Assembly: GCA_002011815.1 (NCBI GenBank)
Contig: MTOV01000002.1
Coordinates: 275,238-337,137 of the forward strand
DNA: 61,900 nt
DNA from: Nitrospirae bacterium JdFR-86
Lineage (GTDB): Bacteria; Nitrospirota; Thermodesulfovibrionia; Thermodesulfovibrionales; JdFR-86
Reading direction: 5' to 3'
The notes under the pieces are model-generated. The model made no database searches. It saw nothing but the letters and a program-made list of their open reading frames with translations, and was not told the origin of the DNA. This document shows, piece by piece, positions 1 to 61,900 of this stretch. Positions within the stretch are counted from its first letter, which is position 1, and each line of letters opens with the position of its first letter. The translations under genes and the position numbers were made by a program.

Positions 1-410
1 TTGTCGTTAATATTAAAGACGCCGAGCAATCTGTTTTTGCTTACAATCGGGCATGAAATAAACGACCTTGTCTTGTATCGGTCTCTTTTCTTTCCTTTGA
101 ACCTCTCATCCTTTTCTATGTCCTCGACAAGGACAGCGCGGCGGTTCTTGGCTACAGTGCCTACAATCCCCTCACCTATCTTGACTTTGTAGGAGCTGAT
201 GAGCTGAATGTCCATTCCTTTTGCAGCAAGGATATACAGCTCGTTTCGTTCGTTTACAAGCATTAGAGAGCCTTTTTCAGCAGTGGTGTAGTTGACAGCA
301 AGGTCAAGCATAAGGTTTGCTATCGTGCTGATATTATGCGCTGTGATAATGGCACTTGAAATCTCCTGAAGTATCGCAAATTTCTTTTCAAAAAATTTAG
401 AAGTTCCCAT
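1..410 (-). CDS. GAF domain-containing protein (C-terminus cut off by window start)
   Basis: Reverse-strand translation from ATG at 410: MGTSKFFEKKFAILQEISSAIITAHNISTIANLMLDLAVNYTTAEKGSLMLVNERNELYILAAKGMDIQLISSYKVKIGEGIVGTVAKNRRAVLVEDIEKDERF..., a typical GAF pattern; open to position 1. The ORF track lists only the opposite strand here. Confidence 0.8.
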   Translation of the reverse strand, partial: MGTSKFFEKKFAILQEISSAIITAHNISTIANLMLDLAVNYTTAEKGSLMLVNERNELYILAAKGMDIQLISSYKVKIGEGIVGTVAKNRRAVLVEDIEKDERFKGKKRDRYKTRSFISCPIVSKNRLLGVFNIND

Positions 411-912
411 AAAAGTCCTTAAGTTGCTCTGCCTCCTCTATGAATCATCGCAACAATCCCAGCTTCTTACTTTTTCTCCATTTCTGTTCTCTGAGCTGTC
501 CGATACAAGCTGAGCTTATTAAAATGGAGCAATAATTGTGCCTATAAGTCAGGATATTTTTTCTTAAGTTTTTCAAAGGGTTTTCAGTTTATTGCTGGTC
601 CTCGCGGTGAGATTATTGTTGGAAATCTTTACACTTGATTGACTGATTTGGAGATAAAGGCCCTATTGTTCTAAGCATACCAAGGCATGAGATAGGGCTA
701 CAAAGCCGCAATTTTGTAAAGAATTCCGACGCTAAGCAGTAACCATTACTTTACAGTTGTGCTTCTCATCGGTGGACACCTTGCGGAATGCCATTTCCTG
801 AAAAAAACAAAGAAGACACCAGTAGTGCAAAAGCGAAAGGATAGGATGACAGGTCTGCTACAGTGGGCTGGATTTTGGCAATCGGGACGGCTCTAAGTCT
901 TTAAAAAAATAA

Positions 913-988
913 TGGCGGTCCCAACGGGAATCGAACCCGTGTCTTAGCCTTGAGAGGGCTATGTCCTAGGCCTCTAGACGATGGGACC
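913..988 (-). tRNA. tRNA-Glu (CTC anticodon), CCA encoded
   Basis: Reverse complement GGTCCCATCGTCTAGAGGCCTAGGACATAGCCCTCTCAAGGCTAAGACACGGGTTCGATTCCCGTTGGGACCGCCA folds as a cloverleaf; anticodon loop CTCTCAA, TTCGA T-loop, 3' CCA. Confidence 0.95.
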
Positions 989-1003
989 GAATAAAAAAAT
1001 AAA

Positions 1004-1077
1004 TGGCTGGGGAGAGAGGATTCGAACCCCTATAAGCAGATCCAGAGTCTGCCGTCCTGCCATTGGACGACTCCCCA
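1004..1077 (-). tRNA. tRNA-Gln (CTG anticodon), CCA encoded
   Basis: Reverse complement TGGGGAGTCGTCCAATGGCAGGACGGCAGACTCTGGATCTGCTTATAGGGGTTCGAATCCTCTCTCCCCAGCCA; 7-bp acceptor TGGGGAG/CTCCCCA, anticodon loop CTCTGGA. Confidence 0.94.
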
Positions 1078-1173
1078 AAACCCAATAATTTCAACGCTTT
1101 GCGCTCGTTAGAACTATACCATAAACCATTAAATCCAGTCAATATCCCCCAGTCATCCCCCATCGCACCATCA

Positions 1174-1551
1174 TCAATGATGATAATAATATATCCGTTT
1201 TTCAAAATATTTTTTGACTATCTTTTTGATTACTTCTCTTGAGGCAGGAATGACGATAAGAAACCCTATAACATCAGTAAAAAACCCCGGTGTGATAAGC
1301 AATGCACCTGCTATCAGAAGCATCACGCCGTTAATCAGCTCTTCAGCAGGGAACACGCCTTCCAGCAGGTTCCTCTGAATTCGATACACAACCCCCAGAC
1401 CTTCCAGCCTGACCATATAAGCACCTACAACAGCCGTAAGGATTATTATTATAATTGTGTTTAAAGTGCCGATTATAGAGCCGACCTTTATTAAAAGGGA
1501 AAGCTCGATGGCAGGGACAAGGGTAAACAACAGGAATAACTTAAAAAACAT
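1174..1551 (-). CDS. fxsA: FxsA family membrane protein
   Basis: 125 aa; multi-TM with the FxsA pattern 'ELSLLIKVGSIIGTLNTIIIIILTAVVGAYMVRLEGL...GALLITPGFFTDVIGFLIVIP'. Confidence 0.85.
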   Translation of the reverse strand: MFFKLFLLFTLVPAIELSLLIKVGSIIGTLNTIIIIILTAVVGAYMVRLEGLGVVYRIQRNLLEGVFPAEELINGVMLLIAGALLITPGFFTDVIGFLIVIPASREVIKKIVKKYFEKRIYYYHH

Positions 1552-1567
1552 TAAACAAGAACACCTG

Positions 1568-2029
1568 CTATTTTTTGCTGCCGCGCAACAGTGTTTTCAG
1601 TTCGTCCATGAACTCGTTTATGTCCTTAAACTCCCTGTAAACGGATGCGAATCTGACATAAGCTACCTTGTCAAGTTCTCTTAGACAGGACATTACCTCT
1701 TCTCCTATCTGAGAACTCGGAATCTCCTTCACACCCAGCGCAAGGAGTTTTTTCTCGGTTGAGTCCACAATTTTTTCTCTTGCTTCCATTGCTATGGGTC
1801 TTTTCTCACATGCCTTTTCAAGACCATGCAGTATTTTTTGTCTGTCGAACGGCTCTCTTCTGCCGTCTTTCTTAACGACCATAGGGAGGACGTCTTCGAC
1901 CCTTTCGTATGAAGTAAAACGTCTTTCGCATTTAAGGCACTCCCGTCTCCGTCGGATGACATCGCCGTCCTTACTTGTCCTTGAGTCTATCACCCTGTCT
2001 TCGGTATGTCCACAGAAAGGGCACTTCAT
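1568..2029 (-). CDS. nrdR: Transcriptional repressor NrdR
   Basis: [46 protein letters not shown]-terminal zinc ribbon plus ATP-cone. Start taken at the internal Met rather than the ORF-track start at 2056. Confidence 0.96.
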
Positions 2030-3270
2030 GACTGATACACCGGAAATTTTCGGCAAAGATTCATTACTCTTTCCCGAAATTCCTTGAGTCTTGATTCATC
2101 GTGTCTGTTGCCCAAGACCCCATCTATTATTTCGGCAATCTCGGTCATTTCCGTCTCACCCATTCCTCTCGTCGTAACACACGGAGTGCCCAACCTTATT
2201 CCGCTTGTGATTGTCGGTGGCCGTTCGTCAAACGGGATAGAGTTCTTGTTTACTGAAATTCCCGCAATATCGAGTGCCTCTTCAGCCTCCTTGCCGGTGA
2301 TGTTTTTGCTTCTGAGGTCAATCAGCATAAGATGATTATCCGTTCCGCCTGAGACTACACTGTACCCTCTTTTTGTCATTTCATCAGCAAGCCTTTTTGC
2401 GTTTCTCAGGACTGATGCCTGATATTCCTTAAACTCCGGAGTCAGCGCCTCTTTAAAGGCAACTGCCTTTGCGGCTATCACATGCACAAGCGGACCGCCC
2501 TGTATGCCCGGGAATATCATCTTATCTATAGCCTTTGCATATTCCTTTTTACACATTATCATTCCGCCCCTTGGTCCTCTGAGGGTCTTGTGGGTGGTAG
2601 TGGTCACAAAGTCGGCATAAGGTATCGGGGACGGGTGAAGTCCTGCCGCTATGATGCCGGCTATATGTGCAATATCAGCCATAAGGTAGGCGCCTACTTC
2701 TTTTGCTATCTCATGGAAAACCTCAAAATCTATAGTTCTTGAATAAGCGCTTGCACCAACGAGTATCATCTTTGGCTTGTGCTTGATGGCAAGATTTTTC
2801 ACCTCGTCATAGTCTATATAGCCTGTATCCTTGCTTACGCCATAAGGCACGGTCTTGTAAAAAATTCCTGAGAAGTTGACAGAAGCGCCGTGTGAAAGGT
2901 GTCCGCCGTGGCTAAGGTTCATTCCGAGTATTGTGTCCCCGGGTTTAAGAAAGGCGAAATAAACCGCCATATTAGCCTGACTTCCGGAGTGTGGCTGAAC
3001 ATTGACGTGTTCAGCACCAAAAAGCTGTTTTGCTCTTTCTATGGCAAGCTCTTCTACAACATCAGCATACTCGCATCCACTGTAGTATCTTCTGTGCGGG
3101 TAGCCTTCGGCATACTTGTTGGTAAACACCGAGCCTTGCGCCTCAAGCACAGCAGGGCTTGCATAGTTCTCAGAAGCTATAAGAACAATTTTATCTTTTT
3201 CCCTTTCGGTCTCTTTCTCTATAGCTTCGTAAACCTGCGGGTCTGTAATGTTAAGGTTCTTAAAGTTCAT
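2026..3270 (-). CDS. glyA: Serine hydroxymethyltransferase
   Basis: 414 aa, canonical SHMT motifs ([44 protein letters not shown]). Confidence 0.98.
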
Positions 3271-3719
3271 AAATTTTTTGTTTTTTCCTCTATCTGGCTG
3301 ATTTTTTCGATTCTACGGGTATGCCTGCCGCCTTCAAACGAGGTTTCCAGCCAAAGCTTTGTAATTTCTCTTGCAAGAGCCTTTCCTGTAACCCTGCCGC
3401 CGATAACAAGAATATTTGCGTCATTGTGAAGTCGGCTCATCTTGGCACTGAAAGGTTCATTGCAGAGGGCTGCCCTGACATTGGGAAATTTGTTTGCGAC
3501 AATAGACATTCCAATGCCTGTGCCGCATATGAGTATACCCCTCTCTACCTCTCCTTTTGAAACAGCGGAAGAAACCTTCTCTCCAAAGTCAGGATAATCA
3601 ACAGACTGCGTGCTGTTAGTTCCGAAATCCTCGCACTCGATCCCCATTTGTTTCAGAAGCGAGAGGAGCTCTTCTTTAAGTTCTACACCTGCGTGGTCAC
3701 ACCCGATGGCAACCTTCAT
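3267..3719 (-). CDS. rpiB: Ribose 5-phosphate isomerase B
   Basis: 150 aa; [18 protein letters not shown]...[44 protein letters not shown]. Confidence 0.96.
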
Positions 3720-3863
3720 CTAAACCTCGACTTATAATCTTATATAAGAGTTCAGGGTTAAGTCAAGGAATGTACCGTTTTCCCGAAAGCCGACAGGACG
3801 AAACCAGCAATTCCTTTCAGTATTTGACAGAACCAGCACCAAAAATTAAAAATATAACCACGG

Positions 3864-5717
3864 GTGGGGCGGCTTCAGGAATTAAAGCTTTCAAGTAAAT
3901 TTTTATTCGGAATAGGAATTATCCTCCTTCTCTTCTGGAGTAGTTTTGCGGTTTTCCTTTACACATACCTCAGAAATGACCTCGTGAAACAAAGCTACGA
4001 AAAAACCGACATATTAATGGGGCACATAAACGCCACAATGCACTATGTAAAAGACAAGCTGAGACCTAAAATGTTCGAGATGATGCCTAAAGACGAAATC
4101 CTCAGAGAGGCGATGTCAACCACATTCATCAACAAGGCAATAATGAAGACGTTTAATCATGAATTTCCGAAATACACCTACAGGAGGGTATCCCCTACCC
4201 CGCTTAACCCCGAAAATAAGGCGGATGACTTTGAGGCAGGCTTTATAGATAACTTCAACCGGACAGGGGAGACTACATGGAAAGGCACGGTAAAAAGAAA
4301 GGGAAATCATTACTTTGTCAATGCCAGGGCGGTGTTTGTGGAGAAAGAATGTGTTACGTGTCATAAAACAGCAAAGCTCGGCGAAATCATAGGTATAGAA
4401 TATGTATCAATACCTGTGGACGACGCCCTTAAGGCAATGAAACGGGTTACCATCTCCATATTCCTGATAGGCGTATCAGGAATGGTCTTTCTTTTTATAA
4501 TCCTCAACGTGTTCATTGACACCGTTGTGGTCAGACCGGTTAAAAAGGTAAGCTCGTTCTTCAAATCAGTTGTCAACGGAGAAAAAAATCTGGACTTCAG
4601 TATAGAAAGCAAAGATGAGATAGGTGAGATGGTTCATTCATTCAACACAATGATGGCATACCTTAAGGAATCAGACGATAAATTAAGGGCGTCGGAGAGC
4701 AAGTATAGGCATATATTCGAAGGCTCAAAAGATGCCATAATAGTGACCGATTGTGAAGGGGACCTCCTTGACGTAAATCCCGCCGGCAGAGAACTGTTCG
4801 GCGAAAAAGTGAAAAGCATGGATGAGCTTTTCATCAACCCCGAGGATTACATCCAGGTCATCAGAGAAATGAACAAAAGAGGTTTTGTAAAGGATTATGA
4901 GACCTCTCTTAAACGTCCCGAGGGTAAAAACCTTGATGTGCTCATAACTGCCAATTACAGGCTCGACGAGAGCTTCAGTATCTGCGGCTATGAGTTTATA
5001 ATAAAAGACATCACCGAGAGGAAATGGATGGAACAGCAATTAAGACAGTCGGAAAGACTTGCTTCACTCGGAAAACTCGCCGCAGGCGTTGCACATGAGA
5101 TAAACAATCCTTTAAGCGTAATACTCGGCTATACAAAACTCCTGATGAAGAACTCTCCTGAAGACAGCAAGGGTGACCTGGAGAAAATCTACAAAAATGC
5201 ACAGGCATGCAAGAAGATAGTGGATGACTTGTTACACTTCTCAAGACGCTCTGAACCCCACCGAAGACAAGCCAGTATAAACGAGCTGCTCGATGATGTC
5301 CTCTCAAGCCTGACAAACACCTTTGCTGAAAACAAAATAACCATAGAGAAGTCTTTAGACAGCACGATACCTAACGTAGTCATAGACACTGACAGGATAA
5401 GACAGGTGTTTATGAACCTCCTCATGAACGCCTCGCAGGCGATATCGTCCGACGGAGTCATCAAAGTCTCAACGACATACGACGCCAAGACCCACAGGAT
5501 TCAGATTGCAATCTCAGACAACGGCTGCGGCATCCCGAAAGAATCCGTCAGCCATATCTTTGACCCGTTCTTTACCACAAGGGACAAAGGCACAGGGCTT
5601 GGTCTTTCAGTTAGCTATGGAATCATTAAGGAACATGGCGGGGAGATATTCGTCACCAGTGAGGTTGGCAAAGGCACGACTTTTACGATACTACTGCCTG
5701 CCAGTGAGGTCAGCTAA
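3864..5717 (+). CDS. Membrane sensor histidine kinase: Tll0287-like/DUF3365-type sensor region with CxxCH, HAMP, PAS, HisKA, HATPase_c
   Basis: 617 aa; N-terminal TM, periplasmic region ending 'KECVTCHKTAKLGE' (CxxCH haem-type motif), second TM, HAMP, PAS, H-box 'GVAHEINNPLSVILG', N/G boxes 'DNGCGIP', 'GTGLGLSVSYGIIKEHGG'. GTG start at 3864. Confidence 0.9.
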   Translation: MGRLQELKLSSKFLFGIGIILLLFWSSFAVFLYTYLRNDLVKQSYEKTDILMGHINATMHYVKDKLRPKMFEMMPKDEILREAMSTTFINKAIMKTFNHEFPKYTYRRVSPTPLNPENKADDFEAGFIDNFNRTGETTWKGTVKRKGNHYFVNARAVFVEKECVTCHKTAKLGEIIGIEYVSIPVDDALKAMKRVTISIFLIGVSGMVFLFIILNVFIDTVVVRPVKKVSSFFKSVVNGEKNLDFSIESKDEIGEMVHSFNTMMAYLKESDDKLRASESKYRHIFEGSKDAIIVTDCEGDLLDVNPAGRELFGEKVKSMDELFINPEDYIQVIREMNKRGFVKDYETSLKRPEGKNLDVLITANYRLDESFSICGYEFIIKDITERKWMEQQLRQSERLASLGKLAAGVAHEINNPLSVILGYTKLLMKNSPEDSKGDLEKIYKNAQACKKIVDDLLHFSRRSEPHRRQASINELLDDVLSSLTNTFAENKITIEKSLDSTIPNVVIDTDRIRQVFMNLLMNASQAISSDGVIKVSTTYDAKTHRIQIAISDNGCGIPKESVSHIFDPFFTTRDKGTGLGLSVSYGIIKEHGGEIFVTSEVGKGTTFTILLPASEVS

Positions 5718-7120
5718 TGCAACAGAATGTACTTATAGTTGATGACAACCCTGACATACTGAGCTTCCTTGAGCGGCTTATAGAGGGGGAACTTGATGTC
5801 CGTGTCCTGACTGCAAAAGATGCGCGCAAAGCACTTGAACTACTTGGAGAGAACAATATATGTCTTATAGTTGCTGATGTGCGAATGCCGGGGATGGACG
5901 GTATCGAGCTACTTAAAGAGACCAAGAAGATAAATGAAAACATAGGCTTCATTATGATGACTGCTTACGGGACTGTAGAGACTGCTGTTGAGTCTCTAAA
6001 ACTCGGTGCTTATGATTTCATCACAAAGCCCTTTGATGAAGAAAGGTTTTTGCACACCATAAAGAATTTTCTCGAACGGCAGAGACTTCTTGAAAGAACC
6101 CTCAGCCTCGAAAAAAGACTCAGGGAAAAAGAAGAGCTAAGCTCTTTGATAGGCGAGTCTCCTCCGATGAAAAAAGTAAAGGATGCAATCAAGATGGTGG
6201 CAAAGACCGATGTTACAGTGCTTATCACTGGAGAGACAGGCACAGGCAAGGAGCTTGCCGCAAGGATAATACACGGGCTCAGCAGCCGCTCCTCAGGACC
6301 GTTCATAACAGTCAACTGCCCTACAATCCCTGAAGCCATCCTCGAGAGCGAACTCTTCGGCTATAAAAAAGGTGCATTCACAAGCGCTATGCAGGACAGA
6401 AAAGGACTGTTTGAGGTTGCAGACCAGGGCACAATATTCCTCGACGAGATAGGCGACATACCACAGTCAGTGCAGACAAAACTCCTCAGGGTGCTTCAGG
6501 AGAAAGAAATAAAACCTCTTGGAGAAACATACACGAAGAAAGTGGATGTCAGGGTCATCGCCTCCACAAACCAGAACCTCCCTGAAAAAATAAAAAACGG
6601 ACAGTTCAGAGAAGACCTGTTTTACAGACTCAATGTCGTCTCCATCAGGATGCCCTCTCTAAGGGAATTAAGAGAAGACATTATCCTTCTTGCCCGGCAC
6701 TTCCTGAAAACTTACACCCATGAACTCGGCACTCCGGAAAAGACCCTCAGTGATGAGGCAACAAAACTGCTCATCTTAAGAACATGGAAGGGAAACGTCA
6801 GGGAACTTCAAAACGCCATACGGCGAGCACTCGTGTTCTCAAAGGGCAATGTGATAACCCCTAAAGACTTTACATCAGACGAACTGTCATGCATAGAGGC
6901 TGAGATAGAAAAAGTCACACATCTACCTTACAAAACTGCAAAGGATAAAGTGCTCAATGCCTTTAATAAACGGTACATAACCGAGCTTTTAAAGCAGACT
7001 GAAGGCAACGTCACGATGGCGGCACAAAGAGCAGGCATCGAGAGGCAATCCCTCCAATACCTCATGAAAAGATATGGAATAACCTCACAGGCATTCAAAC
7101 CCCCTGCAAAAGAAAATTAG
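5717..7120 (+). CDS. Sigma-54-dependent response regulator (NtrC/AtoC family)
   Basis: 467 aa; receiver (VLIVDDNPD, VADVRMPGMDG), AAA+ (GETGTGKELAARIIH, GAFTSA), C-terminal HTH (GNVTMAAQRAGIERQSLQYLMKRYG). Start overlaps the kinase stop. Confidence 0.95.
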   Translation: MQQNVLIVDDNPDILSFLERLIEGELDVRVLTAKDARKALELLGENNICLIVADVRMPGMDGIELLKETKKINENIGFIMMTAYGTVETAVESLKLGAYDFITKPFDEERFLHTIKNFLERQRLLERTLSLEKRLREKEELSSLIGESPPMKKVKDAIKMVAKTDVTVLITGETGTGKELAARIIHGLSSRSSGPFITVNCPTIPEAILESELFGYKKGAFTSAMQDRKGLFEVADQGTIFLDEIGDIPQSVQTKLLRVLQEKEIKPLGETYTKKVDVRVIASTNQNLPEKIKNGQFREDLFYRLNVVSIRMPSLRELREDIILLARHFLKTYTHELGTPEKTLSDEATKLLILRTWKGNVRELQNAIRRALVFSKGNVITPKDFTSDELSCIEAEIEKVTHLPYKTAKDKVLNAFNKRYITELLKQTEGNVTMAAQRAGIERQSLQYLMKRYGITSQAFKPPAKEN

Positions 7121-7122
7121 CA

Positions 7123-7148
7123 GTGCAAGAGAAATTTTGCTCCTGCAC
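7123..7148. promoter_or_regulatory. Imperfect palindrome, candidate upstream activator site
   Basis: GTGCAAGAG-N8-CTCCTGCAC (8 of 9 positions paired), centred about 85 bp upstream of the -24/-12 promoter at 7205-7220; no T-tract, so it does not look like a terminator. Confidence 0.5.
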
Positions 7149-7204
7149 AATCCCTGTCCTACCCTAACTATTCAATTTTATTAGGATTTTTACTTTACGG
7201 ATAA

Positions 7205-7220
7205 TGGCATCATATTTGCT
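7205..7220 (+). promoter_or_regulatory. Sigma-54 (-24/-12) promoter
   Basis: TGGCATCATATTTGCT: GG-N10-GC spacing and close match to TGGCAC-N5-TTGCW; intergenic and just downstream of a sigma-54 activator gene. Confidence 0.75.
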
Positions 7221-7299
7221 CCCTAATTAGTGTGGGGTTGGCAGGATGTCCCTGCGGGGAAACCTGCTATGTGTACATATAAAAATAGGGGAGGGAAAA

Positions 7300-7887
7300 A
7301 TGAAAGGCGTAAAAAGGACACTAGCGTTCTTTGTAATTGTGACATTTGCCTTCAGTTCTGTTGCATTTGCCTTGAACCAGCCAGTATATCCCATAAAGGG
7401 GAAGCACAAATGTGGAAATGTAACACCTCGACAAGCCTATGAGATGCTGAAAAAAGACCCAAAACACACTTTTCTCGTGGATGTAAGAACCCGGTATGAA
7501 TATCAGGACATAGGACATCCAGTAGGAGCTTACAACATCCCGTGGATGTTCTACACGACCAAAGTGGGCAAGAAAGGGTATAAAAAGGTCTTAAACAAGA
7601 ATTTCTGCAGAGACCTCAGGGCACGTTTTAATCCCAGGACAGACACCCTACTCTTGTTGTGCCGGAGTGCAAAGAGAACCATTGCCGCAGCTACAGCGGC
7701 AGTTAACTGCGGATTCAGACCTGACAAGGTCTTCAATGTGCTCGGCGGGTTTGAAGGCGACAAGGTAAAAGACAAAAACAGTCCTTTTTATGGACAGCGC
7801 ATGGTCGGTGGATGGCGTCTTGAGGGTCTTCCATGGACATACAAAATGGACCCGAAACTGATGTACCAGCCTGACCTCGCAAAATAA
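7300..7887 (+). CDS. Exported rhodanese-like domain protein
   Basis: Start at 7300 (GGGGAGGGAAAAATG); signal peptide MKGVKRTLAFFVIVTFAFSSVAFA; rhodanese core 'FLVDVRTRYEYQDIGHPVGAYNIPW', catalytic loop 'LLCRSAKRT'. Confidence 0.88.
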   Translation: MKGVKRTLAFFVIVTFAFSSVAFALNQPVYPIKGKHKCGNVTPRQAYEMLKKDPKHTFLVDVRTRYEYQDIGHPVGAYNIPWMFYTTKVGKKGYKKVLNKNFCRDLRARFNPRTDTLLLLCRSAKRTIAAATAAVNCGFRPDKVFNVLGGFEGDKVKDKNSPFYGQRMVGGWRLEGLPWTYKMDPKLMYQPDLAK

Positions 7888-7996
7888 AATCAAAAAGGGG
7901 GTGGTAGCTGATTCGGACTTGACGAGCCATATAACCTGTGATATAGGGAAGGATAGGATTATGCTCTCTTTCAAAAAATATTAAAGGAGGCAAACA

Positions 7997-8194
7997 ATGC
8001 AAGAGGAAGAAAAAAAGGAAATAAGTGGTACGGGGTCTTTAACAGGTGAGGCTCTGGAAGCAGAAGACGTGTTGGCTGGTGCTGAGCCATGGGATCCGAT
8101 TGAGACAAAGCTGGTTGTGTGGTCTTTTATTGCAGCGCTCATCGCTCTAATAATTGGTTTATTAGTTGTGCCAACCTCTATCTTTTTTCACTGA
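7997..8194 (+). CDS. Small single-TM protein of the exporter operon
   Basis: 65 aa, AAAGGAGGCAAACAATG start context; acidic N-terminus, C-terminal TM 'LVVWSFIAALIALIIGLLVVPTSIFF'. Confidence 0.7.
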   Translation: MQEEEKKEISGTGSLTGEALEAEDVLAGAEPWDPIETKLVVWSFIAALIALIIGLLVVPTSIFFH

Positions 8195-8196
8195 GG

Positions 8197-8445
8197 ATGC
8201 ATACAGAATACCTCATACGGCATAACGGAAAAAGCTGGGTAGCAGAAAATGAACTCTGCAGTCTCTCTGCTTCAACACTTGAGGAACTCGACCTCAAAGT
8301 AGAAACACACCTGAGACAGACAGGACTGCTGAAAAAAGGCGAACGGATGAGGGTCTTCATGTTCTTCGACAACTCGACCATTCCCGAATGGATCCGGCAG
8401 TACGCCCAGCATTATTTCAACAGGGTCATAGAAGTAAAAGGATAA
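8197..8445 (+). CDS. Small conserved-looking hypothetical protein (possibly DUF5395-like)
   Basis: 82 aa: MHTEYLIRHNGKSWVAENELCSLSASTLEELDLKVETHLRQTGLLKKGERMRVFMFFDNSTIPEWIRQYAQHYFNRVIEVKG. ATG 2 nt after the previous stop; replaces the longer ORF-track start at 8119. Family name is from memory. Confidence 0.65.
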   Translation: MHTEYLIRHNGKSWVAENELCSLSASTLEELDLKVETHLRQTGLLKKGERMRVFMFFDNSTIPEWIRQYAQHYFNRVIEVKG

Positions 8446-8484
8446 AAAATTGGATCCTTTAAAAACCAAAATAGGGGGATTCTA

Positions 8485-10095
8485 ATGACAGATCTTTCTA
8501 ACAGGAAATGGTATACAGGGATGACAACCCAGGAAGACTGGTGGGCTGTATGGCTAGGTCTCGGCTTCTTCTGTTTAGGGCTTCTTACCTTGGCAGGAGT
8601 TGACCTTGTCGGCTGGATTGCTTATCCAAAAAAATGGGTCTTCAGTCTCCCTGAAGGAGCCGTGGCTAAAAAAATCGTCACACCGGACAAGGCGTTCTAC
8701 GCACTCGGAGGGAAATACAGTATAACTGCCAAGGGCTTCTACAAAAGTCTGGGACCAATAGGAAGCATACTTGTAACCTATTTAGTCTTCACCGTTGCCA
8801 CTACCATCGGTGCTTACTTCATGAAGTGGAACATTAAAAGATACATAACCGGCTGGACGATTATATTTTTCCTGACATATCTGGTATGGTTCATCGGACA
8901 TCACGCCTTCTTTGCGGCAACTGCAGTTGACCTCAAGAAGAGCAAGTTTCCTGATATGTTCACCCTTTCGCTCGGTGGTGGTGCATCGTTTATTCTGGCT
9001 CTGATTGTAGGGCTGATAATAGGGAACTTCTTCAAGGGGTTTGCAAGCTATTTAAGCACGGCTGCCAAGCCTGAATGGTTCATAAAAACGGCAATCGTGT
9101 TCCTTGGGGTTAAGGTAGGATATCTACCGATAAAAGCAGCCGCGTCTTCAGCAAAACTTGGGAAAGAGGTAGCAGGGCTTACTGGTGAACTGTTCATTGC
9201 AGGCGCAGCTGCAACAGTAGTAGCTTATCTGATATTCTGGCCTGGTGTGTATCTGATATCGAGAAAGATATTTAAACTGCCACGCAAAACAGCTGCTGTT
9301 CTTGGCTCTGGAATCTCTATCTGTGGTGTCTCTGCTGCTGTAGCCACAGGTGGAGCAGTGAGGGCAAAGCCAGTGGTATCCATAATGGTCTCTGCTCTGG
9401 TGGTTGTATGGGCAGTCATCGAGCTTATCATCTTGCCTGGGTTCTTTACCCACGTCTGGCCCCGAACAGACGACCCACTTGTGGCAGGAGCTGCAATGGG
9501 AATGTCTGTTAAGACAGACGGTGCAGATGCAGCCGCAGGAGAGCTAATGGATGAATTCATGCGAACTAAGATAGAAAGGGACACACACGGCGCAGTGCAG
9601 TGGCCTGAAGGCATTATAACTGTAAGCGCAGTTATGACCAAAATCTGGATAGACATGTTCATCGGACTGTGGGCATTTATTCTTGCACTGCTTTGGGTCT
9701 ATCGAATCGAACGACGACCAGGGGAACGGGTTATGGCATCGGAAGTGTGGCACCGATTCCCGAAATTCGTTCTCGGATATTTTGCCGCATGGTTCATTTA
9801 TCTCGCAATATTCTTCGGACCAGGACATGCCGGCGCACCCGAAGGCATGGATGTACTTAAAGCGGCAACAGCAGGTGCAGTGCCAGTGGAAAAAGGCATG
9901 CGAAAGTTCTTCTTCATGCTGACCTTCATGAGCCTTGGAATCATCACTGACTTTAAAAAGCTCAGAGAAGCCCAGTTCGGGAAAATGGTATGGGTATACT
10001 TCGTCGCACTCTTCCTGTTCATAATACCTGTGGCTATACTTATCGCCTACATCTTCCATCACGGCATGCAGATACCCAACATAGCTCCTCAGTAA
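8485..10095 (+). CDS. YeiH-family putative sulfate exporter, long form
   Basis: 536 aa polytopic protein; YeiH/UPF0324-like segments 'EWFIKTAIVFLGVKVG', 'RKTAAVLGSGISICGVSAAVATGGAVRAK', 'MRKFFFMLTFMSLGIITDFKKL'. Confidence 0.82.
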   Translation: MTDLSNRKWYTGMTTQEDWWAVWLGLGFFCLGLLTLAGVDLVGWIAYPKKWVFSLPEGAVAKKIVTPDKAFYALGGKYSITAKGFYKSLGPIGSILVTYLVFTVATTIGAYFMKWNIKRYITGWTIIFFLTYLVWFIGHHAFFAATAVDLKKSKFPDMFTLSLGGGASFILALIVGLIIGNFFKGFASYLSTAAKPEWFIKTAIVFLGVKVGYLPIKAAASSAKLGKEVAGLTGELFIAGAAATVVAYLIFWPGVYLISRKIFKLPRKTAAVLGSGISICGVSAAVATGGAVRAKPVVSIMVSALVVVWAVIELIILPGFFTHVWPRTDDPLVAGAAMGMSVKTDGADAAAGELMDEFMRTKIERDTHGAVQWPEGIITVSAVMTKIWIDMFIGLWAFILALLWVYRIERRPGERVMASEVWHRFPKFVLGYFAAWFIYLAIFFGPGHAGAPEGMDVLKAATAGAVPVEKGMRKFFFMLTFMSLGIITDFKKLREAQFGKMVWVYFVALFLFIIPVAILIAYIFHHGMQIPNIAPQ

Positions 10096-10121
10096 ATAGA
10101 AATATTTTGCCTGGGTAGGAT

Positions 10122-10162
10122 AAAATGGGTCTATGAGGATAGCCCTCATAGACCCATTTTTT
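10122..10162 (+). terminator. Rho-independent terminator
   Basis: 17-bp perfect stem AAAATGGGTCTATGAGG / CCTCATAGACCCATTTT followed by TT. Confidence 0.9.
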
Positions 10163-10178
10163 AACCAAAACTTGTTAA

Positions 10179-10529
10179 ATGAATAAAGTAGAAGACAAAA
10201 CCAAACGCAAAATATTAAGAGAATTAACAATCAAAGCCAAATTTCTGAATTATACTGCGCTGTTCTCCATAATAATCTTTATACTGCTTCTTCTGAGGCT
10301 CTATCCCAACTGGGAACATTCCAAATGGCTCTTCGCTATTGCATTGTTCATGGAATGCTTTTCTATCGGATTTTTTGTCCTGACAAGACGCATAAAGGGA
10401 ATACTTGAAGGAGACCCTACTGATGAAGAAATCATCAAATGGGCGAATTTTCTGTCGTATTACTACTATCCCAAATTCATCTTCCGCAAAAAGCGAAACC
10501 CGTTTATCGTCCCTGATGACGAAGATTAG
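10179..10529 (+). CDS. Hypothetical membrane protein
   Basis: 116 aa, two predicted TM segments (LNYTALFSIIIFILLLLRLYP, WLFAIALFMECFSIGFFVL), charged tail. Confidence 0.6.
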   Translation: MNKVEDKTKRKILRELTIKAKFLNYTALFSIIIFILLLLRLYPNWEHSKWLFAIALFMECFSIGFFVLTRRIKGILEGDPTDEEIIKWANFLSYYYYPKFIFRKKRNPFIVPDDED

Positions 10530-10538
10530 CCTACAGAC

Positions 10539-12332
10539 TTAACGCAGGTAATATATAAGCAGGTAAGCCAGCAGGAATGCAGTCACCCACAGGACAGTCG
10601 AACCTGTAGGCCAGTGCTTGATTGTATCCCCGGGATAAATGTCCTTTTCCCTTTTTATCCTCTTTTTAATCTCTGCCTTACGCTGAGGGCTGCCCAGCAG
10701 AAGGAATACGGAATCAGAGACCATCTTTACCGCTGCCAATGGGTTTTTGCTAAACCACGCAAGTGAGCCAGGAATGGACTCAAAAAATACCTTTCTTAGC
10801 CTGTTGCCGACTACAGACATCGGGACTTCCACAAACCACATAAACGCCCCTGCACCTTTCCTGTAAAACCAGTCTGTATCAAGATTCACAGCCCTGATTT
10901 CCGAAGGATAAATGCCAGAAAGCATCAGAAGAGTAAACGCCAGTGCAGAAAAGAACAGCAGTTGCAGTTGTGCCATTACATGAGGCGCAGTGTAAGGCTC
11001 ATACTCGACAGGATACGGAAGAATGCTGTAAAGAGGCGCAGGAAACGTGCCGATGAAAACGCACAGGAAAGCCGTAATCCCCATGGCTATGAGCATATTA
11101 ACCGGAGGCTCTTTTGCCCTGATGCCTGAGTCATGCGAGAAGAATGCAAAATACGGTATCTTAATCCCTGCATGATGAAACACACCTGCTGATGCAAACA
11201 GAAGAACAAACCATATAGCAGTCAAGCTCTCGTGAGCAGCAGCAGACATAACCATTGACTTACTCACAAAGGCACTGAACAGGGGAAACGCAGAGATTGA
11301 CGCAGCGCCTACTATACAGAATATACATGTCAATGGCATGGTCTTATATAAACCGCCAAGGTCTGTGGCATTGATCTTTCCAGTCTGCTGCATAACAGCT
11401 CCCATGGACATGAAAAGAAGCGCTTTAAACAATATGTCATTGAACGCATGAGCAGCAGCACCGTTTATTGCCAGCTCTGTGCCTATCCCAATACCGACCA
11501 CCATAAACCCGACCTGATTGATAAGACTGTATGAAAGCACCCTTCTTAAATCATTTTCAATCACAGCGTAAAAGATAGGAAATGCCGTCATCAAGGCTCC
11601 AATCCATATAAGGGGTTCAGCTCCAGGAAATGCTCTTGCCAGAACATAAACAGCAGTCTTTGTCGTAAAAGCGCTTAAAAACACCGTGCCTGCAATAGTC
11701 GCCTCTGGATAGGCATCCACAAGCCATGCATGCAGGACAGGCCAGGCGCAGTTCAGACCAAATCCGATGAATATAAGATATGACGCCAACCCGTTTAAAC
11801 CTATATATCCGAATTCAATCGAACCGTTCTCATACGCATAAATGACTATGCCTGCGAAAAGCACAATCCCCCCGAAGATATGAACCAGAACATACCTGAA
11901 CCCTGCCTTAAGCGATTTCTCTGTCCTGCGCGCCCAGACAAGAAACACCGAGCTTATGGTCATCAGTTCCCAGAAACAGAACAGGCTGAACAGGTCTCCT
12001 GCAAAAACAACACCCAGAGACCCGCCTGCATAAAGAAGACCTGCAACGTATTCAACATCATTCCTTATGTGAATGCCGTAAAGAAGAACAATGAAAGAAA
12101 TAATATGAAAGACGTATCCAAACAGCAGGCTCAACCTGTCTACCTTAAGCAGTATGAGATTGTAATCCAGAAACCTGAAAGTAAGATGCACACCTTCAGG
12201 AATACCAAGAAGGTTTATAAATCCCAAGACAGGAAGGGCTAATAAATATGCACTCTTTGCCCTCCCCCTGAGCAGAGGAACAAGAAACGCTCCAATGATG
12301 AATACTACTGCAGGCAGAACAGGATTAATCAT
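10539..12332 (-). CDS. Mrp/Mbh-type antiporter subunit, NuoL/M/N family (third copy in operon)
   Basis: Polytopic; 'LFSLFCFWELMTISSVFLVW', 'LSYSLINQVGFMVVGIG', 'AAHAFNDILFKALLFMSMGAV'. Start chosen at MINPVLP (GAGGATTATTATG), 8-nt overlap with the upstream ORF. Confidence 0.9.
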   Translation of the reverse strand: MINPVLPAVVFIIGAFLVPLLRGRAKSAYLLALPVLGFINLLGIPEGVHLTFRFLDYNLILLKVDRLSLLFGYVFHIISFIVLLYGIHIRNDVEYVAGLLYAGGSLGVVFAGDLFSLFCFWELMTISSVFLVWARRTEKSLKAGFRYVLVHIFGGIVLFAGIVIYAYENGSIEFGYIGLNGLASYLIFIGFGLNCAWPVLHAWLVDAYPEATIAGTVFLSAFTTKTAVYVLARAFPGAEPLIWIGALMTAFPIFYAVIENDLRRVLSYSLINQVGFMVVGIGIGTELAINGAAAHAFNDILFKALLFMSMGAVMQQTGKINATDLGGLYKTMPLTCIFCIVGAASISAFPLFSAFVSKSMVMSAAAHESLTAIWFVLLFASAGVFHHAGIKIPYFAFFSHDSGIRAKEPPVNMLIAMGITAFLCVFIGTFPAPLYSILPYPVEYEPYTAPHVMAQLQLLFFSALAFTLLMLSGIYPSEIRAVNLDTDWFYRKGAGAFMWFVEVPMSVVGNRLRKVFFESIPGSLAWFSKNPLAAVKMVSDSVFLLLGSPQRKAEIKKRIKREKDIYPGDTIKHWPTGSTVLWVTAFLLAYLLIYYLR

Positions 12333-12570
12333 AATAATCCTCTCTCCTCTTAACAATCCTTCGCAGTATATGCTTTGCTGCTAAAACCAGACTCACACAG
12401 GCGACAAACCCGTATGCTGCATAAAACCCAGGCCAGTTTTCCCAGAAGAAATAACCATGTTTCGGAACTACGAGATCAACTATCAAAAGCACTACACACA
12501 CCATATAAAAAACCCGTCTGAATTTCCTTACGTTTTCAGGGTCGTCAAAAAACTTAAACTCTTTTTTCAT
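12325..12570 (-). CDS. Small membrane protein of the Mrp-like operon
   Basis: 81 aa from MKKEFKFFDDPENVRKFRRVFYMVCVVLLIVDLVVPKHGYFFWENWPGFYAAYGFVACVSLVLAAKHILRRIVKRREDYYD; two TM segments; coupled to the downstream gene. Confidence 0.7.
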   Translation of the reverse strand: MKKEFKFFDDPENVRKFRRVFYMVCVVLLIVDLVVPKHGYFFWENWPGFYAAYGFVACVSLVLAAKHILRRIVKRREDYYD

Positions 12571-12639
12571 GAAACGCCCCCCTGTAATTACAGAATATTC
12601 CAGAAACAACATATGGGAATTGGCTGATATCAGTATAAA

Positions 12640-12804
12640 AGGCAGGCATGTCAGGTGAGAAATTTTTAGTTGAGACACCGCTATAACCTGCCTCTAACAA
12701 CAAACCATACTGTTCTGCTGAAGCCCCACTAATTAAATCAGACGAATATAACGTTCTTAAATAATTGTCGAATTTAAAAATTTCGAATCCTGACATGCCT
12801 GCCT
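12640..12804. repeat. ~165-bp segment bounded by 16-bp perfect inverted repeats (MITE-like)
   Basis: AGGCAGGCATGTCAGG (12640-12655) and its exact reverse complement CCTGACATGCCTGCCT (12789-12804); inner AAATTTTTA also inverted-repeated. Confidence 0.65.
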
Positions 12805-12805
12805 C

Positions 12806-12931
12806 CTATCCGAAGAAAAAGATTATACCGAGATATAAAACGCACGCTGTCAGCACTGCATAAAAGATTTTTTTGTATCCTGGTTCAGGCTCGTGCATAA
12901 GCTCTATTATTTCGCCTTTTTCATTCCTCAA
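12806..12931 (-). CDS. 41-aa single-TM protein of the Mrp-like operon (not in ORF track)
   Basis: TTG start with GGAGGGG-N7 spacing: (M)RNEKGEIIELMHEPEPGYKKIFYAVLTACVLYLGIIFFFG-stop. Begins 2 nt after the preceding stop codon. Confidence 0.7.
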   Translation of the reverse strand: MRNEKGEIIELMHEPEPGYKKIFYAVLTACVLYLGIIFFFG

Positions 12932-12933
12932 TT

Positions 12934-14406
12934 TTAAACCCCTCCTGTTATACTGGCTACGACCATTTTAGAAAGATCTAAAAACAGCGAAGGCATGAAA
13001 AACAATATCAGTGTTCCCACAGCAGTCAGCACCAGAGGCACTACCATAAACGCCGGCGCTTCGGATATCCGCTTTACCTCAGACCCTTTGAAAAACGCCC
13101 TGTACACTATGGGCAGGAAATAGCAGGCATTAAGTATCGTGCTTGCTGCAATAACTACAAGCAAAGGCAACTGGTTCGCTTCCACAGTGCCCATAGCCAG
13201 ATACCATTTGCTCAGGAAGCCTCCAAACGGCGGAATGCCTATCATGGAAAGCGCTCCTGCTGTGAATGCCGCCATGGTAAAAGGCATCTGTCTTCCGATG
13301 CCGTCAAGCTCGCTGACATTTGTCTTATGCGTTGCGACATAAATAGCGCCTGCTACAAAAAACAGGGTTATCTTTCCGAATGCATGAAGCAGTATGTGCA
13401 TTATACTTCCTGTAATTCCTGACGGCGTAAGCAGGGCAACACCGAGTATGACATAGGAAAGCTGGCTTACCGTTGAGTATGCAAGACGAAGTTTTAAATT
13501 ATCCTGCTTAAGGGCAATTACAGAAGCGGTTATTATAGTGAAAGACGCATAATAAGCAAGTGCAGTGCCCAGCCCGAGTTCACTGAGCAGTTTTATCCCG
13601 AACACATGGAGGACTACCTTAACGACAACAAAAACCCCTGTCTTTACCACTGCCACTGCATGCAAAAGCGCACTCACCGGCGTGGGAGCTACCATTGCAG
13701 CAGGAAGCCATGAATGAAGAGGCATCATCGCCGCCTTTGTAATACCTGCCATAAAAAGAATAAATATCACGGTAATGAGAACATCAGAGCCTTTTCCCTC
13801 AAGTATCCCCTGAGCTGAGAAATCCAGTCTGTGTGCGGTGCTGTATGTAAGCACCACTGCAAACAGCAGAAATGCAAGGGAAGTACCGAGCAGATATGTA
13901 AGATATGTCCTTCCCCCTTTTATTGCCTCTGGTGTTTCTTTATGCGCTACAAGCGGAAACGTGCACAGGGTAAGAATCTCGTAGAAGATAAACATCGTAA
14001 GCAGGTTTGCAGAAAACGCCACACCCATTGTTGCAGACATCGCCACTGCAAAACACATGAAATACCTTGTCTGTGCATGCTCTTTTAAGGCTCTGACATA
14101 ACCTATGGAATAAAACGATGTAAGAATCCATAAAAACGATGCAGTAGTCGCAAAGAAAATGCCGAGTGCATCTACCCTGAACTTAATATCAAGTCCTGGG
14201 AAAACAGTCAAAAGGGTATATTCTATAACTTTGCCATCAAGAACCATGGGAAGCATGGAGGCGACCAGAGAGAACTTTATAAGCGAAGCCGCAATCGTCC
14301 AGAATTCCCTGACATTAGGGTTTCTTCCTGAGATGCCGACTAAGACTACGGCAATAAGCGATACACTTATGACATAAACAGGCAGTGCGGAATACACTGT
14401 ATCCAC
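12934..14406 (-). CDS. Mrp-type antiporter subunit D-like (NuoL/M/N family), copy 2
   Basis: 'FYEILTLCTFPLVAHKETPEAIKGGRTYLTYLLG', 'MMPLHSWLPAAMVAPTPVSALLHAVAVVKTGVFVV'. GTG start at 14406 overlapping the upstream TAG, preferred over the ORF-track Met at 14490. Confidence 0.92.
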   Translation of the reverse strand: MDTVYSALPVYVISVSLIAVVLVGISGRNPNVREFWTIAASLIKFSLVASMLPMVLDGKVIEYTLLTVFPGLDIKFRVDALGIFFATTASFLWILTSFYSIGYVRALKEHAQTRYFMCFAVAMSATMGVAFSANLLTMFIFYEILTLCTFPLVAHKETPEAIKGGRTYLTYLLGTSLAFLLFAVVLTYSTAHRLDFSAQGILEGKGSDVLITVIFILFMAGITKAAMMPLHSWLPAAMVAPTPVSALLHAVAVVKTGVFVVVKVVLHVFGIKLLSELGLGTALAYYASFTIITASVIALKQDNLKLRLAYSTVSQLSYVILGVALLTPSGITGSIMHILLHAFGKITLFFVAGAIYVATHKTNVSELDGIGRQMPFTMAAFTAGALSMIGIPPFGGFLSKWYLAMGTVEANQLPLLVVIAASTILNACYFLPIVYRAFFKGSEVKRISEAPAFMVVPLVLTAVGTLILFFMPSLFLDLSKMVVASITGGV

Positions 14407-15893
14407 TACATCACCCCTGCCAGAAGCATTTTTGCTGCCTTCTGTGCAACAGACACCGGTAGTGAGGCAGCTGTCCCGAAGAATATGCAAAGACCAGCCA
14501 TAAGCAACGTAGGCACAAGCATGCCAGCCGGAGCTTCAAAGACCTGCCCTGCGTGTTCAGCACTCTTGAAATAAATGTTTTCGATTATCCTCCAGAAATA
14601 CACTGCCGTAAGCAGAGAACTTATTAGGATTACAGGCACGAAATACCACATGCCTGTCTCAAGCGCACCGAGTGCTATATACCACTTGCTTACGAACCCC
14701 ACTGTAAGCGGAACACCTATCATTGAAAACGCACCTATGGTAAAAGCTGCCATTGTAAGAGGCATCTTTCTGCCCATACCCCTAAGCTCTGATATATCCT
14801 CTATGCCTGTCCGGTAAACCATCGCACCCACTGCAAGGAACAGCGTTCCTTTCATAAGGGCATGGTTGAGTATATGAAGAAGGCTTCCAGCCATTGCAGT
14901 CTCACCTGCAAGCGAAGCACCAAGCACTATGTAACCTATCTGTCCCACGCTTGAATATGCAAGCATCCGTTTGATATTAGTCTGTGCCACGGCAAGCACA
15001 GAACCCATTATTATCGCAACTGAAGAAAGCACAAGCATTATCTTTGTAAAAGGCACTACATGGATGTCAAAATCCAGTTTGAACACAGTAAACATTATCC
15101 TCAACAGGGCATAAGCTCCGACCTTTGTCCCCGTAGCTGCAAGTATTGCACTCACGGCAGACGGTGCATAGGTGTATGCATTCGGCATCCAGATGTGAAG
15201 GGGGAAGAGCGCAAGCTTCAGGCTTAAGCCCACAGTAAAAAACGCAAAGGCAGTAAGGACTACTTTTGAATGGTAAAGCTGTGGTAGTCTTTCAGCCAGG
15301 TCCGCCATGTTAAGAGTGCCTGTCACCATGTAAAGATGCCCTATCCCAAGCAGTATGAACGTAGCGGCAACAGTGCCGAGTATCAGATAGTTATAACTGG
15401 CTACAAGTGCGGCTTTTCTTCTGCCAGAGGCAATCAGGGTATAGCCTGAAAGAGAGCTTATCTCGATAAACACATAGAGGTTGAATATATCTGCTGTGAT
15501 AATAATCCCCAGAAGCCCTGTAACAAGAAGCATGTAGGCACTGTAAAAAAACGTTATCTTGTTTTCGGGTATCTCGTCCTCCACGCTCTTTTTTGCATAC
15601 ACCGAAACCACAAAGGCTATGAAAGAGACGACGACGAGCACAAAACCGTTCAGATAATCCACTGCATATTCAATGCCCCACGGCGGCTCCCAGTTGCCGA
15701 ACCAGTAGCTTATCCTCCCTGTCTTCAAGACACTGTTTAAGAGGAATCCTGAGATTGCAAACGACAGGGCAGAGGCTGTCACTGCTATATACCATGCAAA
15801 GGCTTTACTTATCCTTCCGGCAGGAGGGATAAGGACGGCGGAAATCAAGGGGACTATGACAACCAGTGCAGGAAAGTTCTCCACAAGGTTCAT
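14406..15893 (-). CDS. Mrp-type antiporter subunit D (NuoL/M/N family), copy 1
   Basis: 495 aa; 'FNLYVFIEISSLSGYTLIASGRRKAALVASYNYLILG', 'LFPLHIWMPNAYTYAPSAVSAILAATGTKVGAYALLRI'. Confidence 0.94.
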   Translation of the reverse strand: MNLVENFPALVVIVPLISAVLIPPAGRISKAFAWYIAVTASALSFAISGFLLNSVLKTGRISYWFGNWEPPWGIEYAVDYLNGFVLVVVSFIAFVVSVYAKKSVEDEIPENKITFFYSAYMLLVTGLLGIIITADIFNLYVFIEISSLSGYTLIASGRRKAALVASYNYLILGTVAATFILLGIGHLYMVTGTLNMADLAERLPQLYHSKVVLTAFAFFTVGLSLKLALFPLHIWMPNAYTYAPSAVSAILAATGTKVGAYALLRIMFTVFKLDFDIHVVPFTKIMLVLSSVAIIMGSVLAVAQTNIKRMLAYSSVGQIGYIVLGASLAGETAMAGSLLHILNHALMKGTLFLAVGAMVYRTGIEDISELRGMGRKMPLTMAAFTIGAFSMIGVPLTVGFVSKWYIALGALETGMWYFVPVILISSLLTAVYFWRIIENIYFKSAEHAGQVFEAPAGMLVPTLLMAGLCIFFGTAASLPVSVAQKAAKMLLAGVM

Positions 15894-16258
15894 TCCCCTG
15901 TCCCCTGCCTGTTTATCTCAAGTATTCTGTCTTCCTCTATTGTCCCGTAGGCTCTGTTTATCCTGATGATAAGGGCAAAGGCAACTGCAGTGGTGCTTAC
16001 TGAAACCACGATAGCGGTAAGAATCAGGACATGGGGCAAGGGGTTTTCATACCGCACGGCACCGTCCCATACAATAGGGGCTGTACCTCCACTAACCTTG
16101 CCGATGGAGATATAAAAAAGAAAGACCGCAGTCTGAAAGATGTTCATCCCGATAATCTTCTTTATCAGGTTGTTCTTGGAAATCATGGCGTAAAAGCCTA
16201 TCATCATCAGTGTTATATAAATCCAGTAATTGTATTTTCCGAGGATTAACTCAATCAC
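15890..16258 (-). CDS. Mrp-type antiporter subunit C (NuoK-like)
   Basis: 122 aa; 'IGFYAMISKNNLIKKIIGMNIFQTAVFLFYIS...DPLPHVLILTAIVVSVSTTAVAFAL'-type MnhC pattern. Confidence 0.92.
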   Translation of the reverse strand: MIELILGKYNYWIYITLMMIGFYAMISKNNLIKKIIGMNIFQTAVFLFYISIGKVSGGTAPIVWDGAVRYENPLPHVLILTAIVVSVSTTAVAFALIIRINRAYGTIEEDRILEINRQGTGE

Positions 16259-16695
16259 TTTTCAACCCTCTCATCCTTTCTTGCTGTTTCAAAGAATATG
16301 GTTATCATCACTGCCGCAACCGTAATCCCCACGCCTATTTCGATAATAAGGATTCCTATATGGCTTGCAAAATGAGGCTCTCCTATGGGCAGAACATTAT
16401 ACTGGAGATATTTCCCTCCGATTAGCATACAGACAAGCCCTACGGCAGCGTATATAAACACTCCGGTTGAACTCAGAATGTCGCTTGTCTTTTCCGCTAT
16501 TCTCTGGCGTGCGCTATCAAGACCATAGCTTAAGGCATAAAGGATTATACTTGCGCCGAGTATCACTCCTCCCTGAAACCCTCCGCCCGGACCACTGTCG
16601 CCGTGCATGATGACATACAAGCCAAAAAGCTGCATAAAAGGAATCATTATCCTCGAGACGACTCTTCTTATTATGCTGACCCTCATGTTCATCAC
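16255..16695 (-). CDS. Mrp-type antiporter subunit B (MnhB)
   Basis: 146 aa; 'IMPFMQLFGLYVIMHGDSGPGGGFQGGVILGASIILYALSYG' is the MnhB signature region. Confidence 0.94.
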   Translation of the reverse strand: MMNMRVSIIRRVVSRIMIPFMQLFGLYVIMHGDSGPGGGFQGGVILGASIILYALSYGLDSARQRIAEKTSDILSSTGVFIYAAVGLVCMLIGGKYLQYNVLPIGEPHFASHIGILIIEIGVGITVAAVMITIFFETARKDERVEK

Positions 16696-17213
16696 CTTTT
16701 TCTGCCCCTCAGCAAAAGGATTACGCCCAAGCCTGCAGTGAATATAACCGTGGTCTCTCCTAAGGTGTCGTATCCTCTGTAGCTTGCAAGGACAGCTGTA
16801 ACCATGTTTATGACACCTGTTTCTTCGGCTGAATGCTCGATATATCTGGGTGCGACATGGAGATTGGCAGGAGCATTAGGGTCTGCAAAGTCAGGCATAT
16901 CGAGCGTGCCCCAGATTAAGACCGCAGCAGTGACAACTATGATTACAAAACCAGGCAGCACATGACGGGCACGAGGCATCAGTTCTTCCCCTCTTGCAGT
17001 TCTGCTGATTGCTGCAATAAGCAGGACAGTCGTAATCCCGGCTCCTACGGATGCCTCTGTAAACGCAACATCCACTGCGTTAAGCCGTGTCCAGACAACA
17101 GCCATTATCAGGCTGTATGCTGAAAGCAAAACTGCCGAGCCGAGCAGGTCTTTTATATGAATTGCGACAAGAGCGCACACCACAAGCAGGAAAAGCATTA
17201 CAAGGTCAATCAT
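16692..17213 (-). CDS. DUF4040/MbhD-MbhE-like subunit, corresponding to the C-terminal part of MrpA
   Basis: 173 aa; 'VALVAIHIKDLLGSAVLLSAYSLIMAVVWTRLNAVDVAFTEASVGAGITTVLLI' pattern plus C-terminal 'ETGVINMVTAVLASYRGYDTLGETTVIFTAGLGVILLLR'. Confidence 0.87.
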   Translation of the reverse strand: MIDLVMLFLLVVCALVAIHIKDLLGSAVLLSAYSLIMAVVWTRLNAVDVAFTEASVGAGITTVLLIAAISRTARGEELMPRARHVLPGFVIIVVTAAVLIWGTLDMPDFADPNAPANLHVAPRYIEHSAEETGVINMVTAVLASYRGYDTLGETTVIFTAGLGVILLLRGRKR

Positions 17214-17524
17214 CTGGTCTTATCCCCCTTCTGCCACGGCTTGACACCTGCAAGATAAGCTGCCTTGGCAACGGCATGCGTTGCCGTGGGATTGGCTATA
17301 AATATAAACAGTATGATAAGCAAAAGCTTAATGCTTACAAACGAAAACCCCTCATAAATCACAAGCCCAATTAATATCATAGTCTGACCGAGAGTGTCAG
17401 CCTTTCCCGCAGGATGCATCCTTGAATAAAAGTCCGGAAACCGCACAACACCCACAGCAGCCACCAATACGAAAAAACATCCAATGCTTAAGAAAATTCC
17501 TGTTATAACTGTTCTGACATCCAT
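17210..17524 (-). CDS. Mrp-type antiporter subunit G (MnhG)
   Basis: 104 aa; 'GCFFVLVAAVGVVRFPDFYSRMHPAGKADTLGQTMILIG'. Confidence 0.95.
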   Translation of the reverse strand: MDVRTVITGIFLSIGCFFVLVAAVGVVRFPDFYSRMHPAGKADTLGQTMILIGLVIYEGFSFVSIKLLLIILFIFIANPTATHAVAKAAYLAGVKPWQKGDKTR

Positions 17525-17778
17525 TACTGAAGGCTACCTGTCTCTTTGTATTTCAATATTGCAATAGTGGCTATAAAATTAATCAGCGCATACACCAATG
17601 CAATATCGAGAAAATGCGGACGATTGTATATAAAGCCTATCAATGCCAGCAGCACCACGGTCTTTGTCCCCATGACATTGACTGCAAGCACCCTGTCATA
17701 TATTCTTGGTCCTTTTACCGCACGGTAAAGGACTATCAATACAGCTATGAGCACTAAAACAGCAGCAGTGCTAAACAT
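17524..17778 (-). CDS. Mrp-type antiporter subunit F (MnhF)
   Basis: 84 aa; 'YRAVKGPRIYDRVLAVNVMGTKTVVLLALIGF...FLDIALVYALINFIATIAILKY'. Confidence 0.94.
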   Translation of the reverse strand: MFSTAAVLVLIAVLIVLYRAVKGPRIYDRVLAVNVMGTKTVVLLALIGFIYNRPHFLDIALVYALINFIATIAILKYKETGSLQ

Positions 17779-18250
17779 CCTCTATCCTCTTGACACGCCT
17801 TGCCATCTCCCCTTGCAGGAGGGTTTCAGCAGGCTTGTCAGCTATAGCATGCACTATGAATTCGCCATCGCCTCCGGCTTCCACAGTCACTGTTCCAGGG
17901 GTAAGGGTCACGGAATTTGCAAAGGTAACTATCGCCAGTTCTGTCTTTAAGTCGGTCTTGACCTTGATAATCTTAGGGTTTATAGGCATTTTGGGATGAA
18001 GAGTCATGTAAGCGACATCTACGTTCGCCTTAAACACTTCAAACAAAAACCACGGCACGTATCTGACAAACCGCCAGAGCCCTTTAAACCCTCGTCTTAT
18101 GTCCGCACCTGCACCTATAAGCAGGTCGTGAGAGACAAACGCCACAAAAAGGCTGCACATCACGCCGAGAAAAATATGGAAGAAATCAAAATACCCTGAA
18201 AGTAGTATCCAGAAACAAAACATTATTATGGAAGTTATAAAAAAGCTCAA
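17771..18250 (-). CDS. Mrp-type antiporter subunit E (MnhE)
   Basis: 159 aa; 'LKTELAIVTFANSVTLTPGTVTVEAGGDGEFIVHAI' MnhE signature. Confidence 0.94.
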   Translation of the reverse strand: MSFFITSIIMFCFWILLSGYFDFFHIFLGVMCSLFVAFVSHDLLIGAGADIRRGFKGLWRFVRYVPWFLFEVFKANVDVAYMTLHPKMPINPKIIKVKTDLKTELAIVTFANSVTLTPGTVTVEAGGDGEFIVHAIADKPAETLLQGEMARRVKRIEDV

Positions 18251-18375
18251 TTCCCTTCCCCTGAGATTAATATAAATATGATATTATACATTCAAAGTCT
18301 CTCAAGGGGAAGCGGTCTGGAGCTGAATAGGGTAAAATATTCATAAATGCATCCGGTGTACCCTCTAGGCTGAAA

Positions 18376-20541
18376 ATGGAAGAGCAAAAACAGGAGAAAC
18401 TTCCGCTTGATGCACGCCTCCTCTCAGAGGCAGTCATTGAACTGAACATCTCACGGAGGAATGTAGGACTATACCCTCCAGAGCACGCCATTATAAAAGA
18501 TTCTATCGCAAGGGCACACAGTCTTTTAGAAAGCCTGTTTGAACTAAGAAGCGAAATAACACTTGGCATTGCCAAAGACGCACTCGTGATTGACGAACAC
18601 ACACTCGACAGGAAAAACCCTGTATTCAAAGAGTTTGCACTCAGCCTGCATAACAAAGGAATCGCAGCCATTACTTTCTCTTCAGGTCTTACCAAAGAAG
18701 AGCTTGTAGGACTTCACGAACTGATAACGATGAAAGATGCTCCAACAGGCAAGGGCATTGTCGAGCTTGCAGAGAAAAAAGGAATCAGGCATATAACGCT
18801 CAACCCTATAGACTTCTCCACTTTTAAGTTTATTGAAGGCGCAAGGCGTGCAGAGGGCGCAGGAGGCGACACACTCGAAGACTACGTATACGGCTTGCTT
18901 GAAGGAAAGCTGACAACCGACGACTCCGCGGCAGCGCTGCTCAGTGCCCCGCCTGAAGAGGTCGCAAGTCTTTTAAACAACGCAATGTCCGCAGATACTA
19001 AAGATGAAACTTATGAAAGAGTAATCACCACATACCTAAGGAAAAAAGGAGAGACACAGTTAAGCAGAGAGTCTTTTGAAAAATTTCTTTCACTTATAGA
19101 CAATCTCAATCCTACACTGAAGCGTCAGTTCCTCTCAAGAACATTTACCCATCATCGTGTGGAGATAAAGGACGTAGAAAAAATCCTCACTGAGATGACA
19201 TCCGAAAGCTTCCAGAAAATGGTAGAGATATTTACAAGGCATTCTTCGATGGTGCCGGACACCCTTAAGAATCTTATAGACAAACTTTCTTCAATCAAGG
19301 AGGACACAGTATTCGATTTCGACGTTCTCTTGGACAACGAAGCAGTAGTGCACGACATTGAAATAGATGAGGATATAATAGGTCTCTTCAAGGAAGACCA
19401 TTTCAAGACCTTTGTCAGCAACGGCTATCAGAGAGACCTCACTGCAATGCTGAAAGCCTCTCCTGTAAAACGAATCCAGATGGAGGAGCTGGGGCAGGAA
19501 TGCAAAAGCGAGGTTATAGACAGAGTCACCTCCGAGGTAATACTTGAAGCCCTGGAAGCAGGAATAGCAACCAACGAAGAGTATCTAACTTTGCTTACCC
19601 GTCTTACAGAGCTTGCAACCGAATTCGTAGAGACAGGCAGATTTGAAGAAATACTTAACATTTACAATACACTTTACCCCTACTCCCTGAGCGGCAGTTT
19701 TACTCACGAGATATCGAGCGTAATCTCGTATTTTTTCCATTCCGAAGCATTTATATCAAAATTTATAAATGCCATAAAGCTTTGGGGCAAAAGGGACAGG
19801 GAGGGGGTCACCAGGCTTGCAAGAGTATTAAAAGCCCAGTTGATACCTCCGCTTGTTGACGCACTCCTGGAAGAGGGAAACGCAAGCCACAGAAGATACC
19901 TGCTCTCACTGCTTGGCGAGCTTGGAAGCGATGTAGTCCCCGAAGCCGTAAGGAGGCTTGACGACAGAAGATGGTATGTTGTAAGAAACATGCTCTACCT
20001 GTTAAGAGAATGCGGTAACGGCAAGCATGCCAACCATGTAAGAAGATTCGTCAAACACAAAAATACAAGGATATGCATTGAAGCAGTAAAGACATTGCTA
20101 CACTTCAAAACCGCTGATTCTGTCCCGTATCTCAAGTTCTATCTTCAAAGCAACAATGCAAGGCTCAGGGAGCAGGCTATAAGACTCGCAGGAGCTTACA
20201 GGGTCAAGGCTGCAGTGCCATACCTGCTAGACATCCTGGAAAAGAGGGATATGCTCGGCGCAGACTCTTACTATAAGATATCCGTAGTAAAGGCACTTGG
20301 GGACATAGGAGACAAAAGCGCAATACCGCATCTGCTGAAAATCTACAATTCAAAGGCTCTGCTCTTTAAAGGCAGTCTTGAGGAACTGAAAGTCGAAATA
20401 TTCCGAAACCTTGACAACTACCCGCTTGAAGCCCTTAAACCGCTCCTTGAAGCAGGACAAAGGTCTAAAAACGAGGAAATAAAGACCATAAGTAGAGATT
20501 ACTTGCAACGCATACTAAGGAAAAAGAAGGGGTATTACTGA
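18376..20541 (+). CDS. HEAT-repeat protein with an uncharacterised N-terminal domain
   Basis: 721 aa; C-terminal HEAT-like repeats (VRRFVKHKNTRICIEAVKTLLHFKTADSVPYLKFYLQSNNARLREQAIRLAGAYRVKAAVPYLLDIL); N-terminal segment resembles that of the next gene. Confidence 0.8.
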   Translation: MEEQKQEKLPLDARLLSEAVIELNISRRNVGLYPPEHAIIKDSIARAHSLLESLFELRSEITLGIAKDALVIDEHTLDRKNPVFKEFALSLHNKGIAAITFSSGLTKEELVGLHELITMKDAPTGKGIVELAEKKGIRHITLNPIDFSTFKFIEGARRAEGAGGDTLEDYVYGLLEGKLTTDDSAAALLSAPPEEVASLLNNAMSADTKDETYERVITTYLRKKGETQLSRESFEKFLSLIDNLNPTLKRQFLSRTFTHHRVEIKDVEKILTEMTSESFQKMVEIFTRHSSMVPDTLKNLIDKLSSIKEDTVFDFDVLLDNEAVVHDIEIDEDIIGLFKEDHFKTFVSNGYQRDLTAMLKASPVKRIQMEELGQECKSEVIDRVTSEVILEALEAGIATNEEYLTLLTRLTELATEFVETGRFEEILNIYNTLYPYSLSGSFTHEISSVISYFFHSEAFISKFINAIKLWGKRDREGVTRLARVLKAQLIPPLVDALLEEGNASHRRYLLSLLGELGSDVVPEAVRRLDDRRWYVVRNMLYLLRECGNGKHANHVRRFVKHKNTRICIEAVKTLLHFKTADSVPYLKFYLQSNNARLREQAIRLAGAYRVKAAVPYLLDILEKRDMLGADSYYKISVVKALGDIGDKSAIPHLLKIYNSKALLFKGSLEELKVEIFRNLDNYPLEALKPLLEAGQRSKNEEIKTISRDYLQRILRKKKGYY

Positions 20542-21635
20542 TGTCCGATAAGGTATCCGCATTTATATCTTACATAATGATTGCCGTATCCAACTGTGCC
20601 CTGTATTCAAAAGACCATCCTGCAGTCAAACAGTTTTCCGAAAAGGCAATAAAAATCATGGACGAACTTTATGAAGACAACGAACTGAGTATCATAATGC
20701 TCGGCGACAGCCTCCACATGAATGAAGTCCGTATCACAGACAAAGACATTCATATAACCAACTTTATAAAAAGACTGCGAAGAAAAGGCATAGAAAAAAT
20801 TATCTTCAAGAAAGGAGTCAAGACCGAAGAGCTTACGTCACTCATCGTAGACCTTGCCTCCACTGATAAGGCTCTCACATCCTATCCTCATATATCAGTA
20901 GGAATAGTGGAAGTGAAAATGAAGGTTCAGGACGGCATTGATGTCTCAAAAATAGTAGATGAAAACACCTCAAGGATAAAAGAAGTATATCGAGGGTTGT
21001 CGAGGTTTGAAAGACTCGATATAGTGGGGCTTGAGGATATAGTGATAGACTTCATCTCTACTCTAAAGAGGGAAGCCAATGTTCTCAGGGTCATCAGTCC
21101 TGTTAAGTCTTACAGCGAATATACATACACGCACACAACCAATGTGACAATACTGTCTATATTTCAGGCGGAGTCGCTTGGACTCAAAGGCGACATACTG
21201 CATGATGTAGGGCTTGCAGGTCTGCTTCATGACGTTGGAAAGATGTTCATATCAAAAGACATACTTGAAAAAGATGCAAAACTTACTCCGAATGAATGGG
21301 AGGAGATGAAAAAACATCCGACCTACGGTGCATTGTATCTGTCCAAGCTTCCTGACATGCCCAAGCTTGCCGTAATCGCTGCGTTTGAACACCACATGAA
21401 ATTTAACGGCAGCGGTTATCCTGAAACAAAAAGGCGGGGTATGAAACAGCACATAATAAGTCAGATCGTCGCTATCTCCGACTTCTTCGATGCACTTAGA
21501 ACAGAAAGACCCTATAGAAAGGCGCTTGACGTGCCGGTCATACTCGGACTGCTGAGAGAATCATCAGGAAAAGACTTCAACCCTATGCTCGTAGATAACT
21601 TCCTGTTTGCATTAAAGCGCATCAAGGCGATTTAA
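20541..21635 (+). CDS. HD-GYP-type phosphohydrolase domain protein
   Basis: 364 aa; 'VGLAGLLHDVGKMFISKDILEKDAKLTPNEWEEMKKHPTYGALYLSKLP...FEHHMKFNGSGYPETKRRG...AISDFFDALRTERPYRKA'. TGATG overlap with the preceding gene. Confidence 0.88.
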   Translation: MSDKVSAFISYIMIAVSNCALYSKDHPAVKQFSEKAIKIMDELYEDNELSIIMLGDSLHMNEVRITDKDIHITNFIKRLRRKGIEKIIFKKGVKTEELTSLIVDLASTDKALTSYPHISVGIVEVKMKVQDGIDVSKIVDENTSRIKEVYRGLSRFERLDIVGLEDIVIDFISTLKREANVLRVISPVKSYSEYTYTHTTNVTILSIFQAESLGLKGDILHDVGLAGLLHDVGKMFISKDILEKDAKLTPNEWEEMKKHPTYGALYLSKLPDMPKLAVIAAFEHHMKFNGSGYPETKRRGMKQHIISQIVAISDFFDALRTERPYRKALDVPVILGLLRESSGKDFNPMLVDNFLFALKRIKAI

Positions 21636-21724
21636 AAACCTGCTGCGCACGGAAAGGGCTCTACCAGCGGATTCCGAAAAGATTTCCTGATGCATGGAAT
21701 CCTCAAATATGTTAAATTAGCATT

Positions 21725-23293
21725 ATGCGAAAGATTGAAGTATACGATACCACGCTCAGGGACGGGGCACAGGCAGAAGATATTGCCTTCTCTGTCGAGG
21801 ACAAGCTCCGCATAACCGAAAAACTCGATGAACTCGGAGTGCACTACATCGAGGGCGGCTACCCAGGGGCAAACCCCAAGGACGCAGAATATTTCAGAAA
21901 AGTCAGGAAGCTTCACCTTGAAAACTCAAAGGTCGTTGCCTTCGGAAGCACCCACAGACCCGGACACAAAGTCGAAAACGACAAGACCATAAAGGCAATA
22001 CTTGACTCCAGAGCCGGCTATGCCACCATCTTCGGAAAGACATGGGATTTTCATGTAAAAGAAGCACTCAAGACCACGCTTAAGGAAAACCTTGACCTGA
22101 TTTACAACACTATCTCGTATCTGAAAGAACGCATGGAAAAGGTGTTCTTCGATGCCGAGCATTTCTTCGACGGCTATGTAAACAATCCGGAATACGCAAT
22201 AAAATGTCTTCTGGCAGCCCAGGACGCAGGTGCAGACTGTCTTGTCCTCTGCGACACAAACGGAGGCACTTTGCCTGAAGCCATTAAAGACATAACAAAA
22301 GCGGTTATAAAAAAGGTCAAGACACCGGTTGGAATACATGCACACAATGACTCTGACTGCGCAGTCGCCAATTCTATAATGGCAGTCAAGGCAGGGGCAC
22401 AACACGTTCAGGGCACTATCAACGGTCTTGGAGAACGGTGCGGCAATGCCAATCTGTGTTCAGTGCTGCCCAATCTCCAGATAAAACTCGGCATGAAATG
22501 CCTCACAGACGAGCAGATGAAAAAAATAAGGGATGTGTCCCGCTTTGTCAATGAGATAGCCAATCTCAGACACTTCAAAAGACAGCCGTTTGTCGGAGAC
22601 AGCGCCTTTGCCCACAAAGCAGGGATGCACGTAAGCGCAGTGCTGAAGTCCCCTGAAACATACGAGCATATAAAACCTGAACTCGTGGGCAATTCGCACA
22701 GAGTGCTGGTCTCAGACCTTGCAGGCAAAAGCAATATCCTCCGGAAGGCAAAAGAATTCGGAATCAAGATAGACCCGAAAGCACCGCAGACACAGGACAT
22801 CGTAGCTACCCTTAAAGAGCTTGAAAATCAGGGTTTCCAGTTCGAGGCAGCAGAGGCATCATTCGAACTGCTCATGAAAAAAGCCCTTGGTCTTCACAGA
22901 AGATTCTTCGACCTTATCGGCTTCAGAGTCATAGTCGAGAAGAGGAAAGAAGGCGAACCTCCGCTGAGCGAAGCAACAATAATGCTCAGAGTAGGCGGAC
23001 ACATAGAGCACACTGCAGCAACAGGAAACGGTCCTGTAAATGCGCTCGACAACGCACTGAGAAAGGCACTGAATACTTTTTATCCTGAACTGAAGGACGT
23101 CAAGCTCCATGACTACAAGGTCAGAGTCCTTACAGCAGGCAAAGGCACTTCTGCAAAGGTAAGGGTTCTCATAGAGTCAGGAGACGATACGAAAAGATGG
23201 GGCACTGTCGGTGTCTCGGAAAACATAATCGAGGCATCGTATCAGGCACTTGTTGACAGCATAGAATACAAGCTCCTGAAAGAAGAAGGGTAG
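21725..23293 (+). CDS. cimA: Citramalate synthase
   Basis: 522 aa; '[52 protein letters not shown]' with C-terminal LeuA-dimer-type regulatory domain. Confidence 0.94.
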
Positions 23294-23305
23294 CAAGTTT
23301 GTTAT

Positions 23306-23326
23306 AAAAGGGTTATAGACCCTTTT
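23306..23326 (+). terminator. Short hairpin, possible terminator between cimA and uvrB
   Basis: AAAAGGGT-TATAG-ACCCTTTT stem-loop in the 50-bp gap. Confidence 0.5.
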
Positions 23327-23342
23327 CAGATAATATTCTTAT

Positions 23343-25331
23343 ATGGACACGTTTAGGCTTACCACCCCTTTTAAACCAAAAGGCGACCAGAACAAAGCCA
23401 TCAGACAACTTTCAGACGGCATACGCAAGGGAATTAAACATCAGGTTCTTCTGGGTGTAACAGGCTCCGGGAAAACGTTCACCATCGCCAATGTGATTGC
23501 GAACGTAAATAAACCTGTGCTTGTCATTGCCCATAACAAAACCCTTGCGGCACAGCTTTACGGTGAGTTCAGGGAACTTTTCCCTGAAAATGCAGTGGAG
23601 TTCTTCGTAAGCTACTACGACTACTACCAGCCAGAGGCATACATACCCACAACAGACACATATATAGAAAAAGATGCACTTATAAACGACGACATTGACA
23701 GGCTCAGGCATTCGGCTACAAGGGCAGTCCTTGAAAGAAGAGACGTAATAGTCGTTGCCTCTGTCTCCTGCATATACGGTATAGGCTCACCGCAGGATTA
23801 CATGGACATGCACCTCATTCTCGAAGAAGGCATGCACACAAAAAGGGACGAGATACTCAAAAGGCTTGTCGAGATGCAGTATGAAAGGTCTGACGCTGAC
23901 TTCAAACGGGGCAACTTCAGAGTAAGGGGCGACATCGTGGAAATATATCCCTCATTCTCGCTGGACAAAGGTATAAGGGTAGAGTTCTTCGGCGACGACA
24001 TCGACCGGATAGACGAATTCGACCCACTTACAGGAGAAAGAATAAGAAGGATTGAGAAGCTGGCGCTTTTTCCGAACAGCCACTGGATAACACCTAGGGA
24101 AAGACTTGAACCGGCTCTTGAAAGAATAGAGAAAGAACTTCAGGAACGTATAGAGTATTTTTTAAAACAAGGGCGCACTGTTGAGGCTCAGAGGATTGAA
24201 CAGAGGACAAGATTCGACCTTGAGATGCTTCGTGAGTTCGGCTATTGCCACGGTATAGAGAATTACTCACGACACCTTAGCGGCAGAGCACCAGGAGAGC
24301 CACCCTACACCCTGATTGACTATTTCCCTGACGATTTTCTCATCGTAATTGACGAATCCCACGTCACAGTGCCACAGATAGGCGGCATGTATGAAGGCGA
24401 CAGGTCAAGAAAACAAACCCTTGTTGACTACGGCTTCAGACTGCCTTCGGCACTGGATAACAGACCCCTCACATTCACGGAATTCGAGCACAGGGTCAGA
24501 CAGGCAATATATGTCTCTGCCACGCCCGGTCCGTATGAACTTGAAAAGGCAAAAGGAAGAGTCATCGAGCAGATAATAAGACCTACAGGGCTTATTGACC
24601 CAAAGATGACAGTAAGACCTGTAAAAGGACAGGTAGATGACCTCCTGAGAGAGATTAAAGAAAGGTCAAAGAGAGGCGAGCGGGTATTGGTCACCACACT
24701 TACAAAAAAAATGGCTGAAGACCTTACAGACTACTATACAGAACTCGGAGTAAAAGCACGATACCTGCACTCGGATATAGACACCCTTGAAAGGGTCGAG
24801 ATATTGAGAGACCTCAGAATGGGCAATTTCGATGTCCTGATAGGAGTCAACCTCCTTAGAGAAGGACTCGACCTGCCTGAGGTATCTTTAGTGGCAATAC
24901 TCGATGCTGACAAAGAAGGATTTCTCCGCTCAGAGCGTTCCCTTATACAGACGGCAGGAAGAGCCGCAAGAAATGTACACGGTGAAGTCATACTCTATGC
25001 AGACACAATCACAGGCTCTATGAAAAAGGCACTCGATGAGACCGAAAGAAGACGAAAAATCCAGAAGGCTTACAATAAGAAAATGGGTATTACCCCTGAA
25101 ACCGTAAAAAGCAACATAAAAGACATCCTGAGTTCGATATACGAATCAGACTACTGGACAGTGCCTGTGATAAAAGAGCCTGAAGCAGAATACGTCTCTG
25201 ACGAAGACCTGAAGGCTCTTGAAGAGGAGATGAAACAAGCCGCACAAAAACTGGAGTTTGAAAAAGCTGCAAAAATAAGAGACAGAATCAAGGAACTTAA
25301 AAAACGGATGCTTGAAGTGGGAATAAAATAA
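23343..25331 (+). CDS. uvrB: Excinuclease ABC subunit B
   Basis: 662 aa; '[19 protein letters not shown]', '[25 protein letters not shown]', C-terminal UVR motif. Confidence 0.98.
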
Positions 25332-25339
25332 AAACAGCC

Positions 25340-25540
25340 CTACTCTTTCTTTCTCCAGTACTTTGCTTCGTGTAAGCTTAATCCCTTCTTTGATATGACT
25401 CTTTCATAGTAAAGCCTTCTCTGAATATAGTTTTCGATATCCGGCAAAAAATACTCTTCTGCAATGTTGTATCCGATAGCAAGCACACAAAGAACCGCCA
25501 CGAAAATAATAAAGACCTTGAACTTCCTTTCGTCCCTCAT
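25340..25540 (-). CDS. Small single-TM hypothetical protein
   Basis: 66 aa; N-terminal TM 'FKVFIIFVAVLCVLAIGYNIAEEYF', basic tail. Confidence 0.5.
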   Translation of the reverse strand: MRDERKFKVFIIFVAVLCVLAIGYNIAEEYFLPDIENYIQRRLYYERVISKKGLSLHEAKYWRKKE

Positions 25541-25663
25541 GAGATTATTTTACATGATTGTTTCATAAAGCGAAGTTATGATTTTTTCCCAATAATATTT
25601 TCCCCTTTGAAAATTTCAGGTTCATGAAGGAGACCGGAGGGTTAAAAAATTTTACCGCCCCCT

Positions 25664-26626
25664 CTACCCCCCTATCTTGGACATAGAAACCAGACCTGCG
25701 TTAAATCTCTGTCCATGCCCTGCAGGCTTTACGGCTACGGCACGGCGGAAAACATCTTCGAGTTCCTCATCGGATGCACCTCTTCGCATGGGAGTCCTTA
25801 TATCGAATTCGATATTGGACAAAAGGCAGGGTTTAATTCTGCCGTCTGCAGTCAAACGCAGTCTGTTACAGAAATCGCAGAAATGGTCGCTTACAGGACT
25901 GATAAAACCGATTACTCCTTTTGCGCCTTTTAGCTGATAATTCCTTGATGGTCCTCCGCCTTTGAACTCAAGGCGGTTTAAAGTGCCAAGCGAAGACACT
26001 TTTTTCATAATCTCTTCTTTTCTTACGCAGGCATCTTTATAGAACTTATTACCTCCCACAGGCATAAACTCTATAAACCTTATGTGATAGTCCTTATCAA
26101 AGGTAAGCGCTGCAAATTCAGCTATCTCCTCGTCGTTAATGCCGCGCATAGGAACGACATTTACCTTTATCGGAGACAACCCAACCCTTTCTGCCTCCTC
26201 CAGAGCCTTCCACACATGACGGATATCTCCTCCTCGTGTCATGACCTTGTATTTCTGTGCATCCAGGGTATCAAGACTTACATTCACACGGTCAAGCCCT
26301 TCCTTTTTCAATGCCTTTGCCATACCGGTCAGCAGGATTCCGTTTGTAGTTATACTGAGGTCTTTGATTCCGATGTCCTTGATGGATGAGACGAGTGAGA
26401 TGATATCGCTCCTCATGAGGGGCTCGCCGCCTGTAATGCGCACTTTTTTAACACCGAATTTATGAGCCACACGCACAAACCTTGTTATCTCGTCAGATGT
26501 CAGAATCTCGGACTGTCTGAAGAGCCTGAGCCCTTTATCCGGAATACAGTAGAGGCATTTAAGGTTGCACTTATCAGTTATGGATACTCTGAGGTAATCT
26601 ATTCTTCTTTCAAACGAGTCTTTCAT
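25664..26626 (-). CDS. moaA: GTP 3',8-cyclase (molybdenum cofactor biosynthesis)
   Basis: 320 aa radical SAM: 'YLRVSITDKCNLKCLYCIPDKG', second cluster 'HFCDFCNRLRLTADGRIKPCLLS', C-terminal GG. Confidence 0.96.
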   Translation of the reverse strand: MKDSFERRIDYLRVSITDKCNLKCLYCIPDKGLRLFRQSEILTSDEITRFVRVAHKFGVKKVRITGGEPLMRSDIISLVSSIKDIGIKDLSITTNGILLTGMAKALKKEGLDRVNVSLDTLDAQKYKVMTRGGDIRHVWKALEEAERVGLSPIKVNVVPMRGINDEEIAEFAALTFDKDYHIRFIEFMPVGGNKFYKDACVRKEEIMKKVSSLGTLNRLEFKGGGPSRNYQLKGAKGVIGFISPVSDHFCDFCNRLRLTADGRIKPCLLSNIEFDIRTPMRRGASDEELEDVFRRAVAVKPAGHGQRFNAGLVSMSKIGG

Positions 26627-26673
26627 TCATGTTCCTTTAAAGAAGCGGCTTGGATGAGATGCAGGAGCGTCTA

Positions 26674-27261
26674 TCAATAATGCTTTTTCAGCTCCATGAT
26701 GACCTGTCTGCCGATGTCCTTGAGGGTCTCGAACACGCCGATCCCTGTGGTAGCCACTGCCTCGTAATACGGTATGCCGTTGGGGTTCAGAAGCCTGTTT
26801 AATTCGTCAACAGGAACAACATTAGGCAGGTCACGCTTGTTGTACTGAATGGTATAGGGGAGCTTGTCCAGTTCGTAGCCCTGCTCCGCAAGGTTTATCT
26901 TAAGGTCTTCGAGACTTTCGACATTTGCGTCTGTTCTTTCTATCTGGCTGTCTGCAACAAAGACAACGCCGTCAACACCCTTAAGTATCAGCTTTCTGCT
27001 TGCTGCATAGAACACCTGTCCGGGGACAGTATAGAGATGGAATCTCACCTTGAAGCCTCTTATATCCCCAAGTGCCAAGGGCAGGAAGTCAAAAAACAAT
27101 GTTCTTTCAGTCTCAGTTGCAAGGGATATGAGCTTCCCCTTGCGACCAGGATTTGTCCTCTTGTAGATATACTGAAGGTTTGTGGTCTTTCCGCACAGGC
27201 CCGGACCGTAATATACTATTTTGCAGTTTATCTCGCGGGAAGAATAGTTTATAAACGACAC
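26674..27261 (-). CDS. MglA-type small Ras-like GTPase
   Basis: 195 aa; 'KIVYYGPGLCGKTTNLQYIYKRTNPGRKGKLISLATETERTLFFDFLPL', 'YTVPGQVFYAASRKLILKGVDGVVFVADSQ', 'QYNKRDLP'. Confidence 0.92.
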   Translation of the reverse strand: MSFINYSSREINCKIVYYGPGLCGKTTNLQYIYKRTNPGRKGKLISLATETERTLFFDFLPLALGDIRGFKVRFHLYTVPGQVFYAASRKLILKGVDGVVFVADSQIERTDANVESLEDLKINLAEQGYELDKLPYTIQYNKRDLPNVVPVDELNRLLNPNGIPYYEAVATTGIGVFETLKDIGRQVIMELKKHY

Positions 27262-27270
27262 TTACCGCCT

Positions 27271-27765
27271 CTACCTGAAAAGGTTATCTATATCTTCTTC
27301 ACTTATCTCCGCAAAGGGAGACTCTTCGATCTTGCTTTCGAGTTTTTCCTTTTTCGCCTTGCTTTCTATTTCATCAAATATCTTGGCGAGGCTCTCTGTC
27401 GCCTTTTTTACTCTGAGCCTCACCAAACCTATAGAAGACCTGTGGTCAAAGATTACAACAAGTATTACACGCTGTCCCACAAGGGAGATATGAATGTTAT
27501 CTTTTTCTCCCTCGTGGAAAAGAATCGTGAATTCTTTTTCGCCAAGAAGCTTTGCTATACCGCCTGTGGCGGCTATATTGCCTGCTGTAAGAGATGCCAG
27601 CGAGGTGGTATCCACGTTCTGAGTTTCGCCTGCTGATGCTATGAGCTGACCGTTCTTGTCAACGAGAAACACTACTGTTGCATTCGTCTGCTTATACAGC
27701 TTCTGCAGCTCACTGTCTATTCGGTTGAACTCCTCTTCATACATTACCAGGTCAGAGCCTGTCAT
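27271..27765 (-). CDS. Roadblock/LC7 domain protein (MglB-like)
   Basis: 164 aa; 'VVFLVDKNGQLIASAGETQNVDTTSLASLTAGNIAATGGIAKLLGEKEFTILFHEGEKDNIHISLVG'. Confidence 0.85.
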   Translation of the reverse strand: MTGSDLVMYEEEFNRIDSELQKLYKQTNATVVFLVDKNGQLIASAGETQNVDTTSLASLTAGNIAATGGIAKLLGEKEFTILFHEGEKDNIHISLVGQRVILVVIFDHRSSIGLVRLRVKKATESLAKIFDEIESKAKKEKLESKIEESPFAEISEEDIDNLFR

Positions 27766-27766
27766 C

Positions 27767-28702
27767 TTACTTCTCCGTGGAAGACTCCTTGTTAAGCCTT
27801 TCCCACTCCATATCTATGTCTTCCTGAAGCTGTTTAAGCAAGTGTTCGTTTCCAGGAGCAAACATGTGTTTGAACCTTCCCTGAGGCTTTAAAAACTCTT
27901 CAAGGGGCTTCTTCTCTTTTGGCTTGAACGTTATTCTTGTAACTCCGTTTTCTATCTCATACAACGGCCAGTAACATGTCTCCACAGCGAGTTTGCTCAG
28001 TGCAATGGCATCGTCGGTTTTTGACCGCCATCCCCTGTTGCACGGAGACAGAATATTTATAAATGCAGGGCCATCCACATCAAGAGCCTTTCTTACTTTT
28101 TTCATAAGATCCAGCCAGTGGCTTGGAGATGCCTGTGCAACATACGGGATATTGTGAGCTGCCATTATTCTTGTGAGGTCTTTTCTTCTCTGTATCTTGC
28201 CCAGGACAACGCTTCCCACCGGACTGGTGGTAGTGTCCGCACCGCGCGGGGTTGCGCTTGAGCGCTGTATGCCGGTGTTCATATACGCACCGTTGTCATA
28301 GCATATATATACCATATCGTGCCCGCGCTCCATTGCACCGGAAAGGCTCTGGAAGCCGATATCATAAGTGCCGCCGTCGCCTCCAAAGGCTATGAACTTT
28401 ACCTTCTCGGTTATCTTACCTTTTTTCTTCCATGCCCTGTACATGGTCTCAACACCTGAGATCGTGGCAGCTGCGTTCTCAAATGCACTGTGTATCCAGG
28501 GAATTTTCCATGCCGTGTACTCTGAAATACAGGTAGAGACTTCAAGACAGCCTGTTGCATTTGACGCTACCAACGGATACTCGGATGCCATAAGCACCAT
28601 CTTGACGACGATAGGTGCACCACAGCCGGCACACATCCTGTGCCCGTGGGTCAGAAGGTCAGGTTTCTTAGAAAGCTCCTTAAGTTTTAATGGTGTTGCC
28701 AT
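27767..28702 (-). CDS. porB: Pyruvate/2-oxoacid:ferredoxin oxidoreductase beta subunit
   Basis: 311 aa TPP-binding subunit: 'GHRMCAGCGAPIVVKMVLMA', 'AFGGDGGTYDIGFQSLSGAMERGHDMVYICYDNGAYMNTGIQRS'. Confidence 0.93.
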   Translation of the reverse strand: MATPLKLKELSKKPDLLTHGHRMCAGCGAPIVVKMVLMASEYPLVASNATGCLEVSTCISEYTAWKIPWIHSAFENAAATISGVETMYRAWKKKGKITEKVKFIAFGGDGGTYDIGFQSLSGAMERGHDMVYICYDNGAYMNTGIQRSSATPRGADTTTSPVGSVVLGKIQRRKDLTRIMAAHNIPYVAQASPSHWLDLMKKVRKALDVDGPAFINILSPCNRGWRSKTDDAIALSKLAVETCYWPLYEIENGVTRITFKPKEKKPLEEFLKPQGRFKHMFAPGNEHLLKQLQEDIDMEWERLNKESSTEK

Positions 28703-28703
28703 A

Positions 28704-29882
28704 TTACTGTCTCACTCCTATGTATTCTTTTATTGTCTTGATACTTCCGCCGGAGGCTATCTCATTGAGTTCATTAAAGACTGCCTCTGCATGCTCCGGT
28801 AAAAAGTCTCTTCCACCAAGACCGTATATCTTGTTAATCAGTGCCGGTCCCTTCCCGTTCTGATAAAGGGCTGAGCTTACCTCCAGGAATACAGGTCCAT
28901 AGCCGCCGAAAGAATCAGCCCTGTCCATAACGCATACAGCCTTAAGGTGCTCCAATGCCTGAGCGACTTCCTCGTATGGGAACGGTCTGAAGAGTCTTGG
29001 CTTGAGGAGACCGGCTTTTATGCCTTTGTCCCTTACTGCATCAACCACATCTTTTGCAGTGCCTGCGGCAGAACCAAGTATCACAAGGGCGACTTCTGCA
29101 TCCTCAAGCCTGTATGTCTCGAAAAGACCATATTTCCTTCCGCTTATCTTTTCGAACTCTTCTGCCACGTTTAAGACCACGTTCTTGACCCTGCCCATTA
29201 TCTCATGCTGAAGCCTCTTGTATTCGTGATAAAGGTCAGGCAGTATCAGCGGACCATAACTCTTTGGCTTTTTCAGGTCAAGCAGCGGGTATGCATCCTG
29301 GTACTCTCCGACAAAGGATTTAACAACCTCATCCTCAAGGTATTCCATGGTTTCAATAGAATGGCTGATGATAAAGCCGTCCATATTAATCATGACAGGC
29401 AGCCTTATTTCCGGATGCTCTCCGATTCTGAACGCCTGTATGGTATTGTCATAGGCTTCCTGTGCGTTTTCCGACCAGAGCTGTATCCAGCCGGAGTCTC
29501 TTGCGCCCATTGCATCTGAATGGTCTCCGTGTATATTAAGCGGTGCGGAAAGTGCCCTGTTTACTACAGGCATAATGATAGGGAGACTGTCTCCAGCAGC
29601 TATAAACAGCATTTCCCACATGAGGGCAAGACCCTGTGACGATGTTGCGGTTATAACCCTTCCGCCTGCCGCTGCCGCACCGATGCAGGCAGACATTGCA
29701 CTGTGCTCGCTTTCGACCAGAATAATCTCTGTGTCCACCTGTCCGTTTGAGACAAAGCTCGCAAACCTCTGCATCATATCCGTCTGAGGGGTTATAGGGT
29801 ATGCCGCACATACATCAGGATTAACCTGCCTGAGGGCATTTGCAACCGCCTCATTACCTGTTACTGCAACTGGTTTTGGCAT
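28704..29882 (-). CDS. porA: Pyruvate/2-oxoacid:ferredoxin oxidoreductase alpha subunit
   Basis: 392 aa; 'VTGNEAVANALRQVNPDVCAAYPITPQTDMMQRFASFVSNGQVDTEIILVESEHSAMSACIGAAAAGGRVITATSSQGLALM'. Confidence 0.94.
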   Translation of the reverse strand: MPKPVAVTGNEAVANALRQVNPDVCAAYPITPQTDMMQRFASFVSNGQVDTEIILVESEHSAMSACIGAAAAGGRVITATSSQGLALMWEMLFIAAGDSLPIIMPVVNRALSAPLNIHGDHSDAMGARDSGWIQLWSENAQEAYDNTIQAFRIGEHPEIRLPVMINMDGFIISHSIETMEYLEDEVVKSFVGEYQDAYPLLDLKKPKSYGPLILPDLYHEYKRLQHEIMGRVKNVVLNVAEEFEKISGRKYGLFETYRLEDAEVALVILGSAAGTAKDVVDAVRDKGIKAGLLKPRLFRPFPYEEVAQALEHLKAVCVMDRADSFGGYGPVFLEVSSALYQNGKGPALINKIYGLGGRDFLPEHAEAVFNELNEIASGGSIKTIKEYIGVRQ

Positions 29883-30169
29883 TATTTCCCCTCCTCAACC
29901 ATAACTATTGCCTTTTTGCCTTTTTTGCCCGGGCACTCTCTGGCACAGATGCCGCAGCCTTTGCAGTAGTCGTAATCAAAGCCTGTCATCTTACCGTCCT
30001 CGGTCTTTACAGCCATATCAGGACAGTATATCCAGCAGAAAAGGCAGTGGATACAGTTTTCCTCTGTCCACTGCGGCCTGAAGGCTCTCCATGAGCCTGT
30101 CTTAAACTGAACGGCATTGCCTGCATCAAGTATAATAGCGCCGGGCACAAGTTCATTCCATTTCTTCAC
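29882..30169 (-). CDS. porD: Pyruvate/2-oxoacid:ferredoxin oxidoreductase delta subunit (2x[4Fe-4S])
   Basis: 95 aa; 'ENCIHCLFCWIYCPDMAVKTEDGKMTGFDYDYCKGCGICARECPGKKGKKAIVMV'. Confidence 0.93.
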   Translation of the reverse strand: MKKWNELVPGAIILDAGNAVQFKTGSWRAFRPQWTEENCIHCLFCWIYCPDMAVKTEDGKMTGFDYDYCKGCGICARECPGKKGKKAIVMVEEGK

Positions 30170-30741
30170 CCTTCTTTTACCTCCTCATAACCTCTTCTTA
30201 CTGCTTCAAGGTTACCGTCAATTATCTTCTGCGAAAACTTCTTGCCAAAGCTCTTTTTGACGTCCTCGAGCAGATGCTCAAGACTGACCAGACCCGTTGC
30301 CTTGATTACGGCTCCAAGCATAGGAGAATTGGGAAGCGCCCTGCCTATGCAATCTATCGCTATTGTCGTAGCATCCACTGTAAAGACTTTCTGCTTCGGT
30401 GTGGCTTTGAGCTTAGCCCTTAACTCTTCCGGCTTCTTTGAGGTGTTGACAATAAAAATAGCATCCTCTGTAGCACCTTCTGTGACATCGATTGCATCAA
30501 GCAGAGTGGCATCCACCACGCTTATGACCTGAGGCTTGAGAACCGGACAGTGAAGCCTTAGCTCTTTGGAGCTGACCCTGTTGTAAGCCCTGAGCGGTGC
30601 TCCTGCCCTTTCAGGTCCGTATTCAGGGAACGCCTGCACATATCTGCCACCACTAAGACAGGCATCAGCAAGAACCTTTGCTGCGGTTACAGTGCCCTGT
30701 CCTCCCCTTCCATGCCATCTTATTTCGACAAGTTCAGACAT
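30166..30741 (-). CDS. porG: Pyruvate/2-oxoacid:ferredoxin oxidoreductase gamma subunit
   Basis: 191 aa; 'EIRWHGRGGQGTVTAAKVLADACLSGGRYVQAFPEYGPERAGAPLRAYNRVS'. Confidence 0.94.
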   Translation of the reverse strand: MSELVEIRWHGRGGQGTVTAAKVLADACLSGGRYVQAFPEYGPERAGAPLRAYNRVSSKELRLHCPVLKPQVISVVDATLLDAIDVTEGATEDAIFIVNTSKKPEELRAKLKATPKQKVFTVDATTIAIDCIGRALPNSPMLGAVIKATGLVSLEHLLEDVKKSFGKKFSQKIIDGNLEAVRRGYEEVKEG

Positions 30742-30818
30742 CAGATTAAAACCTCCTGAAGCTTTAATTGTAGTATATTAATCATTATTTTTCAACTTGT
30801 TTCGCAAATCCAGACTAT

Positions 30819-32261
30819 CTAAAACCCGTATTCCTTCCACCTGTCATCCACGAGCTTCTTAATCTCAGGCGACATCACTATGTCCGGAGGCCACTGCCTT
30901 TTAAACCCTTCAGAGGGTAGTTTTTTGGTCGCATCTATCCCGAGTTTTCCGCCGTATGCAGGAATCTCCGAAGCATGTTCAAGAACATCAAGCGGACCTT
31001 CAAGAATAACGACATCCCTCTTAGGGTCAACATTGTTTCCAATCCTCCAGACCACTTCTGAAAGATTCTGCACATCAACCCATTTGTCCACAACAACAAT
31101 CATCTTTGTAAAGCTCATCTGTCCCATGCCCCAGAGGGCATACATGACTTTTCTTGCATGTCCTGGATATCGTTTATCTATAGAAACTATAGCTATATTA
31201 TGGAAAACGCCTTCAAGCGGAAGATTCATATCAACCACTTCCGGAAGCTGTTTCTTAAGAAGCGGAAGGAATATCCTTTCTGTAGCCTTTGCGATGTAGC
31301 AGTCTTCCATCGGTGGTTTGCCCACGATGGTCGCAGGATATATGGCATCTTTTCTCATAGTTATACATGTAATGTGAAACACAGGGAAATCATCTACAAG
31401 CGAGTAATAACCGGTGTGGTCTCCGAAAGGACCTTCTTTTCTTCTTTCGCCAGGCTCGCAGTAGCCTTCAAGAACTATCTCGGAATTGGCAGGGACTTCA
31501 AGCGGGACTGTCTCGCACTTAACCATCTCTACCGGTGATTTTCTTAAGAATCCTGCAAGGAGCATTTCATCTACATCAGGTGGAAGAGGTGCTGTAGAGG
31601 AATACATCACAGCCGGGTCTGAGCCTATTGCCACTGCCACTGGAAGCCTCTGCCCAAGTGCTTCCGCCTTCCTGTAATGCGCTGCACCGTCTTTGTGCAT
31701 GTGCCAGTGCATACCTGTAGTCCTTGAATCATAGACCTGCATCCTGTACATCCCGCAGTTTCTCGCACCTGTCTCAGGGTCTTTTGTAAACACCATGGGA
31801 AGAGTTATGAACCTGCCGCCGTCCTCAGGCCAGGTCTTGAGAATAGGAAATACATCAAGAGAAGGATTGTCCTTTATTATAACCTCCTTGCATGGACCAC
31901 TCTTTACATATTTGGGCAGGAAATCAGCCAGCTTCTTCAGCTTGGGAAGAGCCTTGAGTTTTTCTATTATGCTGGTCGGGATGTCAGGCTCAAGGAACTC
32001 AAGAATCTCTTTGCCTATGTCATCAAGGCTTTCGACTTCAAGGGCAAGCTTCATCCTCTCGTAAGAGCCGAAAAGGTTTACAACACACGGGACGCTTGAG
32101 CCTTTGGGCCTTTCAAAAAGAAGTGCCGGTCCTTCCTGTTTCACGACCCTGTCGTTTATCTCTGCTATCTCAAGCACAGGGTCTACTTCAACAGATATCC
32201 TCTTAAGGAGTCCCCTGTCTTCAAGAACCTTTATAAACTCTCTTAAATCCCTGTAAGCCAT
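30819..32261 (-). CDS. ubiD: UbiD family decarboxylase
   Basis: 480 aa; 'MYRMQVYDSRTTGMHWHMHKDGAAHYRKAEALGQRLPVAVAIGSDPA', 'EGPFGDHTGYYS'. Confidence 0.92.
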   Translation of the reverse strand: MAYRDLREFIKVLEDRGLLKRISVEVDPVLEIAEINDRVVKQEGPALLFERPKGSSVPCVVNLFGSYERMKLALEVESLDDIGKEILEFLEPDIPTSIIEKLKALPKLKKLADFLPKYVKSGPCKEVIIKDNPSLDVFPILKTWPEDGGRFITLPMVFTKDPETGARNCGMYRMQVYDSRTTGMHWHMHKDGAAHYRKAEALGQRLPVAVAIGSDPAVMYSSTAPLPPDVDEMLLAGFLRKSPVEMVKCETVPLEVPANSEIVLEGYCEPGERRKEGPFGDHTGYYSLVDDFPVFHITCITMRKDAIYPATIVGKPPMEDCYIAKATERIFLPLLKKQLPEVVDMNLPLEGVFHNIAIVSIDKRYPGHARKVMYALWGMGQMSFTKMIVVVDKWVDVQNLSEVVWRIGNNVDPKRDVVILEGPLDVLEHASEIPAYGGKLGIDATKKLPSEGFKRQWPPDIVMSPEIKKLVDDRWKEYGF

Positions 32262-32432
32262 AACCTTTTATTCTCCTCTGATATGTCCAAAAGTATATCA
32301 TATTCCACATCTCCCTTTCTTACCCTGCATGACAGCAGGAACCAGTAAGCCCCTGCCACCTGAAACAATTTGTATTAGCCGTTCTGAAAGTTTTATCATA
32401 TTCCCTGGCAATAAAACATTCAGGAGGCTTAT

Positions 32433-33365
32433 ATCAAGCTCTATATCCTAAAGAGGCTTTTTCTTCTCATCCCGCTTTTATTCGGGATAACCCTTCTTAC
32501 ATTCTCACTTACGAAAGCCCTTCCTGGAGACCCTGTGTTTGGAATGGTTGGCAAAAGGGCAAGCCCTGAAGTTATAGAAAACCTGAGAAAACAAATCGGA
32601 AGCGACAAAAGCATACTCCGCCAGTATGTAGGCTATGTAGGACTTCTCATACGCGGAGAATTCGGACGTTCTTATTACACAAACAGAAAAGTCATGGACG
32701 ACCTGATTCTGAAATTCCCCAACACCATGAAGCTTGCACTTGGAGCAATGCTCATAGCCACACCCATAGGTGTGCTTCTGGGTTTTATAGCTGCTTACCG
32801 GAGAGGAACATATCTGGACAGGCTAATCACCACTGTCTCAGTGGTAGGCATAAGCGTACCTGTGTTCTGGATAGGACTTGTCATCATGCTTATTGTGAGC
32901 TTTAAGCTGAGGCTTTTGCCTCCGTCTGGAACAGGTGACATAAGGTTTCTTGTTCTTCCTGCTGTCACCCTTGCCTTGCCTGCAGTGGCAACACTTGCAA
33001 GAGTTTCCAGAACATCTGTCATTGAAATACTCGATATGCCTTTCCTGCAAGCTGTAAAGGCAAAGGGATTAAAAAAGTGGAGAATAAACATTGTCCACAT
33101 TCTGAAGAACGCACTTATTCCCATTGTCACAGTGATAGGACTGGACTTCGGAAGCTACTTAAACGGTGCAGTGCTTACTGAAACCATCTTTGGCTGGGAC
33201 GGCATCGGCAGGTTCGCAATGGAAGGGATTATAAAGCGGGACTACCCTGTTGTCATGGGCACGATAATCACAGGCACAGTCGTGTTCGTGCTTATAAACC
33301 TGATTGTGGATATCACTTATCAGTATCTTGACCCAAGGGTAAGACTCTATGCGCGAAAAAGATAG
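32433..33365 (+). CDS. DppB-type ABC transporter permease, proposed ATC start
   Basis: The ORF track starts at an internal GTG (32535), but the frame extends upstream as (M)KLYILKRLFLLIPLLFGITLLTFSLTKALPGDPVFGMVG..., the conserved DppB N-terminus; AGGAGG-CTTAT-ATC places initiation at 32433. Confidence 0.8.
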   Translation: MKLYILKRLFLLIPLLFGITLLTFSLTKALPGDPVFGMVGKRASPEVIENLRKQIGSDKSILRQYVGYVGLLIRGEFGRSYYTNRKVMDDLILKFPNTMKLALGAMLIATPIGVLLGFIAAYRRGTYLDRLITTVSVVGISVPVFWIGLVIMLIVSFKLRLLPPSGTGDIRFLVLPAVTLALPAVATLARVSRTSVIEILDMPFLQAVKAKGLKKWRINIVHILKNALIPIVTVIGLDFGSYLNGAVLTETIFGWDGIGRFAMEGIIKRDYPVVMGTIITGTVVFVLINLIVDITYQYLDPRVRLYARKR

Positions 33366-33374
33366 GATTTAAAT

Positions 33375-34181
33375 ATGACAGCAAGAGGCAAAATAGCCAT
33401 ACTTGTAATAGTAGTGATATTTGGGCTGTCGGTGTTTTCATCATACATAACGCCTTACGAGCCGGACGCCATAAATCTGGACAGTCTTAAAGAGCCTCCG
33501 AGCCTGAGTCATCCCTTTGGCACAGACCAGAAAGGAAGAGATATTCTTGCACGTGTACTCTACGGTGGAAGAATCTCAATCGGGGTCGCATTGCTTGCTG
33601 CTGTCCTGTCAATGAGCGTAGGACTGATAATCGGTTTGCTTTCAGGCTATTACGGTGGAAAATTTGATACAGCAGTCATGGCGCTTGTTGACCTTGTTTT
33701 ATCCTTTCCATCGCTTCTGCTTGCCATAGGCATATCAATCATCCTGCCGCCGGGCATTTACACGGTAATGATAGCCATAGCAGCAGTAGGCTGGGCTTCT
33801 TTTGCAAGGCTCATAAGAGGGCATGTGCTTTCACTCCGTGAATCCCCTTTCATTGATGCGGCAAAAGCAATAGGATGCAGTCACGGAAGAATACTCTTTG
33901 TCCACCTTCTGCCTCAGTGCATTCCGCTTGCCCTTGTAATGACCGGCTTGAAAATAGGCGGGTATATCCTGACTGAGGCATCATTGAGCTTTCTTGGGCT
34001 TGGTGCTCAGCCGCCAACGGCAAGCTGGGGCTCTATGATTAGTGCAAGCAGGTCGTATCTTGTTTCAGCACCGTGGATGGTTCTTTTCCCTGGACTTGCA
34101 ATCGCAATTACAGCGCTGTCGTTTAATATCCTGGGGGATGTCCTGTCGGAAAGATACGGGAGCAGATTACAGACCCATTAG
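33375..34181 (+). CDS. DppC-type ABC transporter permease
   Basis: 268 aa; 'HPFGTDQKGRDILARVLYGGRISIGVALLAAVLSMSVGLIIGLLSGYYGG', EAA loop 'FIDAAKAIGCSHGRILFVHLLPQ'. Confidence 0.94.
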   Translation: MTARGKIAILVIVVIFGLSVFSSYITPYEPDAINLDSLKEPPSLSHPFGTDQKGRDILARVLYGGRISIGVALLAAVLSMSVGLIIGLLSGYYGGKFDTAVMALVDLVLSFPSLLLAIGISIILPPGIYTVMIAIAAVGWASFARLIRGHVLSLRESPFIDAAKAIGCSHGRILFVHLLPQCIPLALVMTGLKIGGYILTEASLSFLGLGAQPPTASWGSMISASRSYLVSAPWMVLFPGLAIAITALSFNILGDVLSERYGSRLQTH

Positions 34182-34775
34182 TTTTTCTTCTTCTTCCTGT
34201 GCTGTCTTGCAGTCAATGCACATGGTGGTGACAGGTCTTGCCTCAAGCCTCTTTATATGAATCTCCTCTCCGCACACCTCGCATATGCCGAAGACACCAC
34301 TGTCAATCCTCTCCAAGGCATCGTCTATCTTTTTAAGAAGCCTCTGCTCTCTGCCTCTTAGCCTGAGCATGAAGTTTCTGTCTGTTTCGGCAGTTGCCTG
34401 ATCTCCAAGGTCAGGGAATATTGTCTGGTCAGGCAGGGAATTCATGGTGTTCTCCGCACCTGAAAGCAAATTCTCTCTCTGTTTGACAAGCTTCTTTCTT
34501 ATCTCAAGTATCTTCCGCTCTCTCAGAGACAAGCCTTTCTGTCTTGTCTTTGCCTTTGCGGTTGTCTTCTTTGCTGTTGGTGTTTTAGCGGTTTTGGTCT
34601 TTTTCGTGCTGGAAGGCTTTTTTGCCGGTTTCGTCTTGGTTTTTGTAGCTGACTTCTTTACAGTCTTAGTTGCACTTTTTACGACTTTTTTCTTGGTTGT
34701 CTTTTTTGTACCTGTCTTTTTTGCTGTTTTCTTAACAGCTTTTTTTGCTGCCTTTTTGGTTTTTTTCAAAGCCAT
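34167..34775 (-). CDS. DksA/TraR-type C4 zinc-finger protein with a Lys/Ala/Thr-rich histone-H1-like N-terminal tail
   Basis: 202 aa; ~80-aa tail MALKKTKKAAKKAVKKTAKKTGTKKTTKKKVVKSATKTVKKSATKTKTKPAKKPSS..., then 'GVFGICEVCGEEIHIKRLEARPVTTMCIDCKTAQEEEEK'. Confidence 0.9.
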   Translation of the reverse strand: MALKKTKKAAKKAVKKTAKKTGTKKTTKKKVVKSATKTVKKSATKTKTKPAKKPSSTKKTKTAKTPTAKKTTAKAKTRQKGLSLRERKILEIRKKLVKQRENLLSGAENTMNSLPDQTIFPDLGDQATAETDRNFMLRLRGREQRLLKKIDDALERIDSGVFGICEVCGEEIHIKRLEARPVTTMCIDCKTAQEEEEKLMGL

Positions 34776-34897
34776 AAACTACCCTCGAGATTTTTTACAA
34801 TAACAGAATGCCAGTATATTAGTCAAGGAAAAGGGAAATACAACGGCGGTTAAAAATCTTCTCACTCTTAAAGAAAGCTCAAACTGAAGTGCCGGAT

Positions 34898-35848
34898 TTA
34901 GTCTAATGGTTCACCATCTATCAAGTCTTCGTAAAACTGTCTGAGGTCAGGCAACTCTTTTTCAGCCATTATCTTCATAGCGCTTCTTGGATGTTCGTTC
35001 AGCACTCCTGTAATCATGTAAGGTATGTGGTAGCCCCATTCTATTTTTGCTTTCAGAGGGATAAGCAGTTCCTGAATCACTTCAAGAATCGGTCTTATAT
35101 CGAACTTCGGATTCTTAAGGAAAGAGAGCAAAAGCTCAAGAGGACAGTTACCTGCCCCTCTGCCCATACCGTAAAGAGTGGCATCCAGCCGGTTTATACC
35201 GCAAATAATCGCCTCTATTGTATTGGCAAATGCCAATTGCTGGTTGTTATGGGTATGAATGCCTATCTGTTTACCAGGCAAAGCCTCTATGTATTTCTTT
35301 GCCAGAGCACGTATCTGTTCAGAGTAAAGAGAACCAAAGCTGTCCACGAGATAAACAGTTGGGACATCGCTTTTTGAAAGGTCATTGAGCGCTTCGTCAA
35401 TATCCCTTTCTATAACCTTGGAGACAGCCATAAGGTTTATGGTCGTCTCATAACCTTTGTCCATGCAGTGGTGCGCAAGAGTTATGGCCTTGTCAACCTG
35501 ATTTGCATAGCACGCTACCCTAATCATGTGAAGGACGCTTTGGCTTTTTGGAGGTATATCCTCAGGTTCAACACGTCCTATATCAGCCATTGCAGAAAGT
35601 TTCATATCCGTCTCAACGCCGTCAATGACCCTCTTTATGTCATCGTCGTCACAGAACTTCCACTTTCCGTTCTCATGCCTTGAAAAGTACTTCTCAGAAG
35701 ACTTATACCCTATCTCCATATAATCAACGCCTGCTTTGGAAAGAGCAATAAAAACCTTTCTGACAAACTCATCGCTGAACTGCCACTTGTTAATCAAGCC
35801 GCCGTCACGAATAGTGCAGTCCAGAACTTTTATCTCAGGTCTATACAT
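34898..35848 (-). CDS. HMG-CoA-lyase-like TIM-barrel aldolase domain protein
   Basis: 316 aa; 'VLDCTIRDGGLINKWQFSDEFVRKVFIALSKAGVDYMEIGYKS', 'IGIHTHNNQQLAFANTIEAIICGINRLDATLYGMGRGAGN'. Confidence 0.87.
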   Translation of the reverse strand: MYRPEIKVLDCTIRDGGLINKWQFSDEFVRKVFIALSKAGVDYMEIGYKSSEKYFSRHENGKWKFCDDDDIKRVIDGVETDMKLSAMADIGRVEPEDIPPKSQSVLHMIRVACYANQVDKAITLAHHCMDKGYETTINLMAVSKVIERDIDEALNDLSKSDVPTVYLVDSFGSLYSEQIRALAKKYIEALPGKQIGIHTHNNQQLAFANTIEAIICGINRLDATLYGMGRGAGNCPLELLLSFLKNPKFDIRPILEVIQELLIPLKAKIEWGYHIPYMITGVLNEHPRSAMKIMAEKELPDLRQFYEDLIDGEPLD

Positions 35849-35946
35849 ATTCCTCCGTCTCCATAGATTAATAAGTGTCTTTTACTATAACATTATTTTA
35901 AAAAATAGTGTGGCTTACTTACTCTGATAAGCAAGCAATGACGTGC

Positions 35947-36585
35947 TCACTGACTGCCTGAATATGATTTCACTTTTTGGACAAAGGCCCCGGCAAGCCC
36001 GGTGATACCCTGCCAGTCTCCTGCCTTAATGAGTTCCTGCTTGATTATTGCAGAGCCGACTATAATGCCTGTAACATCAGAAGCCAGATACTCGGATACA
36101 TTGTCAAGGGTAACCCCTCCGCTCGGCATGTATTTTATAAAAGGAAGCGGGCCCCTTATGGTCTTGAGAAACTTCAGCCCTCCCATCTCGACAAAAGGAA
36201 AGAGCTTTATGATATCACCGCCTGCCTGATGCGCCCTGAGAATCTCTGTAGGCGTGCTTGCTCCAGGGATGGAGACTGCCCCTTCTGACTTTGTGAACTT
36301 AACTATCTCCTCATCAAGATGCGGGCTTACGATGTATGATGCACCGCTTTTCAGCGCCTTCTTTGCCTCCGAGACCTTAAGCACAGTGCCTGCACCAACT
36401 GTAATGCCTTCGGTTTTACTTAGTCTTTCAATCACATCTTCTGCCTGAGGCACTGAAAAAGTAATCTCAATTAATTTTATTCCGCCTTTGATGCATGCCT
36501 GAGCCGCTTCGTAAGCCTCCTCAGGAGTGTCAGTGCGAATGACAACTACAAGTTTATGTTTTTCTACCTTCTCGATTGTTGTCAT
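35947..36585 (-). CDS. eda: 2-dehydro-3-deoxyphosphogluconate/4-hydroxy-2-oxoglutarate aldolase
   Basis: 212 aa; 'LIEITFSVPQAEDVIERLS...VGAGTVLKVSEAKKALKSGASYIVSPHLDEEIV', 'IKLFPF'. Confidence 0.92.
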   Translation of the reverse strand: MTTIEKVEKHKLVVVIRTDTPEEAYEAAQACIKGGIKLIEITFSVPQAEDVIERLSKTEGITVGAGTVLKVSEAKKALKSGASYIVSPHLDEEIVKFTKSEGAVSIPGASTPTEILRAHQAGGDIIKLFPFVEMGGLKFLKTIRGPLPFIKYMPSGGVTLDNVSEYLASDVTGIIVGSAIIKQELIKAGDWQGITGLAGAFVQKVKSYSGSQ

Positions 36586-36628
36586 GATTACCTAGTTTAG
36601 TAGCCGACTTCAGGCATGTCAATTCATT

Positions 36629-38326
36629 TTACCACTTCCATTTATGCATCCTTTTTTTCATAAGCCAGCCGGTCACAAGACTAAGCAAAAGCCATATATA
36701 CCCTGAGAGATAAAAACCAAGGAGCATCTTTCCCACACCTATCGTAAGCCCTATGAGAAAGAGACATCCGTAAGTCCATTCAACGAATGCACCAGAAAGG
36801 CTTTCACCCTCTGGAGCGTCATGAATAAGTCTTCTTATTGACCTCCAGCCTGGACCACCGGGTCTTGCCCTTTTCACAAATTCGATGAGTTTTTCCTTTT
36901 CCACCGGCTTCGTCAGCACAGTCACTGAAACCCAGACCAAAGTGGAAACGGATATTATAAGACCTAACTTTCCGTAATAAGGCACGCTTTTAAGCACCGT
37001 GTAGGCGATTACGGTCATAACGGTTGATGCCAGCATCGCGGATATCTCACTCCATGCATTCACCCGCCACCAGAACCACCTTATGATATAGACAAGTCCT
37101 GTGCCCGAGCCGAATGCTATCAAAAACTTGAACACCCCGATGATGGAGGTCACATAATATGTGACATAAGCCGTAAGTGCTGAAAGGACAACTGTCATGA
37201 GCCTTGAGACAGCAATATAGTGTTTGTCTCCAGCGTCTTTTTTAATAAACGGTCTGTAGAAATCATTGACGAAGTAGGCGGATGAGAGGTTTAAATATGT
37301 GCTCAGTGTGGACATAAAGGCTGCGAAGAAAGAGGCAATCATAAGCCCTCTTAAGCCTGTGGGAAGCATCTCGACTACCATTTTCGGATACACGGCTTCG
37401 TGGTCTTTCAGTGCAGGATAAATCACAATGGATGCCAGGGCTGCAAGCACCCATGGCCATGTCCTGAGCGCATAGTTGGCTATATTGAAATAAAAGGTTG
37501 CGATGAGCCCCTCTTTTTCATTCCTGCAGGAGGAAATCCTCTGCACAATGACTCCGCCTCCATCCGAGGAATACTTTGACCACCAGCTAAGCCCTACATA
37601 ACCCAGAAACGCCATAAAAGCCGTGCTTAAAAATTCGCCATTAACCGGCGGGAAAAAGCTAAGTGTTTCCTGAGAAAGCCGGGCTTTCATGACAGCAAGC
37701 CCGCCTGCCTTGTCCACAGACACAAAGGCTAAAGCCACTGCCCCAATCATCGCTATGACAAACTGGAAAAGGTCGGTGGTCACAACGCCCCAGTAGCCTG
37801 AAAGCGCAGAATACGCCAATGTTACTACGCTCGAAACAATAATGCTTTCCCACTTCCCCCACCCGACTGTTACATCCAGTATTTTCGCCATTGCAAGAAT
37901 AACCTGCGTCTTGATTATGGTATGAATAATGCAGGAGAAATAAACTGCCTTAAACCCCCTCAGCACAGAAGCCGATTTTCCGGAATAACGCATCTGAATC
38001 AGTTCTACATCCGTAAGCACTCCTACTCTCCTCCAGAGCCTTGCAAAAAAGAACACAGAAAGCATTCCTGACATGATGAAGCACCACCATTGCCAGTTCT
38101 CATATATTCCATACCCCCTGACAAGACCTGTAACATAAAGAGGCGTGTCAGACGCAAAGGTAGTAGCTACCATGGAAGTCCCTGCAAGCCACCACGGAAG
38201 ATTCCGCCCTGAAAGAAAAAACTCACTAAGACTCGAAGACGCACGCCTTGTAAGATACACCCCGACCAGAAGGCTCAGGAGCATATAGCCTGAAATTATC
38301 CCCCAGTCTAATAAAGACAACCTCAT
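36629..38326 (-). CDS. Sodium:solute symporter (SSS) family protein
   Basis: 565 aa; 'ASSSLSEFFLSGRNLPWWLAGTSMVATTFASDTPLYVTGLV', 'GLRGLMIASFFAAFMSTLSTYLNLSSAYFVNDFYRPFI'. Confidence 0.92.
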   Translation of the reverse strand: MRLSLLDWGIISGYMLLSLLVGVYLTRRASSSLSEFFLSGRNLPWWLAGTSMVATTFASDTPLYVTGLVRGYGIYENWQWWCFIMSGMLSVFFFARLWRRVGVLTDVELIQMRYSGKSASVLRGFKAVYFSCIIHTIIKTQVILAMAKILDVTVGWGKWESIIVSSVVTLAYSALSGYWGVVTTDLFQFVIAMIGAVALAFVSVDKAGGLAVMKARLSQETLSFFPPVNGEFLSTAFMAFLGYVGLSWWSKYSSDGGGVIVQRISSCRNEKEGLIATFYFNIANYALRTWPWVLAALASIVIYPALKDHEAVYPKMVVEMLPTGLRGLMIASFFAAFMSTLSTYLNLSSAYFVNDFYRPFIKKDAGDKHYIAVSRLMTVVLSALTAYVTYYVTSIIGVFKFLIAFGSGTGLVYIIRWFWWRVNAWSEISAMLASTVMTVIAYTVLKSVPYYGKLGLIISVSTLVWVSVTVLTKPVEKEKLIEFVKRARPGGPGWRSIRRLIHDAPEGESLSGAFVEWTYGCLFLIGLTIGVGKMLLGFYLSGYIWLLLSLVTGWLMKKRMHKWKW

Positions 38327-38380
38327 ATCCGTATTTTCGCCCTTTAAAATCCTCTTTATTCGTGCTAAATTATAAATGTT

Positions 38381-38722
38381 ATGAGCGAAAAAGTCCTCGT
38401 TATAGACGACGAGCCGCTTATCCTGATGACCATAGAAAAGGCTCTAAGCAAAGTAGGTTATGAGGTTAAGACCACATCAGATGCCGACGATTTCCTGAAA
38501 ATACTTTCTGCCGAAGGAGCAGACCTTATAATCATGGACCTTCACCTCGGAGGAGTTGATACCGATGCCCTGCGAGAAAAAGTCAAAGCACTCTCCCCCC
38601 ATTCAAAAACACTTATCATCAGCGGGTTTACACAAGAATCAAATGAAATATATTTTCTCCAGAAACCCTTCAAAATAGACGAACTCAGAGACAAGGTAAG
38701 AAAAATACTGGATACGACTTAA
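38381..38722 (+). CDS. Stand-alone response regulator receiver protein
   Basis: 113 aa; 'VLVIDDEPLILMTIEKALSKVGYEV...LIIMDLHLGG...FLQKPFKIDELRDKVRKIL'. Confidence 0.92.
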   Translation: MSEKVLVIDDEPLILMTIEKALSKVGYEVKTTSDADDFLKILSAEGADLIIMDLHLGGVDTDALREKVKALSPHSKTLIISGFTQESNEIYFLQKPFKIDELRDKVRKILDTT

Positions 38723-38729
38723 AGCATCC

Positions 38730-39650
38730 TTGAGCCGAAATTTAAAAAAGATACTCGTTTTTGTATTCAAGCTCCTTGTAAGTAGTGCACTCCTGTATAT
38801 CGTGCTTTCGAGAGCAGGCATAGAAAAGGTGTTGTCTCTTCTTAAAAACATCAATCCGCTTTCGTTTATATTTGCAGTGTTTCTTTACATCGCCGGCTTG
38901 TTTGCTGCATCCATCAGGTGGAAACTTTTGCTTGATGAAAAATTCAGTCTCAGAAGGCTTTTCCCTTTATATCTTCTCGGGTCTTTTTTCAGCACATTTC
39001 TTCCTGGACTCGTCGGTGGCGATGCAGTAAAGGCATACTATATCTATAAAGAAACAGGCAAAGGCACACAGGCTCTTGCATCAGTGTTCATGGACAGATA
39101 TATAGGGTTTTCCACGCTTATGGTGGTGGGAATGATCGTGTTTCCGTTCGGCAGGGAATATTTCAAGGGCTTGTGGATTGAGTGGCTTCTGCCGCTTATT
39201 GTGCTGAGCTTCGTAGTTGTGAGCTTTTTAATATTCGGCCTCAGGCTGGGCAAAAAAATAAAGTTTTTAAGTGATTTCTATGGGTATTTTCACTCCTACA
39301 GAAAAAAACCGGATTTAATGGTAAAAACCTTCCTGCTTTCTGCTGTAGTTCAGGTATTAATCATATACGCTGTATATATTCTTGCCCAAGGGCTTGGTGA
39401 ACACATACCTCTTCGGGTTCTCTTCATATTTGTCCCAATAATAGTCGCTTTATCTACGCTTCCTGTTTCAATATCAGGGATAGGAGTCAGAGAAGCATCC
39501 TTTGTGCTTCTTCTAAGCAGCATTGGAATAGGAGCAGATGCTGCTGCTGCAATTTCCTTTGCATGGTTTTTGTCTATTTCAGCAGGTGGGCTCCTGGGCC
39601 TTTACGAATACTTCAGGCACAAGGATTACGCACAGCAGCCAGAAGAATAG
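38730..39650 (+). CDS. Lysylphosphatidylglycerol synthase-TM / UPF0104 family membrane protein
   Basis: 306 aa from TTG; 'YLLGSFFSTFLPGLVGGDAVKAYYIYKETGKGTQALASVFMDRYIG', 'LPVSISGIGVREASFVLLLSSIGI'. Confidence 0.9.
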   Translation: MSRNLKKILVFVFKLLVSSALLYIVLSRAGIEKVLSLLKNINPLSFIFAVFLYIAGLFAASIRWKLLLDEKFSLRRLFPLYLLGSFFSTFLPGLVGGDAVKAYYIYKETGKGTQALASVFMDRYIGFSTLMVVGMIVFPFGREYFKGLWIEWLLPLIVLSFVVVSFLIFGLRLGKKIKFLSDFYGYFHSYRKKPDLMVKTFLLSAVVQVLIIYAVYILAQGLGEHIPLRVLFIFVPIIVALSTLPVSISGIGVREASFVLLLSSIGIGADAAAAISFAWFLSISAGGLLGLYEYFRHKDYAQQPEE

Positions 39651-39661
39651 CTACCTCCAGT

Positions 39662-40570
39662 CTAAGGTGGACACTTACCGCAAATGGATGTAAACAGGGC
39701 AGTGGAAAGGTATCTGTCGCCTCTGTCAGGAAGCACAACGACTATTACTCCTTCCTTCAATTCCGAAGACTTTCTGAGCGCTATGTGCATTGCAGCACCG
39801 CTTGACATCCCGGCAAAAATGCCTTCCTTTACGGCAAGCATCCTTGTAGTGTTGAACGCCTCATCGTCGTTTACTATATAACGCTCATCAAGCAAAGAAG
39901 GGTCGAATATCTTAGGCACTATAGACTCACTCATGTTTTTAAGTCCCTGTATTCTGTGTCCGAGCACAGGCTCTACGCCTATTATCTTTATGTCTTTATT
40001 AAACTCCTTGAGCCTTCTGCCTGCCCCCATTAGTGTGCCTGTAGTGCCCATGCCTGCAACAAAGTGGGTTATTTTTCCATCTGTCTGCTCTATTATTTCT
40101 TTTCCTGTGGTCTCGTAATGTGCCATGACATTGCTCTGGTTGTCGAACTGATTGGGCATAAAATATCTGTCAGGGTCTTCAGAAAATATCTTGTGAGCCA
40201 GTCTTATTGCACCGTCTGTGCCTTCCTCTGAAGGGCTTAATATCAGCTCTGCGCCAAACGCCTCAAGGATTCTTCTTCTTTCCACACTCACGCATGCAGG
40301 CATAGTAAGCTTTACCCTGTATTTTTTAGCTGCTGCTACCATCGCAAGCCCTATCCCTGTATTGCCTGACGTAGCCTCAAGTATGATCTTGTCTTTTGTA
40401 AGTCTTCCTTCTTTTTCTGCAGACTCTATCATGTAAAGGGCTATACGGTCTTTGACAGAGCCCCCAGGATTGTTGCCCTCGAGCTTTGCAAAAAGTTTAA
40501 CCGCAGGATTGGGATTAATCCCTTCTATTCTTGCAAGCGGAGTGTTACCTATGCACTGCAAAATCCCCAT
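39662..40570 (-). CDS. cysM: Cysteine synthase (CysM/CysK family)
   Basis: 302 aa; 'IGNTPLARIEGINPNPAVKLFAKLEGNNPGGSVKDRIALYMIESAEKEG', 'EATSGNTGIGLAMVAAAK', 'GMGTTGTLMG'. Confidence 0.93.
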   Translation of the reverse strand: MGILQCIGNTPLARIEGINPNPAVKLFAKLEGNNPGGSVKDRIALYMIESAEKEGRLTKDKIILEATSGNTGIGLAMVAAAKKYRVKLTMPACVSVERRRILEAFGAELILSPSEEGTDGAIRLAHKIFSEDPDRYFMPNQFDNQSNVMAHYETTGKEIIEQTDGKITHFVAGMGTTGTLMGAGRRLKEFNKDIKIIGVEPVLGHRIQGLKNMSESIVPKIFDPSLLDERYIVNDDEAFNTTRMLAVKEGIFAGMSSGAAMHIALRKSSELKEGVIVVVLPDRGDRYLSTALFTSICGKCPP

Positions 40571-40678
40571 AACTTAAAAAGCCTTCTATTATAGATATTT
40601 TTGGTGTGCTTTTTCCAGCATACGGAAAGTGTATATTTTCAGCCCTGAGTAATGTACCTGCAGCCGACAGGATATGGA

Positions 40679-41851
40679 TTATTTTCTTCTAAAGGAAAGG
40701 TATCTCTTAAGAAGTTCTAATTTGCTGGCATGAACGCTTTTGGATGCGTTTTCAACATACTCTATAAAAAACGCCATAACCACTGAGAAGAAGAAGGTTG
40801 CAACTGTCGAAAACAAGACCATTCGCACTCGGTTTGGTCTTATCTTCTTCTCAGAAGGCACTGCCTCGTCAATCACCTGTATTACTGCCGCATCCTTTGC
40901 TTCATCAAGCTTTGCCACTTTATACTGTTTTGCCAGAAGTTCATAAAGGGTCTCATTAAATTTTAAATCTCTTAATCTTCTTATATATTCAGTTTCTACT
41001 TCAGGCATTCTTTCTGTAAGCATAAGAGGGTCGGGATTCTTTCCTGTCTTAGCCTCGAGTTTTTTCAGTTCTGTTTTTAAAGTTCTCAGTGTCTCCAGTG
41101 TCTTCTGCAGGTCAGGGCTGTTCGGAGTAGTATACGTCTTCAGCGCCTTAATGTTCACTTCTTTGGCGGCAATCTGCGCCCTTAGTTTTGCAATACTGTC
41201 AATGACAGCCTTTGTCTGAGATTCTATCTGTAAAGCGCCAGCCTTTTCCTGAAACTCCTTCATCGCCTTCTCTGCCTTCGTAAGTGCAAGCTTTGTTTCC
41301 TTAAGCTGTTCTTCGAAAAACAGTCTTCTCTGCGCCGCCTCTGTAACAGCAAGCCCCTTGGCAAGAGTCTTTAATTCCTCCACAAAAGCATTAGCCATCC
41401 CAGCCGCCCTCTTCGGATCGGTATCCTCGACACTAATGATTACAATGTCGTTGTAGTTTTTATCGGACCTAGCGCTCAAAGAGTCCAGCAGCTTTAATCT
41501 TGTAGCTTCGCGACTCTCTGTGTCGTAAACTTCCATCAGATTGAATTTGTCGATAATATGGTCAAGCACTGTTCTTGACCTCAGTATCGCAATGTATAAC
41601 CCGCTGGTCGCCCTCATACGACTTATGTCTCCCACCATATACGGAATGTCCAAATTGCCTAACAGATGAATGGCAACATCCGGCCTGCGTTCATGCGGAG
41701 TAAGTATCCTGGTCTCGGCTCTGTAAACCGGAGGCATTAAAAAACTTATGAGCATAGCAACCACACCAGCAAACAGGGGAATGCCTATGACTATCTTCTT
41801 ACGCTTCAAAATAACAATTAAATAATCAAGTATGCTGATTTCGTCCTCCAT
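40679..41851 (-). CDS. Wzz/GNVR-type chain-length determinant (polysaccharide co-polymerase)
   Basis: 390 aa; N- and C-terminal TMs, 'DEISILDYLIVILKRKKIVIGIPLFAGVVAMLISFLMPPVYRAE', long coiled-coil middle, proline-containing C-terminal segment. Confidence 0.87.
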   Translation of the reverse strand: MEDEISILDYLIVILKRKKIVIGIPLFAGVVAMLISFLMPPVYRAETRILTPHERRPDVAIHLLGNLDIPYMVGDISRMRATSGLYIAILRSRTVLDHIIDKFNLMEVYDTESREATRLKLLDSLSARSDKNYNDIVIISVEDTDPKRAAGMANAFVEELKTLAKGLAVTEAAQRRLFFEEQLKETKLALTKAEKAMKEFQEKAGALQIESQTKAVIDSIAKLRAQIAAKEVNIKALKTYTTPNSPDLQKTLETLRTLKTELKKLEAKTGKNPDPLMLTERMPEVETEYIRRLRDLKFNETLYELLAKQYKVAKLDEAKDAAVIQVIDEAVPSEKKIRPNRVRMVLFSTVATFFFSVVMAFFIEYVENASKSVHASKLELLKRYLSFRRK

Positions 41852-41972
41852 GTTATCTTTTATCTTTTATCGTGTTCTGTATAGCTTACCCTTAAAAAAC
41901 ATACTCCAGGCCTGGCATGAACAGACCTGTATCTTCCCTTTACATTTAAATCCTTTTTCATACTGTACTTTT

Positions 41973-42479
41973 TCATGAATACGTTCTGCTCCCCAAGAAC
42001 TCTTTTTTTATCTCGACCCTTGCCTGATACTGAAGTGTGTTAAGAAGGACTATCACCCTGTCCTTGCCTTTCATCTCTTTTTCAAAGATACCCACTAACC
42101 CCTTCAGTGGACCGTTGGTTATTTCCACTTTATCGCCGGGGTGAATCTCAGGTCTGATTACAAGCAAGCCATCCTTGTTCATCATTGACTCAATCACTTT
42201 GATTATTCTGTCATCCACAGGCCAGGGCATACCGCCGCCGCCGACAATGTCCTTTACACCGCGGGTGTATTTCACCATGCGATACCCTGAACTAATGTCA
42301 AACCTTGCAAATATATAGCAGGGGAAAACCGGCTCGATAACCTCTCGATACCTGCGCCTTATAACTTTTACTCTCTTAAGCTTTGGGTTGAATACCTCTA
42401 TCTCAGCTCTTGACAGACGCTCTGCAACCATGTCCTCATGTCGTGGTTTTATATAGACCGCATACCAGCTTAAACTCAT
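41973..42479 (-). CDS. NusG-like (RfaH/UpxY-type) transcription antiterminator
   Basis: 168 aa; NGN domain 'WYAVYIKPRHEDMVAERLSRAEIEVFNPKLKRVKVIRRRYREVIEPVFPCYIFARFD...VKYTRGVKDIVGGGGMPWPVDDRIIKVI' plus KOW 'PGDKVEITNGPLKGLVGIFEKEMKGKDRVIVLLN'. Confidence 0.93.
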   Translation of the reverse strand: MSLSWYAVYIKPRHEDMVAERLSRAEIEVFNPKLKRVKVIRRRYREVIEPVFPCYIFARFDISSGYRMVKYTRGVKDIVGGGGMPWPVDDRIIKVIESMMNKDGLLVIRPEIHPGDKVEITNGPLKGLVGIFEKEMKGKDRVIVLLNTLQYQARVEIKKEFLGSRTYS

Positions 42480-42639
42480 CCTGACCTCCCAGCCCCGTGT
42501 TGTAAGTCTTTACTTAAAATCTTTAATATCAATCGTGTCTACTACTATTAGATGCTTCGTGTCAGTATTTTTACTACTCTTGGTAGAGAGTATATCACGT
42601 GATTACAGCATGTCAAGACCAAAATGTTATCATTAAGAA

Positions 42640-43698
42640 ATGAAGGTTCTGGTCGGGATGAGCGGAGGGGTGGACTCCTCAACAGCTGCCTATCTCCTTA
42701 AAAAGGCAGGTTATGAAGTCGAAGGGATTAGTTTTATACTCTTTGAGACAAGGGGGAAAACCGACCCCACTGTATGCTGTTCACTTCAGGCAATTGAAGA
42801 TGCCTCAAAAACAGCCGCACATATAGGCATTCCGCACACTGTCTTGGATGCAAGAGATACTTTCATAGAGCTGGTCATAGAGCCTTTTGTTGAGTCATAC
42901 CTCAAGGGGCTGACCCCCAACCCCTGTATCCTCTGCAACCGCTACATAAAGTTTCCCCTTCTTTTAAACGAAGCTGAAAAACGAAAGGCAGAGTTCATTG
43001 CAACAGGTCATTACGCAAGGGTAGAACACTTAAACGGTGTCTCATTGCTTAAAAAAGGGATAGACCAGAAAAAAGACCAGTCATATGTTCTTTATGTTCT
43101 AAGGCAGGAGGAACTGAGACGTCTTGTTCTTCCTCTTGGCGACTACACCAAACAGGACGTACGGGCAATAGCAAAAGAACTTGGACTTCCGGTGTTTAAA
43201 AGACCTGAGAGTCAGGAGATATGCTTTGTAGAGGACAGAAACTACTTCAAATTCATAGACAAACTCAATCCGATGGCAAACAAACCCGGACCTATACTTG
43301 ACGCCAAAGGCACGGTTATAGGCACGCACGAAGGGATTTACAAATACACCATAGGTCAGAGAAAAGGGCTTGGCATATCCTCACCGCACCCCCTCTATGT
43401 GACGAAAATAGATGTCACCAAAAACGCTATCTACGTTGGGCAGAAGGATGATGCCATGTCAAGGGAATTTCTTGTCCATGACCTAAACTGGCTTATACCG
43501 AAAAAAGAAGAGTTCAGGGCAGAGGTCAAGGTGCGCTCCATGATGCAGGCTGCGCCTGCATCTGTATATTCTTTGGACAGCACAGTAAAGGTCGTTTTTG
43601 ACGAACCGCAGTGGGCTCCTGCACCAGGTCAGTCAGCCGTGTTCTATGACGGCGACACAGTCATAGGAGGCGGAATTATAAAATCAGAAAGCCCCTGA
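42640..43698 (+). CDS. mnmA: tRNA-specific 2-thiouridylase
   Basis: 352 aa; 'VLVGMSGGVDSSTAAYLLKKAGYEVEGISF', 'TPNPCILCNRYIKF', 'SQEICFVED'. Confidence 0.97.
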   Translation: MKVLVGMSGGVDSSTAAYLLKKAGYEVEGISFILFETRGKTDPTVCCSLQAIEDASKTAAHIGIPHTVLDARDTFIELVIEPFVESYLKGLTPNPCILCNRYIKFPLLLNEAEKRKAEFIATGHYARVEHLNGVSLLKKGIDQKKDQSYVLYVLRQEELRRLVLPLGDYTKQDVRAIAKELGLPVFKRPESQEICFVEDRNYFKFIDKLNPMANKPGPILDAKGTVIGTHEGIYKYTIGQRKGLGISSPHPLYVTKIDVTKNAIYVGQKDDAMSREFLVHDLNWLIPKKEEFRAEVKVRSMMQAAPASVYSLDSTVKVVFDEPQWAPAPGQSAVFYDGDTVIGGGIIKSESP

Positions 43699-43740
43699 GT
43701 CACTTGTTGCCTTTCGTTTATCTATGCTAAGCTTTTAATA

Positions 43741-44175
43741 ATGACGGGGAGGATTGTCTCAATCAATATAAGCAATAAGAAAGGCGTAAAGAAAACACCT
43801 GTCAGGGAGGTAAATATACTTACAGATTACGGCATAGAAGGTGACGCACACTCAGGAAAATGGCACAGGCAGGTAAGCCTCCTTGCACTGGAAAGCATTA
43901 AAAAAATGAAAGCACTGGGGGTTAATGTAAGCCCTGGAGACTTTGCAGAGAATATTACCACTGAAGGCATAGACCTGCTGACACTCCCCGTCGGGACTAA
44001 ATTAGCAATGGGAGAAAACGTAGAAGCAGAAGTAAGCCAGATAGGAAAAGAATGCCACACAAGATGCGCCATATACGAGCAAACAGGCGACTGTGTTATG
44101 CCTAAAGAAGGGATATTCGTCAGAATCCTCAGAGGTGGAAGACTGAAACAAGGAGACAGCATAAAAGTCCTATGA
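43741..44175 (+). CDS. MOSC domain-containing protein
   Basis: 144 aa; 'YGIEGDAHSGKWHRQVSLLALESIKKM...GDFAENITTEGIDLLTLPVGTKLAMG', 'GKECHTRCAIYEQTGDCVMPKEGIFVRIL'. Confidence 0.93.
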   Translation: MTGRIVSINISNKKGVKKTPVREVNILTDYGIEGDAHSGKWHRQVSLLALESIKKMKALGVNVSPGDFAENITTEGIDLLTLPVGTKLAMGENVEAEVSQIGKECHTRCAIYEQTGDCVMPKEGIFVRILRGGRLKQGDSIKVL

Positions 44176-44654
44176 TTACCGCCTGTGTCTTAACCCTCAG
44201 TGATAAAGGCTCAAAAGGACAGAGACAGGACGAGAGCGGTTTATTGATTAAAGAGATGCTCAAGCAGATAGGAGGAGAGGTGAAACACTACGAGGTTTTG
44301 CCGGATGAAAAAGAACTTATAAAAGAAAGGCTGGTAAAATATTCAGGTGATGTTGATCTGATACTGACAACAGGGGGCACAGGGCTTTCTCCGCGGGATG
44401 TAACCCCTGACGCCACCCTTGAAGTGATAGAAAAAGAAGTGCCTGGAATAGCAGAAGCCATGCGGGCAGCAGGACTTTTAAAGACCAAAAGGGCAATGCT
44501 TTCAAGGGCAGTCTCAGGCGTGCGTAACAAAACCCTTATAATCAATCTGCCAGGAAGTCCCAAAGCGGTAAGAGAAAGTCTTGAAGCAGTGCTGGAAGTC
44601 ATACCCCATGCCGTGGAAAAAATAAAAGGTTCTGTTATGGAGTGTGCAGGATGA
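44172..44654 (+). CDS. MogA/MoaB family molybdenum cofactor biosynthesis protein
   Basis: 160 aa; 'LTLSDKGSKGQRQDESGLLIKEML', 'DLILTTGGTGLSPRDVTPDATLEVIEKEVPGIAEAMRAAGL'. Confidence 0.94.
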   Translation: MITACVLTLSDKGSKGQRQDESGLLIKEMLKQIGGEVKHYEVLPDEKELIKERLVKYSGDVDLILTTGGTGLSPRDVTPDATLEVIEKEVPGIAEAMRAAGLLKTKRAMLSRAVSGVRNKTLIINLPGSPKAVRESLEAVLEVIPHAVEKIKGSVMECAG

Positions 44655-45373
44655 ATGAAGTAAGTTTTCCTCTGGCGTTTGCCGCAGGTGTTCTTTCTTT
44701 TCTTTCACCGTGTGTTCTTCCGTTGTTCCCCTCTTATGTCTCGTTCATAACAGGCGTGTCTTTTGAAAAGCTCACTTCCGAAGAGGACAGGAAAAGAGTA
44801 AGATTTTTGACCATTACGAACTCGCTTGCATTCATATTCGGATTTTCAGCAGTATTCATAGCGCTTGGTGCATCCTCTTCGCTTATCGGTCAGTGGCTTT
44901 TTGAGTATCAGGACTGGATAAGAATAGGCGGTGGTATACTTGTAATAATCTTCGGACTCTTCATCTCAGGCATCCTGAAACTGGATTTCCTCATGAAGGA
45001 GAAAAAGTTTCACCTTCACGGAAGACCAGCAGGCTATATAGGCGCTGTTTTGATAGGAATGACATTTGCCGCAGGCTGGACTCCGTGCATTGGACCAATA
45101 CTTGGCACTATACTGCTTTACGCTGCGACAAAAGGCTCTACGGCATATGGACTTAAACTCCTCTCTGTCTATTCCCTCGGTCTTGCACTGCCGTTCTTCA
45201 TAGCCGCACTTGCCATAAACACCTTTCTCAGTTATACAAAGGTCATCTACAGGTTTATGAGGCCTATAATGCTACTTAGCGGACTGCTCCTCATAGTGTT
45301 TGGAATCATGCTTCTTATGAACAAGGTAAGAGAGCTTGCAACCCTCCTCCCTGACCTGGGGATAAAATTTTAA
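44651..45373 (+). CDS. ccdA: Cytochrome c biogenesis protein CcdA
   Basis: Start at ATGA overlap; 'FPLAFAAGVLSFLSPCVLPLFPSYVSFITG', 'GMTFAAGWTPCIGPILGTILLYAA'. Confidence 0.95.
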   Translation: MNEVSFPLAFAAGVLSFLSPCVLPLFPSYVSFITGVSFEKLTSEEDRKRVRFLTITNSLAFIFGFSAVFIALGASSSLIGQWLFEYQDWIRIGGGILVIIFGLFISGILKLDFLMKEKKFHLHGRPAGYIGAVLIGMTFAAGWTPCIGPILGTILLYAATKGSTAYGLKLLSVYSLGLALPFFIAALAINTFLSYTKVIYRFMRPIMLLSGLLLIVFGIMLLMNKVRELATLLPDLGIKF

Positions 45374-45394
45374 AGCCGGTGCGGAAATCTTTAG

Positions 45395-46120
45395 TTATTC
45401 GTCTTTAATTTTTTCCATACACTCAGGGCATATGCCATGGGTGAAGTCGGCATCTGAATGCTTACGGATATAATCCTCGATTTGATCCCAGTAGCCTTTG
45501 TCATTCCGAATCTTTTTGCACCAAGCGCAGATGGGAAGAAGCCCTTTCAGTGTCTTGACGTTTTCAAGCGCCTCCTTTAGTTTGGCAGTGCGCTCTTCCA
45601 CGAGTTCTTCAAGGTGGTAGCGATATTTCTCCAGTTCTTCCTCTGCCTTTTTCCGTTTTGTAATATCCCTTACTATATGGATTAGCCCTATAAGCTCTCC
45701 GTTGCTGTTAAAGCGCGGTATGGCTCTTACTTCGATAAACATATTCAGATGCGGTTCGAATACCTCAAAAGCGGCAGGCACTCCTGTGCTAAGACATCTG
45801 CAACTCGGACATCCTTCAGGTGGACTGTCCTTCCCGTGATAATACTTGTAGCATTTTGCTTCAGTAGGACTGCTTAAGAAAGGCAGTCCAAGTATTTTCT
45901 CCGCTGCCTTGTTGGCGCGTATGATATTAAAATCCTTGTCATGGATGGTAATCATATCAGTGATTGTATCGAAGATATCTTTCCAGTCCTGCTCTGACTG
46001 ATAGATTATTTCCTGTGACCGCTGATACTTAGCCTTCAGTTTCTCAAGCTCTACACAGCAGTCTCGCAAGGTTTTAAGCTCTTCAAGAAGTTGTTCTCTT
46101 GGCTTGTCTTCATCCTTCAT
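45395..46120 (-). CDS. PAS domain protein with C-terminal CxxC-containing module
   Basis: 241 aa; PAS 'DIFDTITDMITIHDKDFNIIRANKAAEKILGLPFLS', coiled coil, then 'LLPICAWCKKIRNDKGYWDQIEDYIRKHSDADFTHGICPECMEKI'; no kinase domain. Confidence 0.85.
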   Translation of the reverse strand: MKDEDKPREQLLEELKTLRDCCVELEKLKAKYQRSQEIIYQSEQDWKDIFDTITDMITIHDKDFNIIRANKAAEKILGLPFLSSPTEAKCYKYYHGKDSPPEGCPSCRCLSTGVPAAFEVFEPHLNMFIEVRAIPRFNSNGELIGLIHIVRDITKRKKAEEELEKYRYHLEELVEERTAKLKEALENVKTLKGLLPICAWCKKIRNDKGYWDQIEDYIRKHSDADFTHGICPECMEKIKDE

Positions 46121-46250
46121 AGCTTTTTAACTCCAAAAACGTTCGTTGTCTCTAAACCTAAACTTAAAATTATTATATCAGGCAGGCACAAAATTACTGC
46201 TTTTAATCCAGCTAAACCCTAACGCCCTACATTCTTACTGCCCCGGGATT

Positions 46251-46634
46251 CTATCTCTTCTTTCCGTTCAGATATTCATCAAGTTCATCAGGAGTTGAAA
46301 TAAGGACATCGTAAATCTCTCCGAAGCGTTCGCAGTCAGGCGGGTTGTGCCTTCTGCATTTGGCAGGACGTCTGTCGTATATACTGCAAAGGTTCTTCCG
46401 GTTCAGATATATGCATTTACCCTTAATCAAGAGATGCCATCTGTTGCTTGTTATATAGACCTTGACGGTATCGTAATAAAGATGCCATTTCAGGTCTTCT
46501 ATCTCGGACTTTGTCGTGGGCTTCAGTATCCTGACTGAAAGATTACGGCAACAGATTGCAGGACAATCGCTGCAAACGGCATGGGTAGTCTGTTTTTTCT
46601 GCCTGCCTAACCTCTTATAAGCCAAATTACCCAT
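46251..46634 (-). CDS. YkgJ-family cysteine cluster protein
   Basis: 127 aa; 'CSDCPAICCRNLSV', 'CIYLNRKNLCSIYDRRPAKCRRHNPPDCERFGE'. Confidence 0.87.
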   Translation of the reverse strand: MGNLAYKRLGRQKKQTTHAVCSDCPAICCRNLSVRILKPTTKSEIEDLKWHLYYDTVKVYITSNRWHLLIKGKCIYLNRKNLCSIYDRRPAKCRRHNPPDCERFGEIYDVLISTPDELDEYLNGKKR

Positions 46635-46692
46635 AACTTTATTAATGATATCATATACCGTTGAAATATCGCATTCTTTAAAACTGCGCCTC

Positions 46693-46722
46693 TTGTCAAC
46701 GCTCTACTGGCACGGATATAAT
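46693..46722 (+). promoter_or_regulatory. Sigma-70-type promoter upstream of leuS
   Basis: TTGTCA-N18-TATAAT. Confidence 0.6.
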
Positions 46723-46751
46723 AAGTGTCAGTTTTACTGATTGGAGGTCTT

Positions 46752-49262
46752 TTGGAGAAAAAATACAATCCTGAGAAAGTCGAACTCAAGTGGCAGAAAT
46801 ACTGGGCTGAGAACAACCTGCACAAGACCGGTTCAGAGCCTGACAAAAAGAAATTCTACTGCCTTGAAATGTTTCCCTACCCGTCGGGCAAAATCCACAT
46901 GGGGCACGTCCGGAACTATGCAATCGGCGATGTCATCGCCAGGTACAAAAAAATGAGAGGCTTTAATGTGCTTCATCCGATGGGCTGGGACGCCTTCGGA
47001 CTGCCTGCTGAAAACGCAGCAATAAATCAGGGCGTGCATCCTGCAAAGTGGACTTACGACAACATTGATTACATGAAAAACCAGCTCAACCGCATGGGCT
47101 TAAGCTACGACTGGGAAAGGGAAGTCCTTACGTGCAGCCCTGAATACTACAAGTGGAATCAGTGGTTTTTCCTCAAGATGTATGAGAAAGGACTTGCCTA
47201 CAGAAAATCCTCATTCGTTAACTGGTGTCCTTCCTGCGCCACTGTGCTTGCTAATGAACAGGTCATAGACTCAAAGTGCTGGAGGTGCGACAGCATTGTC
47301 GTACAGAAAGAACTCGAACAGTGGTTTCTTAAGATTACCCATTATGCAGAGGAACTCCTTCAGGCGTGCGATTCCCTTAAAGGCTGGCCTGAAAGCGTAG
47401 TGCTTATGCAGAAAAACTGGATTGGAAAAAGCGAAGGTCTGGAAACAGACTTTGCAATAGATGGAATGGATGAAAAAATCCGCATATTCACCACAAGGGC
47501 AGACACCCTCTTTGGTGCAACATTCGTATGCCTTGCACCAGGACATGAGCTTTCTGAAAAACTCGTCACTGACAAGGAAGCACTTGAAAAGGTCAAGGAA
47601 CACTACGGAAAGATGGAGCAGAAAGTAGGACTCTTTACAGGGCATTATGCAATAAACCCTGTCAACGGCGAGAAGATTCCCATCTATGTTGCCAACTTCG
47701 TGCTTATGGAATACGGCACTGGTGCCATAATGTCAGTGCCTGCGCACGACCAGAGAGACTTTGATTTTGCAAAACAATACGGACTGCCTATAAAAACAGT
47801 GGTAGTGCCGGAAGGAAAAGAAAAAATCAGCCTTGATGAAGCTTATGAAGAAGACGGAGTGCTCGTGGATTCAGGAGAATTCACCGGCTTGAAAAGCGCT
47901 GAAGCACGGGTTGCAATCGCAAAATCACTCGAAGAAAAAGGGCTTGGCAAAAGAGTCGTAAACTACAGGCTCAGGGACTGGGGTATCTCAAGACAGCGGT
48001 ACTGGGGAACCCCCATACCCATAATCTACTGCGACAAATGCGGCACCGTGCCTGTGCCAGAGGCAGACCTGCCTGTAATACTTCCGGAAAACGTAAAGTT
48101 CAAAGGCACAGGCGGCTCTCCGCTTAAAGAACTTGAAGATTTCATAAACGTCAACTGTCCCAAATGCGGAGGCAGAGCAAAAAGAGAAACAGACACAATG
48201 GACACGTTTGTGGACTCTTCGTGGTATTTCTTCCGCTACTGCATGCCCAAGGATGACATTGACCTGACCTCAAGACCTCCTGAATTTGACTACTGGATGC
48301 CTGTTGACCAGTATATCGGCGGAGTGGAACACGCTGTCTTGCATCTGCTTTACTCAAGATTCTTTACACGGGTTATGAGAGACCTCGGACTTACAGACTT
48401 AAGCGAGCCTTTCGAGAATCTTCTTACACAGGGCATGGTCTGCAAAGAGACGCTTAAATGTCCTGAGCACGGCTGGCTTCTGCCAGAAGAGGTAAAAGAC
48501 GGAAAATGCATAAAATGCGGCAGTGCGGTGGAATCCGGCAGAGTGGAAAAAATGTCAAAATCGAAAAAGAACGTTGTAGACCCTGACCACCTGATAAACA
48601 AATACGGTGCAGACACTGCCCGCTTGTTCTCGCTTTTTGCCGCACCGCCTGAAAAAGACCTCGAATGGTCTGACAAAGGAGTAGAAGGCACTTACAGGTT
48701 TCTGCACAGGGTATGGAACATCGTCTATCAGAACCTTGAAAAACTAAAGGAAGCAAAAGGCACAGAGCCTGACATGAACGCCCTTCTCAGAAAAACACAC
48801 CAGACCATTAAACGTGTCACCAATGACATAGAAAGAGAATATCATTTCAACACAGCCATCGCTGCCATGATGGAACTCGTAAATGAGATAAGCTCTTTTA
48901 AGCCGAAATCCGACAAGGACTGGGGGACGTTCAGGTTTGCCGTAGAGACCGTGCTCCTTCTGCTTTCACCGTTTTCACCTCACATAGCAGAGGAACTTTG
49001 GGAGACTCTTGGAAACAGTCCGAGCATCTTCAACAAACCCTGGCCCTCATGGGATGAGGAAATAGCAAAAGAAGAAGAGATAGAACTCGTTATACAGGTA
49101 AACGGAAAGGTCAGGGCAAAACTGATGATACCTGCAGGACTGCCTGAAGAAGAGATAAAACAGAAAGCACTCAATGAGCCAAAGATAAAGGCTCTGACCG
49201 ATGAAAAACCAATCAAGAAAATCTTCGTAATCAGGGGAAGACTTCTTAACATCGTAATTTAA
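46752..49262 (+). CDS. leuS: Leucyl-tRNA synthetase
   Basis: [26 protein letters not shown]..., HIGH-like '[15 protein letters not shown]', '[12 protein letters not shown]'. TTG start at 46752 preceded by TTGGAGGT; the ORF-track Met at 46725 has no such context. Confidence 0.96.
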
Positions 49263-49284
49263 CCAAACAGAAAGAGTATTTTCA

Positions 49285-49782
49285 GTGAAAACACTTAAAT
49301 CATTATTCAGTATTTTTTATCCGTTATTCCTTGCGTGCTCTCTATTGTTCTTCGCAGGCTGCGGCTATGTAATTCAGAAAGCGCCCTCTGTTGATTCCGT
49401 AAGGCTCGGCAGGATAGAAAACAGGACATTCGAGCCGAAACTTGAGGACAGGCTTTACGAAGCCCTTGCACGTGCGCTTATGAAAAACGGCATCCGCATA
49501 GACGAAAAATCAGCCCACACGATTAAGGGCGTTATAGATGAATTCAAGCTCAGAAGCCGCACGGAAAAAGAAGGCATAACCGTGCAGTATGAAATAATTA
49601 TAAAAGGAAAGTTCTTCCTTGAAGGCCCGGAAGGACAAAGAGAACTAAGAAACAGAGGCTTGTTCATCGTATCCTTTACAAGCGAGGACACACTGAACAG
49701 AGTAAGAGCGCTTAAGGAAGAAGCCACTGTAAGGGCGCTTTCGGACATGGCTGAAGAGATAGCAGCCTCGATACTTTATTAG
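49285..49782 (+). CDS. lptE: LptE-like LPS assembly lipoprotein
   Basis: 165 aa; lipobox 'LLFFAGCGYVIQKAPSVDSVRLGRIENRTFEPKLEDRLYEALARALMKNG'; between leuS and holA. Confidence 0.87.
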   Translation: MKTLKSLFSIFYPLFLACSLLFFAGCGYVIQKAPSVDSVRLGRIENRTFEPKLEDRLYEALARALMKNGIRIDEKSAHTIKGVIDEFKLRSRTEKEGITVQYEIIIKGKFFLEGPEGQRELRNRGLFIVSFTSEDTLNRVRALKEEATVRALSDMAEEIAASILY

Positions 49783-49784
49783 AG

Positions 49785-50651
49785 ATGAGCATAAAGGGAT
49801 TTTTTGAAGAACTGAAAAAAGGGCTTAAAGCTCCGGCGTATCTTCTTTATTCAGGGGAAAAGTTCCTGCTCAAAGAAGCCTTGTTTTCCATAAAAAACAC
49901 CATACCTGAGACTGAAAGAGATTTCTTATTCAATGTATTCGACACAGAGGATGCAGTCCCCGTAGAGCAGATAGTGGATATTCTCTACACCGTGCCTTTT
50001 ATCGGCGGAAGAAAGATAGTTGTAGTGGAGAACTCACAGAAGTTTTCCGACTCTGATATCAAGAAGCTGGCACGGTATATTTCAGAACCTTCGCCAGACT
50101 CTGTCCTTGTGCTTCTTAACAGCAGTAATGTTAAGAAGTCCCACAGGGAAGCGCTGAAAGGCGCAAAGCTCATTCCTCTTGAGATAAGGGAAAAGGAACT
50201 TCCGTTCTGGATAAAAGAGAAGGCATCCCGCAAGGGACTCATACTTACAGCCGACGCAGTAGAGTATCTTATCGGCACAGTAGGACCTGATGCAGGAGTC
50301 TTGTCCTCTGAGGTAGAAAAGCTCACACTGGCAGGCAAAAAAACCCTTGATGCAGATGACATAAGAGAGATAGTCAAAGGTAGTGGCGGCGGTTATGATG
50401 TCTTTGACCTTATAGACGCCCTGAAGCGCAAAAACGCCGAGATGGTCTTCAGGATATACAAAACGCTTTCTGAAACACAGGAACCTTCCCTTCTCCTCGG
50501 CGCACTTAACTGGCACTACGGAAGGCTTCCGGAGTCGTGGAAAGAGAAAACAAAGGTGTTTGCACTTCTAAACGAAGCAGATATTATGATAAAAAGCTCT
50601 GGCGGGGCGTTTCCGCTGGAGTATCTACTCGTCAGGCTGCTTCAGCTTTAA
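49785..50651 (+). CDS. holA: DNA polymerase III delta subunit
   Basis: 288 aa; 'PAYLLYSGEKFLLKEALFSIKNTI', 'YDVFDLIDALKRKNAEMVFRIYKTLSETQEPSLLLGALNWHYGRL'. Confidence 0.93.
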   Translation: MSIKGFFEELKKGLKAPAYLLYSGEKFLLKEALFSIKNTIPETERDFLFNVFDTEDAVPVEQIVDILYTVPFIGGRKIVVVENSQKFSDSDIKKLARYISEPSPDSVLVLLNSSNVKKSHREALKGAKLIPLEIREKELPFWIKEKASRKGLILTADAVEYLIGTVGPDAGVLSSEVEKLTLAGKKTLDADDIREIVKGSGGGYDVFDLIDALKRKNAEMVFRIYKTLSETQEPSLLLGALNWHYGRLPESWKEKTKVFALLNEADIMIKSSGGAFPLEYLLVRLLQL

Positions 50652-50928
50652 GCACAGTATTTGCCAGTTTGGAAAGCCTCGATATCTTTCTTGAAGCAGT
50701 GTTTTTGTGCAAAACGCCTTTTGAGGCTGCTGAACTGATAGCTTTGATTGCCTCTCTCAGGGTCTTTTCCACTTGCTCTTTGTCTTTTGAGCTTACTGCT
50801 TCCCTGACCCTCTTCGTAAGGGTTTTTATCCTCGTGCGGACGGCTTTATTTCTAAGCCTCCGCTTCTCAGCCTGCCTAACCCTTTTTAAGACCGAAAGCT
50901 TTTTCTTTGGTGCTGCCTTTGCTGGCAA
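50632..50928 (-). CDS. rpsT: 30S ribosomal protein S20
   Basis: 98 aa; 'KKKLSVLKRVRQAEKRRLRNKAVRTRIKTLTKRVREAV...GVLHKNTASRKISRLSKL'. Confidence 0.96.
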   Translation of the reverse strand: MPAKAAPKKKLSVLKRVRQAEKRRLRNKAVRTRIKTLTKRVREAVSSKDKEQVEKTLREAIKAISSAASKGVLHKNTASRKISRLSKLANTVLKAEAA

Positions 50929-51005
50929 AATCTCCTCCTTTTCTGAATCTAAAGCAATATATTAAATACCATAATCAGAAATATAAAATCAAGAGACATA
51001 CCGGA

Positions 51006-52001
51006 TTAATCAAGCTCTAAAAATCTAACAAGCTTTTCTGAGACCAAAGGCAAAACCTTCTTCACGGCGTTGTAAACAGCCTCGTTATAAGACACATGCC
51101 CTGCCCTCTTGTTCGCATAGACCTTTCCCACGATTAACCCTGTTTTTGAATCTGTAACAGTCAGAGAGACCGCTGCACGTGCGAACTGCCATCCCGGTTT
51201 GTCCACATCTATCGGTCTCACATCCACTGTGCCTGCAATCAGAACCTCTGCCTCATCCTTCCTGTCAGTGAGGACAAACCCGCGTTTAAGCAGTGTTTCG
51301 GTTATGCTGTTCTTTATTGTCTTACCCTCTTCACCGGTTATGTCCACGAACACCGGCATGGCTGACTTTAGTTTTGAAACCTCACGAAAAACAGCCTGTA
51401 TGTCGTAATCCACAGGGACTTCCTCATCAAAACCAACGACTCTTAGCCGGCTGACAGTCACCTCCCTTTGCATCCACAACCCGAGTATTTTATTCAGGGA
51501 CTTAAATTTCATAAAACTGCTTTCAGCCAAATCAACCGAGTTGAAACGCTCTTTGATAATACTGTCCAGATTTTCTACCTCTCTTAGCCAGTCCTTTCTT
51601 GCCTTCTTCTTCTCAAGCACTGCCAGTGCATAATAGAGTGCTTTATCCTCGCTAAACATTGTCTTTGGAATCTGTATTCCTCTGGGCTGTTCTGAGGACA
51701 GTGCCCTGATATAGGATTCAATACCCTGCCCTGAAACCTCAACACCTGATGTATCTATAACAGACTTCACCCTGTCATAAGCATTGTTAAAGACCCGGGA
51801 CTCAAACTTGCCTGACAATTCCCTTATAGCCTGATTGCGAGCTTCGATTTCCGACTGTCCGCTTCCCACGGCAGTAACGTAACGGGATTCCCGGTATTTC
51901 CAGCCGGGCTTAAGAACATCCTTTGCGCACCCTGCAGTTATTATTACTGCAACCAGAACCAGATAACCCAACCTAAACATACATCTCACCTCCTTCCTCA
52001 A
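51006..52001 (-). CDS. LPP20-family lipoprotein
   Basis: 331 aa; lipobox 'AVIITAGCAKD'; 'SRYVTAVGSGQSEIEARNQAIRELSGKFESRVFNN'. Confidence 0.75.
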   Translation of the reverse strand: MRKEVRCMFRLGYLVLVAVIITAGCAKDVLKPGWKYRESRYVTAVGSGQSEIEARNQAIRELSGKFESRVFNNAYDRVKSVIDTSGVEVSGQGIESYIRALSSEQPRGIQIPKTMFSEDKALYYALAVLEKKKARKDWLREVENLDSIIKERFNSVDLAESSFMKFKSLNKILGLWMQREVTVSRLRVVGFDEEVPVDYDIQAVFREVSKLKSAMPVFVDITGEEGKTIKNSITETLLKRGFVLTDRKDEAEVLIAGTVDVRPIDVDKPGWQFARAAVSLTVTDSKTGLIVGKVYANKRAGHVSYNEAVYNAVKKVLPLVSEKLVRFLELD

Positions 52002-53290
52002 TACATCGTTTCGAACAGCAGGAACTTTGTCTCACCCGCCTTTACCTCGACAGTCTCCACAGGTCTTTTTACTCCTCCGCACAGCCTTACATAAGTATTA
52101 TATCGCCCCTCAGGCAAAAACACACGTGTAAGATATATTTCTCCTGGCAGAGTCCTCCACGACCTTGTATCCGCTCTTTCAAGCGCAATATTTGCGATAT
52201 TAAAAATCAGCTTTGCTAAATCCCTCTGTGCCTTGCTCTTTATGCCTTTTGTAGCGGCATCCACCACAGCTTGTTTGGCTACTGCCCTTGCTATGGTCTT
52301 TGCAACAACCCTCCCCTTGCGGTCATCCAGATTTTTAACTGCGATGCTGTTAATATCCTCTACAAGTTCGGTCTCTGCCTCGATATTCACGGATTCGGAC
52401 TCAACGACCAGCTTACTGTCTCTGCAAGAAGGAGGGGTTACCACAAATCTCGGAAAGGCAAGCGTGACCGGACCGTGCTTGGTCGGAACAAAGATTTTAT
52501 CCTCTTCCTTAACTGGAGCCTCGCCATTGAAATGAATAAGGACTATCTTGCCGAGTTTTTCGGCTTTCTTCTGGCTGAGCCACTGGATACTGTCAATGTC
52601 AAGCTCATGCTTAAGTTCATCGAGCCTTCCGACAGCCTCCCCCACCCTTAACAGATCGTCAACGAGCAAAGAGGGTACAGGTGTCCCATAGTTTTTTTGA
52701 TAATCCTTAAACACGTTAAATGCCTTGTAATAGTCAATGTAAGCGTCCTGCAGGTTGTGCACTGCCTCGTACACCATACCGCTCAGGTATCTGCCGAAGG
52801 CATCCTCCTTGTAAACGTTTTTCCGTTCATACTTGTCATTGAACATATTCAGGTTTGCATCGAGTCTCCGGCACTCGACAAGGGCTTCCTCGTAATCACC
52901 GAGCATCAGGTAGTTGATTGCGGAAAACAGGTTGATAAGCGCCTTTTCAAAGTCCTCTCCGGCATAAGGTCTGGTGTAGTCATTAATGATAAAAGCAGCC
53001 GTCTCTCTTGTAATGCTTTTTGTCCACAACTCTTCTGCCAGTTGTTCTGCTTGATGGAAATACTCGTTGCTTTTCTGGTAGTTTCCACACAGCATGTTTA
53101 TCTGTGCGGCATCAAGAAGAAACAGCAGCTTTCTGTTTGAACCGTAGGATTTTTCTTTCTCCTCGATGTATCTGGTGGCAAGAGGGCAGTTGCCAGCTGC
53201 CATATAGTCTTCAAGGGCATTATAGTTAAGCCCTCTGGCACAGCTGCTTCCCAGAAAAAGCACAAAAAGGACTGCAAGGATTCTCCTCAT
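51998..53290 (-). CDS. COG3014-like exported lipoprotein
   Basis: 430 aa; lipobox 'LFLGSSCARGL'; N-terminal helical repeats, 'VVAKTIARAVAKQAVVDAATKG', C-terminal beta region 'RSWRTLPGEIYLTRVFLPEGRYNTYVR'. Confidence 0.78.
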   Translation of the reverse strand: MRRILAVLFVLFLGSSCARGLNYNALEDYMAAGNCPLATRYIEEKEKSYGSNRKLLFLLDAAQINMLCGNYQKSNEYFHQAEQLAEELWTKSITRETAAFIINDYTRPYAGEDFEKALINLFSAINYLMLGDYEEALVECRRLDANLNMFNDKYERKNVYKEDAFGRYLSGMVYEAVHNLQDAYIDYYKAFNVFKDYQKNYGTPVPSLLVDDLLRVGEAVGRLDELKHELDIDSIQWLSQKKAEKLGKIVLIHFNGEAPVKEEDKIFVPTKHGPVTLAFPRFVVTPPSCRDSKLVVESESVNIEAETELVEDINSIAVKNLDDRKGRVVAKTIARAVAKQAVVDAATKGIKSKAQRDLAKLIFNIANIALERADTRSWRTLPGEIYLTRVFLPEGRYNTYVRLCGGVKRPVETVEVKAGETKFLLFETMY

Positions 53291-53321
53291 CGGACTGCAA
53301 CAGCAGGATACCAGCCGTGCC

Positions 53322-53921
53322 TTAAAATCCCAGACGGCGGCGCTTTACATACTTCTTTATCTTCTTTTCGCCTATCCACACTTTCTTGTTCGTCTTAAGG
53401 TCTATGAGTTCGAGATTCACCTGATAGAATATGACCGCCTTGCCGCTGATTTTGTCCATAATGGAATTGATGGAACCTTTAAGCATATAGTCAGCGCCTA
53501 TTTCTTCGCCCATGGGTTTTGCCGTCTCTTCTGCCGCGTGTATTGCCTGGTCCCTCCGCTCCTCTCTCACCTCTTCCCTTTCTCCCCTGCTTGCCACAAA
53601 CTCGACTTCGCCGGAGTTGATAAGCGCCCTTTCAAGGTCTTTGACAAACGTCTGGACATTGATATGCTCATGGCTGCGGTTTTCGACCGTTCCCACGATG
53701 ACCACCGGCGGCTTTCCGCCATGCGCAATCTTGAACCTCTCAAGCCACGGACGGTTAAGTGCATCACGAATCATCTCCTCTGATACAAGACGGGAGTCTG
53801 TATCATTCCATCTGCCGCTGAGGTCTATGACCTCCTCCACTTCCACTCTTTTTACGCCGGCGCATCCAGATACAACCAGCATAAGACATATCAATAAGGC
53901 TAAAACGATATATTTCCTCAT
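53322..53921 (-). CDS. lpoB: Penicillin-binding protein activator LpoB-like lipoprotein
   Basis: 199 aa; lipobox 'LMLVVSGCAG'; 'DLSGRWNDTDSRLVSEEMIRDAL...PVVIVGTVENRSHEHINVQTFVKDLERALINSGEVEFVAS'. Confidence 0.92.
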   Translation of the reverse strand: MRKYIVLALLICLMLVVSGCAGVKRVEVEEVIDLSGRWNDTDSRLVSEEMIRDALNRPWLERFKIAHGGKPPVVIVGTVENRSHEHINVQTFVKDLERALINSGEVEFVASRGEREEVREERRDQAIHAAEETAKPMGEEIGADYMLKGSINSIMDKISGKAVIFYQVNLELIDLKTNKKVWIGEKKIKKYVKRRRLGF

Positions 53922-54075
53922 TGCCGATTACCTCCTGCTGCTGTTTTATAAACGGACATCTTAAACAGTCCTGCCTCTAAATAATTTAGCAGATTCTTTA
54001 CAGGGTTTCATCAAGTGCCCTTTATTTTACTTGCGATTATGTGCCCTGTCCCTATATAATTACTTGTTTCTCTTT

Positions 54076-55002
54076 ATGAAAACAAAGACATCCATAATAG
54101 GCGCAGGCAATGTAGGAGCGTCTCTGGCTCAGCTTATAGCGTACTCAGGGCTCTCTGATGTGGTGCTGTTTGACATCGTAAAGGGCATCCCCCAGGGAAA
54201 GGCTCTGGACATCTCAGAGGCATGTCCCCTGTGGAACTCGTCTGTTTCTGTAAAAGGCACTAACAACTATGAAGACACCGCAGGCTCTGACATCGTCGTC
54301 ATAACCGCCGGTCTTCCGAGAAAACCCGGAATGTCCAGAGACGACCTGCTACAGGCAAACGCAGAGATAGTAAGAAAAGCCACAGAAGAAGCATGCAGGG
54401 TCTCGCCTGAGTCCATTCTTATAATAGTAACGAACCCCATGGATGTAATGACATACCTTGCATGGAAGGTCTCAGGTTTTCCTCCTGAAAGAGTAATGGG
54501 AATGGGAGGAGTGCTGGATTCTGCAAGGTTCAGGACATTCGTGGCATGGGAATTTGGAGTCTCGGTTGAGGATGTCGAAGCCCTTGTGCTTGGCGGTCAC
54601 GGAGACCAGATGGTGCCCATGCCGAGATTTACAACAGTAAAAGGGGTTCCGATAACCGAACTCCTGACAGGAGAAAAAATAGACAGCCTCATACAGAGAA
54701 CGAAAAACGGGGGGGCTGAGATAGTATCCTATCTTAAGACAGGAAGCGCTTATTACGCACCGGCAGCCTCGGTATTCGAAATGCTTAAGTCAATAATCTT
54801 GGATGAAAAAAGAATGCTTCCGTGTGCCGCATATCTCAGCGGACAGTACGGGATAAACGACATCTATGCAGGAGTGCCTGTAGTTCTTGGCAGAAAAGGC
54901 GTTGAGAAAATTGTAGAACTCAAGCTCGAAGACAGCGAAAAGAAAAAACTTGAAGAATCTGCTTCTGCTGTAAGAAATCTTGTAGAAAAACTCGGTTTAT
55001 AA
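54076..55002 (+). CDS. mdh: Malate dehydrogenase
   Basis: '[46 protein letters not shown]', '[25 protein letters not shown]', '[14 protein letters not shown]'. Confidence 0.95.
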
Positions 55003-55013
55003 TAGGAGGAATC

Positions 55014-55430
55014 ATGCAGAGAACGCTCTCGATAGTAAAGCCTGACGGCGTGCAGAAGAACCTTATCGGAGAGGTAATCAGCAGGTTTGAGAAAAAGGGT
55101 CTGAGGATAAAGGCTCTTAAGATGCTTCATGTGACAAAGGAGCAGGCAAAAAAATTCTATATCGTGCACAAGGAAAAGCCTTTTTACGACGACCTTACGA
55201 ACTTCCTCTCTGAAGGTCCTATTGTGGTAATGGTCATCGAGGGTGAGGACGCAATAGCAAAGGTAAGGGAGACAATGGGTGCAACCAACCCAAAGGAAGC
55301 CGCACCGGGCACTATAAGAGCGGACTTCGCAACCGACATCGAGCGCAACATAGTGCACGGCTCTGACTCCCCGGAGTCAGCGGCATACGAGATACCGTTC
55401 TTTTTCTCAGCCGTAGAGATAATGGACTAA
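55014..55430 (+). CDS. ndk: Nucleoside diphosphate kinase
   Basis: 138 aa; '[37 protein letters not shown]', '[35 protein letters not shown]'. Confidence 0.98.
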
Positions 55431-55445
55431 TTTCTGGAGGGCGTT

Positions 55446-56603
55446 ATGGATTACTTCTTGACAGAAGAACAGGTTATGATAAGAGACCTCGCAAGACAGA
55501 TTGCCGAGGAGAAAATCGTTCCTCAGAGGGAAGAGCTCGACGAAAAGGAAGAATTTCCATGGGACATAATGAAAGTGCTTGCGCAGTCCGACATGTTCGG
55601 GCTGTTCATACCGGAAGAGTACGGAGGGCTCGGCAAAGGCTGTCTTGAGCTTGCCATTGCAGTGGAAGAGCTTTCAAGAGCATGCCTTGGTGTTTCCACC
55701 ACATATGCGGCAAACGCCCTCGGCACATATCCCTTACTGCTTTACGGCTCAGAAGAGCAGAAAAAGAAATACCTGCCTGATATAGCCGCAGGCAAAAAAC
55801 TCGTTGCATTCGGTCTTACAGAAGCCAATGCCGGAAGCGACGCAGCAGGGATACAGACCACTGCCAAACTCGAAGGCAATGAATACGTCCTTAACGGGAC
55901 AAAACAATGGATAACCAACGGCGGAGAGGCAGAGATATACACCATAATCGCAATGACTGACAAGTCAAAAGGCGCAAGGGGTGCATCCGCATTTATCGTG
56001 GAGAAGGGCACTCCAGGGTTTTCCTTCGGAAAGAAAGAAAAGAAGATGGGCATAAGGGCATCCACAACAAGGGAGCTTATATTTGAAAACTGCAGAATCC
56101 CGAAGGAAAACATCATAGGCAGGGAAGGCATGGGCTTTATCGTTGCGATGAAGACACTGGATAACTCAAGGGTAGGCGTTGGTGCTCAGGGTGTTGGTGT
56201 GGCACAGGGTGCGTTTGACGAAGCCGTGAAGTTCGCCCGCCAGAGGGTTCAGTTCGGACACCCGATAATAAGCTTTCAGGCAATACAGCATATGCTTGCG
56301 GACATGGCTACACAGATAGAGGCTGCAAGGGCACTGGTCTATTCCGTTGCAAGATACATTGACAGCGGGGCAAAAGACATCTCAAAAGCCTCTGCCATGG
56401 CAAAGCTCTTTGCCACTGACATGGCAATGAAGGTTACCGTAGACGCAGTCCAGGTAATGGGAGGCTCAGGATACATGAGAGAGTATCCTGTAGAGAAGAT
56501 GATGAGAGATGCAAAAATCCTCCAGATATACGAGGGCACAAACCAGATACAGAGAAACGTCATCGGACAGGCACTCATAAAAGAGGCTGCAAAGAAAAAA
56601 TAA
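55446..56603 (+). CDS. Acyl-CoA dehydrogenase
   Basis: 385 aa; 'FGLTEANAGSDAAGIQTTA', 'QWITNGGEAEIY', 'QVMGGSGYMREYPVEKMMRDAKILQIYEGTNQIQRNVIG'. Confidence 0.96.
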   Translation: MDYFLTEEQVMIRDLARQIAEEKIVPQREELDEKEEFPWDIMKVLAQSDMFGLFIPEEYGGLGKGCLELAIAVEELSRACLGVSTTYAANALGTYPLLLYGSEEQKKKYLPDIAAGKKLVAFGLTEANAGSDAAGIQTTAKLEGNEYVLNGTKQWITNGGEAEIYTIIAMTDKSKGARGASAFIVEKGTPGFSFGKKEKKMGIRASTTRELIFENCRIPKENIIGREGMGFIVAMKTLDNSRVGVGAQGVGVAQGAFDEAVKFARQRVQFGHPIISFQAIQHMLADMATQIEAARALVYSVARYIDSGAKDISKASAMAKLFATDMAMKVTVDAVQVMGGSGYMREYPVEKMMRDAKILQIYEGTNQIQRNVIGQALIKEAAKKK

Positions 56604-57385
56604 TGAACATTGTAGTTTGCATAAAGCAGGTTCCTGACGCTGCAGAGGTAAAAATAAACCCTGAGACAGGCACTCTCATAAGGGAAGGAGTTCCGAGCAT
56701 CATAAACCCTTATGACATGCATGCCATAGAGGCTGCTGTCCAGATAAAAGAAAAAACCAGCGGAAAAGTCACTGCCATAACAATGGGTCCTCCGCAGGCA
56801 GAGACAGCACTAAGGGATGCAATCTCTCTCGGCGTTGACGAAGCCATACTGCTTACAGACAAGGCATTCGCAGGCTCAGACACACTGGCAACCTCCTACA
56901 CGCTGTCAAAGACCATTGAGAAACTCTCACCTGACATAATCATCTGCGGAAAACAGGCAATAGACGGAGACACCGCACAGGTAGGACCTGAAGTGGCAGA
57001 ATTCCTTAACATACCTCATGTGGCTTATGTAAGAAAAATAGAAGACATCGGAGAAAAATCCATAAGGGTTCAGAGGCTCATGGAGGAAGGCTATGATGTG
57101 GTAGAGTCAACCCTTCCTGTTCTGCTTACTGTAGTAAAAGAGCTGAATGAGCCAAGGCTTCCTTCGCTTAAGGGAAAGATGGCAGCAAAAAAAGCAGAGA
57201 TTAAAAAATGGACTGCAGCGGACATCGGTGCGGATGAAAAAGACGTCGGGCTTAAAGGCTCGCCTACACAGGTGAAAAACATATTTGCACCAGAGCCGAA
57301 AAAAGACAGACAGATGCTTGAAGGAACGCCTGAAGAGCAGACAGATGCACTTATAAAGAAATTAATGGAGTTGAAATGCCTATAG
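56603..57385 (+). CDS. etfB: Electron transfer flavoprotein beta subunit
   Basis: 260 aa; 'MNIVVCIKQVPDAAEVKINPETGTLIREGVPSIINPYDMHAIEAAVQIKE', 'IDGDTAQVGPEVAEFLNIP'. Confidence 0.96.
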   Translation: MNIVVCIKQVPDAAEVKINPETGTLIREGVPSIINPYDMHAIEAAVQIKEKTSGKVTAITMGPPQAETALRDAISLGVDEAILLTDKAFAGSDTLATSYTLSKTIEKLSPDIIICGKQAIDGDTAQVGPEVAEFLNIPHVAYVRKIEDIGEKSIRVQRLMEEGYDVVESTLPVLLTVVKELNEPRLPSLKGKMAAKKAEIKKWTAADIGADEKDVGLKGSPTQVKNIFAPEPKKDRQMLEGTPEEQTDALIKKLMELKCL

Positions 57386-58566
57386 TAGTTGACAAGGAAA
57401 AATGCACTGGCTGTGAAAGCTGTCTTGAAGTCTGCCCTTATGACGCCATAGATATCAAGGACGACAAGGCTGTCATCAATGAATACTGCCAGATGTGCAT
57501 GGCATGCCTGCCTGTATGCCCTGAAGGCGCAATAAAAGAGATACAAGAGGCAGCAGAAGAACCAACGAATCTGGAGGACTACGAAGGCGTATGGGTGTTT
57601 GCAGAGCAAAGAGACGGCACAGTGGCATCAGTCGCCTATGAGCTCTTGGGCGCAGGCAGAAGACTTGCAGATGAACTAAAGACCGAACTTTCAGCAGTCC
57701 TTTTCGGGGCATCTGAACAAGAGGCAAACGAACTCATACGATGGGGAGCAGACAAGGTCTACCTTTGTGAAGACCCCACGCTCAAACACTTTAATGACGA
57801 ACCTTACGCAGGACTGCTCTCTTCACTTATAAACACATACAAGCCTGAGATTGTGCTTGCAGGTGCAACGCCCATAGGGCGCTCTTTCATACCAAGGGTA
57901 GCTGCAAAACTGAGAACCGGTCTTACTGCAGACTGCACATCCCTTAACATAGACAGTGAGACAAGGAATCTCCTTCAGGTGCGTCCTGCCTTCGGCGGAA
58001 ACATAATGGCAACCATTCTCTGCCCGAACAGACGCCCGCAGATAGCTACTGTAAGACCACGGGTAATGAAAAGGAACGAATACGACAGCAACAGGACAGG
58101 CGAGATTATCAATGTAAAAGCCGAAGACCTTGCATCAAGGACAAAGATAATAGAGACTGTAAAAGAGGTCTCGGAAGTCTCTGTGAATCTTCAGGAAGCT
58201 GATGTGATAGTCTCAGGCGGAAGAGGGCTTGGAGGTCCAAAAGGCTTTGAGATGCTCAAAGAGCTGGCAGGACTTCTTGAAGGCGCAGTAGGAGCCTCAA
58301 GGGCTGCAGTGGACGAAGGCTGGATACCTTACAGCCATCAGGTCGGACAAACAGGAAAAACCGTATGCCCTAAAATCTACATTGCATGCGGAATATCAGG
58401 CGCTGTTCAGCACCTCGTAGGAATGCAGTCATCTGATATCATAGTCGCAATAAACAAGAACCCTGAGGCACCGATATTCAATGTAGCAACCTATGGAATC
58501 GTAGGTGATGTTTACGAAGTCGTCCCCATGCTCATAAAGAAAATCAAGGAGTTAAAGGGCAAATGA
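57376..58566 (+). CDS. etfA: Electron transfer flavoprotein alpha subunit with N-terminal 2x[4Fe-4S] ferredoxin domain
   Basis: 396 aa; 'DKEKCTGCESCLEVCPYDAIDIKDDKAVINEYCQMCMACLPVCPEGAI' fused to EtfA 'VSGGRGLGGPKGFEMLKELAGLLEGAVGASRAAVDEGWIPYSHQVGQTGKTV'. Confidence 0.96.
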   Translation: MPIVVDKEKCTGCESCLEVCPYDAIDIKDDKAVINEYCQMCMACLPVCPEGAIKEIQEAAEEPTNLEDYEGVWVFAEQRDGTVASVAYELLGAGRRLADELKTELSAVLFGASEQEANELIRWGADKVYLCEDPTLKHFNDEPYAGLLSSLINTYKPEIVLAGATPIGRSFIPRVAAKLRTGLTADCTSLNIDSETRNLLQVRPAFGGNIMATILCPNRRPQIATVRPRVMKRNEYDSNRTGEIINVKAEDLASRTKIIETVKEVSEVSVNLQEADVIVSGGRGLGGPKGFEMLKELAGLLEGAVGASRAAVDEGWIPYSHQVGQTGKTVCPKIYIACGISGAVQHLVGMQSSDIIVAINKNPEAPIFNVATYGIVGDVYEVVPMLIKKIKELKGK

Positions 58567-59498
58567 AGATCGCATTTGTGTTTCCGGGTCAGGGTTCACA
58601 GCATGTAGGGATGGGAAAAGACCTCTACGACGGGTTTGATGAAGTAAAAACCCTCTACAAAGAGGCAAACGAGACTCTGAATTACGATGTTGCAGAGCTG
58701 AGCTTTAACGGGCCTGAAGAAGAACTTAACCTTACCGAGAAAACCCAGCCGTGTCTTCTTACTGCAAGCATTGCTGCCTTCAGAGTCCTTACAGCAAAAG
58801 GGGTTCAGCCTTCGGCAGTTGCAGGGCACAGTCTTGGTGAGTATTCCGCTTTAGTGGCAGCTGAAGTGCTTTCGTTTAAAGATGCGCTGAAAGTTACTGA
58901 AATGAGGGGAAGACTGATGCAGGAAGCAGTGCCTGAAGGCAAAGGGCTTATGGCTGCTATCTTAGGACTCGAAAGAGGCAAAGTAGATGAGATATGCAAT
59001 TCTGTCAAATCAGGATACGTTACTGCAGCAAATTATAACTGTCCAGGGCAGATAGTAATATCAGGGGAAAAACCAGCTGTAGAGGAAGCCATGAAGCTTT
59101 CAAAAGAGGCAGGAGCTAAAAGAACCGTTGCGCTTTCCGTAAGTGTTCCTTCCCACTGCCGCCTTATGGATGAGGCATCAAAAAAGCTCTCTGAATTCCT
59201 GTTTTTAAGCGATATCAGGATGAACGAACCGAAGACTCCTGTGGTAAGCAACGCAGACGGAATCTTTCTCAGCACTGTTGATGGTATAAAAGCCGCTCTG
59301 GTAAAACAGCTAAACAACCCTGTGCTGTGGGAAGACTCAATAATCGCCATGACAAAAGCAGGCATAGATACATTTATCGAGGTCGGTCCTGGAAAAGTCC
59401 TCTCAGGGCTTATCAAAAGAATTGCGCCTGATGTAAAAATATTCACTGTGAACAACAGGGAGAGTCTTGAGAAAACGCTCTCAGAACTCAACAGTTAA
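58563..59498 (+). CDS. fabD: Malonyl-CoA:ACP transacylase
   Basis: 311 aa; 'FVFPGQGSQHVGMGKDLYDGF', 'VAGHSLGEYSALVAAEVLSF'. Confidence 0.96.
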   Translation: MKIAFVFPGQGSQHVGMGKDLYDGFDEVKTLYKEANETLNYDVAELSFNGPEEELNLTEKTQPCLLTASIAAFRVLTAKGVQPSAVAGHSLGEYSALVAAEVLSFKDALKVTEMRGRLMQEAVPEGKGLMAAILGLERGKVDEICNSVKSGYVTAANYNCPGQIVISGEKPAVEEAMKLSKEAGAKRTVALSVSVPSHCRLMDEASKKLSEFLFLSDIRMNEPKTPVVSNADGIFLSTVDGIKAALVKQLNNPVLWEDSIIAMTKAGIDTFIEVGPGKVLSGLIKRIAPDVKIFTVNNRESLEKTLSELNS

Positions 59499-59576
59499 CC
59501 CTTTCTTAAAAGTGGCTGTGCCACCGAGCAAAAAGTAGCGAGGTATATTTACCTGCCTGTTTTTCCTATCAGCAAT

Positions 59577-59592
59577 TTTGGGATACCCCAAA
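59577..59592. promoter_or_regulatory. Palindrome TTTGGG-N4-CCCAAA, candidate operator upstream of the hydrogenase-type operon
   Basis: TTTGGGATACCCCAAA in the 156-bp gap, immediately 5' of TTGACA. Confidence 0.35.
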
Positions 59593-59654
59593 TCCTTGAC
59601 AATGCTACCTGCTGTTTGTTAGCCTTTCGACATTGTATGTAAAAAAGTAGCTGT

Positions 59655-60698
59655 ATGATTTTTAGAGTAATAGATAAAGAAGAACTGAGAAAACTCTTTT
59701 ACATCCTTGTTGCCGACAATACGGTCATAGGCCCGGTGCAAAAAGGCACGGACAGAGACGGCAACCCTATTTATGTATTTGAAGAAGTATTCTATTTCAA
59801 AGACCTGAAGCTGCATTACACCACCACCAAACTCCCTGCAAAACGGTATTTTCTGCCTTTTAAGGAAGACCTTTCCACCTTCCGGATAAACGGAAACGAC
59901 TGGGAAAAATCAGTGGATTACAACATTGACCGTCCGTATATTTTCTTCGGTCTTCACGCATGCGATATAAATGCACTGAACAAACTCGACAAAGTCCTTA
60001 TCGAAAGCGTCTATCCGATGCCCTATTATGCAGCCAAGAGGAAAAACATGTTCATAATAGGGTTCGACTGCATTCCCCAGCCGTATTGTTTCTGCCGTTC
60101 CATGGGGGCGGACACTGTGCTTCACGGCTTTGATATGTATATCACTGATATAGGCAACCGCTACTTCATCGAGATACTTTCAGACACAGCATATAATTTC
60201 ATCAAAACTATCAACGCCAAAGAGCCTAAAGAATCCGACCATGTCAGATACATGAAAACAGTTGCCGAGAAGAACAAGAAGTTTACAGCCCATGTGGACA
60301 CTACAGACCTCACGAAGATTTTGGATATGGAATTTCAGTCTGAAGTCTGGGAATACTGGGGAGAAAAATGCCTGGCGTGCGGCACATGCTCCATGGTCTG
60401 CCCTACGTGCTATTGCTACGGAGTGGAAGAAAACGTTGAGATTGATTTACGCAGCGCAAGAAAAACCAAGCATCTTTATTCATGCAATCTTATAGACTTT
60501 GCAGAGGTGGCAGGCGGACACAATTTCCGCTTTGAACGCTATGTTCGTCTGAAATACCGGTATTATCACAAGCACCGTGGCTTTGTCGAGGCATACGAGG
60601 AGTCGCTCTGCGTTGGCTGTGGACGCTGCGGTGAAGCCTGCCTTGCAGGAATCACCGTTCCAGAAGTCATAGCAAGCGTGCGCGGGGAGGAAAAATAA
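59655..60698 (+). CDS. Sulfhydrogenase/NAD(P)-linked hydrogenase beta subunit-like 4Fe-4S protein (HydB-like)
   Basis: 347 aa; '[25 protein letters not shown]', '[20 protein letters not shown]'; followed by gamma- and delta-like genes. Confidence 0.88.
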
Positions 60699-60699
60699 A

Positions 60700-61602
60700 A
60701 TGGATACACAGCTAAAATTCAAGGATATAGTTCGCGCAGAGGAGCACAGAAGACAGGATGACCTCGGCAGATTCGAATACTCATACAAGGCTGAGATTAC
60801 CAGCGTTCATCCGCTTACTGAGATGGAAAACCTGTATCAGATTCAGATTATAGACCCTGAGGAGCGGAGAAACTTCAAGTTCAGGCCGGGTCAGTTTCTG
60901 ATGCTTGAGCTTCCCGGAATCGGTGAAGCACCGTTTTCGATCTCTTCCTCTCCTGTCATGCACGGCACTGTAGAACTATGCATACGTAAAGTCGGAAACC
61001 TCACAAACTTTCTTGCCAAGGTCGGACGAGGCACGCGCGTGGGAATACGGGGTCCGTTCGGTACAAGCTTCCCGATGGAGGAAATGCACGGGCAGAACAT
61101 ACTCTTAATTGCAGGCGGGCTTGGTCTTGCCCCGCTCAGAGCGCCTATTGCATACGTGCAGGAAAACCGCAGCCGCTTCAACAACGTGGACATCATCTAC
61201 GGGACAAAAGACCCTTCACAGCTTCTATTTACTTATCAGTACGACATGTGGCGCAAAGACGACATCAACCTGCATATCATCGTTGAGAAAGCCAATAAAT
61301 CATGGAAAGGTCCTGTAGGCATGATAACAAAGATACTTGAGAAAATGTTTTCCAAAAGGAATGATCCGTTTTACAAGAACACCTATGCAATTGTGTGTGG
61401 TCCGCCTGTTATGTTCAAATTCGTCTGCAACACACTGACTGAAATCGGTATTCCAATGCAGAAGATGTTCGTCTCTCTGGAGCGCCGTATGCACTGCGGA
61501 ATGGGCAAGTGCTGCCGCTGCAACGTAGGGTCAACATACACCTGTTTGAAAGGTCCGGTATTTGATTACTGGACAGTGATGAACCTGAAGGAGGCAATTT
61601 AG
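60700..61602 (+). CDS. FAD/NAD(P)-binding hydrogenase gamma subunit (HydG-like)
   Basis: 300 aa; '[27 protein letters not shown]', '[19 protein letters not shown]', C-terminal 2Fe-2S motif '[27 protein letters not shown]'. Confidence 0.92.
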
Positions 61603-61900
61603 ATGGCTCGCAGTTACCTCGGGGTTGAACTCTACCGGCCGAAAGTGGCGTTCTTTGACTTTTCCTCTTGCGAGGGCTGCCAGCTTCAGATTATAAACAA
61701 CGAAAGCACCCTGCTGGATTTCCTGTCTCTCGTAGAGGTGGTAAACTTCCGCGAGGCTATGACCGAACGGTCAGATGATTATGAGATTGCCTTTGTGGAA
61801 GGCAGTATCACACGTAAAGATGAAGTCAAACGCCTTAAAAAAATCCGTAAAAATGCAAAAATGCTTGTTGCTCTCGGCTCGTGCGCCTGCTTCGGAGGGG
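61603..61900 (+). CDS. Hydrogenase small (delta) subunit, NuoB-like, truncated by window end
   Basis: Translation [99 protein letters not shown]; CxxC and GSCAC motifs; open to window end. Confidence 0.9.

Follow-up and report, generated by a model that had tools for sequence, protein, structure and literature searches.

Sulfite, the substrate of Dsr, is a toxic central intermediate in sulfate reducers and related bacteria. The transporters of the YeiH family occur widely and have only putative substrates. In Salmonella, YeiH contributes most to sulfite resistance, and sulfite leads to the activation of its gene; from this published work, sulfite appears a more likely substrate of YeiH than sulfate (PMC12880088). 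As in the locus described here, the Salmonella regulator lies beside a transporter of the Pfam family PF03601. Nevertheless, this YeiE-YeiH system combines a LysR-type cytoplasmic sulfite sensor with a single short transporter, whereas here a haem-type membrane kinase and a sigma-54 activator are combined with a three-gene module that includes a long YeiH.

Other described systems share single elements with this locus. For instance, the available part of the report on the sigma-54 regulome of Desulfovibrio vulgaris (PMC4641369) places PSE-family (YeiH-like) transporters of sulfate reducers under sigma-54, so that this kind of control is already known and the link alone is not new. In contrast to the present locus, neither a haem sensor nor a DUF5395/TM65 module or linkage to a rhodanese is described there for the PSE/TSUP operons, some of which are tied to lactate genes. 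On the sensor side, the sCache_heme (DUF3365/Tll0287) proteins (PMC12889525; PDB 5B82) likewise have a domain with a CxxCH motif fused to HAMP and a signalling output. These haem-c Cache sensors have only recently been recognised, and the accessible portion of the preprint names no target operon for them, while a predicted target is identified here. The TspS-TspR pair of Acidithiobacillus caldus (PMC6335251) differs from the present system in that it controls the Sox system, has thiosulfate as its proposed signal and uses another activator site. Finally, the BigR operon of Xylella and Agrobacterium (PMC5823870) is also a sulfur-stress operon that encodes an enzyme with a rhodanese (sulfur transferase) domain, and it is concerned with sulfite detoxification; the account available of it, however, comprises the BigR repressor and a sulfur dioxygenase fusion, and describes no two-component system or YeiH. 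What is new here is the pairing with a haem sensor, the predicted sites and the three-gene module. The unit brings together the YeiH family, a haem-c Cache sensor and DUF5395 in a minimal set of genes for which the promoter and the binding site are predicted, and offers a testable function for these transporters.

Organization of the locus

The window, that is, the whole stretch of DNA that was analysed (61.9 kb), belongs to the 2.1-Mb genome of Nitrospirae bacterium JdFR-86, which also contains dsrA and an adjacent dsrB-like gene. The preliminary description had listed a kinase, an NtrC-type regulator, a rhodanese, a 65-aa transmembrane (TM) protein, an 82-aa protein and a 536-aa YeiH-type protein. 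Coordinates and Pfam matches bear out all six genes, in that order and all on the + strand, and the features of the locus are as follows:

3864..5717, + strand: sensor histidine kinase, 617 aa (Pfam; CxxCH alignment; profile match to 5B82)
5717..7120, + strand: NtrC-type response regulator/sigma-54 activator, 467 aa (Pfam, sequence)
7105..7141, + strand: predicted tandem activator sites, TGCAAAAGAAAATTAGCA and TGCAAGAGAAATTTTGCT (motif TGCAANANAANTTTTGCA, found after type-1 regulators)
7205..7220, + strand: predicted sigma-54 (-24/-12) promoter, TGGCATCATATTTGCT (best match in the window, conserved in relatives)
7300..7887, + strand: exported single-domain rhodanese with a CRSAKR loop, 195 aa (Pfam, sequence)
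7997..8194, + strand: 65-aa single-TM protein with the signature EPWxPxETKLV, module gene 1 (alignment)
8197..8445, + strand: DUF5395 (PF17373) protein, 82 aa, module gene 2 (Pfam)
8485..10095, + strand: long YeiH-type transporter (PF03601, putative sulfate exporter family), 536 aa, module gene 3 (Pfam)
10122..10160, + strand: intrinsic terminator (-28.8 kcal/mol, z = -8.6)
10179..10529, + strand: 116-aa two-TM protein, 3′ of the terminator (homologues after the exporter in several relatives)

The ATG of the regulator overlaps the stop codon of the kinase by 1 base. For the rhodanese, the ATG at 7300 is a better start than position 7246: the RBS ggaggg precedes it, and the N-terminus encoded from there resembles a signal peptide. 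The position of the terminator indicates that the operon ends at YeiH. The 116-aa gene was considered as a further member and ruled out because this strong terminator separates it from YeiH; it is thus probably outside the sigma-54 operon. No Rfam family was found in the region 3500-10700.

Proposed function

The reading that we favour is that a haem c sensor, acting through sigma-54, switches on the export of sulfite or of a related sulfur oxyanion; we infer the signal and the substrate, and taken whole, its chances of being right or wrong look even. It builds on what can be read from the DNA itself: the domain architecture, the promoter and activator sites, the linkage between the genes, the three-gene module, and dsrA with its dsrB-like neighbour. 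The haem c that the kinase would carry outside the cytoplasm would sense reactive sulfur species or a change in redox state, sulfite being the favoured signal, and the kinase would then phosphorylate its NtrC-type partner. The activator would bind the pair of inverted repeats that follows closely on its own gene, and so drive the single sigma-54 promoter. The operon would in this way provide a three-protein YeiH-type exporter (65-aa TM protein, DUF5395 protein and long YeiH), which would clear from the cytoplasm the excess sulfite, or related sulfur oxyanion, produced by dissimilatory sulfite metabolism. The exported rhodanese made with it in this species could join exported sulfite and sulfane sulfur to give thiosulfate, or catalyse the reverse reaction. 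Such a system would be a candidate sulfite safety valve for sulfate reducers and related bacteria.

Several observations count against this reading. The module is also found in ammonia oxidisers, in which no sulfite burden is evident; in addition, the long YeiH scores low against TIGR00698, the sensor has no axial Cys, the rhodanese subtype is not conserved, and one relative, L054, has the module without the regulator. A bolder extension, which is possible but doubtful, is that the 65-aa TM protein, DUF5395 and the long YeiH form a new three-subunit family of anion exporters present in many phyla. In bacteria that metabolise sulfite, control over this exporter would lie with a kinase whose extracytoplasmic haem c detects sulfite, the first of its kind, or detects NO as a sign that sulfite reduction is blocked.

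Sensor kinase

According to Pfam, the kinase consists of a TM segment, an extracytoplasmic Tll0287/sCache_heme domain, a second TM segment, and HAMP, PAS, HisKA and HATPase domains. The Tll0287-like domain (PF11845) is recognised with an E of 7e-23 (82 bits, against a cut-off of 24.1), and the sensor profile matches the solved Tll0287 structure 5B82 (E 2.4e-8). The extracytoplasmic domain contains the sequence ECVTCHK (CVTCHK), whose CxxCH motif is invariant across 11 aligned sensors. About 19 residues that follow this motif in all ten aligned relatives are missing from the JdFR-86 sensor. It had been taken as established that Tll0287-like/DUF3365 domains can bind haem, and this holds in the literature: the accessible portion of the preprint reports covalent haem c in the sCache_heme/Tll0287 family (PMC12889525). 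Judging from the conserved motif, the outer domain of the kinase probably carries a covalent haem c.

The nature of the haem ligand bears on the signal. Stand-alone sCache_heme members use an axial Cys as haem ligand (PMC12889525, in its available part). The sensor domain of JdFR-86 has no cysteines beyond the CxxCH pair and hence lacks this residue. By its sequence, it is of the type without an axial Cys, like a signalling-type protein from P. azotoformans that, in the same portion of the preprint, binds NO tightly, releases it slowly (6e-4 per s) and forms no stable complex with oxygen. These properties make NO a serious candidate ligand for the signalling members of the family (PMC12889525). 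The kinase could then be a sensor of nitrosative stress: NO and nitrite would poison the dissimilatory sulfite reductase, sulfite would build up, and the exporter would remove it or else carry a non-sulfur cargo. This account, the main alternative to the favoured reading, seems somewhat unlikely for the present locus. No NO- or nitrite-handling gene was recognised among the conserved neighbours, while the rhodaneses and YeiH proteins indicate sulfur, and the biochemical comparison comes from just one signalling member, in a preprint (PMC12889525, as far as its text is available).

The three-gene exporter module

The favoured reading assigns the export of sulfite or a related oxyanion to the three genes at the end of the operon. 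The 82-aa protein is DUF5395 (E 9e-29) and the 536-aa protein belongs to PF03601 (E 1e-19; 70.7 bits, against a gathering score of 24.5). The latter keeps the YeiH core motif SICGxSAA. Within the order of JdFR-86, eight of the 61 genomes encode DUF5395, and it is these eight that also have a long YeiH match of at least 73%; DUF5395 always lies directly before YeiH, and the 65-aa protein is encoded 5′ of it in all eight. A wider sample was formed by the 80 best long-YeiH matches of a scan, with one genome per species, covering Nitrospirota, Desulfobacterota, ammonia oxidisers, other Proteobacteria, Bacillota and others. DUF5395 adjoins the long YeiH in 78 of these loci, the other two being cut by a contig end. 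In 76 of the 80, BLAST or the signature EPWxxWETKLV identified the small TM protein; the rest lie at contig ends or have a short upstream sequence. Exceptions to this order are the loci L148 and L167-L169, where the DUF5395 match is 3′ of YeiH on the opposite strand. On this comparative evidence, the 65-aa TM protein, DUF5395 and the long YeiH are a conserved putative exporter module of fixed order and strand, and the three proteins, small and large, may act as one complex. In the plasmid collection, DUF5395 was absent and the YeiH matches were only distant.

The model of DUF5395 (mean pLDDT 75.6) has a strand-strand-strand-helix-strand fold that found no significant match in the PDB (best E 0.5). 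The alignment of the long YeiH had eight rows and was too shallow, giving a model with a mean pLDDT of 39, and the sequence had no direct match in the PDB. A weak match of DUF5395 to a HicB-like antitoxin was also seen, and no mention of the family was found in the literature searched. The preliminary description had missed the three-gene nature of the exporter, and had not named the DUF5395 family, the sigma-54 promoter or the activator sites.

Export of sulfite or sulfate by the module is putative. The long YeiH reaches 22 bits in the NCBI YeiH subfamily TIGR00698, far under the cut-off of 232.6, which makes it a distant relative rather than YeiH proper, and it may carry another substrate than the YeiH of Salmonella. 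The cargo could be another anion, such as a small organic acid or a nitrogen oxyanion, with the rhodanese being incidental. The occurrence of the module in ammonia oxidisers and the distance of the long YeiH from other family members fit this possibility, as does the report, in the part available, that two of the sigma-54-dependent PSE-family transporters of D. vulgaris are co-regulated with lactate genes (PMC4641369). Nevertheless, such a cargo is quite improbable, as the functional data found for the superfamily all come from work on sulfite stress (PMC12880088), exported rhodaneses are repeatedly part of the operon, and the hosts have dsrA.

The rhodanese

The rhodanese of this locus (PF00581; E 9e-12; 45.7 bits, against 22.2) is the sole PF00581 domain detected in the JdFR-86 genome, and CRSAKR is its six-residue loop, starting with the catalytic Cys. 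Homologues that are 74-80% identical to it exist in three relatives, where they stand apart from the kinase, the regulator and YeiH. Thus, the unit does not regularly include this subtype, and a fixed rhodanese-YeiH pair was rejected for it. In 8 of the 24 linked loci described below, JdFR-86 included, exported rhodaneses are nevertheless encoded between the regulator and the transporter. The other seven are of unrelated kinds, with two domains in L057, L063, L077, L078 and L080 and a single domain in L062 and L064. That rhodaneses of unrelated kinds were recruited more than once supports a theme of sulfur chemistry. The proposed role of the JdFR-86 rhodanese is weakened by the separate position of its homologues, and is rescued only by these different exported rhodaneses in the same slot of seven other loci.

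Linkage of kinase, regulator and exporter

A locus was counted as linked when a YeiH-family gene came after the kinase-regulator pair and had the same direction. There are 24 such loci in the genomes of 61 relatives, counted from tblastn positions, as antisense ORFs hid genes in the gene calls of L051, L054 and L081. In the loci of Nitrospirota, the pair is upstream of the exporter and has the same direction. In the Desulfobacterota loci L093, L108, L112, L114, L117, L118 and L134, a CxxCH kinase is instead divergent from the same module, with the regulator behind the kinase where the contig reaches and, in most, sigma-54 sites before the exporter. One of them, L117, comes from the cultured species Desulfacinum hydrothermale and has the kinase, the regulator and the module. 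That the same pairing occurs in two gene orders points to function rather than to one inherited block. Chance neighbourhood, with the two-component genes unrelated to the exporter operon, is hardly credible: some relatives, L054 and L068 among them, do have the exporter but no kinase, yet the linkage is kept in the 24 loci of the order and, in a different orientation, in another phylum, and the promoter and activator sites are conserved at the junction. Comparative genomics confirms that the kinase, the regulator and the YeiH-type gene belong to one regulatory unit, with a linkage far beyond chance.

The suggestion that the sensor kinase controls the YeiH-family transporter is in this way supported by co-occurrence and by a conserved promoter architecture. 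Co-occurrence of all six genes had also been anticipated; it stands for the kinase, regulator and YeiH, in the 24 loci and in Desulfobacterota, and fails for this subtype of rhodanese. In ammonia oxidisers and Bacillota, the module is found with no haem kinase nearby. L054, from a relative of the same family, has the module with neither the regulator nor a sigma-54 site.

Regulator, predicted activator sites and promoter

The regulator has a receiver, a sigma-54 activation (AAA+) and a Fis HTH domain (Pfam). Between it and the rhodanese, at 7205-7220, lies the single best sigma-54 match of the window on either strand, with 1 mismatch from the consensus. Upstream of this predicted promoter are two tandem inverted-repeat sites (7105-7122 and 7124-7141) with 19-bp spacing. 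As rpoN is also present in the genome, the locus has the receiver/AAA+/HTH protein, the -24/-12 promoter and the upstream inverted repeats expected of an NtrC-type sigma-54 regulon. A sigma-54 site, scored as a GG/GC core with at most 2 mismatches no more than 260 bp from the regulator stop, follows the regulator in all 24 linked loci, in comparison with 30 of 2899 control windows (about 1%).

The activator motif is similarly conserved. Of the 16 type-1 regulators, which are those most similar to that of JdFR-86 (53-61% identity), 15 have the motif behind their gene, and it is almost absent elsewhere in those loci. More distant regulators (about 41%) are followed by another repeat, GGGAAC...GTTCCC. 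A motif search of the 2.1 Mb of the JdFR-86 genome returned one exact site, at 7105-7141, plus one weaker match elsewhere. This single exact site indicates that the regulon of the NtrC-type regulator is probably limited to this one operon. Type-1 regulators are found upstream of two YeiH subfamilies, 73-84% and 25-29% identical to the YeiH of JdFR-86, which suggests that both subfamilies share one job.

Apparent larger operons and possible accessory genes

At two of the loci compared with the window, the haem kinase (the CxxCH sensor kinase) and its NtrC-type regulator are followed by a longer gene series:

L062:5339-11586, gene series downstream of haem kinase and regulator
L064:3732-9893, gene series downstream of haem kinase and regulator

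In both, a universal stress protein gene precedes one for a second PF03601 protein and another with universal-stress-like sequence, after which come an exported rhodanese, a 198-aa protein and the long YeiH. Each series is apparently a single large sigma-54 operon.

Other small genes lie downstream of the module (TM protein, DUF5395 and long YeiH), and these are possible accessory genes of it:

+1.6 to +2.1 kb, counted from where YeiH begins (L094, L095, L097-L102 and others), genes for a different ~120-aa membrane protein with C-terminal IPPRNKIM...GIxL (23 loci), and for a ~60-aa protein with KPEITESTATxFV (12 loci)

Separation of exporter and regulator

The module of L094, a Desulfobacterota-type locus, has a perfect activator site and a sigma-54 site upstream, and the kinase is absent within the locus stretch examined; this module is possibly regulated in trans. 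In one relative's genome, the locus pair L054 and L081 comprises a module without the regulator and a kinase-regulator pair adjoining a different YeiH subfamily. The module also occurs without the haem kinase in the ammonia oxidisers Nitrosomonas, Nitrosospira and Nitrosovibrio (L164, L153, L157, L147).

Further kinase-transporter pairing is seen on contig C2 of JdFR-86 itself, where two more YeiH-family genes each have a kinase-like gene directly 3′ (pairs at L088:8090-12288 and L089:7803-10253), that of L088 encoding a 1080-aa multi-PAS/GAF kinase. Finally, ~19 residues after CxxCH (GxPxxAPxxLxxxYG...), kept by all aligned relatives of the haem kinase, are missing from the window sensor (window 4350-4400).
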